From Halorhabdus sp. BNX81 (GTDB taxonomy: Archaea; Halobacteriota; Halobacteria; Halobacteriales; Haloarculaceae), in NCBI RefSeq assembly GCF_029229925.1, contig NZ_CP107254.1, positions 434,001 to 498,000 of the forward strand: 64,000 nucleotides of DNA, in the 5' to 3' direction. The translations under genes were made by a program, and so were the position numbers. Below the pieces are notes generated by a model. It ran no database searches. It saw only the letters and a program-made list of their open reading frames with translations, and was not told the origin of the DNA. Below are positions 1 to 64,000 of this stretch, in pieces (within the stretch, counting starts at the first letter, position 1; the number at the start of each line of letters is the position of its first letter).

Positions 1-1143
<1,143 letters not shown>

Positions 1144-1165
1144 TGATCGTCAGCTCCGTCAGTTG

Positions 1166-1951
1166 TCATTGGTTGTGTGTCTCCGTCGGTGTGGTAAGTG
1201 CTTGCGTGTTCGTCGCCACGTCGCCGTCCATGATCGCCGAGCCGATCAACAGCCCATCGGCACCGGCCGCGCGCATCCGCTGGACGTCCGCCGGCGTCTC
1301 GATCCCACTCTCGGCGATCAGCGTCACGTCGTCGGGAACTGCGGGCGCGACCGACTCGAACGTTTCGAGGTCGACGACGAGTTTTGCCAGGTCGCGGTTG
1401 TTCACGCCGATGATCTCCGCGCCGGCGTCGACCGCGGCCGCGACTTCCGATCGGGCGTGTGCCTCGACGAGGACCTGGAACCCGCGGTCGCGCGCGGCGT
1501 CGAGCAGGTCTTCGAGGTCGTCCGTGCCGTCCTCCTCGAGAAACCGGACGATGAGAAGGACGAGATCGGCTTCGACCACGTCGAGTTGAGCCTCGTGGAG
1601 GATGAAGTCCTTCCGGAGGACGGGCACGTCGACGGCGTCCCGGACGCGCCGCAACGTTTCGGGCGACCCCCCGAAGTGCTCGGGTTCGGTCAGCACCGAC
1701 AGTGCCGCCGCCCCGTTCTCGACCATGGCCGTTGCGAGCTCGACCGGATCGCCGTCGTGTCGGCCCTCTGTGGTCGGACTCGTTGGCTTGACCTCCGTGA
1801 TCGTCGGCACCCGACCGTCGCGCTCGGCGCGATCGAACGCGTCAGCGAGGGACCGCGGCGTCACGTCCACCGTACCCGACGCGCCGCCACGATCTCTCGC
1901 TGCCGAGAGGATCGATCGCACGTCAGGCGCTATTTCATCACTGGCGTCCAT
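1166..1951 (-). CDS. trpC: Indole-3-glycerol-phosphate synthase
   Basis: TrpC cyclises carboxyphenylaminodeoxyribulose phosphate to indole-3-glycerol phosphate in tryptophan synthesis. The 261 residues form one TIM barrel with the family signatures [10 protein letters not shown] (phosphate-binding lysine strand), [16 protein letters not shown] and LIAESGI, ending in the GLLIGSAIM phosphate loop. The ATG at 1951 lies directly behind a TATA-like box and a repeated hexamer, which suggests a leaderless message that begins the trpCB operon. Length is normal for the family. Confidence 0.97.
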
Positions 1952-1954
1952 TAC

Positions 1955-1985
1955 CGTACACTAACGTACAGACATGGACATAAGG
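1955..1985 (-). promoter_or_regulatory. trpC promoter with tandem TGTACG boxes
   Basis: Read on the minus strand, CCTTATGT (1985-1978) is a TATA-like box 27-34 bases before the trpC ATG. Between it and the start codon, TGTACG occurs twice, at 1970-1965 and 1960-1955, exactly 10 bases apart, about one helical turn. The box differs by one base from TGTACA, the TRP box bound by the archaeal repressor TrpY in Methanothermobacter. The spacing and position fit a repressor site covering the transcription start. Binding by a TrpY-like protein is inference. Confidence 0.5.
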
Positions 1986-2044
1986 CTTGCGACATTCCGG
2001 TCACTATCGCTTGTTGATTGGCGAGCGGGGACTGAGAGCCCCAG

Positions 2045-2293
2045 TCAGAAGGTGTAGCCGTCGTCGGGATCGTCGTCGTGGAGGGCGGGATCTTGCTGGT
2101 CCTCGACCGTCTGTGAGAAGAAGTCGTCTTCGGCGGCGACTTCCGGTTCGTCCTCGCCCGTGTCGTACGCGGAGACGCCCATCGTCAGCAACTCCTCGAC
2201 GGCCTGATCGCGGTTGACGAACTCGCCTTGCTCGACGAGGCGGTTGATGTCGTTCTCGATTCGATCGGGCAGTGAGATCGAAACCTTCGGCAT
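2045..2293 (-). CDS. Ribbon-helix-helix (CopG-like) small protein
   Basis: An 82-residue protein. The N-terminal 40 residues (MPKVSISLPD, then IENDINRLVEQGEFVNRDQAVEELL) have the strand-helix-helix pattern of CopG/MetJ DNA-binding proteins, and the C-terminal half is a disordered acidic tail ending DGYTF. It probably binds DNA as a dimer; its target is unknown. It follows the GH3 gene on the same strand by about 30 bases, so the two could share a transcript. There is no partner toxin next to it. Confidence 0.7.
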   Translation of the reverse strand: MPKVSISLPDRIENDINRLVEQGEFVNRDQAVEELLTMGVSAYDTGEDEPEVAAEDDFFSQTVEDQQDPALHDDDPDDGYTF

Positions 2294-2324
2294 ATCAGGG
2301 GCTCAGAATCGCGGCCGGATTAAT

Positions 2325-4640
2325 CTATCCCTCGTCGGGACGCCTCCAGCCCTCCCGGCCGAACCGACCTTCGATGACCACCTCGACGGATTCACTAGCA
2401 CACGACAGCCTCAGCGTGCCGGGTTCGGCGCGCCGCTCGCCACGTTCCAGTATGACGCCCGACGCTGCCGGATCGACCTCGAACGTCACTTCGGTGCGCT
2501 CGCCGGCCGCTAGCTCGACCCGCTGGAACCCGACCAGTTCCCGGACGGGCGTCACCCGGGAACTGAACTCGTCGGTTCCATAGAGGTGCAGCGTCGTCGA
2601 TCCCCCTCGGTCGCTGACGTTTTCGACCGCGATGGTCGCCGTGAGACTTCCCTCCGGGCCGACCCGCTCCGTCGACACCGACAGCTCGCCAGTCTCGAAG
2701 GCCGCGTAACTCAGGCCGTGGCCGAATGGAAACAGCGGCTCGTATGTCTCGGGATGCTCCGGCGGGCGGGGGTTTTCCTCGCGCGGGCTCCCCTCGATGG
2801 GATGGGGGTGTGGGCGGTAGTCGAAATGGGTCGGCAGGTGCCCGGTCGACCGCGGGATTGAGACCGGCAGCGACCCGCCGGGGTCCGCGTCGCCGAAGAG
2901 CACGTCGGCGACTGCGTTCCCGCCCTCTGAGCCGGGCAGGTAGGCGAACAGGATCGCCGGCACGTGTTCGGCCGTCCACTCCATAGCGAGCGGGCGGCCG
3001 GCGACGAAGACGGCGACGGTCGGCGTCCCGGTTTCTCGGACCGCCCCGAGCAACTCCCGCTGTGCCTCGGGGAGTTCGAGTTGCGAGCGCGTCGGGAACT
3101 CGCCGCGGTCGGTCTCGCTACGGTGGAACTCGTGACGGTAGCCCGTTTCGCCGACGACGACCACGGCGGCCTCGCTCGCGTCTGCTGCTTCGCGCGCAGC
3201 GTCAAGGTCGACGGTCTCGGTCATCGACGCGCCCTGTTCGCACCGGACCGTCGTTTCGGCTGGAACGGCCCGTTCGATCCCCGCACGAATGGTCGTCCCC
3301 GGTGGCTCGGGCTCGGAGATGGTGCTCCAGCCACCGAACTGGTTGCGGAGGTTGTCGGCGTTCGGGCCGAGGACAGCGATCGAGTCGAGACTTGTATCGA
3401 GCGGGAGCACGTCGTCTTCGTTCCGGAGCAACGTCATCGACTCGCGGGCGGCCTCGCGAGCGACGGCGCGGTGGTCGTCGGTTCCGACCTGCTCGACCCG
3501 GTCCTCGTTGACGTACGGGTCCTCGAAGAGCCCCAGCCGGAACTTCGCTTCGAGGACGCGCCGGACGCTCTCGTCGATTCGCGCCGCTGAGAGATCTCCG
3601 GATTCGAGGAGATCGAGCACGCGCTCGGCGTGTTCGACCCCGCCGACGCTCGCGACGTCGACGCCGGCGGTCGTCGCCTGCCAGACGGCTTCGTCCATCG
3701 AGCGGGCGGTCCGGTGGTCGTGATGGAGCATGTTGATGCCGTTCCAGTCCGAGACGACGTACCCATCGAAATCCAGTTCTCCCCGGAGCCAGCCTTCCAG
3801 ATACTCCGTCGAGCCGTGGACGGGATACCCGTTGAGTTCGTTGTACGCGGGCATGATCGAGCCCGCGCCGGCGTCGATCGCAGCCTCGAACGGCGGTCGG
3901 AACACCCGCCGGAGGGTGTATTCGGAGACGTCGACCGGCGAGCCGTCCTCGCCCCGGACCGGATCGCTGTAGGCCGGGAAGTGCTTTGGCGTCGCGATCA
4001 CGTTCCCTTCGTCGCCGATGGCGTCGCCTTGATACCCCCTGACGGCTGCCGCGCTCATCGACGCGCAGAGGGAGGGACTCTCGCCGAAGGTCTCGTAGAT
4101 GCGGCCCCAGCGGGCCTCACGCCCCACGTCGGCGACCGGATTGAGGTTCTGGTGTGCGCCGGTCGCGGCGACTTCGGTCGCGGTGACGCCCGCCGCGGCT
4201 TCGACGAGGGCGGGATCGCGGGTTGCGGCCATGCCGAGGTTATGTGGGAAGACGGTGGTGCCCTTCACGAACCCGTGGCCGTGGTCGGCGTCGACGTAGA
4301 ACAGTACCGGGATACCGAGTCTGGTGTTCTCGATGGCTTCCCGCTGGAGCGCATTCGCGACCTCGACGCACTCCGCTGGGGTCTCCCAGGGGGAGCCGCC
4401 GTGACCGAACGGCGAGACCGCGCCGAGGTGGTGCTCGGTGACAGCCTCGGCGATGCCCGAGACGGTTTCACGACCTGGTCGGAGTGTCGGGGCCGTGCCG
4501 ACGAGCTGGCCGACTTTCTCCGCGGGCGTCATGCGCGAAAGGAGATCCCCGACGCGGGCTTCGGTAGATCGATTCGGATCTTTGTAAGGCGGGCGTTCGC
4601 GCTTCGACGAATCTTCGTCCGGTGGTCGGTTCTCATCCAT
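2325..4640 (-). CDS. Glycoside hydrolase family 3 (beta-glucosidase/beta-xylosidase type)
   Basis: A 771-residue retaining glycosidase that would remove beta-linked sugars from oligosaccharides. The N-terminal barrel carries the GH3 pattern ATPKHFPAYS and the nucleophile Asp298 in YVVSDWNG. The second domain has VLGPNADN and VVVGETG, and a fibronectin-III-like C-terminal domain follows (FPFGHGLSY, then about 100 residues). There is no signal peptide, so it should act in the cytoplasm on imported oligosaccharides. Sequence alone does not separate glucosidase, xylosidase and arabinofuranosidase activities. The arabinose/xylan genes downstream make a pentose substrate plausible. Confidence 0.92.
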   Translation of the reverse strand: MDENRPPDEDSSKRERPPYKDPNRSTEARVGDLLSRMTPAEKVGQLVGTAPTLRPGRETVSGIAEAVTEHHLGAVSPFGHGGSPWETPAECVEVANALQREAIENTRLGIPVLFYVDADHGHGFVKGTTVFPHNLGMAATRDPALVEAAAGVTATEVAATGAHQNLNPVADVGREARWGRIYETFGESPSLCASMSAAAVRGYQGDAIGDEGNVIATPKHFPAYSDPVRGEDGSPVDVSEYTLRRVFRPPFEAAIDAGAGSIMPAYNELNGYPVHGSTEYLEGWLRGELDFDGYVVSDWNGINMLHHDHRTARSMDEAVWQATTAGVDVASVGGVEHAERVLDLLESGDLSAARIDESVRRVLEAKFRLGLFEDPYVNEDRVEQVGTDDHRAVAREAARESMTLLRNEDDVLPLDTSLDSIAVLGPNADNLRNQFGGWSTISEPEPPGTTIRAGIERAVPAETTVRCEQGASMTETVDLDAAREAADASEAAVVVVGETGYRHEFHRSETDRGEFPTRSQLELPEAQRELLGAVRETGTPTVAVFVAGRPLAMEWTAEHVPAILFAYLPGSEGGNAVADVLFGDADPGGSLPVSIPRSTGHLPTHFDYRPHPHPIEGSPREENPRPPEHPETYEPLFPFGHGLSYAAFETGELSVSTERVGPEGSLTATIAVENVSDRGGSTTLHLYGTDEFSSRVTPVRELVGFQRVELAAGERTEVTFEVDPAASGVILERGERRAEPGTLRLSCASESVEVVIEGRFGREGWRRPDEG

Positions 4641-4727
4641 GGCCCGGCCTTCACTCGCCGGGCCGTTAACCCTTCGACCCGGGGGTGGTCAGGCGTCGGC
4701 CGGTCATCCACCGATCGTTCTCACTGT

Positions 4728-4743
4728 TTTAGGCTAGCCAAAA
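4728..4743. promoter_or_regulatory. Imperfect palindrome between divergent genes
   Basis: A 16-base imperfect palindrome, TTTAGGCTAGCCAAAA with GGCTAGCC at its core, sits between the GH3 gene (leftward) and a 48-codon gene (rightward). It lies just before CATAAGAC, a weak TATA-like match about 28 bases upstream of the 4778 start. It could be an operator for one or both genes. No known regulator is assigned. Confidence 0.3.
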
Positions 4744-4777
4744 CACATAAGACTGACCGGTCTCCTACGGGGAGACA

Positions 4778-4924
4778 ATGCCACGATCAGACGCTGACGC
4801 CGATCGCGAGGCGTCGACGGCGGTTCAGTCCTTCCAATCGTCGCCCGACCGGACAGTTTTCACCGAAGAGGGCAATCCCGACGGCTGGATCGCGACCGAT
4901 CTGACAGTCGATCCCACGCCGTAG
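4778..4924 (+). CDS. Very small haloarchaeal protein (DUF7331-like)
   Basis: A 48-residue protein starting MPRSDADADREAS and ending in a conserved-looking GNPDGWIATDLTVDP segment. I recognise this type of tail (GN-D-WI-xDxTV) from short haloarchaeal proteins grouped as DUF7331; that assignment is from memory. It has an ATG, a weak upstream TATA-like box and a clean stop 43 bases before pepF. It has no membrane segment and no known function. Confidence 0.65.
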   Translation: MPRSDADADREASTAVQSFQSSPDRTVFTEEGNPDGWIATDLTVDPTP

Positions 4925-4967
4925 CGGCCCCGAACGTTTTAGCGCCCGCCCGTCTTATGCGGCGGTC

Positions 4968-6758
4968 GTGAGTACTGTACCCGAGCGAAGCGAGATCGAC
5001 GAGGAGTACAAGTGGGATCTGGCGTCGCTGTATGCCGATACCGACGAGTGGGAGACTGCTTTCAAGGAGGCCGAAGAACTGACCGAGACCGTCGCGAGTT
5101 ACGAGGGGGGCGCGACCGAGGACGCCCAGACGCTACTATCGGTGCTTGAAGATTACGAAGCGCTGATGCGCACCGTTTCGAACGTTGTCTCCTACGCCCG
5201 GATGCGACAGGACGAGGATACCCGCGACGACGACGCGAAGGCTCTCTTTGCCCGCGCGCGATCGCTGTCGGCCGACGCCTCAAGCGCCGCGAGCTTTCTC
5301 GACCCCGAGATCCAGGATCTCGACCGCGCGGATGTCGAGGCGATGATCGAGGCCGAGCCCGACCTCGAGGAGTACGACCACTACTTCGACGACGTGTTGC
5401 GGATGAAACCGCACACCCGCTCGACGGAGGTCGAGTCTCTCCTGGCGGATCTGAGCGAAGTCACCGGCGCGGCCGGGGACGTCTACGACATGCTGACGAA
5501 CGCTGATATGTCGTTCCCGACGGTGGAGGATTCCCAGGGAGAAGCCGTCGAGATCACGCTCAACAACTTCACGACGCTCCAGAAGCGCCAAGACCGGCAG
5601 TTCCGCCGCGAGGTCTACGAGGGGTTTTACGACGAGTGGGAAGACGTGCGCAACGCCGTCGGGTCGGCCTACAAGAACGCGGTCAAGACTGACTCGAAGA
5701 TCGCCCAGGCGCGCAATTACGAGACGGCACGCGAGGCTGCCCTCGACGGGCCGAACGTCCCGACCGACGTCTACGACACGCTCGTGGAGACAGTCCGTGA
5801 GAACCTCGATCCGCTCCACCGCCACGCCGAACTCAAGCGCGAGCACACCGACGGCGACGAGCTGGCGATGTGGGATCTGTACGTCCCGCTGACCGAGACC
5901 GAGAGTCCCGAGATCGAGTACGAACAGGCCAGCGAGTACGTCGTCGACGCGGTCGCGCCCCTGGGGGAGGACTACCAGAACCGGGTCGCCGAGGGACTCG
6001 ACTCCCGGTGGGTCGACGTCTACGAGACCCGCGGCAAGCAATCGGGGGCCTACTCCGGGGGAACCTACGATTCCCAGCCGTTCATCCTGATGAACTATCA
6101 GGACGATGTCGAGTCGATGTACACCCTGGCCCACGAACTCGGCCACTCGTTGCATTCGGAGTACACCAGCGAGGCCCAGCCCTACGTCTATTCGGGCTAT
6201 GAGATCTTCGTCGCCGAGGTCGCCTCCACCGTCAACGAGGCTTTGCTGACCCGGCACCTGCTTGACACTGTCGAGGATGATCGACTCCGTCGGCACGTGC
6301 TAGATACGTATCTCGAACGCTTCCGGTCGACGCTGTATCGCCAGACCATGTTCGCGGAGTTCGAACACCGCGCCCACGAGATGAGTGAGGCCGGCGAGCC
6401 ACTAACGCCCGATCGCCTGGATGACCTCTATGGCGAACTCAAGAGTGACTACTACGCGCCGGGTGAGATCGACGACCGGATCGTCCGCGAGTGGATGCGC
6501 ATCCCCCATTTCTATCGTGCCTTTTACGTCTATCAGTATGCGACGGGGATTTCCGCGGCTGTCGCGATCGCCCAGTCCATCGCCGAGGAGGGACAACCGG
6601 CGGCCGAGCGCTATCGGACGTTCCTCGAAAGCGGATCGAGCGAATACCCACTCGAACTCCTCCAGACGGCCGGCGTCGACATGACGACGGCCGACCCGAT
6701 CGAGGATGCCATCGCCGAGTACGACGACGCGCTCGATCGGATGGCCGACCTGCTGTAA
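4968..6758 (+). CDS. pepF: Oligoendopeptidase F (M3 family)
   Basis: A zinc peptidase of 596 residues that cleaves short peptides in the cytoplasm, probably finishing proteasome products. The active site is HELGHSLHSEY, with zinc ligands His389 and His393 and catalytic Glu390; the third ligand is expected in the helix around EVASTVNEALL. The GTG start is preferred because TTTTA lies at 4937-4941, 27-31 bases upstream, which is right for a leaderless transcript. The next gene is the proteasomal ATPase, which fits a protein-turnover neighbourhood. Confidence 0.95.
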   Translation: MSTVPERSEIDEEYKWDLASLYADTDEWETAFKEAEELTETVASYEGGATEDAQTLLSVLEDYEALMRTVSNVVSYARMRQDEDTRDDDAKALFARARSLSADASSAASFLDPEIQDLDRADVEAMIEAEPDLEEYDHYFDDVLRMKPHTRSTEVESLLADLSEVTGAAGDVYDMLTNADMSFPTVEDSQGEAVEITLNNFTTLQKRQDRQFRREVYEGFYDEWEDVRNAVGSAYKNAVKTDSKIAQARNYETAREAALDGPNVPTDVYDTLVETVRENLDPLHRHAELKREHTDGDELAMWDLYVPLTETESPEIEYEQASEYVVDAVAPLGEDYQNRVAEGLDSRWVDVYETRGKQSGAYSGGTYDSQPFILMNYQDDVESMYTLAHELGHSLHSEYTSEAQPYVYSGYEIFVAEVASTVNEALLTRHLLDTVEDDRLRRHVLDTYLERFRSTLYRQTMFAEFEHRAHEMSEAGEPLTPDRLDDLYGELKSDYYAPGEIDDRIVREWMRIPHFYRAFYVYQYATGISAAVAIAQSIAEEGQPAAERYRTFLESGSSEYPLELLQTAGVDMTTADPIEDAIAEYDDALDRMADLL

Positions 6759-6838
6759 GCGGGACGTGATAGCATCCGGCACGCAAACCCCGCGACCCAA
6801 AGGCACTTTTTCTCGGACGGAGTAAGTATAGGTGTCAG

Positions 6839-8062
6839 ATGTCCCGCAGTCCCTCGCTGCCGGATCGCCCGACGCTCGATCTCGATCCCGAGATGTCGCC
6901 GTCCGAACGACTCGCAGCGCTCGAGGAACACTACGCGAAGGTCGTTGCCGTCAACGACCAGCTCCAGGCAAAGCTTGAGGGGGCCTACGAGAAACAACGC
7001 TCGCTCGCCGACGACGTAGACTCTCTCGAACGAGAGAACCAGGCGTTGAAGACTGCCTCGCTCTACATCGCGACGGCCGAAGAGATCACCGACGACGGCG
7101 TGATCGTCAGACAGCACGGCAACAATCAGGAAGTCCTGACGGAGCTACCGTCGGGACTCGCCGGGGACGTCGAACCCGGCGACCGCGTCGCGATCAACGA
7201 CTCGTTCAACGTCAAAGCGACCCTGGAGGCCGAGACCGACGCCCGAGCGCAGGCGATGCAGATCGATGGGAGTCCGGACGTCTCCTACGACGACATCGGC
7301 GGGCTCGACGAACAGCTACGGGAAGTCCGGGAAGCCGTCGAAGAACCGCTCCTCAACGCCGAACAGTTCCGCGAGGTCGGGATCGACCCGCCGAGCGGCG
7401 TCCTGCTGCACGGTCCGCCGGGGACGGGCAAGACGATGCTCGCCAAAGCCGTCGCCAACCAGACCGACGCCACCTTCATCAAGATGGCCGGCTCCGAACT
7501 CGTCCGGAAGTTCATCGGCGAGGGCGCGAAACTCGTGCGTGACCTGTTCGAACTCGCCGAGGAACGCGAACCGGCGATCATCTTCATCGACGAGATCGAC
7601 GCACTCGCGGCCAAACGGACCGACAGCAAGACCTCCGGTGACGCCGAGGTCCAGCGGACGATGATGCAACTCTTGAGCGAGATGGATGGCTTCGACGATC
7701 GCGGCGAGATCCGGATCATCGCCGCGACCAACCGCTTCGACATGCTCGATCGGGCTATCCTTCGACCTGGTCGCTTCGACCGCCTCATCGAAGTGCCCGA
7801 ACCCGACATCGAGGGCCGTGAACGCATTCTGGAGATCCACACTCGCGACATGAACCTCGCCGATTCGGTCGATCTCGGCGACATCGCCGGCGAGACCGAA
7901 GGCATGACCGGCGCGGAACTCGAAAGTCTCACCACCGAGGCCGGGATGTTCGCGATCCGGGACAGCCGGACCGAAGTTACTGAAGCTGACTTCACCGACG
8001 CCATCGAGAAGATCGAGGAAGCCGAGGAGGACAGCGTCGGGACGCCTGTGATGTTCTACTGA
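6839..8062 (+). CDS. pan: Proteasome-activating nucleotidase (PAN)
   Basis: A hexameric AAA ATPase of 407 residues that unfolds substrates and feeds them to the 20S proteasome. It has an N-terminal coiled coil (about 20-70), an OB domain (about 75-140), Walker [10 protein letters not shown] (about residue 190), Walker B IIFIDEID and the second region of homology [21 protein letters not shown]. The C terminus is VMFY, so Phe replaces the Tyr of the usual hydrophobic-Tyr-X docking tail. Haloarchaea often carry two PAN paralogues; which one this is cannot be told here. Confidence 0.96.
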
Positions 8063-8149
8063 GCAGAGGGCTGGTACTGTCTTGCTCGTCGGTACAAGCG
8101 GATCGGTCCGACCGAACGCACGTGTCGTTGTCGTCGATGAGTCCCGACG

Positions 8150-8551
8150 TTATTTTTCGGCGATCCACTCGCGAGCTTCGTCCATGTCGTCGGTCATCGC
8201 ACTCTCGTCGTCCACGTCCTCCATCCCCTCGTAGAACTCTTCCATGTCCATCTCGGAGATGACGCTATCCCGGTGGACCGTCACGGAGTGCTCGATACCC
8301 GCCTCGAAGATCTTCGGCATCCATTCCTCCTGGAGCCACTCCGTTTCCTCCTCGTTGTGGGCTTTGATTCCGCGCGTGTTCACGATCAGTTTCCGGGCGT
8401 CGTGCTCTTTGATGTATTCGAGTAGATCCATGGCACCGCTCTTGAACCGCTCTCCTGTCGAATACTCGTCCCAGTAGAACACGACTGCGTCGATATCGTC
8501 GTCGTAGACTACCGTGTACAGGTCCGTCTCTCTGCGATCGCGCTCTGACAT
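8150..8551 (-). CDS. STAS/SpoIIAA-like domain protein
   Basis: A 133-residue acidic soluble protein. The pattern of a beta-rich start (YTVVYDDDIDAVVFYWDEY), a helix containing ALDLLEY-like residues, LIVNTRGIKA, then WLQEEWMPKIFEAGIE followed by a strand resembles the STAS/SEC14-like domains of the SpoIIAA-like family. Such proteins often sense or bind small molecules or partners, but no specific role can be assigned. It is a single gene, convergent with pan. Confidence 0.55.
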   Translation of the reverse strand: MSERDRRETDLYTVVYDDDIDAVVFYWDEYSTGERFKSGAMDLLEYIKEHDARKLIVNTRGIKAHNEEETEWLQEEWMPKIFEAGIEHSVTVHRDSVISEMDMEEFYEGMEDVDDESAMTDDMDEAREWIAEK

Positions 8552-8713
8552 GTGAACCGGTTACGTTCTATCCCTTATGAATTCGGCCACCCAAATATCG
8601 ATCGTGAGAAATAGACGGTGTTCGGGCGGTGGCAATGTGCCGTGACGACGGCCGGCGTGGGCTCACGGGCTCGCTGGGTCCTGGCGAGTGGCTGTCCGAC
8701 GGGAAGAACGCCC

Positions 8714-8718
8714 TTTTA
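8714..8718 (+). promoter_or_regulatory. TATA-like box for NOG1-like gene
   Basis: TTTTA sits 26-30 bases before the ATG at 8744, the spacing expected for a leaderless haloarchaeal transcript. It supports the internal ATG over the longer upstream reading frame. Confidence 0.5.
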
Positions 8719-8743
8719 CCCGCCGACCATCTATCCTGGGCTA

Positions 8744-9712
8744 ATGAGCCATCCCTTCGAGACCCTCCCGACGACTCCCACGTCGGAGGAACTCATCGAC
8801 CAGGCGTTCTCGCGGGCCGCCCGGGCCGGCCGGGCCAAGTCCGGCCACGACGCCCAGCAGTCGATGCTCCAGACCGCGGCGAACGTCCTCTCGGACAACC
8901 TCGAGAACGTCGTCACCCAATGGCCCGACTTCGACGACCTCGACCCGTTCTATCGTGGGCTTGCCGACGCCGAACACGGGGTCGACGAGTTGCGCCAGCA
9001 TCTCTCGGAAGTGACGTGGGCGAGTCGCAAGACCAGCGACATCCGTGACGAGTATCAGTCCCGGCTTCGGGGCGTCGACGTCGACGGCGCGCGCAAACTC
9101 CGCAAGCAAGCGTTCGCCCGCCTGGCCGACATCACCCGTCAGGTGGACGAGAACCTTGCGGCGCTGGCCGACGCCAGGCAGGCCCTCCGAAAACTACCGG
9201 ACATCAAACCCGACGAACCCGTCATCGTCATCGCGGGCTACCCCAACGTCGGGAAGTCCTCGTTCGTCAACAGCGTGACGCGGGCCGACAACGAGATCGC
9301 TGCCTATCCGTTCACGACGACCCAGATTCACGTCGGCCATATCGAGCGCGATCACATCCGGTATCAACTGGTGGATACGCCCGGACTCCTCGATCGCCCG
9401 CCGGCGGAGCGCAACGCGATCGAAGCCCAGGCCGTGAGCGCGCTCGAACACCTCGCGGATGCCGTCATCGTGATGGTCGACGCCAGCGGCGAGTGTGGCT
9501 TCCCGATCGACGTCCAACTCGAACTCAGAGACGACATCGCTTCCCGGTTCGGCGACGCGCCCGTATTGACGGTCTGTAACAAGGCCGACCGCTCGCGGGA
9601 CGTCGAGGCCGACCACTACATGAGCGTCACCGAGGACGACAACGTCGAGGGTGTCCTCGACGCGGTGATCGACGCTGTCGGGTACGAACCCGAGCTTCCC
9701 TTCGAAGAATAG
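8744..9712 (+). CDS. NOG1-like (Obg-family) GTPase
   Basis: A 322-residue GTPase probably involved in large-ribosomal-subunit assembly, as for eukaryotic Nog1. An N-terminal helical domain (1-150) precedes the G domain: G1 GYPNVGKSS (about 165), G2 YPFTTTQIHVGH, G3 DTPGLLDRP and G4 CNKAD. The ATG at 8744 is chosen over the upstream extension because a TATA-like box is correctly spaced and the extension is unlike the family. It is a single gene, convergent with the SIMPL gene. Confidence 0.9.
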   Translation: MSHPFETLPTTPTSEELIDQAFSRAARAGRAKSGHDAQQSMLQTAANVLSDNLENVVTQWPDFDDLDPFYRGLADAEHGVDELRQHLSEVTWASRKTSDIRDEYQSRLRGVDVDGARKLRKQAFARLADITRQVDENLAALADARQALRKLPDIKPDEPVIVIAGYPNVGKSSFVNSVTRADNEIAAYPFTTTQIHVGHIERDHIRYQLVDTPGLLDRPPAERNAIEAQAVSALEHLADAVIVMVDASGECGFPIDVQLELRDDIASRFGDAPVLTVCNKADRSRDVEADHYMSVTEDDNVEGVLDAVIDAVGYEPELPFEE

Positions 9713-9732
9713 ACTCGTTCTTTCCGATCGCC

Positions 9733-10476
9733 TCAGGCGCTGGTCGCGTTGTAGACGACCTGGACGGAGGCCGAAACGTCGACGGGGCCGCGCTCGATCG
9801 TGGTCGAGGCTGCACCGCCTACAGCGTCGGCGGCCGTCATGGTTTCCTCGACGCGGTAGGGGCTGACGCTGACGTCACTGGCACTGATCGAGGACGCACC
9901 GACGACCTGGAGATCACCACTGGTTGCGAGAGTGTCGGCGTCCGTGCGAGCACGATCCATCGCCTTTTGGAGGGCGTCCTGACGGAGCTCGTGGCGTCGC
10001 TCCTCTGAGAGCGTAAAGGAGACGCCGTCGACGCGGTTGGCACCGCTGTCGATGGCAGTGTCGATCACGTCGCCGACACGCTCGGTATCATCGAGCGTGA
10101 CTTCGAGCGTGTGGACGGCACGGTATTCAGTCGTCCCTTCGGTCTCGGGGCGTTCGCGTACTTCGCCAATATCGTAGTATCCCGTCTCGATCTGGTCCTC
10201 GGAGACGTTCAGCTCTGTCAGCGCCGAGCGCACGGCGGTGACGTTCTCGGCAACCTGCGTACGGGCAGTCTGGGCGTCCTCGGCGGTCGCGACGACGCCG
10301 AGCCGGAGGACGGCCTGATCCGGTTGGGCCGAAACCTCCGCTGATCCGGCGACGTCGATCTGCTTGGCCGGCTGGTCGGTCTGTGCTGCGGGCGTGATTG
10401 CTGTCGCAGCGCCCACCGCAGCGAGCAGTAGTACCGCCACGGCGGCCACCAGGAGGGTCGATCTGTTGAGTTTCAT
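9733..10476 (-). CDS. Secreted SIMPL-domain (DUF541) protein
   Basis: A 247-residue exported protein. It has a hydrophobic signal or anchor at residues 6-28 (LLVAAVAVLLLAAVGAATA) and then a SIMPL fold beginning IDVAGSAEVSAQPDQAVLRLGV, with the usual repeat of strands around QIETGYYDIGEV. SIMPL proteins in bacteria lie in the periplasm and are linked to stress and signalling, but the biochemical role is unclear. An ATG five codons upstream is also possible; MKLNRS is the more usual signal start. Confidence 0.85.
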   Translation of the reverse strand: MKLNRSTLLVAAVAVLLLAAVGAATAITPAAQTDQPAKQIDVAGSAEVSAQPDQAVLRLGVVATAEDAQTARTQVAENVTAVRSALTELNVSEDQIETGYYDIGEVRERPETEGTTEYRAVHTLEVTLDDTERVGDVIDTAIDSGANRVDGVSFTLSEERRHELRQDALQKAMDRARTDADTLATSGDLQVVGASSISASDVSVSPYRVEETMTAADAVGGAASTTIERGPVDVSASVQVVYNATSA

Positions 10477-10562
10477 TACAGGTGATCCCACACCCGGAGA
10501 TCATATAGTCCAATCGAACGTTCAAACGCTCGTTTGAGCGGTCCGGCCCCCTCCGATCGGCC

Positions 10563-11852
10563 TCAGCCGGCGGCGACTTCGGTGGCCACGTATCGCAACT
10601 CGGTAGTCACGTCCCGGTCGAGACTCGCGTCGAGACGGCTGTCGAGCCGTTCGCCGAGCGCCGGCGGTGACTCGCCGGGCGGCACGCCGACCGTGACGAT
10701 CACCCGCTCGGGCTGCTGGAAGAACAGCCCACCGGTCCGTTCGGTCGAGATCGAGTGGACCGTCGACCCCGGCGTCTCTTCGACCACTTCCCGGACTGCC
10801 TCGTCGATCTGGCCGTCGACAGTGGCTCGCGTGTACGTGTCGTAGGTCACCCCGCCCAGAAAGACCGACAGGACAGCGATCGCAGCCACGAGTGCGAGGA
10901 CGCGCTTGAGCGTGCTTGAGCGGGCGTCGTCCTCACGAAACCAGTGGGTCGGCCGGTAGCCCAGGTACCAAAGCACCGCCAGCGCGGCCAGGTTGATCGA
11001 AAGGACGTTCACCAGCGTCAGGATGCCCGATCCGAGGCTGACGGCGGGCAGCCCCCACGCGATGCCGATGCCGACCGTCGCGGCGGGCGGGATCAACGCG
11101 ACGGCGATCATGACGCCGACCAGGGCCGTCGAGACGCCCGTCGAGAGGCTGACGACGCCCGCCACACCGGCACCCAGCGCGACGACCAGCGAGAGGAAAT
11201 CCGGGAGGAGTCGCTCGCGGACGGCCGGAATCTCGGTCACGTCGAGTCCGGGTGGGACGAGAAACAGGTTCTTGACTACGAACGCGAACGCGGCCGCGCT
11301 CAGCACGGCCAGCCCCAGCCCCGCGATCTGCAGGCCGATGCCCCGCCGGAACAGCCCCTGGTCGTCGACGACGGTCCCGACGCTTGCGGCCATCGCGGGC
11401 CCGATCAGCGGCGCGATCACCATCGAGCCGACGATGACCGCCGGCGAGTCCAGCAGGAGGCCGGCGGTCGCGATCACGGCGGAGACGACCGTCAGGATGG
11501 CGTAACTCCAGGTCGCCGGCGCGAGGTCCGCGGCCTTGGACGTGAGTTCTTCCCGGGCGATGCGTTCCTCGCTTTTCTCCTCGGCGTAGCGATCCGTGAG
11601 TTCCTCGAACCGCCTCGAGATGACGGTGTTGGCTTCGACGACGACCGTGTAGGCCTGTTCGTCGATGCCCGCCTCCCGGAGTTTCTCCAGGACCGGTTCG
11701 ACGGCGTTGGTCGGCAACGGGATGTACGCGACGGCGGTGTACTCCCGGCCGCTGGTCTCGTCGGTGAGGATGTACTCGACGTCGACATCTTCGAGCGCCG
11801 CCTCGATGGCCTCGAGCTTGCCAGCCGGAATTGTGACCTGGACGAGTCGCAC
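10563..11852 (-). CDS. TIGR00341/DUF389 membrane protein
   Basis: A 429-residue membrane protein. Residues 1-120 form a cytoplasmic domain starting MRLVQVTIPAGKLEA. About six transmembrane helices follow with the family motif PAVIVGSMVIAPLIGP, then a C-terminal extracytoplasmic or cytoplasmic domain. The function of DUF389 proteins is unknown, though transport is often assumed. The GTG at 11852 is chosen because the family starts here; the frame can be extended 26 codons upstream to a TTG, which is less likely. Confidence 0.85.
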   Translation of the reverse strand: MRLVQVTIPAGKLEAIEAALEDVDVEYILTDETSGREYTAVAYIPLPTNAVEPVLEKLREAGIDEQAYTVVVEANTVISRRFEELTDRYAEEKSEERIAREELTSKAADLAPATWSYAILTVVSAVIATAGLLLDSPAVIVGSMVIAPLIGPAMAASVGTVVDDQGLFRRGIGLQIAGLGLAVLSAAAFAFVVKNLFLVPPGLDVTEIPAVRERLLPDFLSLVVALGAGVAGVVSLSTGVSTALVGVMIAVALIPPAATVGIGIAWGLPAVSLGSGILTLVNVLSINLAALAVLWYLGYRPTHWFREDDARSSTLKRVLALVAAIAVLSVFLGGVTYDTYTRATVDGQIDEAVREVVEETPGSTVHSISTERTGGLFFQQPERVIVTVGVPPGESPPALGERLDSRLDASLDRDVTTELRYVATEVAAG

Positions 11853-11962
11853 GCCCGTAGGATCGTCGTCGGAGGCAATGAATGGTGGGGTCGCGCCGTG
11901 ATCGGACTCGCTGTCTCGGCGGAAACGCAACCGGCAAGCCTCCCGGGCCGCGATGATCGTCT

Positions 11963-12658
11963 ATGAGTGGAGCTACCGCGCCGCCGCTCGTGACGGACGT
12001 CGACGGGACACTGACCGACGACGAATTACGTCTCGATCCCCGGATGGGGACCGCCCTCCGGGAATGGGACGGCCCGGTCGTACTCGCGACGGGCAAGGTC
12101 CTCCCGTTTCCGATCGCACTCGCAAATTACCTCGGGCTTGAACGGACCGTCATCGCCGAGAACGGCGGCGTCACGTTCGTCGACGCGACCGACGAACTCG
12201 GCGTCCACGGCGACCGCGAGGCGGCCCAGGCTGTCGCCGACGCCTACGTCGAGGCCGGATACGACCTCGGATGGGGGCCGGCGGACCTGCCCAATCGGTG
12301 GCGCGAGACCGAAGTGATCGCCGCCCGTGACCAGCCGCTCGAACCGCTTCGGGACCTTGCGGCCGAGCACGGTCTGGAGGTCGTCGACACCCAGTACGCC
12401 TACCACGTCAAGTCCCCGACGATGACCAAGGGAAAGGGTCTGGAAACGGTCGCCGACGCGCTTGGGTACGAGCCGACCGAATTCGTCGCCGTGGGCGACT
12501 CGACCAACGACGTCTCGACCTTCGAGGCCGCCGGGACGGCCATCGCGGTCGCCAACGCCGACGACGCGGCCCTCGCGGCGGCCGACCACGTCACGGACGC
12601 GGAATTCGCCGATGGCTTTCTGGAGGCGCTGGATCGAGTCGACGCCGGCGAGTGGTGA
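11963..12658 (+). CDS. pgp: Phosphoglycolate phosphatase, archaeal HAD type
   Basis: A 231-residue HAD-superfamily phosphatase of the Cof/archaeal phosphoglycolate phosphatase type, which would hydrolyse 2-phosphoglycolate. The nucleophile motif is DVDGTLTDDE near residue 12, motif II is the LATGK segment, a cap domain follows with ENGGVTF, and the lysine/acidic motifs are TKGKGL and VAVGDSTNDVS. It starts head-to-head with the DUF389 gene and ends about 110 bases before the GTPBP1-like gene. Confidence 0.88.
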   Translation: MSGATAPPLVTDVDGTLTDDELRLDPRMGTALREWDGPVVLATGKVLPFPIALANYLGLERTVIAENGGVTFVDATDELGVHGDREAAQAVADAYVEAGYDLGWGPADLPNRWRETEVIAARDQPLEPLRDLAAEHGLEVVDTQYAYHVKSPTMTKGKGLETVADALGYEPTEFVAVGDSTNDVSTFEAAGTAIAVANADDAALAAADHVTDAEFADGFLEALDRVDAGEW

Positions 12659-12769
12659 CTCCCTGCGATCATACGCTCCATTGTCATATATTCACAAACG
12701 CTCCTATCGGGGACGCTGCGCGGTGATTTCCGGGGAAGGTTTTTGGGGACACCACCGTTACCTGTTGGC

Positions 12770-14407
12770 ATGACTCCCGACCGGGCCGTCCTCGAACGCG
12801 CGATCGAGCGCGGCGAGCGCGAGGGCGGCAGCGTCGAGTTCAAGGAACGCCTGACTCGCGATACGCACCTCGTCGACGGTCGCCTCGAAAGTCTGGCCGC
12901 CCAGCTTCGCCACCGCGTCCTCAGCGGCGACGGCGAGGCGACCTACGTTGTGGGGATCACCGACGACGGGAACCTGGCTGGTATCGACCCCGAGGCGTTC
13001 TCCGAATCGATGGACGTCCTCTCGCTGCTCGCCGACGAAGCCGGGGCGCACATCGAGGACGTCGAGACCTGGGGGGTCGACGGGGAGGGCAATGCCGTCC
13101 GTGGCCAGTCCGGCGAGCGCGGGATCGCCGGTGTGGCGACGATCCGGGAGGGCGCGGTCATGGACGACGACGAGCACATCGTTGTCGGGACCGCCGGCCA
13201 CGTCGACCACGGCAAGAGCACCCTCGTCGGCTCGCTCGTAACGGGCCAGGCCGACGACGGCCAGGGCGGGACGCGCTCGTACATGGATATTCGCCCCCAC
13301 GAGGTCGAGCGCGGCCTCTCCGCCGATCTTTCGTATGGCGTCTACGGCTTCGACGACGACGGCCCCGTCCGGATGGACAACCCCGACCGGAAGACCGACC
13401 GCGCACGGATCGTCGAGGAGGCCGACCGCCTCGTGAGCTTCGTCGATACGGTCGGCCACGAGCCCTGGCTCCGGACCACGATCCGCGGGCTCGTCGGCCA
13501 GAAGCTCGATTACGGCCTGTTGACGGTTGCTGCCGACGATGGGCCCACCAAGACGACCCGCGAACACCTGGGCATCCTGCTGGCGACCGAACTGCCGACG
13601 ATCGTCGCCATCACGAAGGCCGATCTCGTCGACGCCGACCGGATCGCCACAGTCGAGCGTGAGGTCGAGCGCCTGCTGCGGGACGTCGAGAAGACACCGC
13701 TGCCGGTCGAGCGCCACGGCGTCGACGCCGCGATCGAGGAGATCTCAGAGACCGTCGTCCCCGTGGTGACGACCAGCGCCGTCACGGGCGATGGACTCGA
13801 CACCTTAGACGAACTCTTCGAGCGACTCCCCAAGACCGGTGGCGACGAGACCGCGCAGTTCCGGATGTACGTCGACCGCTCCTACAACGTCACCGGCGTC
13901 GGCGCGGTCGCCTCGGGGACGATCAACGCCGGCCGCGTCGAGGCCGGTGACGAACTCCTGCTGGGGCCGATGGCCGATGGCACCTTCCGCGAAGTCGAGG
14001 CCCGCTCTATCGAGATGCACTACCACCGCGTCGACGAGGGCCGTGCCGGTCGGATCGTCGGTATCGCGCTGAAAGGCGTCGAAGAACAGGACGTCGAACG
14101 CGGGATGGTCCTCCTGCCCCGCGAAGCCGATCCCCAACCGGTCCGGGAGTTCGAGGCCGAGGTGATGGTGCTCAACCACCCGACGCGGATCGGCGAGGGC
14201 TACGAACCCGTGGTGCACTTAGAGACAATCAGCGAGGCCGCCGCGTTCTATCCCGAGGGCGGCCAGCTACTTCCGGGCGACAGCGGGCGGGCGCGCGTTC
14301 GGTTCAAGTTCCGGCCGTATCTGGTCGAGGAAGGCCAGCGCTTCGTCTTCCGGGAGGGGCGCTCGAAGGGCGTCGGCACGGTGACGGACGTGACAGGCGT
14401 GGAGTGA
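12770..14407 (+). CDS. GTPBP1-like translational GTPase
   Basis: A 545-residue EF-Tu/eEF1A-superfamily GTPase related to eukaryotic GTPBP1/2, which act in ribosome rescue and mRNA surveillance. An N-terminal domain (about 1-140, with VEFKERLTRDTHLVDGRLE) precedes G1 GHVDHGKST (about 145), G3 DTVGHEPW, G4 TKADLVD and two beta-barrel domains. The ATG is preferred to a TTG nine codons upstream because TTTTTG lies about 30 bases before it. Its last 64 bases recur at 16055-16118, marking this gene's 3' end as the junction of an inserted islet. Confidence 0.9.
   Translation: MTPDRAVLERAIERGEREGGSVEFKERLTRDTHLVDGRLESLAAQLRHRVLSGDGEATYVVGITDDGNLAGIDPEAFSESMDVLSLLADEAGAHIEDVETWGVDGEGNAVRGQSGERGIAGVATIREGAVMDDDEHIVVGTAGHVDHGKSTLVGSLVTGQADDGQGGTRSYMDIRPHEVERGLSADLSYGVYGFDDDGPVRMDNPDRKTDRARIVEEADRLVSFVDTVGHEPWLRTTIRGLVGQKLDYGLLTVAADDGPTKTTREHLGILLATELPTIVAITKADLVDADRIATVEREVERLLRDVEKTPLPVERHGVDAAIEEISETVVPVVTTSAVTGDGLDTLDELFERLPKTGGDETAQFRMYVDRSYNVTGVGAVASGTINAGRVEAGDELLLGPMADGTFREVEARSIEMHYHRVDEGRAGRIVGIALKGVEEQDVERGMVLLPREADPQPVREFEAEVMVLNHPTRIGEGYEPVVHLETISEAAAFYPEGGQLLPGDSGRARVRFKFRPYLVEEGQRFVFREGRSKGVGTVTDVTGVE
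14344..14407 (+). repeat. Direct repeat, proximal copy (3' end of GTPBP1-like gene)
   Basis: The last 21 codons of the GTPBP1-like gene, stop included. They match 16055-16118 with about five base differences in 64, and every difference is synonymous (including TGA against TAA). This copy is at the left edge of the AT-rich islet and completes the present gene. Confidence 0.9.
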
Positions 14408-14438
14408 TTGATACTTGCAAACGATTTTTGATTGCTCG

Positions 14439-15293
14439 ATGGAAGCCAGTCAAACGAGTAGATTGCTAACGGTTTATCAAGGGGGGCTCGTTTCCCTTTC
14501 ATCACTTCTTCTTTTGGAATTCGGAATGAAACGATTGAGTCTAGTTTGTCTCCTGTCGACCATAGTCATTCTGGAACTGATCAACACTCGAATACACCCG
14601 GCCAATGACTCTACAGATTGGCTCGAAGCAAAGGAGTACCGTATGGATATCCAACAAGATGCGAGTGATGTCGCACTGGCTATGGGTATCGAACCACCAC
14701 GGGTCATCATTTCAGGGGGTATGGACACTCTTTCAATTATATTCGCCGACGAGAACCTGATAATTGTACCACGACTAGTAGTCGCGGGCCTTGATCGGGA
14801 TATTGTGAAAAGTCTTCTCGCCCATGAACTGGGACATATCTATCACCGCTCTTTGGTACTAGAAGCGTTTCACAAGGCATCGACTTCGTATGTAGGCTTT
14901 CTGGGTCTCTGGCTAGGATTCCTCCGTGGGCGCACGCTTGTTATTATAATCGGGATTTCATTAGTATACATTTTCATGGCCACATTCAAACGAAACTATC
15001 TGGGAAATCTGTTCCTGATTGCGACGAGTCTCGGGGCTATCCTTCCTTCTCTTTGGGCGTACATCGCGAGACAACGGTGTAATGAATATCTTGCTGACGA
15101 AATTGCGGCGAAACACGTGGGGGCAACGACATTTGCTCATGGTCTTCAGGTAATCAACAATCGATTACAATCGGTAGAACCTAGTCAGGATGCCAACGTG
15201 TCATTATTCAACCGCCCCAGACAATGGATGGCCCACCATCCTCCTATAAGTGCTCGAATTCGTCGTTTAGGTGTCGATCCAGAAGAAATATAG
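14439..15293 (+). CDS. Membrane M48-type zinc metalloprotease
   Basis: A 284-residue integral membrane protease of the HtpX/Ste24-like M48 group. Two hydrophobic helices lie near the N terminus and two more around 165-210. The active site HELGHIYH gives zinc ligands His129 and His133 and catalytic Glu130; the third ligand is Glu216 in EYLADE, with Asp220 at the usual ExxxD spacing. It therefore looks catalytically intact. The ATG is used; an in-frame TTG eight codons earlier is possible. It lies in the AT-rich islet and converges on the archaemetzincin-like gene. Confidence 0.85.
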   Translation: MEASQTSRLLTVYQGGLVSLSSLLLLEFGMKRLSLVCLLSTIVILELINTRIHPANDSTDWLEAKEYRMDIQQDASDVALAMGIEPPRVIISGGMDTLSIIFADENLIIVPRLVVAGLDRDIVKSLLAHELGHIYHRSLVLEAFHKASTSYVGFLGLWLGFLRGRTLVIIIGISLVYIFMATFKRNYLGNLFLIATSLGAILPSLWAYIARQRCNEYLADEIAAKHVGATTFAHGLQVINNRLQSVEPSQDANVSLFNRPRQWMAHHPPISARIRRLGVDPEEI

Positions 15294-15297
15294 CCGG

Positions 15298-15894
15298 TCA
15301 ACGAAGGTGCTCTTCACCAATAGTTTCGCAACATTCACCACAAATGTATTCATCCAGTTCGGAAAGCGCTTGCTTATTGCCAGTGTATTGCATTACACAC
15401 CCTTCGGTGGTACAGTCAGCTACACCGAGCATCTGGCCCATCAGTTTGATAACCTCATTTCGCATCCACTCCGATGACTGGTCGGTCCACTGTCCATCTT
15501 CATAGAATTCGGCCGTTGTAACAAGAGAGATATCTCCAGCCAAATATGACATCCCGAATATATTATTTCGGCGCTTATGGTAGATTGGCAGATCCGTGAT
15601 CGTGATCGTCTTCATCCCCTCTCCTATTTCACCAATACGGATCAACCTCTCCGCTTCATAGCACTCGCTGTCGGAGTCATAAGCCACATCTCGAATCGAA
15701 GTAGGGTCGTCAAATTCCGCGGGGTTGAATTTTTCATCAACATCGAATCTCGAAAGGGGCCGATGAACCGCATCAAAATGCGTTTCGATCGCACTTTCGA
15801 GTTGAAATCTTGCCTCTTCGATGGGGTTACCGATCATCTGCGATGTCACTTCCAAAGTAGGCGCATCGACTGAATCTGATCTGAACAGTGCCAT
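15298..15894 (-). CDS. Archaemetzincin-like protein with destroyed catalytic zinc site
   Basis: A 198-residue protein with the M54 archaemetzincin layout. It has NNIFGMSYLAGDISLVTT, matching the family FVFGEA-LGG strand. It then has a segment in the exact spacing of HExxHxxGxxHC but reading KLMGQMLGVADC (residues 150-161). His, Glu, His and His are replaced by Lys150, Leu151, Gln154 and Asp160. The structural zinc motif CX4CXM-CX2C is kept (Cys161, Cys166, Met168, Cys185, Cys188). It is thus probably a folded pseudo-protease. The ATG is preferred over an upstream TTG; GATTTACC lies about 25 bases before it. Confidence 0.75.
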   Translation of the reverse strand: MALFRSDSVDAPTLEVTSQMIGNPIEEARFQLESAIETHFDAVHRPLSRFDVDEKFNPAEFDDPTSIRDVAYDSDSECYEAERLIRIGEIGEGMKTITITDLPIYHKRRNNIFGMSYLAGDISLVTTAEFYEDGQWTDQSSEWMRNEVIKLMGQMLGVADCTTEGCVMQYTGNKQALSELDEYICGECCETIGEEHLR

Positions 15895-16054
15895 TGGATG
15901 ATATAAAGTGTGGGCTGGTAAATCAAATGTGTTACGTGTCAATTTTCATTTTCCAAAAATTCCGAACATTCCCCGGACCAATTCTTTATAATCTTCTGTC
16001 ACTTTCACGTGGCGATCTGAGTGAGTTTTCTAAAAGTTGAGGGGGTGGTGGGGC

Positions 16055-16118
16055 CGTCTTCCGGGAGGGGCGTTCGAAGGGCGTCGGGACGGTGACGGAC
16101 GTCACTGGCGTGGAGTAA
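16055..16118 (+). repeat. Direct repeat, distal copy (orphan GTPBP1-like 3' end)
   Basis: This encodes the same last 20 residues as the GTPBP1-like protein followed by TAA, but has no upstream gene attached. All differences from 14344-14407 are silent. It marks the right edge of the islet; after it the sequence returns to ordinary GC-rich DNA and the araA end. Confidence 0.9.
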
Positions 16119-16144
16119 CGCTATCCCCGATACTGCGATTCGTT

Positions 16145-17632
16145 TTACGAGAGGTCGCTTTCGACGTCCGCGATATCGGTATCCTCGCCGACGTGGAGGT
16201 GCTCGATATCGGTCATCGACGCGAAGTCTTCGAGGTGCTCGCTCGTCACGGCCTGGCTGTAGCCCGTGTGGTGAGCACCGCCGGCTTTGATCCACGCCTC
16301 GATGGCGGTCTCGAAGTCGGGTTCGGGTTTCCAGACCGCCCGCGCGACGGGGAGTTCGGGCAGCGGTTCGTCCGGCCCGACCGATTCGACATCGTTGGTG
16401 ATGAGCCGGAAGCGATCGCCCATGTCGACGAGCGAGGCGTTGATCGCCGGGCCGGTGTCGGCGTCGAAGACCGCCCGGACCGGGTCGGCTTTCCCGCCGA
16501 TGTCGAGCGGGTGGATCTCCAGGCGTGGCTGTTCGCCGGCGATCGACTCACAGATCTCCAGCATGTGCGCCCCGAGGACCTTCTCGTCGCCCGCGGTGAG
16601 ATCGTAGGTGTAGTGTTCCATCAGCGAGGTGCCGCCCTCTCGGCCCCGGCCCATGACTTTCATCGCCCGGGTCAACAGCGCCGACTTCCAGTCGCCCTCA
16701 GGGCCGAACCCGTAGCCATCGGCCATCAGCCGCTGGACGGCCAGGCCCGGGAGCTGTTCCAGGCCGGTCAGGTTCTCGAAGGTGGTGGTGAAGCCGACGA
16801 ACTCGCCGTCTTCGAGGAAGGCTCTGATCCCGAGTTCGATCCGGGCGGCCTCCCGTAGCGACTCGCGTCGATCGCCGTCGGCCCGGAGATCGGGCGCGAG
16901 TTCGTATTGCTGGTCGTACTCCGCCACGAGGTCGTCGATCTCGTTCTCGGTGACGTCCTCGACGAATTCGACGAGGTCGCCCAGACCGTAGCCGCTGACG
17001 GTCGCCCCGAGGGTCATCTCAGCTTCGACTTTGTCGCCCTCCGTGACGGCGACGTCGCGCATGTTGTCGCCGAAGCGGGCGATCTTCGCGCCCCGGAGTT
17101 CGTGACGTGCGGCAGCCGCGCGAGCCCAGGTGTCGAGTTGCTCCCGGACGCCGTCGTCCTCCCAGTGGCCGACGACGACCTTCCGGTCGATGTCGAGTCG
17201 GGAGACGATGTGGCCGAACTCGCGACCGCCGTGGGCGGACTGATTGGCGTTCATGAAGTCCATGTCGATCTCGTCGTAGGGCAACTCGCGGTTGAACTGG
17301 GTGTGGAGGTGGACGAAGGGAACGTCCAGCGCCTGCAGGCCACGGATCCACATCTTCGCCGGCGAGAAGGTGTGCATCCAGGTGATGAGCCCGATGCAGT
17401 CCTCGCTGGCGTTGGCTTCTCTGACGACCGACTCGATGGCGTCGGCCGTCGTCAGGACTGACTTGAACTCGACGCTGACCGGGATCCGGTCGTCATCGTC
17501 GAGTCCGGCGGCGACCTCGCGGGCGTGTTCCTCGACGAGGTCGAGCGTCTCCTCGCCGTAGAGGTGCTGGCTCCCGGTGAGGAACCACACTTCCAGGTCA
17601 TCGAAGTCCGTGCCGTGCGGGATGGGTGACAT
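16145..17632 (-). CDS. araA: L-arabinose isomerase
   Basis: AraA converts L-arabinose to L-ribulose in the cytoplasm, using a divalent metal. The 495-residue length is normal. Family segments include [14 protein letters not shown] at the start, [30 protein letters not shown] and [11 protein letters not shown] (metal-binding glutamates), [11 protein letters not shown] (His) and the C-terminal [11 protein letters not shown] (His). A T-rich TATA-like box (17670-17661, minus strand) lies 29-36 bases before the ATG. It is divergent from the GH97 gene, so the shared spacer probably holds the arabinose control sites. Confidence 0.97.
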
Positions 17633-17769
17633 AGATAGTCACAGATCGGACGACCGCGAGTAAAAAATGATCGATGGGTGCGGACGAACGCGGCCGGGCC
17701 GCCTTGCCCACTCTTCGTCCGGCGGCGTCACCCCCTGATTCATTATCCCGTCGAGTGAACCCCGCGGGC
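17633..17769. promoter_or_regulatory. Divergent promoter region araA/GH97
   Basis: A spacer of 137 bases between two oppositely read arabinose genes. TCATTTTTTA on the minus strand serves araA. For GH97, CATTATCCC around 17740-17748 is a weak TATA-like match. No clear palindromic operator was seen. Confidence 0.5.
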
Positions 17770-19494
17770 ATGGTCACGATCACCGATCCGACCGGCGGAC
17801 TCACCGCCGAGGTCGATCCTGACGGGACGATATCGCTCGAACACGACGGCACTCGCGTGCTCGATCCATCGCCGTATGGCATCAGAACGCCGTACGGTCA
17901 GTTCCCGGACGACTTCGATCTGCGCGAGCAGTCCCAAGCCGAGATCGACGAGACCTACGAACTCTCCCACGGGAAGGAATCGAACCCGCACCATCTGGCG
18001 ACCGAGACGACGCTGACCTTCGCGGGCGACGGCGGGACCGTCGACCTCCAGATCCGGGTCGCCACCGACGGCGTCGCCTACCGGTATCACATCGAGGGCG
18101 ACCACGACCAGTATCTCCTGCCCGGCGACGAGTCCGGATTCCGGTTCCCCGACGGGGCAGTCGCCTGGGTCTCGGAGTACCAGGCCAACCACGAGGGTCA
18201 CAGCTGCCAGTCGCCCGTGACCGCCCTCGAGGGCGAGTACAACCTCCCCGGCCTGTTTCGCGTCGGCGAGTCCTGGGCACTCATCGCTGAGGCCGGCGTC
18301 GACGGCACCTGGATGGCCGGGCGACTCACCCCTGCCGACGATCACCCGGTCGGCGTCGACATCGCGTTCCCCGAGGCGAGTCCGACCTCCCACGTCTGGG
18401 GCCACGACCCCGTCACCTCGCCGTGGCGGGTCGCCATCGTCGGCGACCTGGCGACCGTCGTCGAGTCGACGCTGCCGACCGACCTCGTTGAGGGGCCGGC
18501 GTTCGATCCCGAGTGGGTCGAACCGGGTCGCGTCGCGTGGTCGTGGTGGTCCAGCGGGTCGCAAGTCCGCGATTTCGAGACGCTGAAAGACTACGTCGAC
18601 TACGCCGAAGAGCGCGGCTGGGAGTACGCCCTCGTCGACGCGGGCTGGGACGAAGCGTGGCTGCAGGACCTGGTCGACTACGCCGACGAGCGAGGCGTCG
18701 GCATCGAAGTCTGGGCCAACTTCATCGACTTGAACACCGAGAGCAAGCGCAAGCAGCGATTATCCCAGTGGAGCGAGTGGGGCGTCGCCGGGATCAAGGT
18801 GGACTTCATGGATAGCGACGACCAGGGGCGGATGCAGTTCTACACTGATCTGGCCGCCGATGCCGCCGAGCACGAACTCACCGTCAACTTCCACGGCTCG
18901 GCCGTCCCGACGGGCCTCCGGCGGCGCTATCCGAACATATTGACCTACGAGGGCGTCCGCGGCGCGGAGTACTACAAGTGGGACACGAACACGCCCGAGC
19001 ACAACGCGATCCTGCCGTTCACCCGCAACGTGGTGGGGCCGATGGACTACACGCCAGTGACGTTCTCGGCCGACCGGCGACTCACCTCGGCGGGCCACGA
19101 ACTCGCGCTGTCGGTCGTCTACGAGTCTGGCCTCCAGCATTACGCCGACAGCATCGAGAGCTACGCTGACTATCCACTCGCCGAAGACGTGCTCGAAGCT
19201 GTCCCCGCAGCCTGGGACGAGACGGTCTTCCTCGGCGGTCATCCCGGAAGCGAGGCGACGCTCGCCCGTCGGCGGGGTGAGCAGTGGTTCGTCGGGTCGA
19301 TCACGGCCGGGCCCGCCCGGACGATCGAGGTGTCCCTGCCCGATCTCGACTTCCTCGACGGCTCGACGACGGCGACCGTCACGACCGACGCCGGGGACGG
19401 CGCGGGCCTCGAAGCGTTCGAGCGTGAGGTCTCCCCGGGCGGGACGCTGTCGGTCCCCGTCGCCGAGCACGGCGGGTTCGTCGCGAGACTCTGA
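17770..19494 (+). CDS. Glycoside hydrolase family 97, retaining type
   Basis: A 574-residue enzyme with the GH97 N-terminal beta-sandwich (1-240), barrel (about 250-480) and C-terminal sheet domain. The barrel motif GIKVDFMDSDDQ places Asp345 where retaining GH97 enzymes have their nucleophile, and Glu394 in TYEGVRGAEYYKW is the likely acid/base. Retaining members include alpha-galactosidases and beta-L-arabinopyranosidases. The araA neighbour favours the latter as inference. There is no signal peptide, so it acts inside the cell. The internal ATG at 17770 is preferred to an upstream ATG because the extension is not family-like. Confidence 0.9.
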   Translation: MVTITDPTGGLTAEVDPDGTISLEHDGTRVLDPSPYGIRTPYGQFPDDFDLREQSQAEIDETYELSHGKESNPHHLATETTLTFAGDGGTVDLQIRVATDGVAYRYHIEGDHDQYLLPGDESGFRFPDGAVAWVSEYQANHEGHSCQSPVTALEGEYNLPGLFRVGESWALIAEAGVDGTWMAGRLTPADDHPVGVDIAFPEASPTSHVWGHDPVTSPWRVAIVGDLATVVESTLPTDLVEGPAFDPEWVEPGRVAWSWWSSGSQVRDFETLKDYVDYAEERGWEYALVDAGWDEAWLQDLVDYADERGVGIEVWANFIDLNTESKRKQRLSQWSEWGVAGIKVDFMDSDDQGRMQFYTDLAADAAEHELTVNFHGSAVPTGLRRRYPNILTYEGVRGAEYYKWDTNTPEHNAILPFTRNVVGPMDYTPVTFSADRRLTSAGHELALSVVYESGLQHYADSIESYADYPLAEDVLEAVPAAWDETVFLGGHPGSEATLARRRGEQWFVGSITAGPARTIEVSLPDLDFLDGSTTATVTTDAGDGAGLEAFEREVSPGGTLSVPVAEHGGFVARL

Positions 19495-19574
19495 GTTCCC
19501 GCCGTGTCGCGCCGTCGAAACTCCCACGGATCGCCCGTCGAATCCGCCGGACGGCTGCGTTCCTTCGAACACAA

Positions 19575-19585
19575 TTTATAAATAC
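19575..19585 (+). promoter_or_regulatory. TATA box for GH51 gene
   Basis: TTTATAAATAC lies 23-33 bases before the ATG at 19608. It is the clearest TATA box in the arabinose region and implies a leaderless transcript. Confidence 0.7.
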
Positions 19586-19607
19586 GAATTGGCCGCTCGA
19601 CTAGGCT

Positions 19608-21119
19608 ATGGGCTCTGCAATTCACGTCCAGCAGCGCGAACCGATCGCCGAGATCGATCCGAACCTCTATGGCCACTTCGCCGAGCACCTCGGGCGGTGT
19701 ATCTACGGCGGACTGTGGGTCGGTGAGGACGACCGCGTCCCGACCGAGGACGGCGTCCGCATGGACACGATCGAGCTTCTCGCGGATCTGGACATGCCTG
19801 TCCTGCGGTGGCCCGGCGGGTGTTTCGCCGACGACTACCACTGGGAGGACGGGATCGGACCGCGCGAGGAGCGGCCGACCCGCCGCAACGCGTTCTGGAC
19901 GCAGGGACGTGCGGATATCCCCGAAGAGCCGAACGAGTTCGGCACGGAGGAGTTCATGCGGGTCTGTGATCTGCTTGACGCCGAACCGTACCTCGCGGCC
20001 AACCTCGGCAGCGGGTCGCCCGGCGAGGCGGCCGACTGGCTGGAGTACTGCAACTACGACGGGGACACGGAACTCGCGAACCGCCGGGCGGAAAACGGCA
20101 GCGAGGAGCCTCACGACGTGAAGTTCTGGGGCGTGGGTAACGAGAACTGGGGGTGTGGCGGCCGGATGAGTCCGGAACAATACGCCGAGGAGTTCCGTCG
20201 CTTCGCAACCTACCTCCGCAGCGTCGACGGCCTCCTGAGCGAGGAAGACGTCGAACTCGTTTCCGTCGGGCACATCCACGACGACTGGAACCGCAAGTTC
20301 CTCGACGCGCTCTCTGAGTGTGCGAGTTTCACCGAGGGTCCCTACGACCTGATGGAGCACATGTCCGTCCACCGGTACTACGAGGCGGGCAGCGACACGG
20401 ACTTCGACGACGAGGAGTACTTCCGACTGCTCGCGCGCTCTCGCAAAGTCGGCGGCGACGTCGACAACGCCGTCGACGCGCTGTCGATCTACGCGCCCGA
20501 ATCCGACATCAGTATCGTCGTCGACGAGTGGGGCGTCTGGCACCCCGAAGCGACCAACACGAACGGCCTCGAACAGGAGAACACGGTCCGGGACGCGATT
20601 TCGGCGGCCGGCGTCTTCGACGACCTCCACGAGCGGGCCGACGTGGTCGCGATGGCGAACATCGCCCAGACAGTCAACGTCCTGCAATGCCTGGTCCAGA
20701 CCGACGAGGACGACGCCTGGCCGACCCCGACCTATCACGTGTTCGACCTCTACGAGGGCCACGCCGGCGGGACGGCCCTCGATACGGTCGTCGACACCGA
20801 CGAGCGCGAGGTCGAGGACGAACCCTACGACGTGCCGCTGGTCAGTGCCTCGGCCTCCGAGCACGACGAGGAGATCTACGTGACGCTGTCGAACCGGGCC
20901 CTGGAGAGCGAGGACGTCACCCTTACGCTCGACGACGATGGCGCAACTGTCCGCGACAGCGCGGTGCTGTTCGCCGACACCGACGTCGAGGCGTACTCGC
21001 GGAAGGACAACGCGGAGGCGTTCGCGCCCCAGGAGATCGACGTCGAGGCGACCGGCGACGGGACGTTCGAGGTCACGGTGCCGGCGAGTTCGGTCGTGGC
21101 GCTGACCGTCGACGTCTGA
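19608..21119 (+). CDS. Alpha-L-arabinofuranosidase, GH51
   Basis: A 503-residue retaining enzyme that would release terminal L-arabinofuranose from arabinoxylan or arabinan fragments. The N-terminal barrel starts with NLYGHFAEHLGRCIYGG and RWPGGCFADDYHW. The acid/base is Glu179 in GVGNENWGCGG and the nucleophile is Glu307 in VVDEWGVW. The C-terminal beta domain ends in VVALTVDV. There is no signal sequence, so it works in the cytoplasm, like the GH97 and GH127 enzymes around it. Confidence 0.95.
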   Translation: MGSAIHVQQREPIAEIDPNLYGHFAEHLGRCIYGGLWVGEDDRVPTEDGVRMDTIELLADLDMPVLRWPGGCFADDYHWEDGIGPREERPTRRNAFWTQGRADIPEEPNEFGTEEFMRVCDLLDAEPYLAANLGSGSPGEAADWLEYCNYDGDTELANRRAENGSEEPHDVKFWGVGNENWGCGGRMSPEQYAEEFRRFATYLRSVDGLLSEEDVELVSVGHIHDDWNRKFLDALSECASFTEGPYDLMEHMSVHRYYEAGSDTDFDDEEYFRLLARSRKVGGDVDNAVDALSIYAPESDISIVVDEWGVWHPEATNTNGLEQENTVRDAISAAGVFDDLHERADVVAMANIAQTVNVLQCLVQTDEDDAWPTPTYHVFDLYEGHAGGTALDTVVDTDEREVEDEPYDVPLVSASASEHDEEIYVTLSNRALESEDVTLTLDDDGATVRDSAVLFADTDVEAYSRKDNAEAFAPQEIDVEATGDGTFEVTVPASSVVALTVDV

Positions 21120-21241
21120 TTCCAGTCCCGTCTACTGATTTTGCTGGCCTCGTTGTTCGGCGGCATGTCGTCGCCTCGCCGTGTCTGTGCCTGTGCGCTC
21201 GATCAAAAACAATAAACCATGTTGTTACGACACCCTGACAA

Positions 21242-23485
21242 ATGGCACCAATGAACGATGACGGCGACAGTCACAGCGACCGGCGCACGTTTCTCAAATC
21301 GATCGGGGCACTCGGCGCGAGTACGGCAGTGGGGACCGGAGCGATCGGTTCGGTCACGGCCGACGAGCACCTCGACCAATATCACCGGACGCTCAGGGAG
21401 GAACTCACCGACGAGCGGGGGCTTCCAGCAGGGGAGTTCGTCTACGGCGGGACCGAGAAGGCGCCATTGGACGCGTTCAGCCACAACGGCGGGGAGGGCG
21501 GTACCGAAACCGAGATGGACGTCTCGGCCGACGACGTGCCGATCACGATCGCCGACAGACTCCAGGTCACCGAGACGCCGGAGAACGCCTACGCCTACAC
21601 GTACAAGGGCTCCATCGATGACCGGTCGTTCAGCCAGGGTGACGTCCTCCTCGGGGTGGCGTACCTCAGGGGTGTGGACACGGCAAGCGCGGACGCCGAG
21701 GTCCAGACCCAGGCCGGGTTCAAGTGGGAGTACACCAACCCTGACGGCTCGACGGGCTACTCCAGCAACATGGTCGTCAGCCCGGCGAACGTCTCTCCCG
21801 GGTCAGATTGGCAGCGTCACTACTTCGTCGTCGAGATCGGCGAGAAACCCGACGGCTCCGAGTTCCAGCCGTTCTTCGAGTTCTGGACCGGATTCACCGC
21901 ACAGACGATCGACTTCGGCGGGATGGCGCTGATCGATTACAGCGACACGGACGTCACGGCCGGGCGACTCAACGAGTTGCTCGTCTCGTATGACTACGAC
22001 GGCCGCGGGGCGGACGCCCAGTGGCGCCAGGCGGCCCACGATCGGATCGAGAAGATCCGCAAGACCGACGTCGAGGTCGAAGTGCTCGATGGCGACGGGA
22101 ACGCCGTCGCCGACGCCGACGTCGAGGTCGCGATGGCCGAACACGCTTTCGACTTCGGCGGCGAGTTCACGCTCTCCCAGATCGGCGACCGATGGGATTC
22201 TGACGTCGCCGAGACCTACCGCCGGACGTGGCTGGAGAACTTCAACAAGGGCGTTCTCACGAACGCACTGAAGGTCTCACCCTGGAGCGGCGAGTGGGGC
22301 GAAGCCGTCAATGCGGACACGGCGCGCCGCGCCATCCAGTGGTTGCTCGACAACGACGTCCCGACACGGGGCCACGCGTTAGTCTGGGAGGAATGGGACT
22401 GGATGAACATCGACGCCGAGCAGTCCGACGCGGCGATCAACGACCTCGTCACCGAGCGGATCCGCACGCGCGCCAGCGAGTTCCGGGGCGACTTCGTCGA
22501 GTGGGACATGCACAACCACCCGATCTGGCAGCCCAACATCCGCGAACAGATCGGCCGGGAGGCCGCCCTCGAGTGGTGGCAGACCGCCCACGATGCCGCG
22601 CCGGACGCCCAGATGTACGTCAACGAGATGAACATCATCGCCGGGAGCAGCTATCGCGACCCCTACGACGAGTTCATCACCTGGCTCATGGACAACGATG
22701 CCGGCGTCGAGGGGATCGGGTTCATGGGCCACTTCGACATCACCAACCTGACGCCGCCCGCGGAACTCCTCTCGGTGTTCGACCGCTTCGGCGAACACGG
22801 CGTCCCGCTGCAGATCACGGAGTTCGACGTCCAGATGGACACCCGCGATGACGAGGCCAAGGTCGAGGCCCAGGCTGACTACGTCCGTGACGTGCTCACG
22901 GCGGCGTTCAGCCACAAGGCCGTCGAGGGGGTGATGTCCTGGTGCTTCTGGGACGAGAGTGGTGAACCCAAGCGCTACTACAGCGAGGACTGGACGCTCC
23001 GTCCACATGGTGAGGAGTATCAGCGCCTGGTCTTCGAGGAGTGGTGGACCGAGGAATCCGGCACGACCGACGGCGACGGTGTCTACGCCACGGACGGGTT
23101 CAAGGGCACCTACACGATCACGGCGACCGACGGCGACCAAACTGCCGAACGCGCGGTCGAGATCGGCGACGACACCGGCACCGTGACGGTCACACTCGGC
23201 GAGAGCGACGCCGGTGGGGGCCAAAAGGACGATAGCGACGACGAAACCGAGACCCCGCCCGGCGCGTTGCCCGGCGGCGAGGGACCGCCCCAGGACCTCG
23301 ACGGCGACGGTCGTCACGAGGATGTCGACGGCGACGGCGACGCCGATATCGCCGACTTGCGGTCGCTGTTGAACAACCGCGACAGCGGGATGGTCCAGGA
23401 AAACGCCGGGGCGTACGACTTCGACGGCGACGGAGACGTCGACGCCGGCGACGTGCTTGCGCTGTTCCGACAGCTCTACCGGTAG
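21242..23485 (+). CDS. Tat-exported GH10 xylanase-like protein with dockerin
   Basis: A 747-residue exported protein. It has a twin-arginine signal (DRRTFLKS, residues 13-20, then a hydrophobic stretch), a carbohydrate-binding-like domain (about 50-250), a short sandwich ending HAFDFGGEF, and a GH10 barrel (about 290-605). A Ser/Asp/Gly linker follows, then a C-terminal dockerin with two DxDGDxDxxD calcium loops (about 685-747). The nucleophile Glu527 is present in QITEFD, but the acid/base motif WDVVNE reads WDMHNH (residues 421-426), with His426 in place of Glu. It may bind xylan, or cleave it by an altered mechanism. Confidence 0.88.
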   Translation: MAPMNDDGDSHSDRRTFLKSIGALGASTAVGTGAIGSVTADEHLDQYHRTLREELTDERGLPAGEFVYGGTEKAPLDAFSHNGGEGGTETEMDVSADDVPITIADRLQVTETPENAYAYTYKGSIDDRSFSQGDVLLGVAYLRGVDTASADAEVQTQAGFKWEYTNPDGSTGYSSNMVVSPANVSPGSDWQRHYFVVEIGEKPDGSEFQPFFEFWTGFTAQTIDFGGMALIDYSDTDVTAGRLNELLVSYDYDGRGADAQWRQAAHDRIEKIRKTDVEVEVLDGDGNAVADADVEVAMAEHAFDFGGEFTLSQIGDRWDSDVAETYRRTWLENFNKGVLTNALKVSPWSGEWGEAVNADTARRAIQWLLDNDVPTRGHALVWEEWDWMNIDAEQSDAAINDLVTERIRTRASEFRGDFVEWDMHNHPIWQPNIREQIGREAALEWWQTAHDAAPDAQMYVNEMNIIAGSSYRDPYDEFITWLMDNDAGVEGIGFMGHFDITNLTPPAELLSVFDRFGEHGVPLQITEFDVQMDTRDDEAKVEAQADYVRDVLTAAFSHKAVEGVMSWCFWDESGEPKRYYSEDWTLRPHGEEYQRLVFEEWWTEESGTTDGDGVYATDGFKGTYTITATDGDQTAERAVEIGDDTGTVTVTLGESDAGGGQKDDSDDETETPPGALPGGEGPPQDLDGDGRHEDVDGDGDADIADLRSLLNNRDSGMVQENAGAYDFDGDGDVDAGDVLALFRQLYR

Positions 23486-23575
23486 GATCACTGATCGGGC
23501 AGCTATTTTCGTGTCTCCGGGCGAGTCGGCGTCGGATACAAACGCTTATCGTGGAGACTATCCAGCCATCGAATC

Positions 23576-25615
23576 ATGGACGGGAACCGGCAGTCCCCCC
23601 CGATCGAGACCGTGACGATCGACGACGAGTTCTGGACGCCGTGGCGCGAACGCAATCGCGACGTCACGGTCGAATACCAGTACGAGCAACTCGAAGAGGC
23701 GGGCACGCTCGACAATTTCCGGCGGGTACGCGACGGCAAACGCGGCGGGCACAGTGGCATGTGGTTCCAGGATTCGGACGCCTACAAGTGGATCGAGGCG
23801 GCGAGTTACGTCCTTGCCTCGCGGGACGACGACGACCTGGAAGCCCGCGTCGACGAGGTGATCGATCTGATCGCCGATGCCCAGGGGGCCGACGGCTACC
23901 TCAACACCTACTTCGACCTGGAGGTACCCGAGAAACGCTGGAGCAACCTCAACACGATGCACGAACTGTACTGCGGGGGCCACCTGATCGAGGCCGCGGT
24001 CGCGCACTACCGCGCGACCGGCAAGGAAACCCTGCTCGACGTGGCGCGGAGCTTCGCCGATCACGTCGACGAGATGTTTCCCCAGCAGATCGACGGCGCG
24101 CCGGGCCACCAGGAGATCGAACTCGCGCTGATCAAACTCGCTGCCGTGACCCACGAGGACCGGTATCGCGACCTCGCGGCGTACTTCGTCGACGTGCGCG
24201 GGAATACCGATCGCTTCGCGTGGGAGAACGACCACCGCGAGGAGATCGCGACGCTCGAGGAGTGGGAGGGCGACGAGGGCGGTGCGGAGGGTGACGGTGA
24301 GATCGGGGCGGACGACGAAGACGCCGACAGCGATGGCGACGCCGAGGAGGGTACTGACGACGCTACGGCGGAGAACGACGACGTCGAGGGCGACGACGAG
24401 TGGGCGGACGCCGAGGTCGAACCGTACGACGCGAGTTACAACCAGGCCCACGCCCCGCTTCGCGACCAGGAGGCCGTCGAGGGCCACGCCGTCCGGGCGA
24501 TGTACTACTTCGCCGGTGCGACCGATGTCGCCGCCGCGACGGGCGACGATGATCTGCTCGCCCACCTCGATGCCCTCTGGGAGAACATGACCCGGCGGCG
24601 GATGTACGTCACCGGCGGGATCGGCTCCCAGCACCCCGGCGAGCGCTTCACGATCGATTACCACCTGCCGAACGAGACGGCCTACGCCGAGACGTGCGCA
24701 GCGATCGGGAGCATCTTCTGGAACCAGCGCCTGTTCGAAGCGACTGGCGACGCAAAGTACACTGACCTGATCGAGTGGACGCTGTATAATGCCGTACTGC
24801 CGGGCGTCTCGCTCGATGGGCGGGAGTTCTTCTACGACAACCCGCTCGCGAGTGACGGTGACAGCCACCGGGAGGGGTGGTTCGACTGTGCGTGCTGTCC
24901 GCCGAACGTCGCGCGATTGCTCGCCTCGCTCGAACGGTATCTTTACGCCACCGACGACGACGAGGCACTCTACGTCAACCAGTACGTCGGCGGGACGGCC
25001 GAGCTATCGGTCGGCGGAACGGGCGTCTCGATCAGCCAGGATGCTGCCCTGCCATGGGAGGGCAGCGTCACGCTCGACATCGACGCCGCGGAACCAGCCA
25101 CGTTCGCCCTCCGGCTCCGGGTGCCCGGCTGGGCCGAGGACGTCTCGATCACTGTCGACGGCGAGGCGGTCGACACGGCCGTCGACGCCGCGGACGCGCC
25201 GACGTACGTCACGCTCGACCGGGAGTGGGCGGACGCCGAGGTCAGCGTCGAGTTCGGGATGGGCGTCGAAATCCTGCAAGCCCACCCCGCCGTCGCGGCC
25301 GACGCCGGCCGGGTGGCACTGACGCGCGGGCCGCTGGTGTACTGTCTGGAGGGCGTCGATCACGACCGGCCCCTCCACCAGTACGCGATCGATCCCGACG
25401 CGACATTCGAGGCGGTTCATCACGACGAGTTGCTCGAGGGCGTGACAGTCCTCGACGGCGACGCCACGGTGCCGTCACTCGACGGCTGGGACGATGAACT
25501 CTACCGGCCCGCTGTCGAAACTGCGACGGAGAACGTGTCGATCACCGCCGTCCCCTACTACGCCTGGGACAACCGCGACCCCGGCGAGATGGCTGTCTGG
25601 GTGCGAGAAGCGTAG
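23576..25615 (+). CDS. Beta-L-arabinofuranosidase, GH127 (DUF1680)
   Basis: A 679-residue enzyme that would cleave beta-L-arabinofuranosides through a zinc-bound cysteine nucleophile. The residues match Bifidobacterium HypBA1: Glu372 and Cys374 in AETCAAIG and Cys440-Cys441 in CACCPPN. The helical barrel contains SGMWFQDSDAYKW and NTMHELYCGGH, and beta domains follow. Residues about 229-281 are an extra acidic, glycine-rich segment absent from typical members. There is no signal peptide. CTTATCG lies about 30 bases before the ATG. Confidence 0.92.
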   Translation: MDGNRQSPPIETVTIDDEFWTPWRERNRDVTVEYQYEQLEEAGTLDNFRRVRDGKRGGHSGMWFQDSDAYKWIEAASYVLASRDDDDLEARVDEVIDLIADAQGADGYLNTYFDLEVPEKRWSNLNTMHELYCGGHLIEAAVAHYRATGKETLLDVARSFADHVDEMFPQQIDGAPGHQEIELALIKLAAVTHEDRYRDLAAYFVDVRGNTDRFAWENDHREEIATLEEWEGDEGGAEGDGEIGADDEDADSDGDAEEGTDDATAENDDVEGDDEWADAEVEPYDASYNQAHAPLRDQEAVEGHAVRAMYYFAGATDVAAATGDDDLLAHLDALWENMTRRRMYVTGGIGSQHPGERFTIDYHLPNETAYAETCAAIGSIFWNQRLFEATGDAKYTDLIEWTLYNAVLPGVSLDGREFFYDNPLASDGDSHREGWFDCACCPPNVARLLASLERYLYATDDDEALYVNQYVGGTAELSVGGTGVSISQDAALPWEGSVTLDIDAAEPATFALRLRVPGWAEDVSITVDGEAVDTAVDAADAPTYVTLDREWADAEVSVEFGMGVEILQAHPAVAADAGRVALTRGPLVYCLEGVDHDRPLHQYAIDPDATFEAVHHDELLEGVTVLDGDATVPSLDGWDDELYRPAVETATENVSITAVPYYAWDNRDPGEMAVWVREA

Positions 25616-25671
25616 GGCTGGTAGCTAAGATAAGGACTCAAACTGAGTGAGACTGCTCTGAAAGCCCTCGC

Positions 25672-25752
25672 CAGTTTCGGTCCCGCGACTTGCTGCGCGC
25701 TTCGGTCGCTTCGCGCCCTGCAGTGCTCACGTCGTCGGGGTTCCCGAAACTG
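25672..25752. repeat. Short inverted repeat, possible mobile-element remnant
   Basis: CAGTTTCGG (25672-25680) and its exact reverse complement CCGAAACTG (25744-25752) bracket 63 bases in the spacer between the convergent GH127 and araB genes. It could be a terminator-like hairpin, a small non-autonomous element remnant, or chance. No coding content is supported. Confidence 0.3.
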
Positions 25753-25847
25753 ACTCGCCCTTTCATTCCACCAGGATTTGGATTCATAGCCGACAGAAAC
25801 GCTCTCGTTGCTCGGTACTTAGCTGAACACCGCCGTAGGCCCGACCC

Positions 25848-27386
25848 TTACAGCTGCGCGAGGTCGTGCATTTCGTCTTTGGTGTTCTGATAGAGTCGCT
25901 TGTAGATGTCGTAGTACTCGTCGTAGATGTCGACGTTCTCTGGCTCCGGCGTGTACACCTCCCCAGTCTCGGTCCACTCGGTGGCGACGTCGTAGTCCTC
26001 GAACAGTCCCGTCCCGACGCCGACGACCAGCGCGTCGCCAAGCGGCGCGCCGACGCCGCCGGCCGGCACCTCCATCACACGACCGGTGACATCGGCCAGA
26101 ATCTGCATCCACAGCTCGGAGTTCGAAACGCCGCCGACGACGCTGGTCTCGGGCTTCAGCGGAATCCCGATCTCCTCGGCGACCTCGACGTTGTGCCGGA
26201 GGCTGTACCCGCCGGCCTCCATCAGCGCCCGGTACATGTGGGACTTGCCGTGATAGAGCGACAGTCCGGTGAACATCCCGCGCGCGTCCGGATCCCAGAT
26301 GGGCGAGCGCTCGCCCTTGAAATAGGGCAGCGCGACCAGCCCTTCCGATCCCGCCGGGACGTCCTCGGCCTTCATGTTCAGCAACTCGAAGGGATCCACG
26401 TCGACGAGTTCGCCGGCCTGTTCCTCGGGACCGCCGAACTCGTCCTTGAACCACTCGATCAGCCCGCCAGTCGTGGCCGAGCCCCCCCAGGTGTAGATTT
26501 TCTCGTCGCTGTCGGCGACGTGGGGCATCGAGACGAGCTGCTGATCCAGACCCGCACCCTCGTGGATGGTCCCCCAGCACGTCGAGGTCCCCATCATGCT
26601 GACGTTGTCGCCTTCCTCGAAGGCTCCCGCGGCCAGCGTCGCCATCGGTGCGTCGACGCCGCCAGCGAGCACCGGCGTCCCCTCCGGCAGCCCGCTCGCT
26701 TCGGCCGCATCGGCGGTCACCTCACCGACGATCTCCTCGGAGGGGACCAGTCGCTCGGGAAACTTCTCGACCGGGATCTCGAGCATCTCGCAGGCTTCTT
26801 CGGACCACTCCAGCTCGTGGATGTCGAAGACCCCGCCGACGTTGCCGGCCGAAGAGTAATCGACGGCCAGCTCGTCGGTCATGACGTACTCGACGTAGTT
26901 GTTCGGCGGGACGAAGTTCTCGATATCGTCCCAGACGTCGGGCTCGTGTTCCTTGATCCAGCGGATCTTCGTGTACCCGTAATACGAATCGACGTAGTTG
27001 CCGGTGATCTCGAAGAGCCGATCGAGGTCGACATTCTCCTTGACCCACTCGACCTGGTCGGTCGCGCGGCGGTCCATCCAGATGAGACAGGGGTAGACCG
27101 GTTCCCCCTCGTCATCGAGGGGGACGCCCGCACCGCCGTAGAGGCTGGAGATGCTGATCCCGCGGATCTCGGCGGGGTCGACCTCGGCCTCGTCGATGGC
27201 TTGCTGGATCGAGTCGTAGGTGGCCTCGACCCAGACATCGGGCCACTGCTGGGCCCACGACGGTTCGGGCTGTTCGACCTCGTAGCCGGCATTCCCGGAG
27301 CCCAGCACCTCGCCCTCCGGCGAGACGATGATCGTCTTCGTACTGTTCGTCCCGATGTCCGTCCCCACGAGGTATTGTCCGTCCAT
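25848..27386 (-). CDS. araB: L-ribulokinase (FGGY family)
   Basis: An FGGY carbohydrate kinase of 512 residues, predicted to phosphorylate L-ribulose. The start YLVGTDIGTNSTKTIIV is the first phosphate-binding motif, GGVDAPMATLAAGAF and MMGTSTCWGT are the FGGY signatures, and GGVSNSELWMQILADVTG is near the C terminus. Substrate is inferred from araD directly upstream and araA in the region; the sequence is also like xylulokinases. The ATG at 27386 is chosen because GGAG lies eight bases before it; a GTG three codons earlier overlaps the araD stop. Confidence 0.88.
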   Translation of the reverse strand: MDGQYLVGTDIGTNSTKTIIVSPEGEVLGSGNAGYEVEQPEPSWAQQWPDVWVEATYDSIQQAIDEAEVDPAEIRGISISSLYGGAGVPLDDEGEPVYPCLIWMDRRATDQVEWVKENVDLDRLFEITGNYVDSYYGYTKIRWIKEHEPDVWDDIENFVPPNNYVEYVMTDELAVDYSSAGNVGGVFDIHELEWSEEACEMLEIPVEKFPERLVPSEEIVGEVTADAAEASGLPEGTPVLAGGVDAPMATLAAGAFEEGDNVSMMGTSTCWGTIHEGAGLDQQLVSMPHVADSDEKIYTWGGSATTGGLIEWFKDEFGGPEEQAGELVDVDPFELLNMKAEDVPAGSEGLVALPYFKGERSPIWDPDARGMFTGLSLYHGKSHMYRALMEAGGYSLRHNVEVAEEIGIPLKPETSVVGGVSNSELWMQILADVTGRVMEVPAGGVGAPLGDALVVGVGTGLFEDYDVATEWTETGEVYTPEPENVDIYDEYYDIYKRLYQNTKDEMHDLAQL

Positions 27387-27391
27387 CGGAA

Positions 27392-28039
27392 TCACTCCTG
27401 GCCGTAGCCCTCGAGATACTCCTGGTTGAGGCGTTCGGCCTCCTCGTCGGGGATCTCCTCGGGCGTGCCCAGGTCCTCGGCAATCGAGGAGATCTTCGCG
27501 CTGTGTTCGATGTGGAGCGCGGCCTTCAGCGCGTCGCCGGGGGTGTCACCGGCGGCGAACAGGCCGTGGTTCTTCATCAGCAGGCCCTGGAACTTCCCCT
27601 CGCCCGTGTGCTTGGCGAACTCCTCGCCGATGGCTTCGGTCCCCGGCGGGACGTACGAAGAGACGGGGATCGACTCGCCGAAGGTGTCTGCGAGTTCGGT
27701 GACGTAGACGGGGAGTTCCCGCCCGGCGGCGGCGAAGGCGGTCGCGTACGTCGAATGAGTGTGGATGATCCCGCCGAGTTCCTCGTTTGCCCGATAGATG
27801 TGGAGATGTGCGCCCGTGTCCACGGAGGGCTTGAGATCGCCCTCGATGACCTCGCCGTCCATGTCCACGACGACGAGGTTCTCCGGCGAGAGTTCGTCGT
27901 AGTTGACGCCGCTGGGTTTGATCACGACCCGATCACCCTCACGACCGCTGACGTTGCCGCTGGTGCCCCTGACGAGGTCGTTTTCCGGCAGTGCCATCAG
28001 CGTCTCGTAGACCGTCTCGCGTAGACTCTCGAGTGCCAT
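27392..28039 (-). CDS. araD: L-ribulose-5-phosphate 4-epimerase
   Basis: A class II aldolase/epimerase of 215 residues that converts L-ribulose 5-phosphate to D-xylulose 5-phosphate. The zinc ligands are His-x-His in IIHTHSTYA and the histidine in LMKNHGLFA; GTSGNVSGR and KPSGVNYDEL form the phosphate site. It is cotranscribed with araB, whose ATG follows five bases after this stop. TTTTA (about 28072-28067, minus strand) lies 28-33 bases upstream of the ATG. With araA and araB it completes the bacterial-type arabinose route. Confidence 0.93.
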   Translation of the reverse strand: MALESLRETVYETLMALPENDLVRGTSGNVSGREGDRVVIKPSGVNYDELSPENLVVVDMDGEVIEGDLKPSVDTGAHLHIYRANEELGGIIHTHSTYATAFAAAGRELPVYVTELADTFGESIPVSSYVPPGTEAIGEEFAKHTGEGKFQGLLMKNHGLFAAGDTPGDALKAALHIEHSAKISSIAEDLGTPEEIPDEEAERLNQEYLEGYGQE

Positions 28040-28162
28040 GTTCACCCGACCGTTCGCTTGGGTGGGTAAAATCTCTTGGTACTGCTCGACCCGGGTTCTA
28101 TCGGTCGAATCTGTCGACGATATCAACAAAATACTTTTGAACTGATCGTCGTAGTGTCACGC

Positions 28163-28396
28163 ATGGTCGACATCGCAGAGGTCGCTCTGGGTCTGGGACT
28201 CACACTCGCCGGGGTCGCGTCGATCGTCGGCGCTCGCTCGATCGCGGACCTCTCCGAGCAACTGGACGCGATCGGGAGCACGCACTCGGCCGCCGAGACG
28301 GAGGCGGCGCCGTGGAAAGTCTCGATGTACAGATATTCCGGTGCGTTCATCGCCTTTCTCGGCCTGCTGTTCGTCCTGGCCGGTCTCGGGCTTTGA
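28163..28396 (+). CDS. Small two-helix membrane protein
   Basis: A 77-residue protein with two hydrophobic helices (VALGLGLTLAGVASIVGA and FIAFLGLLFVLAGLGL) and a polar loop between them. It is divergent from araD. ATACTTTT (28130-28137) is a TATA-like box about 26-33 bases before the ATG. Function is unknown, and it is not obviously part of the arabinose set. Confidence 0.65.
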   Translation: MVDIAEVALGLGLTLAGVASIVGARSIADLSEQLDAIGSTHSAAETEAAPWKVSMYRYSGAFIAFLGLLFVLAGLGL

Positions 28397-28423
28397 ACCG
28401 GCACTGGCCTCCTTTGGTTTCCG

Positions 28424-29095
28424 CTAGTGCCAGGGTTCCTCGGCCACGTCGTGCATCGACTCGACCCGATGATCGGGGACGGGGTCCGGGTCGATGCTGG
28501 CGTCCCCGTCGAGCCAGACCGACCGCAGTCCGGCGTTGTGTGCGCCGGCGACGTCGGCCGAGAGGGAGTTGCCGACGTGGACGGCCCGGTCGCGATCGAC
28601 ATCGAGTTCGTCGAGTGCCGTGTAGAACGGTTCGGGATCGGGCTTGTAGGCCGCGTCGTGGCCGCCGTGTACGATCGTCTCGAAGCGGTCTCCGATCCCG
28701 AGGCCGGCGAGTTTCTGGGACTGCATCCACGGGTCGCCGTTGGTGACGAGGCCGACGCGATACCGCTCGGCAGCCGTTTGGACGGCCTCCCGGGCGCCGG
28801 GCAGAAACCGGACGTTCGACTGGTCGCGCTCGGCCTCGAAGGCCTCGGCGACAGCCCTGCCCACGTCTTCGTCGAGTCCCGCCTCCTCGGCGAACGCCGC
28901 GAAACTCCGCCGGCGGAGGTCCCGGATGTCGTCACCCGGGCGTGTGAACTCCTCGAAGCGATCGTAGAACGTCTCGACGGAGAACCATGGCTCGACGCCG
29001 ACCCGGTCGAAGGCCGCCGACAGCACGTCCCCGGCGGGGCGGCGATACTCACAGAGGGTGTCGTCAAGATCGAACAGCACGGCGTCGACGGTCAT
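28424..29095 (-). CDS. HAD-superfamily hydrolase
   Basis: A 223-residue haloacid-dehalogenase-type phosphatase with motif I FDLDDTLCEY, a helical cap (20-95), motif II VTNGDP, motif III lysine in AYKPDPEPF and motif IV HVGNSLSADVAGA. The substrate cannot be told; members act on sugar phosphates, phosphoglycolate or nucleotides. It is convergent with the small membrane protein. Confidence 0.9.
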   Translation of the reverse strand: MTVDAVLFDLDDTLCEYRRPAGDVLSAAFDRVGVEPWFSVETFYDRFEEFTRPGDDIRDLRRRSFAAFAEEAGLDEDVGRAVAEAFEAERDQSNVRFLPGAREAVQTAAERYRVGLVTNGDPWMQSQKLAGLGIGDRFETIVHGGHDAAYKPDPEPFYTALDELDVDRDRAVHVGNSLSADVAGAHNAGLRSVWLDGDASIDPDPVPDHRVESMHDVAEEPWH

Positions 29096-29250
29096 TGAGT
29101 GATTCGACGGGCCGCTGATTCAAAACGACAACGGACAACGCCGACGGACGGACTTTCACCCTGGCCGGCACCCTCTCAGCCATGATTATCGCCGAAATCG
29201 AGACCGACTACGAGGGCGTGACCACGTCCCTCGATATCGACTTCACAGAG

Positions 29251-29301
29251 CGCTTTTCGCTGGCGGAGTGATTCACGAACCGCTCTTGGCTGGCGGAGTG
29301 A
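29251..29301. repeat. Imperfect 30-base tandem duplication
   Basis: CTGGCGGAGTGA occurs twice 30 bases apart (first copy ending 29271, second 29301), with similar preceding bases (GCGCTTTTCG against CCGCTCTTGG). The first copy ends a 29-codon frame that starts with ATG at 29182; the frame has no family match that I know and may be a broken gene end. Confidence 0.4.
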
Positions 29302-29308
29302 CGATCGT

Positions 29309-30064
29309 TCACTCCTTGACAGCAACGATTCGCAGCCGGCGGTAGTCCGCCGTCCAGGTCTCGCCGTCGAAGTATTCCTCCCGCAGGGCGTCTTCGGCGT
29401 CGCTGATGACGGCCGCCCGGGTCTCGTCGTCGAGATGGTCGAGCAGGTCGTCACAGAACATGTCGTAGAGTTGCCGCAGGCCGTTCTCGCCACCCTCGAG
29501 CTCGGTCGGCCGGTCGAACAGCCGCGCCAAGCGGACTTCGAATCCGTGATCCGAAAGCCGTGGCGCGTATTCGTCGATACTCGCGAAATACCACGGCAGT
29601 TCGGCGTCGTATCCCCGCTCCCGGAGTGCCGACTGGAGTGCCCCGTTGATCGCGGCCACGTTCCCGCGGCCACCGAACTCCGCCACCAGCCGGCCACCCG
29701 GGACCAGCGCGTCGGCGATGGTCGAGAGCAGTGCATCCTGATCGTCGATCCAGTGGAAGGCAGCGTTCGAGAAGACGGCATCGAACGACTCGTCGGGGTC
29801 GAACGCCGTCGCGTCGGCCACCCGAAACGTCGGCTCGGAATGTCGATCGCGGGCGGCGTCGATCATCTCGGCGGAACTGTCGATCCCGACGACTTCAGGT
29901 TCGCTCGCTGCGATCTCGGCTGTCAGTTCTCCCGTCCCACAACCGATGTCGAGGATCCGCTCGCCCGGCTGTGGATCGAGCAGCGACAGCAGCGACTCGC
30001 CGTACTCGTAGACGAACGCGTGATCCTCGTAGGCCGCCGGATCCCAGTCGTTTCCGTCGCTCAT
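29309..30064 (-). CDS. Class I SAM-dependent methyltransferase
   Basis: A 251-residue soluble methyltransferase. The SAM site is ERILDIGCGTGELT (about 37-50), followed by VVGIDSSAEMI, the acidic VADATAFD motif and NAAFHWIDD, as in trans-aconitate methyltransferase-like proteins. The substrate is unknown. The ATG is two bases after the mch stop, so it is translated from the mch message. Confidence 0.88.
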   Translation of the reverse strand: MSDGNDWDPAAYEDHAFVYEYGESLLSLLDPQPGERILDIGCGTGELTAEIAASEPEVVGIDSSAEMIDAARDRHSEPTFRVADATAFDPDESFDAVFSNAAFHWIDDQDALLSTIADALVPGGRLVAEFGGRGNVAAINGALQSALRERGYDAELPWYFASIDEYAPRLSDHGFEVRLARLFDRPTELEGGENGLRQLYDMFCDDLLDHLDDETRAAVISDAEDALREEYFDGETWTADYRRLRIVAVKE

Positions 30065-30065
30065 C

Positions 30066-30998
30066 TCACAGCCCGAAACTCTCGACGAGTAGTGCCTCGT
30101 CGGTCTCGCCGTAGACGGCCGTCTCCCCACCGATGACGTCGACGGTGACCTGCGCGGGGCCGAAGACCTCCGCGGGCAGTTCTTCGAAGTCCCAGTCGGC
30201 GTCCTCGAAGATCTCGGCGAAGGGTTGACTGTACTCCTCGCCTGCCGTCGAGGGGATCTCCTCGAATCGGTCGAACTCGCTCTCGACGGTGAGGTGGACG
30301 CGACCGCCGTAGGCGAGTACGTCGTTCGTCCGCGCGATAGCCGCCTCCTCGCTTTCGGCGACGGGCGCGACGGGTGCGACGCCCGATACCGAGTGGACAT
30401 CTTCGGGATCGTAGCCCAATTCAAACAGCTGGAAGACGGCAGATTCACTCGCTCGCGCGCCCGCTGCGACGCTGCCGGTAATCGACGCCGTCGAAAACGC
30501 CGGGAGGAAGACGCTACTTTCGGGGACGCCCGCGAGGTCGGCGACCTGGGCTGCGGCCGCCTCGGTCGGCAGCGCGTCGCTCTCGACGGCGAGCACGGCG
30601 AAGTCGAAGGCCTCGACGTACTCCAGCCGCTCGAAGATTTCCTCTCTGGCGACCAAGGCCCGTGCGGGGCCGCTACCCAGCCCCTCGAAATCCTCGGTCG
30701 CGAGTTCCCAGCCGGCCTTCTGCCCGGCGAGCAGCGCCAGTGCCGGGTGGTCGGTCGTCACCTCGACGTGGGGGAGGGCGGCGTCGCCGACCGACTCCAG
30801 TCGCGTGGTGACGGAGGCGAGTCCCGCGGTCTGGATCTCGGTGAGCATCAGCCCCGCTTCGACGCCACCAGCGTGCTCGACGCCGAAGTCGAGGACCGTC
30901 GTCTCGTTGTCGAGTCGATACTCCGCGATGCCGAGCTCGTCGGCGAAGTCGATGGCCTCGTCGACGAGTTCGGTGCCGAGGCGATTGAGTTGGTCCAT
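30066..30998 (-). CDS. mch: Methenyltetrahydromethanopterin cyclohydrolase
   Basis: A 310-residue enzyme that hydrolyses the methenyl-C1 carrier to the 5-formyl form. Haloarchaea, which use folate-type carriers, keep this methanogen-type gene. Family patterns include DNETTVLDFG, GGVEAGLMLTEI, VTTDHPALALLAGQKAGW and GSGPARAL. The ATG with MDQLNRLG is the typical start; the long upstream extension of the frame is not family-like. It is followed directly by the methyltransferase gene. Confidence 0.94.
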   Translation of the reverse strand: MDQLNRLGTELVDEAIDFADELGIAEYRLDNETTVLDFGVEHAGGVEAGLMLTEIQTAGLASVTTRLESVGDAALPHVEVTTDHPALALLAGQKAGWELATEDFEGLGSGPARALVAREEIFERLEYVEAFDFAVLAVESDALPTEAAAAQVADLAGVPESSVFLPAFSTASITGSVAAGARASESAVFQLFELGYDPEDVHSVSGVAPVAPVAESEEAAIARTNDVLAYGGRVHLTVESEFDRFEEIPSTAGEEYSQPFAEIFEDADWDFEELPAEVFGPAQVTVDVIGGETAVYGETDEALLVESFGL

Positions 30999-31084
30999 AC
31001 GCCCCGATCGATCCCCGACCCTGAAAACCCATCCCTCCCGGCTAGTTGGTACCGGTCCGGTGTCACGTCCCAACGCGAGGGGTC

Positions 31085-31402
31085 TTACTCCTCGGCGTCG
31101 CGTTTGGGATCGTGCCCGAGTTCCTCGGCGACGGACTCGACTTTCTCGCCGGCAGCGTGTTCGACGGCGCGCTTGTCGTCGATCTTGAGGAAGGTCTCGA
31201 CGCGATCGGCGTCGACCGCCGCGTGGGCGTCGGCGGCCGCTTCGAAGAGCGCGTCGGCGTCCTCGGCCTCGATGATCGTCCCCATCGGCGTGGTCTCGTA
31301 GCCGACGTCGTGTTCCTCGATCGCCGCGACCGCCTTGGCGACCTCGCCCGACATGCTGCCTTCGATGACCGGTGCGACGCTCAGGAAGCCAAACGCTGTC
31401 AT
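31085..31402 (-). CDS. MTH1187/YkoF-type thiamine-binding protein
   Basis: A 105-residue ferredoxin-like-fold protein of the MTH1187 (former DUF77) family, proposed to bind thiamine or its pieces. It starts with TAFGFLSVAPV, continues with GSMSGEVAKAV, and has YETTPMGTIIEA and RVETFLKIDDK. It is a single gene, with its start about 85 bases after mch begins upstream in the opposite end of the spacer. Confidence 0.8.
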   Translation of the reverse strand: MTAFGFLSVAPVIEGSMSGEVAKAVAAIEEHDVGYETTPMGTIIEAEDADALFEAAADAHAAVDADRVETFLKIDDKRAVEHAAGEKVESVAEELGHDPKRDAEE

Positions 31403-31471
31403 AGGTGCGTGTGGGTTCGCGGCGTACAAAACGGTTCGTGGTCTGTCTCGAAACGGCGGAAGAAGAGGGGG

Positions 31472-31834
31472 TCAATCCTGTAACCACTCGTACCACGTGT
31501 CGATCTCGACGTATTCGTCACGGAGTTCCTCGGCTCCGTACTGTTCGAACACTTCTTCGACAGTCCGAGCGAATCCCTCCGGATCGTCGTCGGGTAGTGA
31601 CTGGTCATAGTAGATCAGCAGTCCAGCGTGGTCCGTTTTGCGATGCAGCAATTCGAAATCCCTCGCGTTGTTCGACACCAACACGACGTCGTTTCGGTCA
31701 CACCATTGGAGCAACTCCTCGTCTGTCGTGTATTCGCCGAACCGATCTTTTGCCTGGCTGACGTCGAATCCGCGGTCCCGAAGCACGTGTTCGCAAATCC
31801 GGCTGACGTGTTCGTCTAGAAGCAGCTGACTCAT
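31472..31834 (-). CDS. DUF5615 PIN-like protein, putative toxin
   Basis: A 120-residue PIN-like protein. LLLDEHVSRICEHVL gives the first acidic residue, and VVLVSNNARDFELLHRKTDHAGLLIYY matches the DUF5615 core with its conserved N-N-x-DF region. Such proteins are predicted RNases paired with DUF433 proteins. It overlaps the DUF433 gene by four bases (ATGA), as expected for a coupled toxin-antitoxin pair. Confidence 0.82.
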   Translation of the reverse strand: MSQLLLDEHVSRICEHVLRDRGFDVSQAKDRFGEYTTDEELLQWCDRNDVVLVSNNARDFELLHRKTDHAGLLIYYDQSLPDDDPEGFARTVEEVFEQYGAEELRDEYVEIDTWYEWLQD

Positions 31835-32109
31835 GAAACCGGTTCTTTCGGCTGCAGCGACGACTCACGCAACCGGTCGCGCGTCTCCGCGTTCTCGCGT
31901 TCGATCGCCCGGATTTCCTCGATGTTGTCATAATAATACGAGAGGGCCTCGTAGACGGCCCCCAACGAGATATCGAGCTGATCAGCTACGTAGGCGGGTG
32001 CATACCCTGCATCGACTACTTTCCCGGCGACGTGTCGGACGCCGATTCGGGTCCCCTCGATCCGCGGTTCTCCCCCGAGGATGTCCTCGGTTCGGACGAT
32101 GCTTGACAT
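31831..32109 (-). CDS. DUF433 antitoxin-type protein
   Basis: A 92-residue DUF433 protein. IVRTEDILGGEPRIEGTRI is the family signature, followed by a helix-turn-helix-like region (YVADQLDISLGAVYEALSYYY). It probably neutralises the downstream PIN-like protein and may repress the operon. A strong TATA box lies 25-34 bases before its ATG. Confidence 0.85.
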   Translation of the reverse strand: MSSIVRTEDILGGEPRIEGTRIGVRHVAGKVVDAGYAPAYVADQLDISLGAVYEALSYYYDNIEEIRAIERENAETRDRLRESSLQPKEPVS

Positions 32110-32133
32110 TGTATAAAGACATTGATCGTGTCG

Positions 32134-32143
32134 ATATATAAAC
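32134..32143 (-). promoter_or_regulatory. TATA box of DUF433/DUF5615 operon
   Basis: GTTTATATAT on the minus strand, 25-34 bases upstream of the DUF433 ATG, is a strong promoter match. A second TTTATA nearer the start codon repeats part of the box and could take part in autoregulation. Confidence 0.65.
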
Positions 32144-32210
32144 GTTCGTCAGGGTCTCACCCGTCTGGTATCTATTTCCCAGCCAATTACCTGAATTGAC
32201 TCTTTCACCC

Positions 32211-33509
32211 TTACCAGGTCAGGCCGTCGTACTCGATGCCGTCCCGGGGCTCGACGATCCGGCGACCGTCGATCACGACGGGGTCAGCCATCGCCTCGAA
32301 CTCCGCATCGAGGGCCCCAAACTCGTCCCAGTCGGTGACGAACAGCGCCGCGCTGGCACCCTCTAAAGCTTCGGCCGCACTGTCGGCGTAGGTGAGATCG
32401 GGGTACTGCTCGCGCATGTTCTCGGTCGCGACGGGGTCGTAGGCGACGACCTCGGCGTCGCGTTCAAGTAGCCCCTCGATGACCGGGACGGCTCGCGTAT
32501 AGCGGATGTCGTCCGTCCCAGGCTTGAACGCGAGGCCCATCACGGCGACACGCTGGCCGGCGACGTCGGTGTGGTCGTCCAGCAGGTCGAGGAGTCGCTC
32601 GGGCTGGCGGTCGTTGACCTCGACCGTGGCGTCGAGCAGGACGGGATCGTAGTCGCGGTCGCGTGCGGCGGCGCGGATCGCCGCGACGTCCTTGGGGAAG
32701 CAGCTGCCCCCCCACCCCAGGCCCGAGCGGAGGAAGTGTTCGTCGATGCGGTGGTCCAGCGCGATGGCGTCGGCGACCTCGTAGGCGTCGACGCCGTACT
32801 CCTTGCAGATGTTCCCGAGTTCGTTGATGAGGCTGACCTTCGTCGCGAGGAAGGCGTTGTTTGCGTACTTGATCATCTCGGCCTCGCGGATCCCCGTCTC
32901 GACGATCGCGGGATCGCCCGCGGCGGCCTCGACCAGCGGCTCGTAGACCCGCTTCAGCGTCTCGACGGCCTGCTCGTCCTCGGCACCGATGACGATCTTG
33001 TCGGGATCCTTGAAGTCATCGAGGGCGAACCCTTCCCGGAGGAACTCGGGGTTCATCGCGATCCGGAACCCCTCGCCGACGGTCTGCCCCGAGGCGTCCT
33101 CGATGGCGGGGGCGATCGTCTCGGCGGTCGTCCCGGGGATGACGGTACTCTTGACGACCACGAGGTGATCGCTGTCCTTCTCGGCGATGACCTCGCCGAG
33201 TGACGCTGCGGCGGCTTCCATCGCTGAGAGGTCGATACTGCCGTCGGCCTTGGAGGGGGTCGGCAGCGCGAGGAACGTGACGTCGCTGTCAGCTATCTCG
33301 TCGTAGTCCGTGGTCGCGACTAGCGAGTCACCGCCGTATTCGGCCATGAGCTCGTCCAGGCCGGGCTCGTGGATGGGTGCTTCGCCGTTATTGACGGCTG
33401 CCACGACGTCCTCGTCGATATCGACGTTCGTGACTGTGTGGCCCAACTCCGCGAACCAGGCGGCGATCGTCGTGCCGATGTATCCGCTGCCGACGACGCT
33501 TACGTGCAT
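32211..33509 (-). CDS. aglM: UDP-glucose 6-dehydrogenase
   Basis: A 432-residue enzyme that oxidises UDP-glucose to UDP-glucuronate using two NAD. The start [15 protein letters not shown] is the NAD fold, [14 protein letters not shown] and [14 protein letters not shown] are family motifs, and the catalytic cysteine is in [11 protein letters not shown]; the C-terminal domain has [16 protein letters not shown]. The Haloferax AglM name is used by homology. A frame extension of 77 codons upstream is not family-like. Divergent from an aglF-like gene. Confidence 0.93.
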
Positions 33510-33924
33510 CGTTGGGATTTCAGGCCCTTCGGATTTGGTCGTTTCCCTTTCGACATCCGATTCACGTTCGAACGTGGGTTTCACGGGTAATTCCTCCCAC
33601 AGTCGTGCGATCGGGATCGCTTTCGGGAATCGGGCCGCATACCCGCTTGAGATGCAAGAGGAGGTCGACCCCGCTGATTCCGCTCTCCACGTCAGTCGAT
33701 CGAGACACCCGCGGACGCGATAGAGCGTCGACGAACGCAACCACGGTCGGTGACCTCATCGAGGACTGGTCCGGCGACGCCGCGATGTCTCAACTGCGTG
33801 GCTCGGAATGAGGGCCGCGACCGAACGACGGTAAGCCGCTATCCCTGCCACGATTTTGCCGAGTCGCGCCGACCCTGTTGACCGACGGCAAGGCATATAC
33901 TCCCCGGACGAAAATATCGATCCG
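33510..33924. other. Spacer between aglM and aglF-like genes
   Basis: 415 bases without a supported gene. It should contain the two divergent promoters; GACGAAAATATCG at 33908-33920 is too near the aglF ATG to be its TATA box. Open frames run through it on both strands, as usual in GC-rich DNA, and none looks like a known protein. Confidence 0.5.
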
Positions 33925-34671
33925 ATGAAAGCTGTCGTACTCGCCGCCGGCAAGGGCACCCGCCTCAGACCGCTGACCGAGGACAAGCCGAAGGTGATGG
34001 TCGAGGTCGACGGCAAGCCCCTCCTGACGCACAGTTTCGAGCAACTGCTCGAACTCGGCGTGGACGAACTTATCGTCGTCGTCGGCTATCAGAAACAGGA
34101 CATCATCAGCCATTACGGCGACGAATTCGAGGGCGTGCCGATCACGTATACCCACCAGCGCGAACAGCAAGGGTTGGCCCACGCGCTGTTGACCGCCGAG
34201 GAGCACGTCGAGGAGGACTTCATGCTGATGCTTGGGGACAACATCTTCCGGGCGAACCTCGAGGACGTCGTCAAGCGCCAGCGCGAGAGTCGCACGGATG
34301 CGGCGTTCCTCGTCGAGGAAGTCCCGATGGACGAGGCCTCACGCTACGGCGTCTGTGATACTAACGACTACGGCGAGATCGTCGAGGTGATCGAAAAACC
34401 CGACGACCCGCCGTCGAATTTGGTGATGACGGGCTTCTATACGTTCTCGCCGGCCATCTTTCACGCCGCCAAGCTCGTCCAGCCGTCCGACCGCGGCGAG
34501 TACGAGATCAGCGACGCGATCGACCTCCTGTTGCAGAGCGGGCGGACCATCGACGCGATCCGGCTCGACGGCTGGCGTATCGACGTCGGTTACCCCGAGG
34601 ACCGCGACCGCGCCGAGGAGCGCCTCCAGGTATCCGGCCCCGAGGCTGACGCCCCTGAATCGTCGTCCTGA
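33925..34671 (+). CDS. aglF: Sugar-1-phosphate nucleotidyltransferase (AglF-like)
   Basis: A 248-residue enzyme that couples NTP to a hexose 1-phosphate. The start KAVVLAAGKGTRLRPLTEDKPKVM is the nucleotide site, FMLMLGDNIF has the metal-binding Asp, and IEKP and WRIDVGYPED follow. It lacks the left-handed beta-helix tail of acetyltransferase fusions. Haloferax AglF makes UDP-glucose for AglM. The divergent aglM suggests the same; dTDP or another nucleotide is possible. ATG chosen at the family start. Confidence 0.85.
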   Translation: MKAVVLAAGKGTRLRPLTEDKPKVMVEVDGKPLLTHSFEQLLELGVDELIVVVGYQKQDIISHYGDEFEGVPITYTHQREQQGLAHALLTAEEHVEEDFMLMLGDNIFRANLEDVVKRQRESRTDAAFLVEEVPMDEASRYGVCDTNDYGEIVEVIEKPDDPPSNLVMTGFYTFSPAIFHAAKLVQPSDRGEYEISDAIDLLLQSGRTIDAIRLDGWRIDVGYPEDRDRAEERLQVSGPEADAPESSS

Positions 34672-34730
34672 CGACGCTATCGGTGCCATCCCGACGCTTC
34701 CGACGGATTTTTGCTCGCCCCGTTATATCA

Positions 34731-35726
34731 ATGCGCATGAAGATTCTGGTCACCGGCGGCGCGGGCTTTATCGGCGGGCACCTCGCAGAGCACTTCGCCG
34801 CAGACGGTCACGACGTAGTCATCCTCGACAATCTCGATCCGTACTACAGCGTCGATCTCAAGCGTCACAACATCGAGAAGGGCCGGGAGGCCGGCACGGA
34901 CGGTGACGGCTCCTACGAGTTCGTCGAGGGAGACGTTCGCGACGCGGACCTCGTGGAAGAACTCGTCGCCGACGTTGATTTCGTCTTCCACGAGGCCGCC
35001 CAGGCCGGCGTCCGGACCAGCGTCGAGAATCCGCGCAAGTACGACGCCATCAACGTCGACGGTACGCTGAACGTGCTGGACGCGGCTCGCGATCACGGGA
35101 TCGAGCGCGTCGTCGTCGCGAGTTCCTCTTCAGTCTACGGCGGTCGCGAGGAATACCTGCCCTTCTCGGAGACTGACCCGGCGATGCCAGTCAGCCCCTA
35201 TGGGGCCTCGAAGCTCGCTGCCGAACGCTACACCTGCGCCTACGCGGACGTCTATGACCTCCCCGCCGTGGCGCTGCGGTACTTCACCGTCTATGGCCCC
35301 CGGATGCGGCCGAACATGGCGATCTCTAACTTCGTCTCGCGGGCGATCAACGGCGACCCGCCCGTGGTCTACGGCGACGGCTCCCAGATCCGGGATTTCA
35401 CCTATATCGAAGATATCGTCGCGGCGAACGAGACGCTGCTATCGACGGACGCCGCCGACGGCGAGGTGTTGAACATCGGGAGTTCGGGAACTATCGACAT
35501 CGAGACGCTGGCGACCGAGATCCGTGACCAACTCGCGCCCGGTCTCGATCTGGACTACGCCGACCGTCACGACGCCGACGCCGAAGCGACCCACGCGGAC
35601 ATCTCGAAGGCCACGGCGGTACTCGGGTACGAACCGACACGGTCGATCCGTGAAGGTGTCTCCGAGTTCATCGAGTGGTACCGGGCGAACCGCGAGTGGT
35701 ACGAACCGCTCGTCCTTGAGAGCTAG
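34731..35726 (+). CDS. NAD-dependent nucleotide-sugar epimerase
   Basis: A 331-residue extended SDR enzyme. GGAGFIGGHLAEHF binds NAD, SSSSVYGG and the catalytic YGASK (Tyr-x-x-x-Lys) form the active site, and RYFTVYGPRMRPNMAI and GDGSQIRDFTYIED define the substrate part. It resembles UDP-glucose or UDP-glucuronate 4-epimerases. With aglM and aglF upstream, UDP-glucuronate to UDP-galacturonate is plausible. Two in-frame ATGs (34731, 34737) are possible starts. Confidence 0.87.
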   Translation: MRMKILVTGGAGFIGGHLAEHFAADGHDVVILDNLDPYYSVDLKRHNIEKGREAGTDGDGSYEFVEGDVRDADLVEELVADVDFVFHEAAQAGVRTSVENPRKYDAINVDGTLNVLDAARDHGIERVVVASSSSVYGGREEYLPFSETDPAMPVSPYGASKLAAERYTCAYADVYDLPAVALRYFTVYGPRMRPNMAISNFVSRAINGDPPVVYGDGSQIRDFTYIEDIVAANETLLSTDAADGEVLNIGSSGTIDIETLATEIRDQLAPGLDLDYADRHDADAEATHADISKATAVLGYEPTRSIREGVSEFIEWYRANREWYEPLVLES

Positions 35727-35784
35727 AGCGCGACTTCGGAGCCATCGCCCACCGCTTTCCGTATCGTGGCTCCGATCCCGGATT

Positions 35785-35794
35785 GAACATGTTC
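35785..35794. promoter_or_regulatory. Palindrome upstream of hcp, NarO-like motif
   Basis: GAACATGTTC, a perfect 10-base palindrome within TGAACATGTTCG, lies about 130 bases before the hcp ATG. It is one base from CGAACATGTTCG, which I recall as the element for the haloarchaeal anaerobic/denitrification regulator NarO. That memory needs checking, but the match to an NO-linked gene is suggestive. Confidence 0.45.
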
Positions 35795-35923
35795 GGGGAA
35801 ATTGGGTAGTCTATCGCGCGGCGAGAAACGAGTGCGAATGAACTTACGCCCATTTCGAACGGTAGTAGCCGACCCGAATGGTCCGTTTGACGATCATGTC
35901 TGCCACCTGAGGAGTGATTCAGC

Positions 35924-37588
35924 ATGAGCAGTATGTTCTGCTATCAGTGCCAGGAGACGATGGGCAACGAGGGCTGTACCGACGTCAGCGTCTGCGGGAA
36001 GGACGTTCAGACGGCCAGCCTGCAGGACCTGCTCGTCTGGGAACTCAAGGGGTTGTCGTACATCGCTCAGCGCGCCCGAGAGGCCGGGATCGTCGACGAA
36101 GAGACGAACGTCTTCATCGCCGAGAGCCTGTTCTCGACGGTCACGAACGTCAACTTCGACCCCGAGTGGTTCGAAGATCAGCTCCAGGAAACCCAACAGC
36201 GCCGCGAGTCACTCAGGGCTGAACTCGAGGCTGCCGACGGCGAACTCGACGACGAAAGCCTCCCGGAAGCTGCAACCTGGTCCGGCGAGGATTCCGACGA
36301 CTTTCACGCGAAGGCGACGCCCGCCGGAATCGGCGTCCAGGCGACCGACAACGAGGACGTCCGATCGCTGCGTGAGCTGCTCACATACGGCCTCAAGGGA
36401 ACCGCTTCCTACGCCGATCATGCCTACGTGCTGGGCGAAAAGAAGGCGGAGGTCTTCGCGTTCATCCAGCGTGGCCTGGCGGCGACGCTCGATGACGATC
36501 TCGGCGTCGAGGAACTCACCGCACTCGTCCTCGAATCCGGCGAGATAGCCACCGAAGTGATGGAACTCCTTGACTCAGCCCACACTGAGACCTACGGCCA
36601 TCCCGAACCGACCGAGGTCGACATCGGCACGCGCGACCGGCCGGGGATCCTTATCAGCGGCCACGACATGAAGGACATGGAGGAACTCCTCGAACAGACC
36701 GAGGGCGAGGGCGTCGACGTTTACACCCACGGCGAGATGCTGCCGGCCCACGCCTACCCCGCTTTCAAGGAGTACGACCACTTCGTCGGCAACTACGGCA
36801 ACGCCTGGTGGGAGCAACACCGGGAGTTCGAGGCGTTCAACGGCCCCGTCCTGATGACGACGAACTGCCTGGTGCCCCCCAACGATTCCTACGCCGATCG
36901 GGTTTACACGACCGGCGTCGTTCGGTTCCCGGACACGCCCCACATCGCCGACCGGGATGAGGGCGGACAGAAGGACTTCTCGGCCCTCATCGAGGCCGCG
37001 AAGGACGCCGAACCGCCGGAAGAACTCGAATCCGGGACGATCGCGAACGGCTTTGCCCACAAGTCCGTCCTCGACCGGGCCGACGACATCATCGAGGGGA
37101 TTCAGGCCGGCGACATCCGCGGGTTCGTCGTCATGGGCGGGTGTGACGGCCGGCAGAAGGAACGAGAGTACTACACCGAACTGGCCAAGGAGCTCCCCGA
37201 TGACGTGATCATCCTCACGGCCGGGTGTGCGAAGTACCGCTACAACAAGCTGGATCTGGGTGACATCAACGGCATCCCGCGCGTGCTCGACGCCGGCCAG
37301 TGTAACGACTCCTACTCGCTCATCCGGATCGCGAACGCTCTCGGCGACGCTCTGGACGTCGAGGACGTCAACGACCTGCCGATCGCCTTCGACATCGCCT
37401 GGTACGAACAGAAGGCCGTGACTGTCCTGCTGGCACTCCTGAGCCAGGGCGTCGAGGACATCCGACTCGGCCCCACGCTGCCCGCGTTCCTCTCGGAAAA
37501 CGTGACCGACCTGCTGGTCGAGGAGTTCGGCATCCAGCCGATCGACACCGTCGAATCCGACAAGGAAGCCATCCTCGCCGCGATGTAG
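35924..37588 (+). CDS. hcp: Hybrid-cluster protein (hydroxylamine/NO reductase)
   Basis: A 554-residue iron-sulfur protein that reduces nitric oxide or hydroxylamine under low oxygen. The N-terminal cluster cysteines are Cys6, Cys9, Cys18 and Cys24 (CX2CX8CX5C). The hybrid-cluster ligands are all visible: His in SGHDMKD, Glu in THGEML, Cys in TTNCLVPP, GGCDGR, TAGCAKYRY and DAGQCNDSY, and Glu/Lys in WYEQKAV. GGAG lies nine bases before the ATG. No reductase partner gene adjoins it. Confidence 0.96.
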   Translation: MSSMFCYQCQETMGNEGCTDVSVCGKDVQTASLQDLLVWELKGLSYIAQRAREAGIVDEETNVFIAESLFSTVTNVNFDPEWFEDQLQETQQRRESLRAELEAADGELDDESLPEAATWSGEDSDDFHAKATPAGIGVQATDNEDVRSLRELLTYGLKGTASYADHAYVLGEKKAEVFAFIQRGLAATLDDDLGVEELTALVLESGEIATEVMELLDSAHTETYGHPEPTEVDIGTRDRPGILISGHDMKDMEELLEQTEGEGVDVYTHGEMLPAHAYPAFKEYDHFVGNYGNAWWEQHREFEAFNGPVLMTTNCLVPPNDSYADRVYTTGVVRFPDTPHIADRDEGGQKDFSALIEAAKDAEPPEELESGTIANGFAHKSVLDRADDIIEGIQAGDIRGFVVMGGCDGRQKEREYYTELAKELPDDVIILTAGCAKYRYNKLDLGDINGIPRVLDAGQCNDSYSLIRIANALGDALDVEDVNDLPIAFDIAWYEQKAVTVLLALLSQGVEDIRLGPTLPAFLSENVTDLLVEEFGIQPIDTVESDKEAILAAM

Positions 37589-37639
37589 CGCTGGAGAGTG
37601 GCGAAAACCGGTAGCTACCGAATAATATCGTCTACACAA

Positions 37640-37650
37640 AAATATATTAG
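37640..37650 (+). promoter_or_regulatory. TATA box for wHTH gene
   Basis: AAATATATTAG lies 24-33 bases before the ATG at 37673, a clear leaderless promoter that shows this gene is not simply read from hcp. Confidence 0.7.
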
Positions 37651-37672
37651 CCAGTGCCGACAAGCGTTCTGT

Positions 37673-38191
37673 ATGGCACCGACGTTCGACGTGGCCGCGG
37701 AGTTCGAGGCGGAACTCGCGGACGCGCCGACGGACGAGCGAGTGTACCGGGTCACACTCCAGCTTTACGAGCCGGCCCGGATCGCCGATATCGCCGACAG
37801 GGCCGAGTGTACGCCCGATACAGCCCGTCGGCACTGTCGACGACTCGCCGACATCGGCGTTCTCGAGGCAGTCTCCGAGCAACCCGAGACCTACCGACGC
37901 AACGAGTCGTACTTCGAGTGGCGCAAACGCGAGCGCCTCGCCGAGCTCTCGACTGCGGAGTTACGCGAGCGTCTCGCCGAGCTCACCGATCGGGATGCGG
38001 CGTTCCGGGAGACTTACGGCGTCAGCGATCCCGAGGCCGTCGACGCACTCGAGCATGCCGAGTACAACGCCGTCGAGGAGGTCTGGCTGGACGTCAGCGA
38101 GTGGCAGACCGTCAGACGGCGGATCGAGCGACTCGAGGCGGTACGACAGCGACGGGCGAACGATTCCGCCTCGCGGTCGGAACCAGCCTGA
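37673..38191 (+). CDS. Winged-helix transcriptional regulator (DUF7342-like)
   Basis: A 172-residue cytoplasmic protein. Residues 20-75 form a winged helix (VYRVTLQLYEPARIADIADRA, then TPDTARRHCRRLADIGVLEAV), and the C-terminal half is helical and charged. It resembles haloarchaeal DUF7342 proteins. It has its own TATA box, and the next gene begins two bases after its stop, so the two are made together. It may be the antitoxin or repressor of that pair. Confidence 0.75.
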   Translation: MAPTFDVAAEFEAELADAPTDERVYRVTLQLYEPARIADIADRAECTPDTARRHCRRLADIGVLEAVSEQPETYRRNESYFEWRKRERLAELSTAELRERLAELTDRDAAFRETYGVSDPEAVDALEHAEYNAVEEVWLDVSEWQTVRRRIERLEAVRQRRANDSASRSEPA

Positions 38192-38193
38192 CC

Positions 38194-38622
38194 GTGTCGG
38201 GGGACGGATCGCGACAGGCCAACGAAGCCCTTCTGGACCATCTGCAGTCGATATTCGGTCGTCTCTCGAGTGTGAACCGGGCGTCACTGTTCCCCCCGAA
38301 CCGACAGGAGAGCCTGGTGATCGAGTTCGATACCGCCGCGTATCCGGAGTCGATCGACGCGGTCCGTCTCGAGGTCCGCGCCTACACGAACGGCGACTTT
38401 CACGTCTCGTATCTGGAGACGCATATCGGCGAGTTGCGCCAGTGTCGGTTCGATCGCCACGAACAGGATCACAACACTCGCGATCACTACCATCCCCTGC
38501 CGGACGCCAGCACGGGGGACGCACAGGATCGGGAGTTTCCCACTGACCTGACGACGGTGATTCGCGACGTCGTATTGCCGTGGGTGGAGACGCGATTCGG
38601 CGATCTCTGGAACGATGCGTGA
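38194..38622 (+). CDS. TumE-like/DUF7718 small protein, putative toxin
   Basis: A 142-residue protein with a GTG start two bases after the regulator's stop. The core has strands (LEVRAYTNGDFHVSYLE) then RFDRHEQDHNTRDHYHPLPD, a His/Asp-rich loop like that of TumE-type or DUF7718 proteins. The histidines could bind metal or act in catalysis. Coupling to a wHTH gene suggests a toxin-antitoxin-like pair. The family name is from memory; function is not established. Confidence 0.6.
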   Translation: MSGDGSRQANEALLDHLQSIFGRLSSVNRASLFPPNRQESLVIEFDTAAYPESIDAVRLEVRAYTNGDFHVSYLETHIGELRQCRFDRHEQDHNTRDHYHPLPDASTGDAQDREFPTDLTTVIRDVVLPWVETRFGDLWNDA

Positions 38623-38670
38623 CCCCCTCGCGAACACGACCCCGACGGGTAATCCGTCGGAGTCGCGTTC

Positions 38671-39111
38671 TCACCGCGATCGCTCGAGCTCCGCACGTCG
38701 GCGCTCGAATTCCTCGTCCGTGAGTTCGCCTCTGGCATACCGTTCCCGGAGCGTCTCGAGCGCGCGATCAGTGTGTTCTTGTCCGGGAGCGGTCCCAGCC
38801 GCCGTGTCCGGGCGGAACCGGCGGCCGTCGCGTGCGTAGGCGAAGAGGCCCACGACACCGAGGCCGAGCAACAGCCAGAACACGAGGCCGAACCCCGGGA
38901 TGCCGAACCCGCCGTATCCGCCGCCGCCCATCATGCCACCGCCGCCGTGCTGGGCACTCGCGGTGCCGACTGTCGCGAGGAGGGCGACGCCAAGGACGCC
39001 GACACGGGCGATCCCGCGCCGGACTCGTCCCCCTTCCGCCCGCGAGCGGGTAGACTCGACATTCTGGGCTGTCCGATCGTCGTCATCGGACCCCGCTCGC
39101 TCACTCAGCAT
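38671..39111 (-). CDS. SHOCT-domain membrane protein
   Basis: A 146-residue protein with an N-terminal hydrophobic helix, a Gly/Met-rich extracytoplasmic part (AQHGGGGMMGGGGYGGFG), a second helix (LVFWLLLGLGVVGLFAYA) and a C-terminal SHOCT motif (ALETLRERYARGELTDEEFERR). SHOCT segments mediate oligomerisation. Its ATG overlaps the end of the upstream His-rich gene by seven bases, so they are cotranslated. Confidence 0.85.
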   Translation of the reverse strand: MLSERAGSDDDDRTAQNVESTRSRAEGGRVRRGIARVGVLGVALLATVGTASAQHGGGGMMGGGGYGGFGIPGFGLVFWLLLGLGVVGLFAYARDGRRFRPDTAAGTAPGQEHTDRALETLRERYARGELTDEEFERRRAELERSR

Positions 39112-39461
39112 CCGTGACCACCCTTGTATGTCCCACCGTGGCTACCGCGCTCGTCGTGGCGGTCGGCAGCGTCGCCGTCGTTCGGCGCGTCCGGGTGGAT
39201 CCCGACGTCGTCGGACCACTCGCTTGCGTTGATCCCTATGTGGGCGGCCATCCACGTGGTCACGTTGCCGTCTGAATGAGTCAAGTCATGGGCGGGCATC
39301 CGGACCGGCTGGTCGTCGTGTCTCTCCTGCTCCGTCCAGTTCTCGCTGGGCTCCTCGGGTGCGATTCCGTCCCCGTGGGCGCTGATCAGGGGCACTGCCA
39401 GCAGCACACCCAGGATCGCGATCCCGACGAGCAGCCAGGTTCCTGCGTTCGTTTCGGACAT
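39105..39461 (-). CDS. Exported His-rich protein
   Basis: A 118-residue protein with one N-terminal hydrophobic helix (WLLVGIAILGVLLAVPLI) and then an outside domain rich in His and Met (RMPAHDLTHSDG, TTWMAAHIGI), ending in HDERGSHGG and a C-terminal HGC. The histidines and final cysteine suggest metal binding, perhaps copper, but this is inference. The internal ATG is preferred over a longer frame because the signal helix then lies at the N terminus. Confidence 0.65.
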   Translation of the reverse strand: MSETNAGTWLLVGIAILGVLLAVPLISAHGDGIAPEEPSENWTEQERHDDQPVRMPAHDLTHSDGNVTTWMAAHIGINASEWSDDVGIHPDAPNDGDAADRHDERGSHGGTYKGGHGC

Positions 39462-39621
39462 CGTATTTCGCCTCGGGAAGTCGTAGAGGCGTCGAGTGGG
39501 TATTTCTCTGGGTGTGAACACAACGACGAGATCGTTCGAGAACGGTTCTAACCGCTTCTAATCGTTTCTTTCCGAGGAGAACGTTCGTCGCGGCTAAATT
39601 CGCCAGTCTGTCCCGATCGGG

Positions 39622-40332
39622 TTAGGTCTCCTCGGCAGTCCCGAGTTCCTCACTCGGGTAGATCCGGTAGGTCCGGCCCTGGCGCTCCCGATAGAGCAAG
39701 CCCCGTTCCTCGAGGTCGGTCACCGTCTGGCTGACTTTGCTCTTCGAGAACGCGGAGCGGTCCCGAAGTTCGATCTGCGTGATCCCGGGCGAGTCGAGGA
39801 CCGGTTCGAGGACACGGCGTTCGTCCTCGGGTAGGAGATCCAGCACGCGCTCGGTCGGATTCGCCTCCGGGGCGGTCGCGTGCCCGTCGGTCGCGTCGGT
39901 TTCGGCGCTCTCGGCGGCTAAATCATCCGTGGTCGATTCCTGGTCCGTCTGTTCGGCGGAGTCTCCAGTCGCTCCCGCCGCTGGCGTCGTATCGACCTGG
40001 TCCGGCCGAGTCTCGGCTTGTCCCGCCCGAATCTCGGCTTGGTCCGGTCGAGTCTCGACTTGTCCTGAACGAGCCCTGGCTTCTTCCCCCTCAAATTCCG
40101 GCCGCACGACGAGATAGACTCCGACGAGGACGGCGGCCACCACCAGCGTCCCGACGGCAAACCAAAGCGGGTCCGGGCCGTGCATCGTGCCCATCGAAGA
40201 ATCCATCATCGACCCCATCGTTTCGTCGACGGTTCGACGCTGCTCGATCGCCTTCCAGGTGAGTCCGCCGCCGAGGAGGAGGACCGCCCCGACGAGAATC
40301 GCTGCCGCGACGTCGGTGCGTTTCCGCTTCAT
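39622..40332 (-). CDS. Membrane-anchored winged-helix regulator
   Basis: A 236-residue protein. Two helices (about 8-26 and 57-77) flank a short outside loop rich in Met (MGSMMDSSMGTMHG). A charged linker follows with near-repeats (GQVETRPDQAEIRAGQAETRPDQ-like, about 88-112). The C-terminal winged helix (about 165-225) has ITQIELRDRSAFSKSKVSQTVTDLEERGL. The arrangement fits a regulator that senses a metal outside and binds DNA inside. It overlaps the HEAT-type gene by four bases. Confidence 0.75.
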   Translation of the reverse strand: MKRKRTDVAAAILVGAVLLLGGGLTWKAIEQRRTVDETMGSMMDSSMGTMHGPDPLWFAVGTLVVAAVLVGVYLVVRPEFEGEEARARSGQVETRPDQAEIRAGQAETRPDQVDTTPAAGATGDSAEQTDQESTTDDLAAESAETDATDGHATAPEANPTERVLDLLPEDERRVLEPVLDSPGITQIELRDRSAFSKSKVSQTVTDLEERGLLYRERQGRTYRIYPSEELGTAEET

Positions 40333-41024
40333 TTGATCACTGAAATTCGAGCGATTCGTCCGTCCATACCGATCTTTCGAGCGCCAGGAATGAACGGGTT
40401 ATGATTTGACCCGGTGAACGACAACTTCGCCGGTTCCTCACTCACCGAGATCGAGCTCGTCTCCGAACTCCGCTTGGAATCCTTCGATGAGTCGCCGAGT
40501 CCCGAGCGCTTTGCGAACTCGGCGTCCTCACGTGCGTCCAGGAGATGCTCCCGTCGCTTGCCAGTGTACTCCTCGGCCATCGATTCGAGCTCGGCCGCCA
40601 GTGCCGTAATCGTCTCCTCGTCGTCGAGTGTGTCGTAGGTCCTGAAGACGTCCTTGAGGGCGCGCTTGGCCGCATTTCTGACTCGGCCGTCGGTGTCCGT
40701 CATCGCCTCCAGCAGGAACCCACTGCTCGCGTCGGCCTGTCGGCGCACTGTCTCGCGGTCGAGGTCGGTCGATCGCTCGCCGTCATCGACGGCGAACGCG
40801 GCCACGAGGCCGGGCGAGAGTGCTTCCAGGAACCGCACGGTCGACTGGCGGACGTACCCGTCGTCGCTGTCGGCGTAGAGTTCGGTCAGGTCGTCGAAAC
40901 GCGACTCGAACAGCTGTGCGCGCTCGTCGAGACCCATGTCCTCGACGTCGTCGATCGCCGCGTTGACCCGATCCGACTCGCCCGATTCGACCGCTTCCGC
41001 GAAGTCGTCCCATCGTTCGTTCAT
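40329..41024 (-). CDS. HEAT-repeat-like helical protein
   Basis: A 231-residue acidic helical protein with two or three HEAT-like units (DDGYVRQSTVRFLEALSPGL, TDGRVRNAAKRALKDVF) and a Ser-rich tail of poor resemblance to anything known. It is probably a protein-binding scaffold. Its stop overlaps the next gene's start by four bases, so it is in the same operon as the membrane regulator. Confidence 0.6.
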   Translation of the reverse strand: MNERWDDFAEAVESGESDRVNAAIDDVEDMGLDERAQLFESRFDDLTELYADSDDGYVRQSTVRFLEALSPGLVAAFAVDDGERSTDLDRETVRRQADASSGFLLEAMTDTDGRVRNAAKRALKDVFRTYDTLDDEETITALAAELESMAEEYTGKRREHLLDAREDAEFAKRSGLGDSSKDSKRSSETSSISVSEEPAKLSFTGSNHNPFIPGARKIGMDGRIARISVIK

Positions 41025-41078
41025 AGTCGGTCATTCGGACGGCAAGGACTCAAAACCCGACGATTCTATTGTCGTTGT

Positions 41079-41681
41079 TCACTCTTCTCGAAGCGACGCC
41101 TCACCCGTCCGGAGCGCTGCTTCGAGTGCGGGCGAATCCCTTATACCACGCATCGGCGTTGGCGGATCCGGATCCCTCGGTCGGTCGCCCAGTTGTCGAT
41201 GCCACCACTGGACATCGTGCCACGAGCCTTGCTTGTGTCCGGCCGCAGGAAAGGTTCCGATCGGTTCGAACGCGAAGTTCTCGTGGAGGCTGATGCTCGC
41301 CGGGTTCGGCAGCGTCACCGCGGCGTACGCGTCGACGAAACCCTGCTCGCGCAGGATTTCCAGCAGCGATGTGTACAGTGCGGTGCCGACGCCCGATTGC
41401 TGGGCGTCGTCATCGACGTAGACAGTGAGCTCGACCGCCCAGGCGTAGGCCGCCTTCGACCGGAGGGAACTCGCCGTCGCGTAGCCGACGACGCCTTCGT
41501 TCTCGGTCTCACAGACGAGCCAGGGGTATTGCTCGTGGGACTGTTCGATTCGTTCGGTCATTTCCTCCGTCGTCGGGGCCTCGGTCTCGAAAGTGATCGC
41601 CGTCGATTCGACGTACGGTGCGTAGATCGACCGGATTCTGGATGCGTCTGCGGGCGTGGCGATCCGAAGCGACGCGTGCAT
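41079..41681 (-). CDS. GNAT acetyltransferase (phosphinothricin-type)
   Basis: A 200-residue N-acetyltransferase. Residues 1-160 have the pattern IRIATPADASRI, VESTAITFETEAPT, GYATAS and the acetyl-CoA loop QQSGVGTALYTSLL, ending with LHENFAFEPIGTF and WHDVQWWHRQL as in phosphinothricin/methionine-sulfone acetyltransferases. About 40 C-terminal residues are extra. The substrate is unknown. The internal ATG is used because the longer upstream frame is AT-rich and not family-like. Confidence 0.88.
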   Translation of the reverse strand: MHASLRIATPADASRIRSIYAPYVESTAITFETEAPTTEEMTERIEQSHEQYPWLVCETENEGVVGYATASSLRSKAAYAWAVELTVYVDDDAQQSGVGTALYTSLLEILREQGFVDAYAAVTLPNPASISLHENFAFEPIGTFPAAGHKQGSWHDVQWWHRQLGDRPRDPDPPTPMRGIRDSPALEAALRTGEASLREE

Positions 41682-41975
41682 GTACGGGAAAATTCCCGCG
41701 TGAGTGTTGTAGTATTGTGGTTTTCCAATTTCCCATTCGTTCCACTTGCATGTCTGAAATAGCGGTAGATGAGCATTGCTTCGTAGAATGTGGCGTTCGA
41801 CATGGTGAATTGAGTTCGTAGCTGCACCGTAGATCCGATACGGACTGTGGTCGGCACTCAACAATGATTGAGATGAGTGTCTAATTGTCCGCTGATATGA
41901 CTATCTTCTGCCCACAAGTAGACAAGAACAGTCGAAGTACCGAATATTTGTACGTGTGTTCGGATCCAAGTGGGA

Positions 41976-43214
41976 TTAGAGAAGTGAATCATAAAGCTCG
42001 TGGTATTGTTCGGCGATCTTGGTGAGATGATATCGGTCGACGGCCCTCTGTCGTGCTTGACTCCCGATCATCTCGCGGCGTTTTTCATCTGTGAGCAACC
42101 AGCTGATACCGGTCGCGAGATTGACTGGGTCGTCCTCAGTCGCAAGATATCCTGTCTCCTTGTGATCGATGATATCCGACGGTCCGGTTCCCTTGAAGGC
42201 AACGACGGGTGTCCCGCAAGCCATCGATTCAGTAACAGTCTGACCGAACGCCTCGTGGCGGGATGGGACGACCATCACGTCCGCTGTCGCATACAGCACG
42301 GCAAGACTTTGATCGTCGTGTAGGTATCCGGTATAGTGAATCGGGAAGTCGAACTCCGGTGGTTTTTCGGGTTCAGATGTCCCAAAGACGACGAGTTCCG
42401 GGCTCTTGTCTACCTGGGAATCGAGTTGCTCTAGTGCCTCCCGGAGTAGGTCATAGCCCTTACGTGGATTGCTTAGCGGACCGACCGACCCAAACAGGAC
42501 TAGTGGTACTTCTTCGGGAAGGGTGAACAATTCTCGGCCGATCCGGCGGTCGATTGGCCTGAACGTCTGGGTGTCGAGGCCGTTCGGGATGACTTCGATC
42601 GGGCTCTTTTCGAAAACAGTGCTTTCCCGTGCGTGTTCGGCAAGCCAGGGGGTCGTGGCGACGACAGTCACATCCGCCCGGTCGACAGCCCGTCGCTTTC
42701 GTTCGAGCATGACCCGGGATGGATCCCACGTACTTGTACTATCCAGTTGTGGACACTCACCACAGGTCGATCGATACCGCGTACAGTCCCCCGCGTAGTG
42801 ACAGCCACCGGTGAGCGGCCACATGTCCGGCAGCCGCCAGACGATCGGACGGTCGAATGCGTTGATCGACCCTGGGCTCATGTATCCACCGGCGATCCAG
42901 TTGAGGTGGACGATATCGGGATCGATCCGCTCTACGTGCGCGTCGATGCGGTCGGGGAGCCAGCCGACGGAATACTCGCTGGCGGCATCATAGGGGACTA
43001 ATGGGGCTGAGTCGAGATATGGGCGGAGTTTGGCGAGTACTTTGGCAGTTTTTGACTCCGGACCACGGATAGTCGGGTCGTCGCTTGATTTCTCCCGAAC
43101 GAGCAGCTGTGAATCGATACCGACCTCTCTGAGCCCCTCATGGATACGTCGCGCAGCAGTTCCCGCTCCCCCGCTATCGCTCGCGGTGAGGAGAAGGGGG
43201 CGGACCGAGTCCAT
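41976..43214 (-). CDS. Glycosyltransferase, GT4-type
   Basis: A 412-residue retaining GT-B glycosyltransferase. The N-terminal half has SGGAGTAARRIHEGL and WPLTGGCHYAGDC. The C-terminal half has VIPNGLDTQTF, LFGSVGPLSNPRKGYD and the nucleotide-sugar site VPSRHEAFGQTVTESMACGTPVVAF. The WPLTGGCHY...C...CGxCPQL cysteine region is typical of GT4 enzymes in glycan clusters. It is the last gene of a four-gene leftward unit. Confidence 0.9.
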   Translation of the reverse strand: MDSVRPLLLTASDSGGAGTAARRIHEGLREVGIDSQLLVREKSSDDPTIRGPESKTAKVLAKLRPYLDSAPLVPYDAASEYSVGWLPDRIDAHVERIDPDIVHLNWIAGGYMSPGSINAFDRPIVWRLPDMWPLTGGCHYAGDCTRYRSTCGECPQLDSTSTWDPSRVMLERKRRAVDRADVTVVATTPWLAEHARESTVFEKSPIEVIPNGLDTQTFRPIDRRIGRELFTLPEEVPLVLFGSVGPLSNPRKGYDLLREALEQLDSQVDKSPELVVFGTSEPEKPPEFDFPIHYTGYLHDDQSLAVLYATADVMVVPSRHEAFGQTVTESMACGTPVVAFKGTGPSDIIDHKETGYLATEDDPVNLATGISWLLTDEKRREMIGSQARQRAVDRYHLTKIAEQYHELYDSLL

Positions 43215-43260
43215 ATGGTTTTGTCTCCGGAGACCCACAAAAATACGATGGTGTCTGCTC

Positions 43261-44175
43261 TCAAAGCCCCAATCGGGTAGCCATTGCATCAAGCAGCCGT
43301 CGTGGTTTCGATCGTGTCTGTCGGAGTTCGTGAAACCGTTGGTCGTACTCTCTATCCGGTGCGACGAACGGCGGATGATTCAACGGAAACGACATTTCAT
43401 ACGTGTCCTTGTTTGCGAACCCGTGGGACGGATTCGTGGTGTTGGTCGCCGTCTCGTCGAAACCAATGTTCTCGACGAGATTTTTCGACGGAACGACCGA
43501 GAGGGCGTTGTTGCGATGTCGTGCGAATCCCCACTGGTAATCCCACGTGTCGAGTTCTCCAGACTCGGTTTTATCGTAGACGCGTTTTAGATATCGATAT
43601 TGATCAGCGTCGTTTATCACGTCTCGAACCCGTGATTTAATTATTTCCTCATTCCAGCGTTCCATCGTTTTATCGTATTCCTCCCATGATTCTCGCCATG
43701 TTGCCCACCCCCAGATTCCGCCATATAGCGAGAAATGATAGTCATAGCCGTTCCGCTTCCACGTATCGAGGTAGTTCGATCCAGAGATATCCCAGACTCG
43801 ATTATCTCCTCTAAAATACTCGAGCAATATATCACATAATTTAAAAAACGATATACTGGGTACGGTATCGTCCTCAAGGATTATTGCCTCGGAACTTTGT
43901 TCAAAGATCCACTCCAACCCGGTAGAAAACCGTTTCTTGAGTCCAAGATTTTCTGTAGCAAAGTTTGTTTTTACGTCAAATCTAAATTCATTCTCAGTAA
44001 TTTGTCTACGTGTCTTTTCGCACATTTCACGCTCCGAATTATCCTGAGGGCCATCAGCGATAACGTACAGCGCTGGTGGATTTGCTTTTTGAACCCTTTC
44101 TAATACACGTTCAGTATGATCTGGGCGATTGTAAATGAATAGTGCCACTGGCGTTGATAGATACCTCCCACTCAT
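43261..44175 (-). CDS. GT-A glycosyltransferase
   Basis: A 304-residue GT-A-fold enzyme. It begins VALFIYNRPDHTERVLERV, has IILEDDTVPS as its metal-binding acidic motif and GGIWGWATWRESWEEYD as acceptor-side motif, as in the sugar transferases of polysaccharide loci related to GNT-I-like or HlpA-like proteins. It is soluble and AT-richer than the genes to its left. Sugar specificity is unknown. Confidence 0.82.
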   Translation of the reverse strand: MSGRYLSTPVALFIYNRPDHTERVLERVQKANPPALYVIADGPQDNSEREMCEKTRRQITENEFRFDVKTNFATENLGLKKRFSTGLEWIFEQSSEAIILEDDTVPSISFFKLCDILLEYFRGDNRVWDISGSNYLDTWKRNGYDYHFSLYGGIWGWATWRESWEEYDKTMERWNEEIIKSRVRDVINDADQYRYLKRVYDKTESGELDTWDYQWGFARHRNNALSVVPSKNLVENIGFDETATNTTNPSHGFANKDTYEMSFPLNHPPFVAPDREYDQRFHELRQTRSKPRRLLDAMATRLGL

Positions 44176-44204
44176 GTCATATTATTTATTTTGAAGGTAG
44201 GTCG

Positions 44205-44912
44205 TCATCTTTTAAATATCATTATTTCTCCGGCATGTTCCGGATATGTGGGTTCTACAGTTCGTGTTTTATGATCGATTAAGGTAAAATCAGCAAACGC
44301 TTCCTTGTAGCTTTCAACGGATCGAGGCCAAGTGTGTGATCCTGCGTCACCTACTGTTTCTTCGCAAATCAATACAACTGCATCCTCTGTGGTTACCCTT
44401 TCTATCTCCTCAATGGATTCCTGTATCAGAGATGGCGGTATGTGCTGCAGGACTGTCCAGGTTACGACGAGATCAAATGATTCTTGTTCGAATTCTAGGT
44501 CCGGTAGACGATCTCCGGTCCATGTAATACCCGGATACAATTTCTGTGACTTTTTTCGAACTTTCGAATTCGGCTCCACGCCATAATGGTCCGACGAGTG
44601 GCGTCCGATCCATGGTGATACCCGCCCGTAACCGCTCCCGATCTCCAGTGACCTTTCGGCTGAAATGTCATATTCTGAAATGACATCTATCAACTGGGAT
44701 ATTTCGTAATAGTATCTCGCGGAGAATTCTGGCCTATCTTTGGTTCCTCCTGAAAACCCGCCGATATTAAACGTATAGTACTCGTCTTCTTCTCTCCAAC
44801 TTCTATCCACCTTTTGATGGGACAATCTATTTTTCTTCGCTAAGATCCAATCTTGAAACTTCTCATATATATTTCTTGATTTCGTTTCCATGGTTTCGGG
44901 TGTGTTATCCAT
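44205..44912 (-). CDS. SAM-dependent methyltransferase
   Basis: A 235-residue class I methyltransferase. SAM motif I is SLEIGSGYGRVSPWI, followed by YGVEPNSKV and WTVLQHIP. It sits between glycosyltransferase genes and probably methylates a glycan sugar or carboxylate, as in other archaeal surface-glycan loci. It has low GC compared with the window. Confidence 0.82.
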   Translation of the reverse strand: MDNTPETMETKSRNIYEKFQDWILAKKNRLSHQKVDRSWREEDEYYTFNIGGFSGGTKDRPEFSARYYYEISQLIDVISEYDISAERSLEIGSGYGRVSPWIGRHSSDHYGVEPNSKVRKKSQKLYPGITWTGDRLPDLEFEQESFDLVVTWTVLQHIPPSLIQESIEEIERVTTEDAVVLICEETVGDAGSHTWPRSVESYKEAFADFTLIDHKTRTVEPTYPEHAGEIMIFKR

Positions 44913-44943
44913 GTGCAGGGGAAGTCTATCTCGCTTTATATTC

Positions 44944-45702
44944 TTACTGGATATTGTTGGGTCTTTCTTTCTTCGTTGCTATGACGACTTTTACGTCATC
45001 TTTTGCATGTTGCCGGGCCATCTCCGGCTCGGCAACGCCGGCGTCATGAACCTCATAGCCTCGATCCCTCAATATCTCAATTATACTATCGGTTGGTGAT
45101 TCAAATACACCGTGCGTTTCTACGATCATTGTCTTCGCGTCAGGAAGGGAAGGGACAACGTCAATTTCTTCTCCTTCAATGTCAACGATGCATACGTCCG
45201 GCATCGGAAGATCTTCGGGTTCAATAACTGTGGCACCTTCTGGACTCCCCCATAAATTGTCTGGACTGCCAACAATTGCATGAGTGACTGTTACAGATGC
45301 AGTTACGGGGTTCAATGCCAACGTTCTTGAATGGAGTGACAACATCTCTTTTGCTCCTTCGTAAACAAATATGTCCCCTTCTGGTCCGGACTCTCGTGCC
45401 GCATGGACCGTCACAACCCCAAGTCCACCACCAAGTATGACAACGGTGTCTCCTTGCGATATAAGCCCCACAGCTTCAGATATTATTGTGCCTTCGTACG
45501 TCGGCCGATCCCTGATGTTTTTGTCGGGATCAAGACAGTCCGCTAGATGATGCCGTTCGACGGTGACACCGTTGTATTCTGTTTTGATCGAGGGCGTGAT
45601 TGGTCGGATCTGTCTCAAAACGAACTTGAGACTTGCACGCAGTAATGGTATAAGCCCGTCGGCTTGATATATCTCAGCGGCTCGACGGACTTTTTCGAGC
45701 AT
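44944..45702 (-). CDS. FkbM-like methyltransferase
   Basis: A 252-residue protein whose centre VVILGGGLGVVTVHAARESG, IFVYEGAKEMLSL and VDIEGEEIDVV match the SAM-binding fold of FkbM-type methyltransferases. A short amphipathic N terminus could touch the membrane. It is the first gene of the leftward unit and is divergent from the next glycosyltransferase. The substrate is probably a glycan hydroxyl. Confidence 0.75.
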   Translation of the reverse strand: MLEKVRRAAEIYQADGLIPLLRASLKFVLRQIRPITPSIKTEYNGVTVERHHLADCLDPDKNIRDRPTYEGTIISEAVGLISQGDTVVILGGGLGVVTVHAARESGPEGDIFVYEGAKEMLSLHSRTLALNPVTASVTVTHAIVGSPDNLWGSPEGATVIEPEDLPMPDVCIVDIEGEEIDVVPSLPDAKTMIVETHGVFESPTDSIIEILRDRGYEVHDAGVAEPEMARQHAKDDVKVVIATKKERPNNIQ

Positions 45703-45803
45703 TCCGATATCTGTGATTCAGTGGTCGGTCTGATAAGTGCTTCCCAATATTCGGGCCGTCTACTCCAATAGTTGTATGGTACTTTGTCCCTCAGTAGTGT
45801 TGT

Positions 45804-46910
45804 ATGGATCGGTCTCTTCGAGTGCTACTCGTCACGCTTAATTACCCGCCACCACCGGGGGGGATTCAGACAGTGACGAAAAACCTTGAACACGGACTCC
45901 GTGCAGAGGGTCACGCCTGTAAAGTACTTCACCTTCCGATGGCAGACACTTCGCGTTCAGTCGGGGACTACATTCCTCGGCCATCACGTCTATACAACTG
46001 GAGAAGCCTTACGAATCGTGACTTTCCGTATTTAAACTTCGTCTATCGGAAAACAATGAACGCGATTCGTGAATTCAATCCCGACATCGTTCATGCATTA
46101 CACTGTAACAACTGGACAGCTCTGGTCGCGGCACGAAATCACGGGATAGCGCGTGTCCTTTCAGCTCACGCTCTCGAATTACAAAATACACCACTTGCCA
46201 GAACTGCTATCGGCGATGCGGATTCCGTGCACGTTCCGTCTCGGTTCACTGAAAATCAGGTATGCAAAATCCACTCCAAGGCCGAGACGAACGTTATTCC
46301 ACCTGCAATCAATGTAGACGAATATCGCAAGATGTCGAAACGCTCAAATATCGATTCTCAGTCCGGGCCAATCGTTTGCATCGGCCGATTCGTAGATAGA
46401 AAGAACATTGAGACAGTTATTCGGTCTTGGAACTATTTTCCGCCACACGTCAGGGAAGGTCGAGAACTGTTGGTCGTCGGAGATGGTCCGAACCGAGCCG
46501 AAATCGAAACACTTGCTTCCGAAGATGACAACATTCGTCTCCTTGGATGGGTAAGCGAACAAACCAAGCGTGAATTACTTGCCAAAGCTAGCGTGTTCGT
46601 CTTAGTTCCTTCTCGGGACGGATACGACGCAGAAGGGTTTGGAATCGTGTATATTGAGGCCCAAGCCGCAGGAACTCCTGTCGTCGGTTCCACTACTGGT
46701 GGGGTGCCCGAAGCGATTGGTAATGGAGGCCTCACTGTTGAAGATGAGACCGATCCGAAAGCTGTAGCGAGAGCGATTGAAACGATGGTGACGAACGATA
46801 GTATTCGATCAGAGAAGGTCTTCAATGCTAATCAACGCATTGAACAGTTTGATATTCCCGCGGTCACCGAGCAACACGTGGCGTCATATCGTAGTCTACT
46901 AACTGAATGA
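45804..46910 (+). CDS. Glycosyltransferase, GT4
   Basis: A 368-residue GT-B enzyme: PPPPGGIQTVTKNLEHGL at the acceptor side, VIPPAINVDEY, IVCIGRFVDRKN, and the donor site VPSRDGYDAEGFGIVYIEAQAAGTPVVGS. The EGFGIVYIEA glutamate pair is as expected for retaining GT4 enzymes. It starts the rightward AT-rich run. Confidence 0.92.
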   Translation: MDRSLRVLLVTLNYPPPPGGIQTVTKNLEHGLRAEGHACKVLHLPMADTSRSVGDYIPRPSRLYNWRSLTNRDFPYLNFVYRKTMNAIREFNPDIVHALHCNNWTALVAARNHGIARVLSAHALELQNTPLARTAIGDADSVHVPSRFTENQVCKIHSKAETNVIPPAINVDEYRKMSKRSNIDSQSGPIVCIGRFVDRKNIETVIRSWNYFPPHVREGRELLVVGDGPNRAEIETLASEDDNIRLLGWVSEQTKRELLAKASVFVLVPSRDGYDAEGFGIVYIEAQAAGTPVVGSTTGGVPEAIGNGGLTVEDETDPKAVARAIETMVTNDSIRSEKVFNANQRIEQFDIPAVTEQHVASYRSLLTE

Positions 46911-47072
46911 GCCGACAAGCATTTCATCTTCAACTAATCATATCAAATATGGATATTCGTAGCTTTGTCTTGTTTGACGATGAGTCAACTAATTTTGAAT
47001 TAGCTGTCCACCAGGGTAACCGTCTATTGAGAGGGGTTTTCATCGGACAGACCATTCTTTAACCATCATTGT

Positions 47073-48071
47073 ATGACAAACACGCTCATTTTCACCAAAG
47101 GGGGAGGACGGCTTGGAAATCAACTAGTTAACTATGCTAACCTATACGCTTTCCAGTGTGAAAATCCAGAATTCAATGTTTTTGATCTAGCATTTGTTCC
47201 ATTTATTGAGGATTATTCACGGCCGGACTTAGACTTGCTCAATAAATCTAGTGCGCTCGATGATATATGGCATCCTCTGATACGCCTATTCTGGGACGAC
47301 GGCATTCTGATATCAACCATTCCCGATCGAATCATTCACCCATTCCGATTGCGTCTTGTCCATGGCATGGCCGTACATCGAAGAGAGGCACAGAGTATAG
47401 TTGCCGGCAATCCGCATATTTCTTGTAAGATCCCAGGAGTTCACTGCGATGGCCTTGATCTGACGGACCCAGAGGATATCGCACAAATTCAATCGAAGTC
47501 TGTATCCGTCGTTGCTGGCTGGAACGTGCGTGCATGGCCTTTAGTTGAACAATACCGTGACGAGATTCGTCACCAGCTACGGCCTGGGCCGGAACGAACT
47601 AATTCGGTTATGGATTATATTGAGTCGTTGCGAGATAAATATGATTTACTTGTAGGACTTCACATTCGGCAGAGTGATTACCGTGAATGGCATGACGGGG
47701 AGTTCTACTATACCGCTAGGGAATACTGGGACATGGCAGAAGCGTTTGCCGAACGATCTTCGGCGGAATCAATGGCGTTTTTAATTGCTTCGGATGAAAC
47801 TCATGATAATTCGATATTTGATCACGACAAGTATCACATGGGATTGGGGGATCAAGATAGAGTGAATCATTATGTGGAGGATTTCGTCAAACTCTCACAT
47901 TGTGATATCGTGTTAGCACCGCCCAGCACATTTAGCGCCTTCGCAGCGTTTCTTGGAGACCTTCCGCTGGTACCACTCTACGAGGGCGTTACCAATGATG
48001 GATTCCAGAAACTAGAACGTCCATTGTTGGACTCTATAGATCATCCGGTTATGTCTTCGGCCATTCGGTAA
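47073..48071 (+). CDS. GT11-like (alpha-1,2-fucosyltransferase-type) glycosyltransferase
   Basis: A 332-residue enzyme of the GT11 type. GGGRLGNQLVNYA is the N-terminal motif and VGLHIRQSDYREW replaces the usual HxRRxDY, keeping the nucleotide-binding arginine. LAPPSTFSAFAAFLG is the C-terminal motif. GDP-fucose is the usual donor, and a GDP-sugar dehydratase/synthase pair lies at 54-56 kb. Donor and linkage remain inferences. Confidence 0.8.
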   Translation: MTNTLIFTKGGGRLGNQLVNYANLYAFQCENPEFNVFDLAFVPFIEDYSRPDLDLLNKSSALDDIWHPLIRLFWDDGILISTIPDRIIHPFRLRLVHGMAVHRREAQSIVAGNPHISCKIPGVHCDGLDLTDPEDIAQIQSKSVSVVAGWNVRAWPLVEQYRDEIRHQLRPGPERTNSVMDYIESLRDKYDLLVGLHIRQSDYREWHDGEFYYTAREYWDMAEAFAERSSAESMAFLIASDETHDNSIFDHDKYHMGLGDQDRVNHYVEDFVKLSHCDIVLAPPSTFSAFAAFLGDLPLVPLYEGVTNDGFQKLERPLLDSIDHPVMSSAIR

Positions 48072-48169
48072 TATTTTCTCGATAATAACTATTAGAGAAA
48101 TGGGAATAGCTCAGTCCAATTATATCATACCGATTCTTTTTGTGCATTGATCTATTAGGTTTACACCGA

Positions 48170-49054
48170 ATGGATCTCCCTCGATACAGATTATCGCATT
48201 TGCGTTCTGCAATTAGAAATCCAAAGAGAGCATTTTTAGAATTAAATAAGATATACTATACTAAAGTTCATGGGTGGGAAGGTATTGATATTGTAGAAGA
48301 AGACTGGGATAATTTAATCGTTTTGGACGCGTGCCGATACGATTCTTTTCGAGAATTAAATACTATATCGGGTAAATTAGAAAAAGTTCACTCAAAAGGT
48401 TCTATGACAGTCCAATTTCTCCGAGAAAATTTCCCAGATGATGGATATCCAGAAATAGTATATGTTTCGGCAAATCCAAATATCACCTGGCTTGATGCGA
48501 AATTCCATAAGCGAATTAGATTGTGGGAAAATCATACCGATGGTGATAAAGGTGTTGTTCCACCACAGTCAGTGACAGCAGAATCATTGAAATATCTGGA
48601 CCAATATCCAAATAAGCGTGTGATAATCCACTATATGCAGCCTCATTATCCGTTCATTGGTGATTTCGGTCAGAGTCTATATGAGCGGGGATTGATAGAA
48701 CACCGTAATAATGGAAACGAGTTCTGGCATCAAATTTCTACACGGGAAGCCAGTAAACAGGACTTTAAAATGGCTTATGAAGAAAATCTCCGAATTGTTC
48801 TGCAGGAAGTCGAAAAATTAACTGAAAATATTGACGGGAAGACGATAATTACATCAGATCATGGAAATGAGTTTGGGCGGCTCGGGGTATATGGTCATCC
48901 AAGTGGGACATTCACTAAAGGATTGACAGAGGTCCCATGGTTTATTATTAATAGTGGTGTGAGAAAGACAATATATTCAGGAACTGCAACTGATGGTCCA
49001 ATTGAACAAGATACACAATTGGACGATAAATTGGAAGCATTAGGATATGCGTGA
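48170..49054 (+). CDS. Alkaline-phosphatase-fold (sulfatase-like) enzyme, copy 1
   Basis: A 294-residue protein of the AP superfamily. The metal/nucleophile motif is EDWDNLIVLDACRYD, followed by SANPNI, IIHYMQPHYPF and the metal-binding TIITSDHGNEFG, with VPWFII near the end. A Cys sits at the nucleophile place, but the full sulfatase C-x-P-x-R motif is absent. Such proteins may transfer or remove phospho or sulfo groups on glycans. The ATG is chosen; a TTG ten codons earlier is possible. Very AT-rich. Confidence 0.8.
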   Translation: MDLPRYRLSHLRSAIRNPKRAFLELNKIYYTKVHGWEGIDIVEEDWDNLIVLDACRYDSFRELNTISGKLEKVHSKGSMTVQFLRENFPDDGYPEIVYVSANPNITWLDAKFHKRIRLWENHTDGDKGVVPPQSVTAESLKYLDQYPNKRVIIHYMQPHYPFIGDFGQSLYERGLIEHRNNGNEFWHQISTREASKQDFKMAYEENLRIVLQEVEKLTENIDGKTIITSDHGNEFGRLGVYGHPSGTFTKGLTEVPWFIINSGVRKTIYSGTATDGPIEQDTQLDDKLEALGYA

Positions 49055-49370
49055 GTGATCTATCTCAATTTCTCGTTTGTGGGTAAGTAGGTTCATATAG
49101 CTAAACTTTCACCCCGTCTATCGATATAGCACTTGTATATTTGAAAATACTCATATGTACAACTATTCGAGTGAAGCCACCGGATTGAATCACCAACCTT
49201 CCAGTAATTTAAGCTTTGAGTAAGTGTGTGTGTGTCTGTGTGTCTTCTCCTTTCCGGGAGATGAGTTTCAGGGGTTGCCTTTGATGAACTGGTGTTGGCC
49301 GCCGGGCACCACCGGTACTATATTTTGAACTACTAGGCTCAACATTGCCCACAACCTGACAACTACAGCG
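49055..49370. other. Spacer between convergent paralogues
   Basis: 316 bases with no supported gene. It holds a short GT/CT-rich run near 49223-49245 and a weak hairpin (GGTGTTGGCC against GGGCACCACC, around 49290-49312) that may act as a terminator for either flanking gene. Confidence 0.45.
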
Positions 49371-50444
49371 TCAATATTCACCAAAAGCGGGGGGTTTCGA
49401 TAACCCGATGGGAACGTACCGACCACCTGCAGTTTCATATGTCATATACCCTAACTGATCAAGCTGTTTGGCAACCCTTTGCGAATCGATATTTGATACC
49501 TGCCGGGGTGGAGTAGTTGTAACCTGCTTTCGTTCGTCATACGGTACTTCCAGCCACGGGACAGTACGAAGTTCAGGAACATATTGCGTCTTGAGATGGC
49601 CGTATTTTCGTGGCGAAAAGACCGCGCTCGAATCTCCCAAAAGTTCCCCGTGGTCGGCAGTGATAACTGTTTTCCCCTTCAAATGGGGTAGTAATTTCTC
49701 CACGTATTCCAATACGAGTTTTAGGTTTTCACGGTATATCGTTTGTATCTTTTCTTGTGAAATATACCCGGCCTCAGCTGCCCACATTAAGTCGGGATAC
49801 ATGCGTTTAGGATCATTATTGGATTCATTGAGCCGCTGGAACCCGATATTCTCATTCTCATTTAGACTTTGCCTTAGTGTTCGAGCCGTTTCGCCAAAAT
49901 ACGGACCATGTGGCTGCATGAAATGAATTATACATCGCTTATTTTCGTATTGTTCATACACGTCAGAAACAACATCGAACACATGTTCAGGATGAAAACA
50001 CTCCTGATTGCGCTCTACATCAGGTTCCCACTCTTTCCCGTAAGTTCGCAAAACGTCGTGGAAAACCCCTCCATCTAGCGTCATATCTGTATGTGGATTT
50101 GATGAAATGTATACTGTGTCGTGTAGTTCTCGTCCATTGAATGTTTTCTCGATAAACTGGCTCGTTCGTGAGGCTACCGAGATAACTTCATCTAGGTCTC
50201 CTTCTATTTCTTGAATTGAATCGAAAACATCGTATCGGCAGGCATCAAGAAGGATCAAGTTGTCCCAGTCTTCAGTGACAATATCTGTTCCTGGACCATA
50301 TTTCCGAAGAAAAATCGGTTTGTCGACCCGTTCGTGGGCTATTTGAAGAATAGATTCGGCCTTCTGGTTCAGTATATTTCGTAGGAGTTCCGGGTTATTC
50401 ATTCCCTTTTTGAATTTGCGGAGTAGATTTGGATTTGGGGTCAT
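49371..50444 (-). CDS. Alkaline-phosphatase-fold (sulfatase-like) enzyme, copy 2
   Basis: A 357-residue paralogue of the 48170 gene, facing it. The shared motifs are EDWDNLILLDACRYD, SSNPHTDM, IIHFMQPHGPYFG, YRENLKLVLEYVEKLL and TVITADHGELLG, with RTVPWLEVP near the end. It is about 60 residues longer, mostly at both ends. The role is as for copy 1; the two may modify different positions or be exchangeable. Confidence 0.8.
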   Translation of the reverse strand: MTPNPNLLRKFKKGMNNPELLRNILNQKAESILQIAHERVDKPIFLRKYGPGTDIVTEDWDNLILLDACRYDVFDSIQEIEGDLDEVISVASRTSQFIEKTFNGRELHDTVYISSNPHTDMTLDGGVFHDVLRTYGKEWEPDVERNQECFHPEHVFDVVSDVYEQYENKRCIIHFMQPHGPYFGETARTLRQSLNENENIGFQRLNESNNDPKRMYPDLMWAAEAGYISQEKIQTIYRENLKLVLEYVEKLLPHLKGKTVITADHGELLGDSSAVFSPRKYGHLKTQYVPELRTVPWLEVPYDERKQVTTTPPRQVSNIDSQRVAKQLDQLGYMTYETAGGRYVPIGLSKPPAFGEY

Positions 50445-50656
50445 TGGTTCTAGACTGAGGTTATCGCTTTAACAGTATATCTATGGTATCTGGGTAGTGT
50501 TTAGATAACTTGGTTCCATACGAACGGGAAGGGGCGGACCTAATTGCCGACGTATATACCGGATATACACAACCAGAAGTCGATGGTCGAACTTTTTTGG
50601 AACACTGTGGGGACAATTTGGATATATACACATCTTAAGCTCAATATGATTGAATT

Positions 50657-51622
50657 CTATTTGCAAATTTCGTCTTGTTGGTCTCTCTGATGCGACTTCT
50701 TTGCAATATCTACTTTCGTCCGTTCGATCCCTTCACGGAGCGGAATCGACGGTTCCCAGTCAAGATGCTCACGTGCTTTCGAGAGATCGGGCTTCCGGAT
50801 GTCTGGGTCCTGTTCTGGACGCCCTTCGTAGACAATATCGCTATCGCTGTCGGTCACATCGATGACGACCTCCGCTAAGTCTTGGATCGTCCGTTCGTCG
50901 GGATTCCCGATATTGATCGGTGTTTGTACGTCCGCATCCATCAACGCCCGAAGCCCTGCGATGAGGTCGGAAACGTAGCAGAAACTCCGCGTTTGACTCC
51001 CGTCACCGTGAACGGTCAGCGGTTCGCTCTCCAGTGCTTGCCGGAGAAAGGTCGGCACGACACGCCCGTCGTCGAGTCGCATCCGGGGACCATATGTATT
51101 GAAAACCCGCGCGACACGGACGTCAAGATCGTGTTGGTCGCGATAGGACCGAATCAGCGACTCTGCGTAGCGTTTCGATTCGTCGTAACAGGATCGCGGG
51201 CCGTACGGATCGACGTTTCCGCGGTAGTCTTCGGGCTGGGGATTGACTTCCGGATCGCCGTACACTTCGCTAGTAGAGGTAAACAGGTACTTTGCGTCCT
51301 TTTCTTTCGCCAGTCCGAGGGTCTTGTGTGTGCCGAGCGCACCGACCTTTAGTGTCTTGATTGGATGGTCCTGGTAGAACACCGGCGAGGCGAGGCTCGC
51401 TAGATGACAGACCCAGTCAACGTTACCCGTCACGTGGACGAACTCGGTTACGTCGTGTTCATAGAACGTAAATCGATCATGATGGAAAAACCCGTCCAGA
51501 TTCTCCGTTCGACCGCTCACCAGGTTATCCATCGCGATGACTTCGTGACCGTCTTTGAGTAGTGATTCACACAGATGCGAACCGAGAAAGCCCGCCCCGC
51601 CGGTAACGACAATCCTAGCCAT
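50657..51622 (-). CDS. UDP-glucuronate decarboxylase (UDP-xylose synthase)
   Basis: A 321-residue extended SDR enzyme. GGAGFLGSHLCESL binds NAD, TSEVYGDPEVNPQPE and GPRSCYDESKRYAE (catalytic Tyr/Lys) are close to the UXS pattern, and NTYGPRMRLDDGRVVP follows. It makes UDP-xylose from UDP-glucuronate. It overlaps galU by eight bases, and with aglM at 32 kb gives a full route from UDP-glucose. Confidence 0.88.
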   Translation of the reverse strand: MARIVVTGGAGFLGSHLCESLLKDGHEVIAMDNLVSGRTENLDGFFHHDRFTFYEHDVTEFVHVTGNVDWVCHLASLASPVFYQDHPIKTLKVGALGTHKTLGLAKEKDAKYLFTSTSEVYGDPEVNPQPEDYRGNVDPYGPRSCYDESKRYAESLIRSYRDQHDLDVRVARVFNTYGPRMRLDDGRVVPTFLRQALESEPLTVHGDGSQTRSFCYVSDLIAGLRALMDADVQTPINIGNPDERTIQDLAEVVIDVTDSDSDIVYEGRPEQDPDIRKPDLSKAREHLDWEPSIPLREGIERTKVDIAKKSHQRDQQDEICK

Positions 51623-52493
51623 CGGTTTCCAATTGGGCCTGTAGTACGTCTCGGACGGCCGTGTTCATTTCACCTTCGTCGTGTTCCAATGCCATCTCGA
51701 CGTTTGCCTCAAGCCAGTCAATGAGCGTCCCGATGTCGAAGCGGTCGCCTTCCAGCGGGAGGCCCCGTACGTGATCGAGCTTCCGAATCGCGTCGGTAAG
51801 CTGCAGTTCACCCCCGACGCCTGGTTCGGTCGCTTCTAGTGTTTGGAAGATTTCGGGCGGCAGCACATACCTGCCTGTGATCGCGAGGTTCGATGGTGCG
51901 GCTTCTTGAGAAGGTTTTTCGACGAAGTCTGCGACCGGAAAGGACTGTCTGTCCGAGGAAGCTGTCGATTCGATGTCGGCTACTCCGTAAGCCGGAACGT
52001 CTTCCCAGGGAACCTCTTCGAGCGAGACCATGGCACTTTCGCAACCTTCGGCGGCTTCGACGAGTCGTGCAGTACACGAGCGCTCGCTCTGGACGATCGT
52101 ATCGCCGAGCAATAACGCGAAGGGTTCGTCCCCGACATGTTTCCGAGCGTAAAGAACGGCGTCACCGAGTCCGTTACGCTCTTTCTGGCGGATGTAGTGA
52201 ATGTCGGCGATATCGGCGATATGCTGGACGCGATCCAGTCGTTCGTCTTTTCCTGACCGGCGCAGTTCGTGTTCGAGTTCGTACGATTTGTCGAAATGTC
52301 GTTCGATCGCTTGCTTTCCCCGACCAGTGATAATCAACAGATCGTCGATTCCGGCAGCGACCGCTTCTTCGACTACGTATTGAATTGTCGGCTTATCCAG
52401 CACGGGCATCATTTCCTTCGGCTGGGCCTTCGTGACAGGGAGAAACCGGGTTCCGAATCCGGCAGCCGGTATTACGGCGGTTGTCACTTCCAT
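51615..52493 (-). CDS. galU: UTP-glucose-1-phosphate uridylyltransferase
   Basis: A 292-residue GalU-type enzyme that makes UDP-glucose. AVIPAAGFGTRFLPVTKAQPKEM is the nucleotide site, FALLLGDTIV has the metal-binding Asp, and FVEKP and GDRFDIGTLIDWLEA follow. It feeds the overlapping UXS gene through a UDP-glucose dehydrogenase. It has a normal length and no membrane segment. Confidence 0.94.
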   Translation of the reverse strand: MEVTTAVIPAAGFGTRFLPVTKAQPKEMMPVLDKPTIQYVVEEAVAAGIDDLLIITGRGKQAIERHFDKSYELEHELRRSGKDERLDRVQHIADIADIHYIRQKERNGLGDAVLYARKHVGDEPFALLLGDTIVQSERSCTARLVEAAEGCESAMVSLEEVPWEDVPAYGVADIESTASSDRQSFPVADFVEKPSQEAAPSNLAITGRYVLPPEIFQTLEATEPGVGGELQLTDAIRKLDHVRGLPLEGDRFDIGTLIDWLEANVEMALEHDEGEMNTAVRDVLQAQLETDG

Positions 52494-52519
52494 GGGGGTC
52501 TTTACACTGAACGCCGTTA

Positions 52520-54313
52520 TCAGGCTTTGCCTTGCTGCGTATACAGCCGCGCATAGGTGCCATCGTTTTTCAGTAGCTCTTCGTGGCCACCAGCTTCCAC
52601 GATGTGGCCGTCTTCAAGCGCGAAGATACGATCCGCGTTTTTGACGGTCGAGAGCCGGTGCGCGATGACGATCAGCGTTCGTTCGCGTTCCATCGATTCG
52701 ATCGCCTGCTGGATGTCGTGTTCGATTTCTGTATCGAGATCGCTGGTCGCTTCGTCCAACACGAGTAGATCCGCATCAGTCAGCAGGGCGCGAGCGAGTG
52801 CGACGCGTTGGCGCTGTCCGCCCGATAGTCGCACTCCGTCATCACCGAGGTCAGTTTGATATCCGTTCGGAAGATCCTCGAGGAATTCAGTAACCTGTGC
52901 CAGTTCACAGGCCCGCTGAACCTCCGCGTCGGTCGCTGACCGGTCTCCGACCGTTATGTTTCGACGGAGCGTCTCGTTAAAGATATAGGGGTGTTGGCGA
53001 ACTACTGCGACTTGTTTACGCCACTTCGTCACATCGAACCGACTGATGTCTATATCGGACGCAGTAATGTTGCCTTCCTCTGGTTCGTATAGTCGGGCGA
53101 GAAGTGAGATGATCGTCGATTTCCCAGCACCGGAGGGACCGACAAACGCGACAAATTCGCCGGGGTCGATGTGCAACGAGATATTTTTGAGCACTCTTTC
53201 GTCGTGATTGTATGAGAAGGATACCTCGTTGAATCCGATGCTACCGACGCTATCCGGGAGTTCTTTGTCTCCTCCCATCGGTTCGCGGTTTCGTTCAAGC
53301 TTTGTAAGGAAACGCTTGGTACGAACGAGATGAGGCAGATCAACGCTGAGATGATACAGCAGATTGTTCAGGGTACTTACTCGTGGACCCAGCCGGAACA
53401 GAGCAAACAGGAACACACCCAGTGATCCGAGCGACAGTGATGGATTTTGCAGGCCAATATAGATCAAGACGAAAATCATAATCGCTGTCAACAGCTGATA
53501 GAAGTTGCGTATTGCGGCCTTGTTCCTGGTTGATTTCACTCTCGCGGTGCGAAACTGGGTCACAGCGTCCTCGAAAACGTCGATCAATTCCGGACGAAGG
53601 CCGAACAGCTTTACATCACGGATTCCCTGTGTACCAGCCTGTGCCGCGGATTGGATACGTTCGTTTGCGTCCGCGACACGGTCACCGATTTCATATCCCG
53701 ACTCCAGAACGCGATCGAATCCGACCGATAGTACGGCGAAAACGGCCCCTGCAGCCAGTGTTAATATCGGTGCGAACGCAAGTGCGATCCCGAAGTACAT
53801 CACAGCAAGCAGTCCCTGCTCAACGATTCTGAGCGTTGTCTGTAGTGACCGTCCAGCGTACTCGGCCTGTGTCACGATCGCGTTGAGTATATCGTCCGAC
53901 CCCTCCTGATCGAAGTACGCGATCTTGGCCACCGTTGCTTGTTCGAACGCCCGCTGTTGTAAGTGCGCGGTGTAGTACGTCTCCATCGCCCCGCGGAGCC
54001 ATCCGACAAGGAAACTCGATGTGTACCGGATCGACATGATGATTGCGACGCCGACGACCAGATACGCCATTGTGAAGGGCACGTCGAGCGCGAGATAGAC
54101 GTCGGCGAACAGACCGAGCACGCCTGACGCCGTTTCCGGATCGGTTGACCCACGGGCGAGCTCGATGATCGGAAGGATGAATCCGAGGCCGATGCCCTCG
54201 AGAACTGCTGCGACGACGCTGATTAGGACCACTCCCGTCGCTAACTTCGGACGATACCGCATCGCGTCGAAAAGCGCAGCCAGCTTCGTTCGCCAGTGGA
54301 TCTCGCCGTCCAT
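52520..54313 (-). CDS. ABC exporter / lipid-linked glycan flippase
   Basis: A 597-residue fused transporter with six transmembrane helices (about 25-310) and an ATPase domain. The ATPase has Walker A GPSGAGKST, Q-loop RQHPYIFN, signature LSGGQRQRVALARAL, Walker B LLVLDEATSDLD and the switch His in VIAHRLS. It resembles MsbA and PglK. Amid glycan genes it probably flips a lipid-linked oligosaccharide across the membrane. Drug export is a less likely alternative. Confidence 0.9.
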   Translation of the reverse strand: MDGEIHWRTKLAALFDAMRYRPKLATGVVLISVVAAVLEGIGLGFILPIIELARGSTDPETASGVLGLFADVYLALDVPFTMAYLVVGVAIIMSIRYTSSFLVGWLRGAMETYYTAHLQQRAFEQATVAKIAYFDQEGSDDILNAIVTQAEYAGRSLQTTLRIVEQGLLAVMYFGIALAFAPILTLAAGAVFAVLSVGFDRVLESGYEIGDRVADANERIQSAAQAGTQGIRDVKLFGLRPELIDVFEDAVTQFRTARVKSTRNKAAIRNFYQLLTAIMIFVLIYIGLQNPSLSLGSLGVFLFALFRLGPRVSTLNNLLYHLSVDLPHLVRTKRFLTKLERNREPMGGDKELPDSVGSIGFNEVSFSYNHDERVLKNISLHIDPGEFVAFVGPSGAGKSTIISLLARLYEPEEGNITASDIDISRFDVTKWRKQVAVVRQHPYIFNETLRRNITVGDRSATDAEVQRACELAQVTEFLEDLPNGYQTDLGDDGVRLSGGQRQRVALARALLTDADLLVLDEATSDLDTEIEHDIQQAIESMERERTLIVIAHRLSTVKNADRIFALEDGHIVEAGGHEELLKNDGTYARLYTQQGKA

Positions 54314-54383
54314 CTATTCCAGTACTGTATCGTACGGCTGTGTCCATTAAACCCATTCGATCAGGCAATCTCAGCGCCTTGAA

Positions 54384-55346
54384 TTACTTCTCGATGGGCC
54401 GGACTGCTTCGTACCATTCGATCGTCCGACGCAGTCCCTCCTCGAAGTCGGTCGTCGCTTCCCAGTCAAAGCGCTCTTTTGCACGCGACGTGTCGAGTCG
54501 TCGCCGTGGTTGGCCGTCCGGCTTCGACGTGTCCCATTCAATATCACCGTCAAAACCAGTCAAATCAGCAATCAGCTCAACAAGTTCCCTGATGCTGATC
54601 TCCATCCCGCTACCCAGGTTTACGGGATCGCTCTCGTCGTAGCGCTCGGCCGCGTCAAGGATCCCCGCCGCGGCGTCTTTCACGTACAAAAATTCCCTGG
54701 TTGGCTCTCCACTTCCCCAGGCTGTAATCGAGTCGTCTCCCCGTTCCCGGGCTTCGATACACTTCCTGATGATCGCGGGGATAACATGGGCGGTCTCGAT
54801 GTCGAAGTCGTCACCTGGCCCGTAGAGATTGACCGGGAGTAAGTAGATGCTGTTAAACCCCCACTGTTTTCGGTACGCACGCGATTGAGTGAGCAAGGCT
54901 TTCTTCGCGATGCCATATGGGGCGTTGGTTTCCTCGGGGTATCCTTCATAGAGGTCCGTCTCGCTGAACGGGACTGGCGTATGCTTGGGATAGGCACAGA
55001 TAGTTCCCAGGATTGTACACTTCTCGACATCGAACTGGCGGGCCAGTTCTAACAGCTCGATTCCCATGACTGCGTTGTCATAGAAGTACTGGCCAGGATT
55101 GGCTCGATTTGCACCGATACCGCCGACGGTCGCTGCGAGGTGGATCACCGTGTCCGCTTTCGAGTCGGACAGCGCCCGGCGGATATTTGCCCGTTCCCGG
55201 AGGTCGTACTCGTTGCTGTCCGGGACGAACACCGACACCGTCTCCGAGCGCGAACGCAGTTCTTCGATCAGGTGGCTACCGAGGAACCCGCTTCCACCAG
55301 TCACCATAACGGTCTTGCCATCCCAGAACGTGGTTGGTTCGCTCAT
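54384..55346 (-). CDS. GDP-L-fucose-synthase-like epimerase/reductase
   Basis: A 320-residue extended SDR protein. [16 protein letters not shown] binds the cofactor, and [27 protein letters not shown] and [15 protein letters not shown] are the GDP-fucose synthase patterns; YGIAKKA holds the catalytic Tyr/Lys. Another GDP-4-keto sugar product is possible. The ATG overlaps the stop of the GDP-sugar dehydratase by four bases, so the pair are coupled steps. Confidence 0.84.
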
Positions 55347-56404
55347 CGCCAGTCCACCCGGCCGTCCCACTTCGATGGGTTGTTGGCATACCACGCGATC
55401 GTCCGACGGATCCCCTCCCGCCATGAAACGTTCGGCTCCCAACCGGTCTCGTCGTGAAGTTTTTCGTACCCGACTAGCAACTCTTCGACGTCACTGTCGC
55501 CCGGACGATATCTGTCTTCCGTCTGGACGATCTCGGGCTCGTCCCAGTATCCTTCTTCGGCACCGACTTCGAGGATCGTATTCGTCCACTTCCGCATCGA
55601 GATGTTCTCACCGTAGCCGTAGACGTACTCCTCGCCGGGATTTCCATCCAGAGCGACGTGCATGTGCCCTCGAACGCCATCGGAGACGAAACACATGTCT
55701 CGTTTGGGCGTGAGGTTGCCAAGCTCGATGATATCTCGTTCTAGGGCCTGTGTGATGATCGTCCCTGTAATGTATCGGGGGTTCTGTCGTGGCCCGTAGT
55801 TGTTGAACATTCGTGTGGTTACGCCGGGCAGGCCATAGGCGTCATGATAGTTCATCGTCAGAAAGTCCGCGGCGAGTTTCGAGGTTGCGTAGATCGACTT
55901 CGGATTGACCGGCGACCGTTCGTTGAGGAGAACCTGGCCGTCGTCGTGGTAATCATGCTTGTCAGCCATTCGGCTGTCGACGTTTCCGTATTCTTCGGAA
56001 GTGCCTGCCGTATCAAACTTTGCGATGTCGAGGTCCAGATCGACGATACTTTGCAGGAGATTTAGCGTGCCAACGACGTTGGTATCGATTGTTTCGTATG
56101 GCCGGTCCCAAGAGTCGCCGACGTGAGCCTGCGCCGCGAGGTGGAAGATGATTGTTTCGGAGAAGTCAGCTAGCACTGAGAGAGCCTCCTTGACAGAATG
56201 AGCGTCCCGGAGATCCCCCCGATGGATCGTGATCGAATCACGCAAGTGCCGAATATTCCGGAGCTCGCCACTCGATGTCGCACGGACGAACACGTGGACG
56301 TTAGCGCCAAATTCGACAAGTTGTTCGGTGAGATGTGACCCGACGAACCCGTCGGCGCCGGTTATAAATACCGGGCGATCGGCGAATCGACGTTCGACAT
56401 TCAT
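55343..56404 (-). CDS. GDP-mannose 4,6-dehydratase-like enzyme
   Basis: A 353-residue SDR enzyme. [20 protein letters not shown] binds [19 protein letters not shown] and [12 protein letters not shown] are dehydratase-like, and YATSKLAAD has the catalytic Tyr/Lys; the [17 protein letters not shown] motif follows. With the next gene it would turn GDP-mannose into a 6-deoxy sugar. The ATG at 56404 is chosen; one five codons upstream is possible. Other nucleotide-sugar dehydratases are an alternative. Confidence 0.8.
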
Positions 56405-56691
56405 ATCTCTCAGAAACACGTGAGAGCCGTTAGTAATTTCCGATCATTTGCGTCTGCTACGTATACCATCAACTCTCTGTGTGTAGTCTTGAGAGGGTCG
56501 CTGCTGCTCCGGTGTTTTCGGTTAACTCAACAAGGTAGAGACTATAGACGGCGATATGGTCCAAGTACAGGAATCAAGACTGCCGGAGTACTCAATCCTC
56601 GGTGGGATACCGATTCCGCTTAGCTGAATACGTTACCCAAGCAATAGAAACATTCTATATTGTCCCACTGATTCGCTGATGTGATATCACA

Positions 56692-57912
56692 GTGGCCGAC
56701 ATTTACCAGTCGACGAAAGATCGGTTTCGAGACAATCCGTGGCTCTATCCGACCGCCGTATTTGCCCTCGCGCTGGTCGCCCGTTTCGGCTACTTATCGC
56801 GCATTCTCCAGGGATCGTATGGTATCCGAACACCACCAGATACGAACACTTTCCTCCGGACTTGCGACGTTCTCTTCACTGATCCGACCGCTATTGTCGC
56901 TCAGACAAAAGGAATCCAATATCTCGGATTTACCGTGCCTTTCTGTACTGTCGACCAACTCTCAGGAGGGAGCGGGCTTGCCTGGGTCCTCGTCCAGATC
57001 GTCCTCTCCGCCATCACTGCCGTGCTGGTCTATCATATAGCGAAACAACTCGCCAACGAGATTGCAGGCCTCGTCGCTGGCTTCTCTTTTGCCATCTTGT
57101 TCGATACGTTTCGATTCGCCATGTTTCTGCTCTCCGAGACCGTGTTTACGTTCGCCCTCGTGCTCTCGATCTGGGCGCTCGTCCAGTACCGGGTGACCCC
57201 GACACGACGGGCCAGGGTATCGGTAATCATTAGCCTCGGCCTTCTTGCCATCTCGAGGCCGTTCGGGCCACCGATCGTCGCCGGCTGGATCCTGTTGGAG
57301 GCACTGCCACGAGAAAGCAAGTACCGGACTGGCTTCCTTCCCCGACCGATCGCGATCGCTACGCTCGTGGCCATCCCTGTGGTGATGTTTCTGTTTTCGA
57401 GTGCACCGTCGAAGTTGGTACAGATTGAGCGCGGGTGGCGGGAGGGATGGATCATGTACAAAGGAAAATCGAACTTCATCATCACGGAATACGCATATTC
57501 GCCACGATCGGCCGGATCACTTCTGGCGTTCATCGTTTTCAACGTCGATCATATCGTGATCCTGGGTGTCGTGCGGACGCTGGTACTTTTTGTTCCGCTG
57601 ATCGGCGGGGGCGGATTTAGCCCGTTCTGGACGGCACTCAATGTAGCTGTCCTCGGTCCACTAACTGTCCTCGGGTTTTATGGACTGCTTCGAGGTCGAC
57701 AGTCACATCCTGCTCTCCTTTCGGTCGTCGCGATACCGCTCGTCGTCGTTGTCGGTATCGTGGCTATCACGTTTGTGAGTCTTTCGTGGCGGTACCGTGC
57801 GCCGCTGGGGCCGGTGCTCGCCATCATCGCCGGGTATGTAGTTGGTACGAACACCCGCGTCCAGAACACAATCACTTGGGTAGATGAACGCGTAACTTCC
57901 CAGTTGCAATAG
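56692..57912 (+). CDS. Polytopic membrane glycosyltransferase (PMT/ArnT-like)
   Basis: A 406-residue protein with about ten membrane helices. The first outside loop carries PPDTNTFLRTCDVL, where PMT/ArnT enzymes have their acidic catalytic residue. It likely transfers a sugar from a lipid carrier on the outer face. The GTG start follows a perfect 12-base palindrome (TGTGATATCACA, 56680-56691). No signal peptide is needed. Confidence 0.72.
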   Translation: MADIYQSTKDRFRDNPWLYPTAVFALALVARFGYLSRILQGSYGIRTPPDTNTFLRTCDVLFTDPTAIVAQTKGIQYLGFTVPFCTVDQLSGGSGLAWVLVQIVLSAITAVLVYHIAKQLANEIAGLVAGFSFAILFDTFRFAMFLLSETVFTFALVLSIWALVQYRVTPTRRARVSVIISLGLLAISRPFGPPIVAGWILLEALPRESKYRTGFLPRPIAIATLVAIPVVMFLFSSAPSKLVQIERGWREGWIMYKGKSNFIITEYAYSPRSAGSLLAFIVFNVDHIVILGVVRTLVLFVPLIGGGGFSPFWTALNVAVLGPLTVLGFYGLLRGRQSHPALLSVVAIPLVVVVGIVAITFVSLSWRYRAPLGPVLAIIAGYVVGTNTRVQNTITWVDERVTSQLQ

Positions 57913-57918
57913 ACTCCC

Positions 57919-59085
57919 TCAACGCTCCTTGATTACGCGTTTCTCTCGTAGTGCTTTTCCAACCAGATTGAGCACCTTCGTTTGCTCTCGTTCCCAGTTG
58001 TATTGTTCTTCCAGCGCACGACGACCGTGCTGACCTAGCTCACGCGCTCGATCCGGGTCCGCGAGGAGCGATTCGATTCCGTCGGCCACTGCCTCCACAT
58101 CGCCGGTGTCCACTGTGATCCCGCAACCAGTTTCCTCGATGATCTCCGGAAATCCACCGAAATTCGGTGCTACAACGGGCAGGCCGGCATTCATGTAGTC
58201 CGGGATCTTCCGTGTATTCCACCGCGATATTTCGTACACCTCGAGGCGCTGGTACGGTGCCACGGCGATATCGCCCCGGAGCAAGTGGTCGTGTACCTCG
58301 TCGTAGGGTACCTGACCAACGAATTCGACATCGTCGGAGACGCCGAGTTCACTAGCGCGCTCTTGCAGTCGTTCCAGCGTATCGTCGACAGCGCCGCCGA
58401 CGACCAGCAATTCGATATTGTGATCGGGATGGATGTCGGAGAAGGCCTCCAACAGCGTTGGAACGCCTTTTCGTTCATCTACCAGACCAGCATAAACAAT
58501 CGTCGTCGGTCCATCAGTCCCTTCCTGCTCAGGTGCTGGCTTTACACGTGGTAAATTATAGACGACATCCATGTTGTCGGTAAAGCCGCGATAGCGTTCG
58601 GCGAGCAGCCCCTCCGCAGTGTCGATGACGGTAATGCCTGCGACGCCGCGTAGACAGAGCCGTTCGATACCGGTGACCAGCGTCGTAAAGGGGCCTGCCA
58701 GTACCGAGTCCCGACTTCGATAGCCCGTCTCGTAGGTCTCGACGACGTCGTAGACGACCGGCGTTCGAGTCAGCAGCCCGAGGAGTACGGCAAGTGGCAA
58801 TAGTGATATGTGTCCACAGAGTAGAACGTCTGGTTGTCGGCGATAGATCGCTACCACGAATTTACAGTAGAGTATCGGGATGAAAAACACGTTCCACAGC
58901 GACATGGGGAAATTCGGCGTGTTGATACGGGTGGTCGGCACAACGTCGCCTTCGGCGTTTGATGCCCCACCGCGCCTCCAGCACAGGGCCTCGACATTGT
59001 GCCCATCGTCCACCAACGCCTGTGCGAACAGTTCTAGACGAGGATTGAGCGTCGACCGGTGGAACAGTGCGAGCACAGATGCCAT
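57919..59085 (-). CDS. Glycosyltransferase, GT4
   Basis: A 388-residue GT-B enzyme with a hydrophobic patch around 75-125 that may touch the membrane. VIDTAEGLLAERY, IVYAGLVDERKG and VAPYQRLEVYEISRWNTRKIPDYMNAGLPVVAP form the donor-binding part; the usual EAxxxxxxE is changed to a form with KIPDYMNAG. It ends six bases after the convergent membrane enzyme. Confidence 0.9.
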   Translation of the reverse strand: MASVLALFHRSTLNPRLELFAQALVDDGHNVEALCWRRGGASNAEGDVVPTTRINTPNFPMSLWNVFFIPILYCKFVVAIYRRQPDVLLCGHISLLPLAVLLGLLTRTPVVYDVVETYETGYRSRDSVLAGPFTTLVTGIERLCLRGVAGITVIDTAEGLLAERYRGFTDNMDVVYNLPRVKPAPEQEGTDGPTTIVYAGLVDERKGVPTLLEAFSDIHPDHNIELLVVGGAVDDTLERLQERASELGVSDDVEFVGQVPYDEVHDHLLRGDIAVAPYQRLEVYEISRWNTRKIPDYMNAGLPVVAPNFGGFPEIIEETGCGITVDTGDVEAVADGIESLLADPDRARELGQHGRRALEEQYNWEREQTKVLNLVGKALREKRVIKER

Positions 59086-59236
59086 TCGAAGTATGCTCTA
59101 CAACGGGGAGAATTAGGATTTGGGTTTTGAGTCAACCGTTGCTTGGCCGAGATAAGTCGCCATAGTTTAATCCCATCGCTGTGATATTCGAAACGCACAG
59201 ACCAACCGTCGATTTCCCACGGTCGAGATCCCAAAG

Positions 59237-60079
59237 ATGGCAGATGACCACCCTCCGTTTTCAGTTCTCCTACCGACCTACGCCGGCGACGACGCCGGAG
59301 AGCTCTCGGTCGCGCTTGAGAGTTGCTTCGACCAACCCCTCGTTCCCGAGGAGGTACTCGTCGTTGCGGACGGCTCCCTCACCGATGCACTCGAATCCAC
59401 GCTTTCGACCTGGCAAGACCGCTATCCCAACGTTTGCCGACGTTATTCCCTTCCCGAGAACAGTGGCCTTGGAAATGCCCTCCGGGAGGGCGTCAAAGCC
59501 TGTCGTAACGATCTAATCGCCCGTGCCGACGCCGACGATATCAACGTTGCCGGCCGGTTCGAACGCCAGGTGACCTACCTAACGGAACACCCAGATATCG
59601 ACATCGTAGGGGGCTATATCGCGGAGTTCGAGTGCGATCCCGACGATCCGGTGACTGTCAGAGAGGTACCGACCGATCACGACTCGATTCGCCGGAAGGC
59701 TCGCTTTCGCAGTCCAATGAACCACGGGACCGTTTGCTTTCGCCGCCAGGCCGTTCTCGAGGCGGGTAATTACCGGCCTGTCGTGCGGATGGAAGATTAC
59801 GACCTCTGGGTCCGAATGCTCCTCTCGGGTGCGTCGTTCGCGAACCTCCCGGCGGTACTGGTGAAGGTTCGGGCCGGGCCGGCGATGGCTGCACGACGAG
59901 GGGGTCTCGAGTACGCTCGCGCCGAAGTTAGACGTCAAATCGAATTCTATCGACGCGGGTTCACGAGTCTGCCGGTCTTCCTGTTCAACCTTGCTACCAG
60001 GACTGTCTTTCGATTCTTGCCGAACGCCGTCCGGTCCGCGATCTATCGCCATGTCGCTAGACGAGACGCTGATGGCTGA
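59237..60079 (+). CDS. Glycosyltransferase, GT2
   Basis: A 280-residue inverting GT-A enzyme. FSVLLPTYAGDDAGELSVAL is the nucleotide site, ARADADDIN the DxD motif, and MEDYDLWVRMLLSG the acceptor-side acidic motif. A short hydrophobic stretch near the C terminus may associate with the membrane. It starts a three-gene rightward unit. Confidence 0.92.
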   Translation: MADDHPPFSVLLPTYAGDDAGELSVALESCFDQPLVPEEVLVVADGSLTDALESTLSTWQDRYPNVCRRYSLPENSGLGNALREGVKACRNDLIARADADDINVAGRFERQVTYLTEHPDIDIVGGYIAEFECDPDDPVTVREVPTDHDSIRRKARFRSPMNHGTVCFRRQAVLEAGNYRPVVRMEDYDLWVRMLLSGASFANLPAVLVKVRAGPAMAARRGGLEYARAEVRRQIEFYRRGFTSLPVFLFNLATRTVFRFLPNAVRSAIYRHVARRDADG

Positions 60080-60132
60080 TTTAGCAGACACCGAACCGAA
60101 TCGTTATGCGCTTTCGGTGTTCAACCCAGTAC

Positions 60133-60939
60133 ATGAGCGATCCGGCGGTGAGCGTAATCACGCCGTCCTACCAGCACGCCGAATTCCTGGCGGACAACCT
60201 TCGATCCGTGCGCTCCCAAACGGGCCCATCCGTTGAACACATCGTCGTCGACGGCGGCTCGACCGATGCCACCGTCAACCTCCTCCGCAAGTTCGAAGAC
60301 GACTACGATCTCCGCTGGATTTCCGAACCGGACGACGGTCAGTCCGAAGCTATCAACAAGGGGATCGAGATGGCCAACGGCGAGTGGCTCATCTGGGTAA
60401 ACTCCGACGACTACCTTCTGGAGGGGGCCCTTGAGACATTTGCAGATGTCCGTGACCGCAACCCCACCTGTGACATTGTGTACGGTGATCACCTCTTCGT
60501 CGATGCCGACGGGAACGAGATCGGCCGGAAGTACAACGCCCGGCCGTCGACGTTCGTCCACAAGTATTACTACCAGTTCGCCGGCAACCACAGCACGTTT
60601 TTCAAGCGCGACGTTCTGGAATCGATCGGCGGTATCGACGAGAGCTACGAGTACGCCATGGACACGGAACTGTTCTGGCGGATCCTTGACGCCGACATCA
60701 GGATGGCGCGAGTCACGGCGTTTCTCGCCGCGCGTCGACTTCACGAGGACGCCAAGACGACAGGTTCTCCACCGGAGGAACGAACTGCCGAGATCAAGCG
60801 GCTCGAACGCCAGTATCCACAGACCAGAATCGAACGACTGCTCCCACGCCCGTTCCTCATTGTCACCGCCGCTTGTCTCCAGGCGTGCTATCACCTCCTC
60901 GATGGGCGGCCGCAGGCCATCCCGTCCATGCTTTCATGA
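60133..60939 (+). CDS. Glycosyltransferase, GT2
   Basis: A 268-residue GT-A enzyme with VSVITPSYQHAEFLADNLRSV, DGGSTDATV, WVNSDDYL (DxD equivalent) and YAMDTELFWRIL. The ATG at 60133 has TTATG about 28 bases upstream. Its stop overlaps the next gene's ATG by four bases (ATGA). The sugar specificity is not known. Confidence 0.92.
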   Translation: MSDPAVSVITPSYQHAEFLADNLRSVRSQTGPSVEHIVVDGGSTDATVNLLRKFEDDYDLRWISEPDDGQSEAINKGIEMANGEWLIWVNSDDYLLEGALETFADVRDRNPTCDIVYGDHLFVDADGNEIGRKYNARPSTFVHKYYYQFAGNHSTFFKRDVLESIGGIDESYEYAMDTELFWRILDADIRMARVTAFLAARRLHEDAKTTGSPPEERTAEIKRLERQYPQTRIERLLPRPFLIVTAACLQACYHLLDGRPQAIPSMLS

Positions 60940-62156
60940 CCTGGAACCGTCCCCAGATTCTCTTTAGTGCCCTGCTACTCGCTGTCGTCTTTTCGGTCCA
61001 ATTTCCCGTCCCTGGCGTCGGTTCCCAGTTTGTTTCGCTCAACCTCTCTGATCTCGTCGCTTTGGCCATCGTGATTGCTTTCGTCGTTGAGCGCTCGGTT
61101 GCTGACGATTGGCATATCTCGATTCCGCTGCCACGAATTACTGCATTGTACATCCTCGCGACTGTCTGGATCGTCATAACAGTCGCTGTTGCAGTCATTA
61201 GGGAACCTGTGTCTGTCGTCGCGAGTACCTTCTGGACCCTGAAATGGCTCGAAATTCTGGTCGTGTTCGTTTTGGCTCAGCAATACCGTGATGAGATCGA
61301 TTGGCGTTCGATCATGTCTCTGCTGATTGGCGCGGCACTGCTCATATCACTCGCTGCGATCGTCGAAACGGCGACGACATCGGGTTGGAACCAGCCGACG
61401 GTATTCTGGCACAATCCAAATACTCTTGCCGTATTCCTTGGCCTGCCGAGCTTACTTTGTCTGGCTTTCGGTGCGGTCGAAATACAGCGTCGGCCCCGCG
61501 TCGGTGTCCTCTCGCTTGGTCTCGGACTCGTCCTCGTTCTCGGTGTGGGGGCAACGGGGTCTCGATCGGGCGTGATCACGCTCGTCGTCGGTGCGACTGT
61601 TGCCGTCATACTTGCCCGACGCAGGATTTCGACGCCACTTCTGCTCGGGACCGCTAGTGGAGGGGTGCTGCTGGGGCTCGGTGGGCTCTGGCTCACTGAT
61701 AGATTTTATCTCTTTCGCCGGTTCTTTCCGACAATTACACTTCAAGAGGGTGGAATCGTCTTCAGTGGCCCGGGAACAAACGGGCTATACACCCGCTATG
61801 AGTTGGTTATCGATGCTATCGGACTGTGGTCACGACAGCCGGTCTTTGGCTATGGCTGGATGGCTTCCCCGGAGAACCCACACGTGGGGTATCTCGACGT
61901 TCTCTACTCGCAGTTGCTCGTCGACGTTGGCTTGTTCGGCCTCGTGCTCGTGCTCGCTCTCTACCTTGGAATCGCCCGGGCTTTCATCATCAGGAGAGCG
62001 GACTCCTCGCTCGCGCTCTGTGTGACCGGCGCCGGCTGGCTGTTCGGTATGCTTACAGCGGGTATCGGGGGCGCACACGTGCGTGTCCCTCGGCTGATGT
62101 TTCTACTGGTAATCATTCTTGCCGCCGCCGCTCATCTCTCCTGCCGGGACCGATAA
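60936..62156 (+). CDS. O-antigen-ligase-like membrane protein
   Basis: A 406-residue protein with about eleven helices and the Wzy/WaaL-type pattern WHNPNTLAVFLGLPSLL, GSRSGVITLVVG and a large loop followed by GYGWMASPENPHVGYLDVL. It would polymerise or transfer lipid-linked glycans on the outer face. It is translationally coupled to the GT2 gene before it. Confidence 0.8.
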   Translation: MTWNRPQILFSALLLAVVFSVQFPVPGVGSQFVSLNLSDLVALAIVIAFVVERSVADDWHISIPLPRITALYILATVWIVITVAVAVIREPVSVVASTFWTLKWLEILVVFVLAQQYRDEIDWRSIMSLLIGAALLISLAAIVETATTSGWNQPTVFWHNPNTLAVFLGLPSLLCLAFGAVEIQRRPRVGVLSLGLGLVLVLGVGATGSRSGVITLVVGATVAVILARRRISTPLLLGTASGGVLLGLGGLWLTDRFYLFRRFFPTITLQEGGIVFSGPGTNGLYTRYELVIDAIGLWSRQPVFGYGWMASPENPHVGYLDVLYSQLLVDVGLFGLVLVLALYLGIARAFIIRRADSSLALCVTGAGWLFGMLTAGIGGAHVRVPRLMFLLVIILAAAAHLSCRDR

Positions 62157-62509
62157 AGTGACAATAATCCGTTGTATCGGTGGATAGGGATGGAACCTCT
62201 CTGTACCCTTCTTTCGGTCGGTGAGGGCAACATCCACTCATAGGTTCAGACACTGGCACGTCTGTTTTTGTATCCCTGTCCCGACAGTGTCTTGAACCGA
62301 TACCCCAGCCGGAATCTGACTCTTCCAGTTTATTCTCTCGTGGGGACCCCATCTCGGAATCATAATTTTCCATCAGGTATGTTCCCCGCACAGGGCCGCC
62401 AAAGGTGACTGGGATGTGTTGGCACGTCTCTACGGATCGTCTCGCCGATGCACGACAATCGCTGCTGCCGATTTCCGGGCGCCCACTCGCTGGCCCCTTT
62501 GTGGGGCGG
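62157..62509. other. Spacer with no supported gene
   Basis: 353 bases between the ligase-like gene and the convergent STT3-like gene. An open frame of 138 codons crosses it on the minus strand, but its product has no known domain and odd composition, so it is not called. The stretch could hold a decayed gene and the terminators of both flanking units. Confidence 0.4.
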
Positions 62510-64000
62510 CTACTGGGTATACCCCTCATCGTGGAACGCTGAACGACGCGTCCCGTTTTGAACGTCGTCCTCGGAAACGGTTACGCTGGTGCCTTCAGCT
62601 TCGTAGGTTCCTGGCAGTGGGACTGTTTCCCGATAAACACCGTCCGCATCGACGTCCGTCTCCATCGTGATCGAACGCGACTTTCCACCGATCTCCGCTG
62701 ACACCGCTATCGTCACTGTCGAATTCGCCGGCGCAGGCCCCGTCAACCGGGCCCCAGGGACGAGCGTGAACACTTGCAATGAATCTTCCGAATCAGTCCA
62801 CACCGCTTGATAATGGCTCGTCTCGATCCCGAACCCGTCACTCCAGAGCTGGTCGTAGATCGTCCCGGCCTGCCCGCCATTGGACATGTCCCCCTCTTGA
62901 ACAACAACGAACCCGGCGCGATCCTTTAGTCGCTCGTACCACTCTTCGCCATTTTCCGACGCCAGGAACTCCCCGAAGTTCGACTGCGCGTACCCGTAAC
63001 TCCGGGCTTCCCCGTTCACGAACCAGTTGTACACCCGATTGCGCCCCCACTGGCTGAACACGTAGTTCTCGGGATACTCCCACTCTCGCTCCGCAGAATA
63101 CTCCCGCATGAACTGCGCTGCCTCGTACATCGACTCGTCGATCAACAATTGCGAGTGCTTGATCGGCGTGTTCAAAATACCGAGTGACCCGACACCCAGT
63201 CCGAGCCCCAGCAACGACAACGCCCGACGTCGTTCCGGCATCTCGAGATCGTCCGTCTCCTCGACGTCTTCACCCGAAGCCAACCCCCGACTCCCGGACT
63301 CTTCCGACCCGCTGAACGGCCGTGGATACGCCCCCAGATCCACCCACGCAGCCACGTGCACGAACCCCAATCCACCAAAGACCGCCGCAAACAGCGCCAA
63401 CTGTCCGGCGAACCGAATCTGGATCACTGACAGCAACAGGAACCACCAGCCGTAGACGCCCACGAGCAACCACGCCGGTGCGAATTCCCGGGAACTCCGC
63501 CAGAGCGCCCAGCCCATGTATGGCAGCGCGAGGAAGAGCGCGAACCCGAACAGGAAGATCGGCCCGACGATCGACCCCAGCTCACCCGAGACGATCGATG
63601 TCGTCTCGGCGATCCCCTCTGTCGAGACCAGGAAGTCCACACCACGCCCGAGTTCGTCGACGAAGTCCGGGAAGAGCGTCCAGACCGCCGCGAACCCGAC
63701 TCCGCCGATCAGCACTTCACCGCCGAGCAACGACCGGGCCGACACTTCGAACCGCCGGGCGGCTTCCCCCAGTCCAACGAGCACGACGCTCCCGCCCACC
63801 AACAACACGGGCGCGAGCGCGACCACCCGCGTGTGCCAGCCCCACTGGGTGTGGGCCGCCAATACCACCAGCGCGGCCAACGCCAGCCCGCTCAGGAAGC
63901 CCGCCGCCTCACGAGCGGGCGATCGCCCTGCACGCACCCACGACGGCACTGCCAGCGCCACAAACACGCCCAGCGGCGCGACCAGCAACGGCCCGGCATC
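62510..64000 (-). CDS. STT3/AglB-like membrane glycosyltransferase, 5' end outside window
   Basis: The 496 C-terminal residues of a larger membrane protein; the frame is open to base 64000. About seven helices are followed by a soluble domain with NYVFSQWGRNRVYNWFVNG and SYGYAQSNFGEFLAS, in the place where AglB has its WWDYG block, and then a beta-rich tail (ITMETDVDADGVYRETVPLPG). The family is likely that of the haloarchaeal STT3-related proteins. The catalytic acidic residues would be in the missing N-terminal part. Confidence 0.65.
   Translation of the reverse strand, partial: DAGPLLVAPLGVFVALAVPSWVRAGRSPAREAAGFLSGLALAALVVLAAHTQWGWHTRVVALAPVLLVGGSVVLVGLGEAARRFEVSARSLLGGEVLIGGVGFAAVWTLFPDFVDELGRGVDFLVSTEGIAETTSIVSGELGSIVGPIFLFGFALFLALPYMGWALWRSSREFAPAWLLVGVYGWWFLLLSVIQIRFAGQLALFAAVFGGLGFVHVAAWVDLGAYPRPFSGSEESGSRGLASGEDVEETDDLEMPERRRALSLLGLGLGVGSLGILNTPIKHSQLLIDESMYEAAQFMREYSAEREWEYPENYVFSQWGRNRVYNWFVNGEARSYGYAQSNFGEFLASENGEEWYERLKDRAGFVVVQEGDMSNGGQAGTIYDQLWSDGFGIETSHYQAVWTDSEDSLQVFTLVPGARLTGPAPANSTVTIAVSAEIGGKSRSITMETDVDADGVYRETVPLPGTYEAEGTSVTVSEDDVQNGTRRSAFHDEGYTQ

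Follow-up and report, generated by a model that had tools for sequence, protein, structure and literature searches.

A pseudo-archaemetzincin and an HtpX-like M48 peptidase gene as the cargo of a small island in Halorhabdus sp. BNX81

The window analysed here, i.e., the whole stretch of 64,000 nt from Halorhabdus sp. BNX81 (NZ_CP107254.1, 434,001-498,000; all positions below are window coordinates), contains an archaemetzincin (M54) that retains the fold of the family and has lost its catalytic motif. Its gene lies on an island together with a gene for an HtpX-like M48 membrane peptidase, and archaemetzincins that have lost the motif recur in other haloarchaea, beside LemA and GIDE-like genes. 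The protein probably acts by binding a partner and not as an enzyme. We give about an even chance to the more specific reading that it is a soluble protein-binding module and the partner of the co-inserted M48 peptidase, the pair being mobile cargo. The gene and its motifs are as follows:

15298..15894, minus strand: pseudo-archaemetzincin, 198 aa from ATG, or 214 aa from a TTG at 15942 (ORF, Pfam M54, NCBIfam, AF2 model, fold search)
15412..15447, minus strand: degenerate catalytic motif KLMGQMLGVADC, which replaces HExxHxxGxxHC (alignment columns)
15331..15414, minus strand: retained structural zinc site, with Cys codons at 15412-15414, 15397-15399, 15340-15342 and 15331-15333 and the Met of the Met-turn between them

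The frame is open on the minus strand for both starts, 15298-15894 (ATG) and 15298-15942 (TTG). The ATG is the better start, because the resulting MALFRSD resembles the MALFPPE, MSIFPHD and MTVFPHG starts of dead relatives, and because the AF2 model has mostly low confidence over the 16 N-terminal residues (1-16) that the longer version adds. Hydropathy revealed no membrane segment.

In an alignment of 41 sequences, KLMGQMLGVADC fills exactly the columns of HExxHxxGxxHC, which read HE[IV]GHxxGLEHC in all 23 canonical haloarchaeal AmzA sequences. The catalytic positions H, E, H and H have become K, L, Q and D, and the stretch corresponding to HExxHxxGxxH in active peptidases reads KLMGQMLGVAD. 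The Cys4 zinc finger described for archaemetzincins (PMC3427221) is preserved: all four zinc-site columns hold Cys, C-x4-C-x-M and C-x2-C are intact, and counting along the translation gives the pattern CX4CXMX17CXXC, except that the spacer before the last CxxC has 16 residues rather than 17. The earlier note had read the sequence in the same way, as a catalytic site erased with the loss of its three His and its Glu and a structural zinc site kept with its four Cys and Met-turn Met, and both readings are borne out. The intact fold and structural zinc site would also suit an enzyme that is still metal-dependent and uses Lys, Gln and Asp as altered ligands; the catalytic Glu and the three His are all absent, however, and this set of residues is, to our knowledge, no known zinc peptidase site, which leaves this reading very improbable.

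Homology to M54 is beyond chance. The Pfam M54 match is weak (25.5 bits against a cut-off of 24.4), the NCBIfam archaemetzincin model NF033823 matches at E 8e-13 (48.6 bits, under its curated naming cut-off of 145 bits), and the sequences of solved AmzA structures match at E 6e-5. AlphaFold run on the single sequence gave a pLDDT of 31; the 41-row alignment was then supplied, and the resulting AF2 model has a pLDDT of 83.3 and a pTM of 0.80, although it partly inherits the AmzA fold, given that the alignment included canonical AmzAs. The evidence for M54 drawn from sequence matching is independent of this inherited fold. The closest structure to the model is AmzA 4axq (Z 21.5 over 161 residues, 1.8 A), and the four AmzA structures score Z 21.5, 20.9, 20.0 and 17.3, the next metzincin family reaching 13.4. 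The comparison with AmzA structures proposed in the earlier note thus returned a metzincin fold (Z 17.3-21.5 to the four). The protein is M54 by fold and ancestry, yet fails the defining peptidase motif.

The host genome also has an intact canonical amzA elsewhere. In the tree, one tight cluster (93/87) holds the canonical proteins, among them the host amzA beside those of its sisters. The window's protein falls outside this cluster, on a long branch among unresolved dead forms; a recent decay of the host amzA was therefore rejected. Profile scores for the protein are nearly tied (86.9 bits for the dead type and 81.3 for the canonical type). The best match among the 391 genomes of the class is a canonical AmzA at 38%. 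The one match among genome contigs, at L011, was rejected as an orthologue: it came through KFNPAEFD only, in a 191-aa frame that we take to be GrpE.

Searching with the protein found an archaemetzincin in 389 of 391 haloarchaeal genomes and a second copy in 12, the window's included. HExxH is missing from all 11 of the other second copies, and from all eight further dead forms found by profile search and at the GIDE-guided locus L135; some of the profiles were built from members of the dead family, so these searches lean towards finding members. In one dead type, which reads SEVGY, the Glu column is retained with no His ligand; some others retain one or two His ligands, and the motif as a whole is retained in none. 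The earlier note had asked whether the dead form is a conserved subfamily: dead forms do recur in other genomes, whereas no close orthologue of the window's protein was found in the 391 class genomes, IMG/VR, PLSDB or INPHARED.

C-terminal hydrophobic segments occur in 16 of the dead proteins (L080, L081, L083-L088, L122-L128 and L135; L086 is counted by near-identity to L083), and not in L082, L089, L090 or the window's protein. All 16 anchored forms lie beside LemA (PF04011, 123 bits) and GIDE-like genes (PF12483, 19.3 bits, under the cut-off of 23.6), and are convergent with them where strands were read. The first zinc Cys has been lost in many of them; the window's protein keeps all four. 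Conversely, GIDE-like matches at E < 1e-75 in 356 genomes stand beside a dead archaemetzincin in 15 cases out of 15, the next match being at 7e-29. Because these same loci supplied the GIDE alignment, this converse test shows only that close GIDE relatives keep the dead-M54 neighbour, and L135 (G003) is the sole locus brought in independently by the GIDE search. The GIDE profile has no match in the window's genome, and the window's protein, with no membrane segment and no LemA or GIDE on its island, falls outside the anchored group.

Some loci vary this arrangement. At L135:4784-7076, in a genome of the window's genus, LemA and a GIDE-like gene accompany a very divergent dead archaemetzincin missed by Pfam M54. 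Locus L138 (G034:C3:139107-144720) holds at least five tandem GIDE-like ORFs, all on the same strand, and a LemA-like ORF is interspersed with these. The dead archaemetzincins at L082:5623-6150, L089:6337-6855 and L090:5419-6000 have neither membrane segments nor LemA/GIDE neighbours. Literature searches brought up no useful papers on archaemetzincin pseudoenzymes or on an association of LemA, M48 and GIDE.

Among the anchored dead forms, close pairs have dN/dS values of 0.32-0.58, which suggests that these forms evolve fast under some constraint. The selection proposed in the earlier note has a parallel in these relatives; for the window's own gene, which has no close orthologue, it is a conjecture. 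These values bear on the reading of the gene as a decaying pseudogene, i.e., a captured amzA that has lost its function and drifts on a dispensable island. The loss of all four catalytic positions, the very long branch, the lack of an orthologue in which to measure selection and the single copy of M54 in most genomes fit such decay. Nevertheless, the 198-codon frame is intact with the four zinc Cys and the Met kept, the predicted fold is confident, and the dead paralogues elsewhere have dN/dS values below 1, so we consider decay unlikely.

The setting of the gene is given by the following features:

12743..14407, plus strand: host GTPBP-like GTPase gene (Pfam EF-Tu domains), with the insertion site at its 3' end
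14344..14405, plus strand: left 62-bp repeat, attL-like, now forming the 3' end of the GTPBP-like gene
14406..16054, no strand: inserted island of 1649 bp, with a GC of 0.46 where the flanks have about 0.67; sister genome G006 lacks it
14415..15293, plus strand: HtpX-like M48 membrane metallopeptidase, with HELGH, EYLAD and about four hydrophobic segments (Pfam M48, 37 bits; HtpX models)
16055..16116, plus strand: right 62-bp repeat, attR-like, 94% identical to the left one, a second copy of the gene 3' end, which adjoins the downstream sequence of the host

The pseudo-archaemetzincin and the M48 peptidase are the whole recognised cargo of the island, a feature that the earlier note does not mention. 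It lies between the GTPBP-like gene and a downstream gene that we take to be arabinose-isomerase-like. The repeat copies lie 1711 bp apart. In G006 the site is empty, with one repeat copy, and the joined flanks align continuously at 93% over 1199 bp. Both the duplication and the empty site are plain from this comparison. The GTPBP-like gene is present in single copies, 90-98% identical, in the six other genomes of the genus. In G005 its end is duplicated around a different insertion of about 3.06 kb and 52% GC (L028:4540-7670), bounded by near-repeats of 58-60 bp and carrying a transposase-like ORF and small ORFs without assignment; the two elements have no common sequence outside the repeats. 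When an 88-bp probe was run against 142 family genomes, flanking copies of the gene end were found in two genomes only, the window's and G005, the remaining double matches being short chance matches or two near-identical contigs (G140).

Direct-repeat att-like sites at a gene 3' end and an empty site, both expected of a site-specific element, are present; an integrase of its own is not, as none was recognised on the window's island or seen on that of G005, and the two PF00589 matches in the window's genome are both far from the island. Rfam gave no match in the 12-19 kb region of the window. Between the two 62-bp copies there are four differences, and in comparison with six relatives both copies carry substitutions of their own, so that they do not reveal which att copy came from the element. 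Hence, either the insertion is not very recent or the repeat came from another species. The M48/dead-M54 pair would have entered by site-specific integration at the GTPBP-like 3' end, the integrase having been lost or acting in trans. On the evidence of this island, the 3' end of a protein-coding gene in haloarchaea can host a very small integrase-less cargo.

The M48 gene is intact, with HELGH at residue 137, EYLAD at 224 and membrane segments, i.e., the HExxH, downstream Glu and hydrophobic segments of HtpX-like proteins. It converges with the pseudo-archaemetzincin gene at a distance of 4 bp. No homologue of the M48 protein past 1e-30 was found in 142 family genomes. One dead-M54 locus, L084 of G274, has an M48 gene (577 aa, 75.5 bits) ahead of LemA: at L084:2039-6562, M48, LemA and GIDE-like genes follow one another, and the gene of a membrane-anchored dead archaemetzincin converges with them. 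At L146, an M48 gene lies near a GIDE-like gene with one gene in between, presumably pyruvate dehydrogenase-like and unrelated. The earlier note had asked whether the dead form always adjoins an M48 gene, and a constant M48 neighbour was not upheld: such adjacency occurs at two loci, the window's and that of G274, and the genes that recur beside dead forms are LemA and GIDE-like ones.

The reading as a partner of the M48 peptidase is favoured because of the co-inserted pair, the parallel in G274 and the association that dead M54 proteins generally have with membrane modules. Given that neither the protein nor the M48 peptidase has a close orthologue, the pairing rests on one locus and one distant parallel. 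Against it, the genes are convergent, i.e., not co-transcribed, the protein has no membrane segment of the kind found in its LemA/GIDE-linked relatives, its genome gives no match to the GIDE profile, and its profile score favours the dead family over canonical AmzA by a small margin only. In mechanistic terms, the pseudo-archaemetzincin would bind and control the HtpX-like peptidase of its island, as an adaptor, cap or inhibitor, while the membrane-anchored dead relatives would serve LemA-GIDE membrane complexes.

The same pair could be a protease and its inhibitor, resembling a toxin-immunity or defence system carried as mobile cargo, in which the M48 peptidase would damage a competing element or the host and the dead metzincin would keep the peptidase in check. 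The two genes do fill the island, the site holds another low-GC island in a sister species, and the distribution is patchy; however, PADLOC matched neither protein, a convergent arrangement is unusual for toxin-antitoxin pairs, and we know of no archaemetzincin inhibitor of M48. We hold this version of the pairing to have a small chance of being correct.

The protein's partner might instead belong to transcription or be another cytosolic protein, unrelated to the adjoining M48 peptidase. The precedent is CarG, a non-proteolytic, zinc-associated archaemetzincin that binds CarD and is needed for CarD action (PMC3427221, PMC4374960). The absence of a membrane segment in the window's protein and a match to the CarG model NF033824 (non-proteolytic archaemetzincin-like; 18.2 bits, E 0.0017) agree with such an adaptor, although this match is weak and far under the cut-off of 250 bits. 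Moreover, CarD and CarG are reported only from myxobacteria (PMC4374960), and the M48 gene is the only co-inserted gene. A CarG-like adaptor is therefore improbable here, and by score the protein is not CarG. The role of regulator, decoy or substrate-binding partner that the earlier note had suggested is nonetheless plausible, and CarG, an already known non-proteolytic archaemetzincin, is a precedent for it.

Returning to the M48 partnership, a broader version of it is that haloarchaea repeatedly turned the archaemetzincin into a dedicated non-catalytic subunit of membrane protease, LemA or GIDE assemblies, and that one protein of this kind travels together with its M48 peptidase, the two being all that a minimal integrase-less island carries at a hotspot in a protein gene. 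This we put forward tentatively, as a possibility somewhat short of even. Little is known so far of what archaemetzincins do in the cell, and the 16 genomes with dead paralogues beside LemA and GIDE-like genes provide a testable link of this fold to archaeal membrane quality control.

In comparison with known systems, the island resembles integrase-less att-flanked elements of the CIME or satellite type, which likewise hold cargo between direct repeats of a gene 3' end with no recombinase; it differs in being just 1.65 kb and in that the gene used is not a tRNA gene but that of a GTPBP-like protein. With AmzA (PDB 4axq, 3zvs, 2x7m and 3lmc), the protein has in common the fold, the Met-turn and the Cys4 zinc finger, although its four catalytic residues are changed, identity over the structural match is at most 20%, and its N-terminus is longer. 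CarG of Myxococcus xanthus (NF033824) is alike as a non-proteolytic M54 protein working through protein binding, but its replacement of the catalytic Glu by Gln (PMC3427221) is milder than four losses, and its partner CarD is reported from myxobacteria alone. HtpX (M48B)/LemA neighbourhoods, such as that of pneumococcus, where the locus tags of lemA and htpX follow one another and the two genes are listed with similar fold-changes (PMC8546594), also hold an HtpX-like M48 gene, whereas that of the window has no adjacent LemA and a dead M54 in its place. Finally, the membrane-anchored dead archaemetzincins are tied to membrane modules, and once to M48; although the window's protein has neither their C-terminal helices nor the loss of the first zinc Cys, it is like them an M54 protein without HExxH, and has the MxxF-type N-terminus found in most of them.
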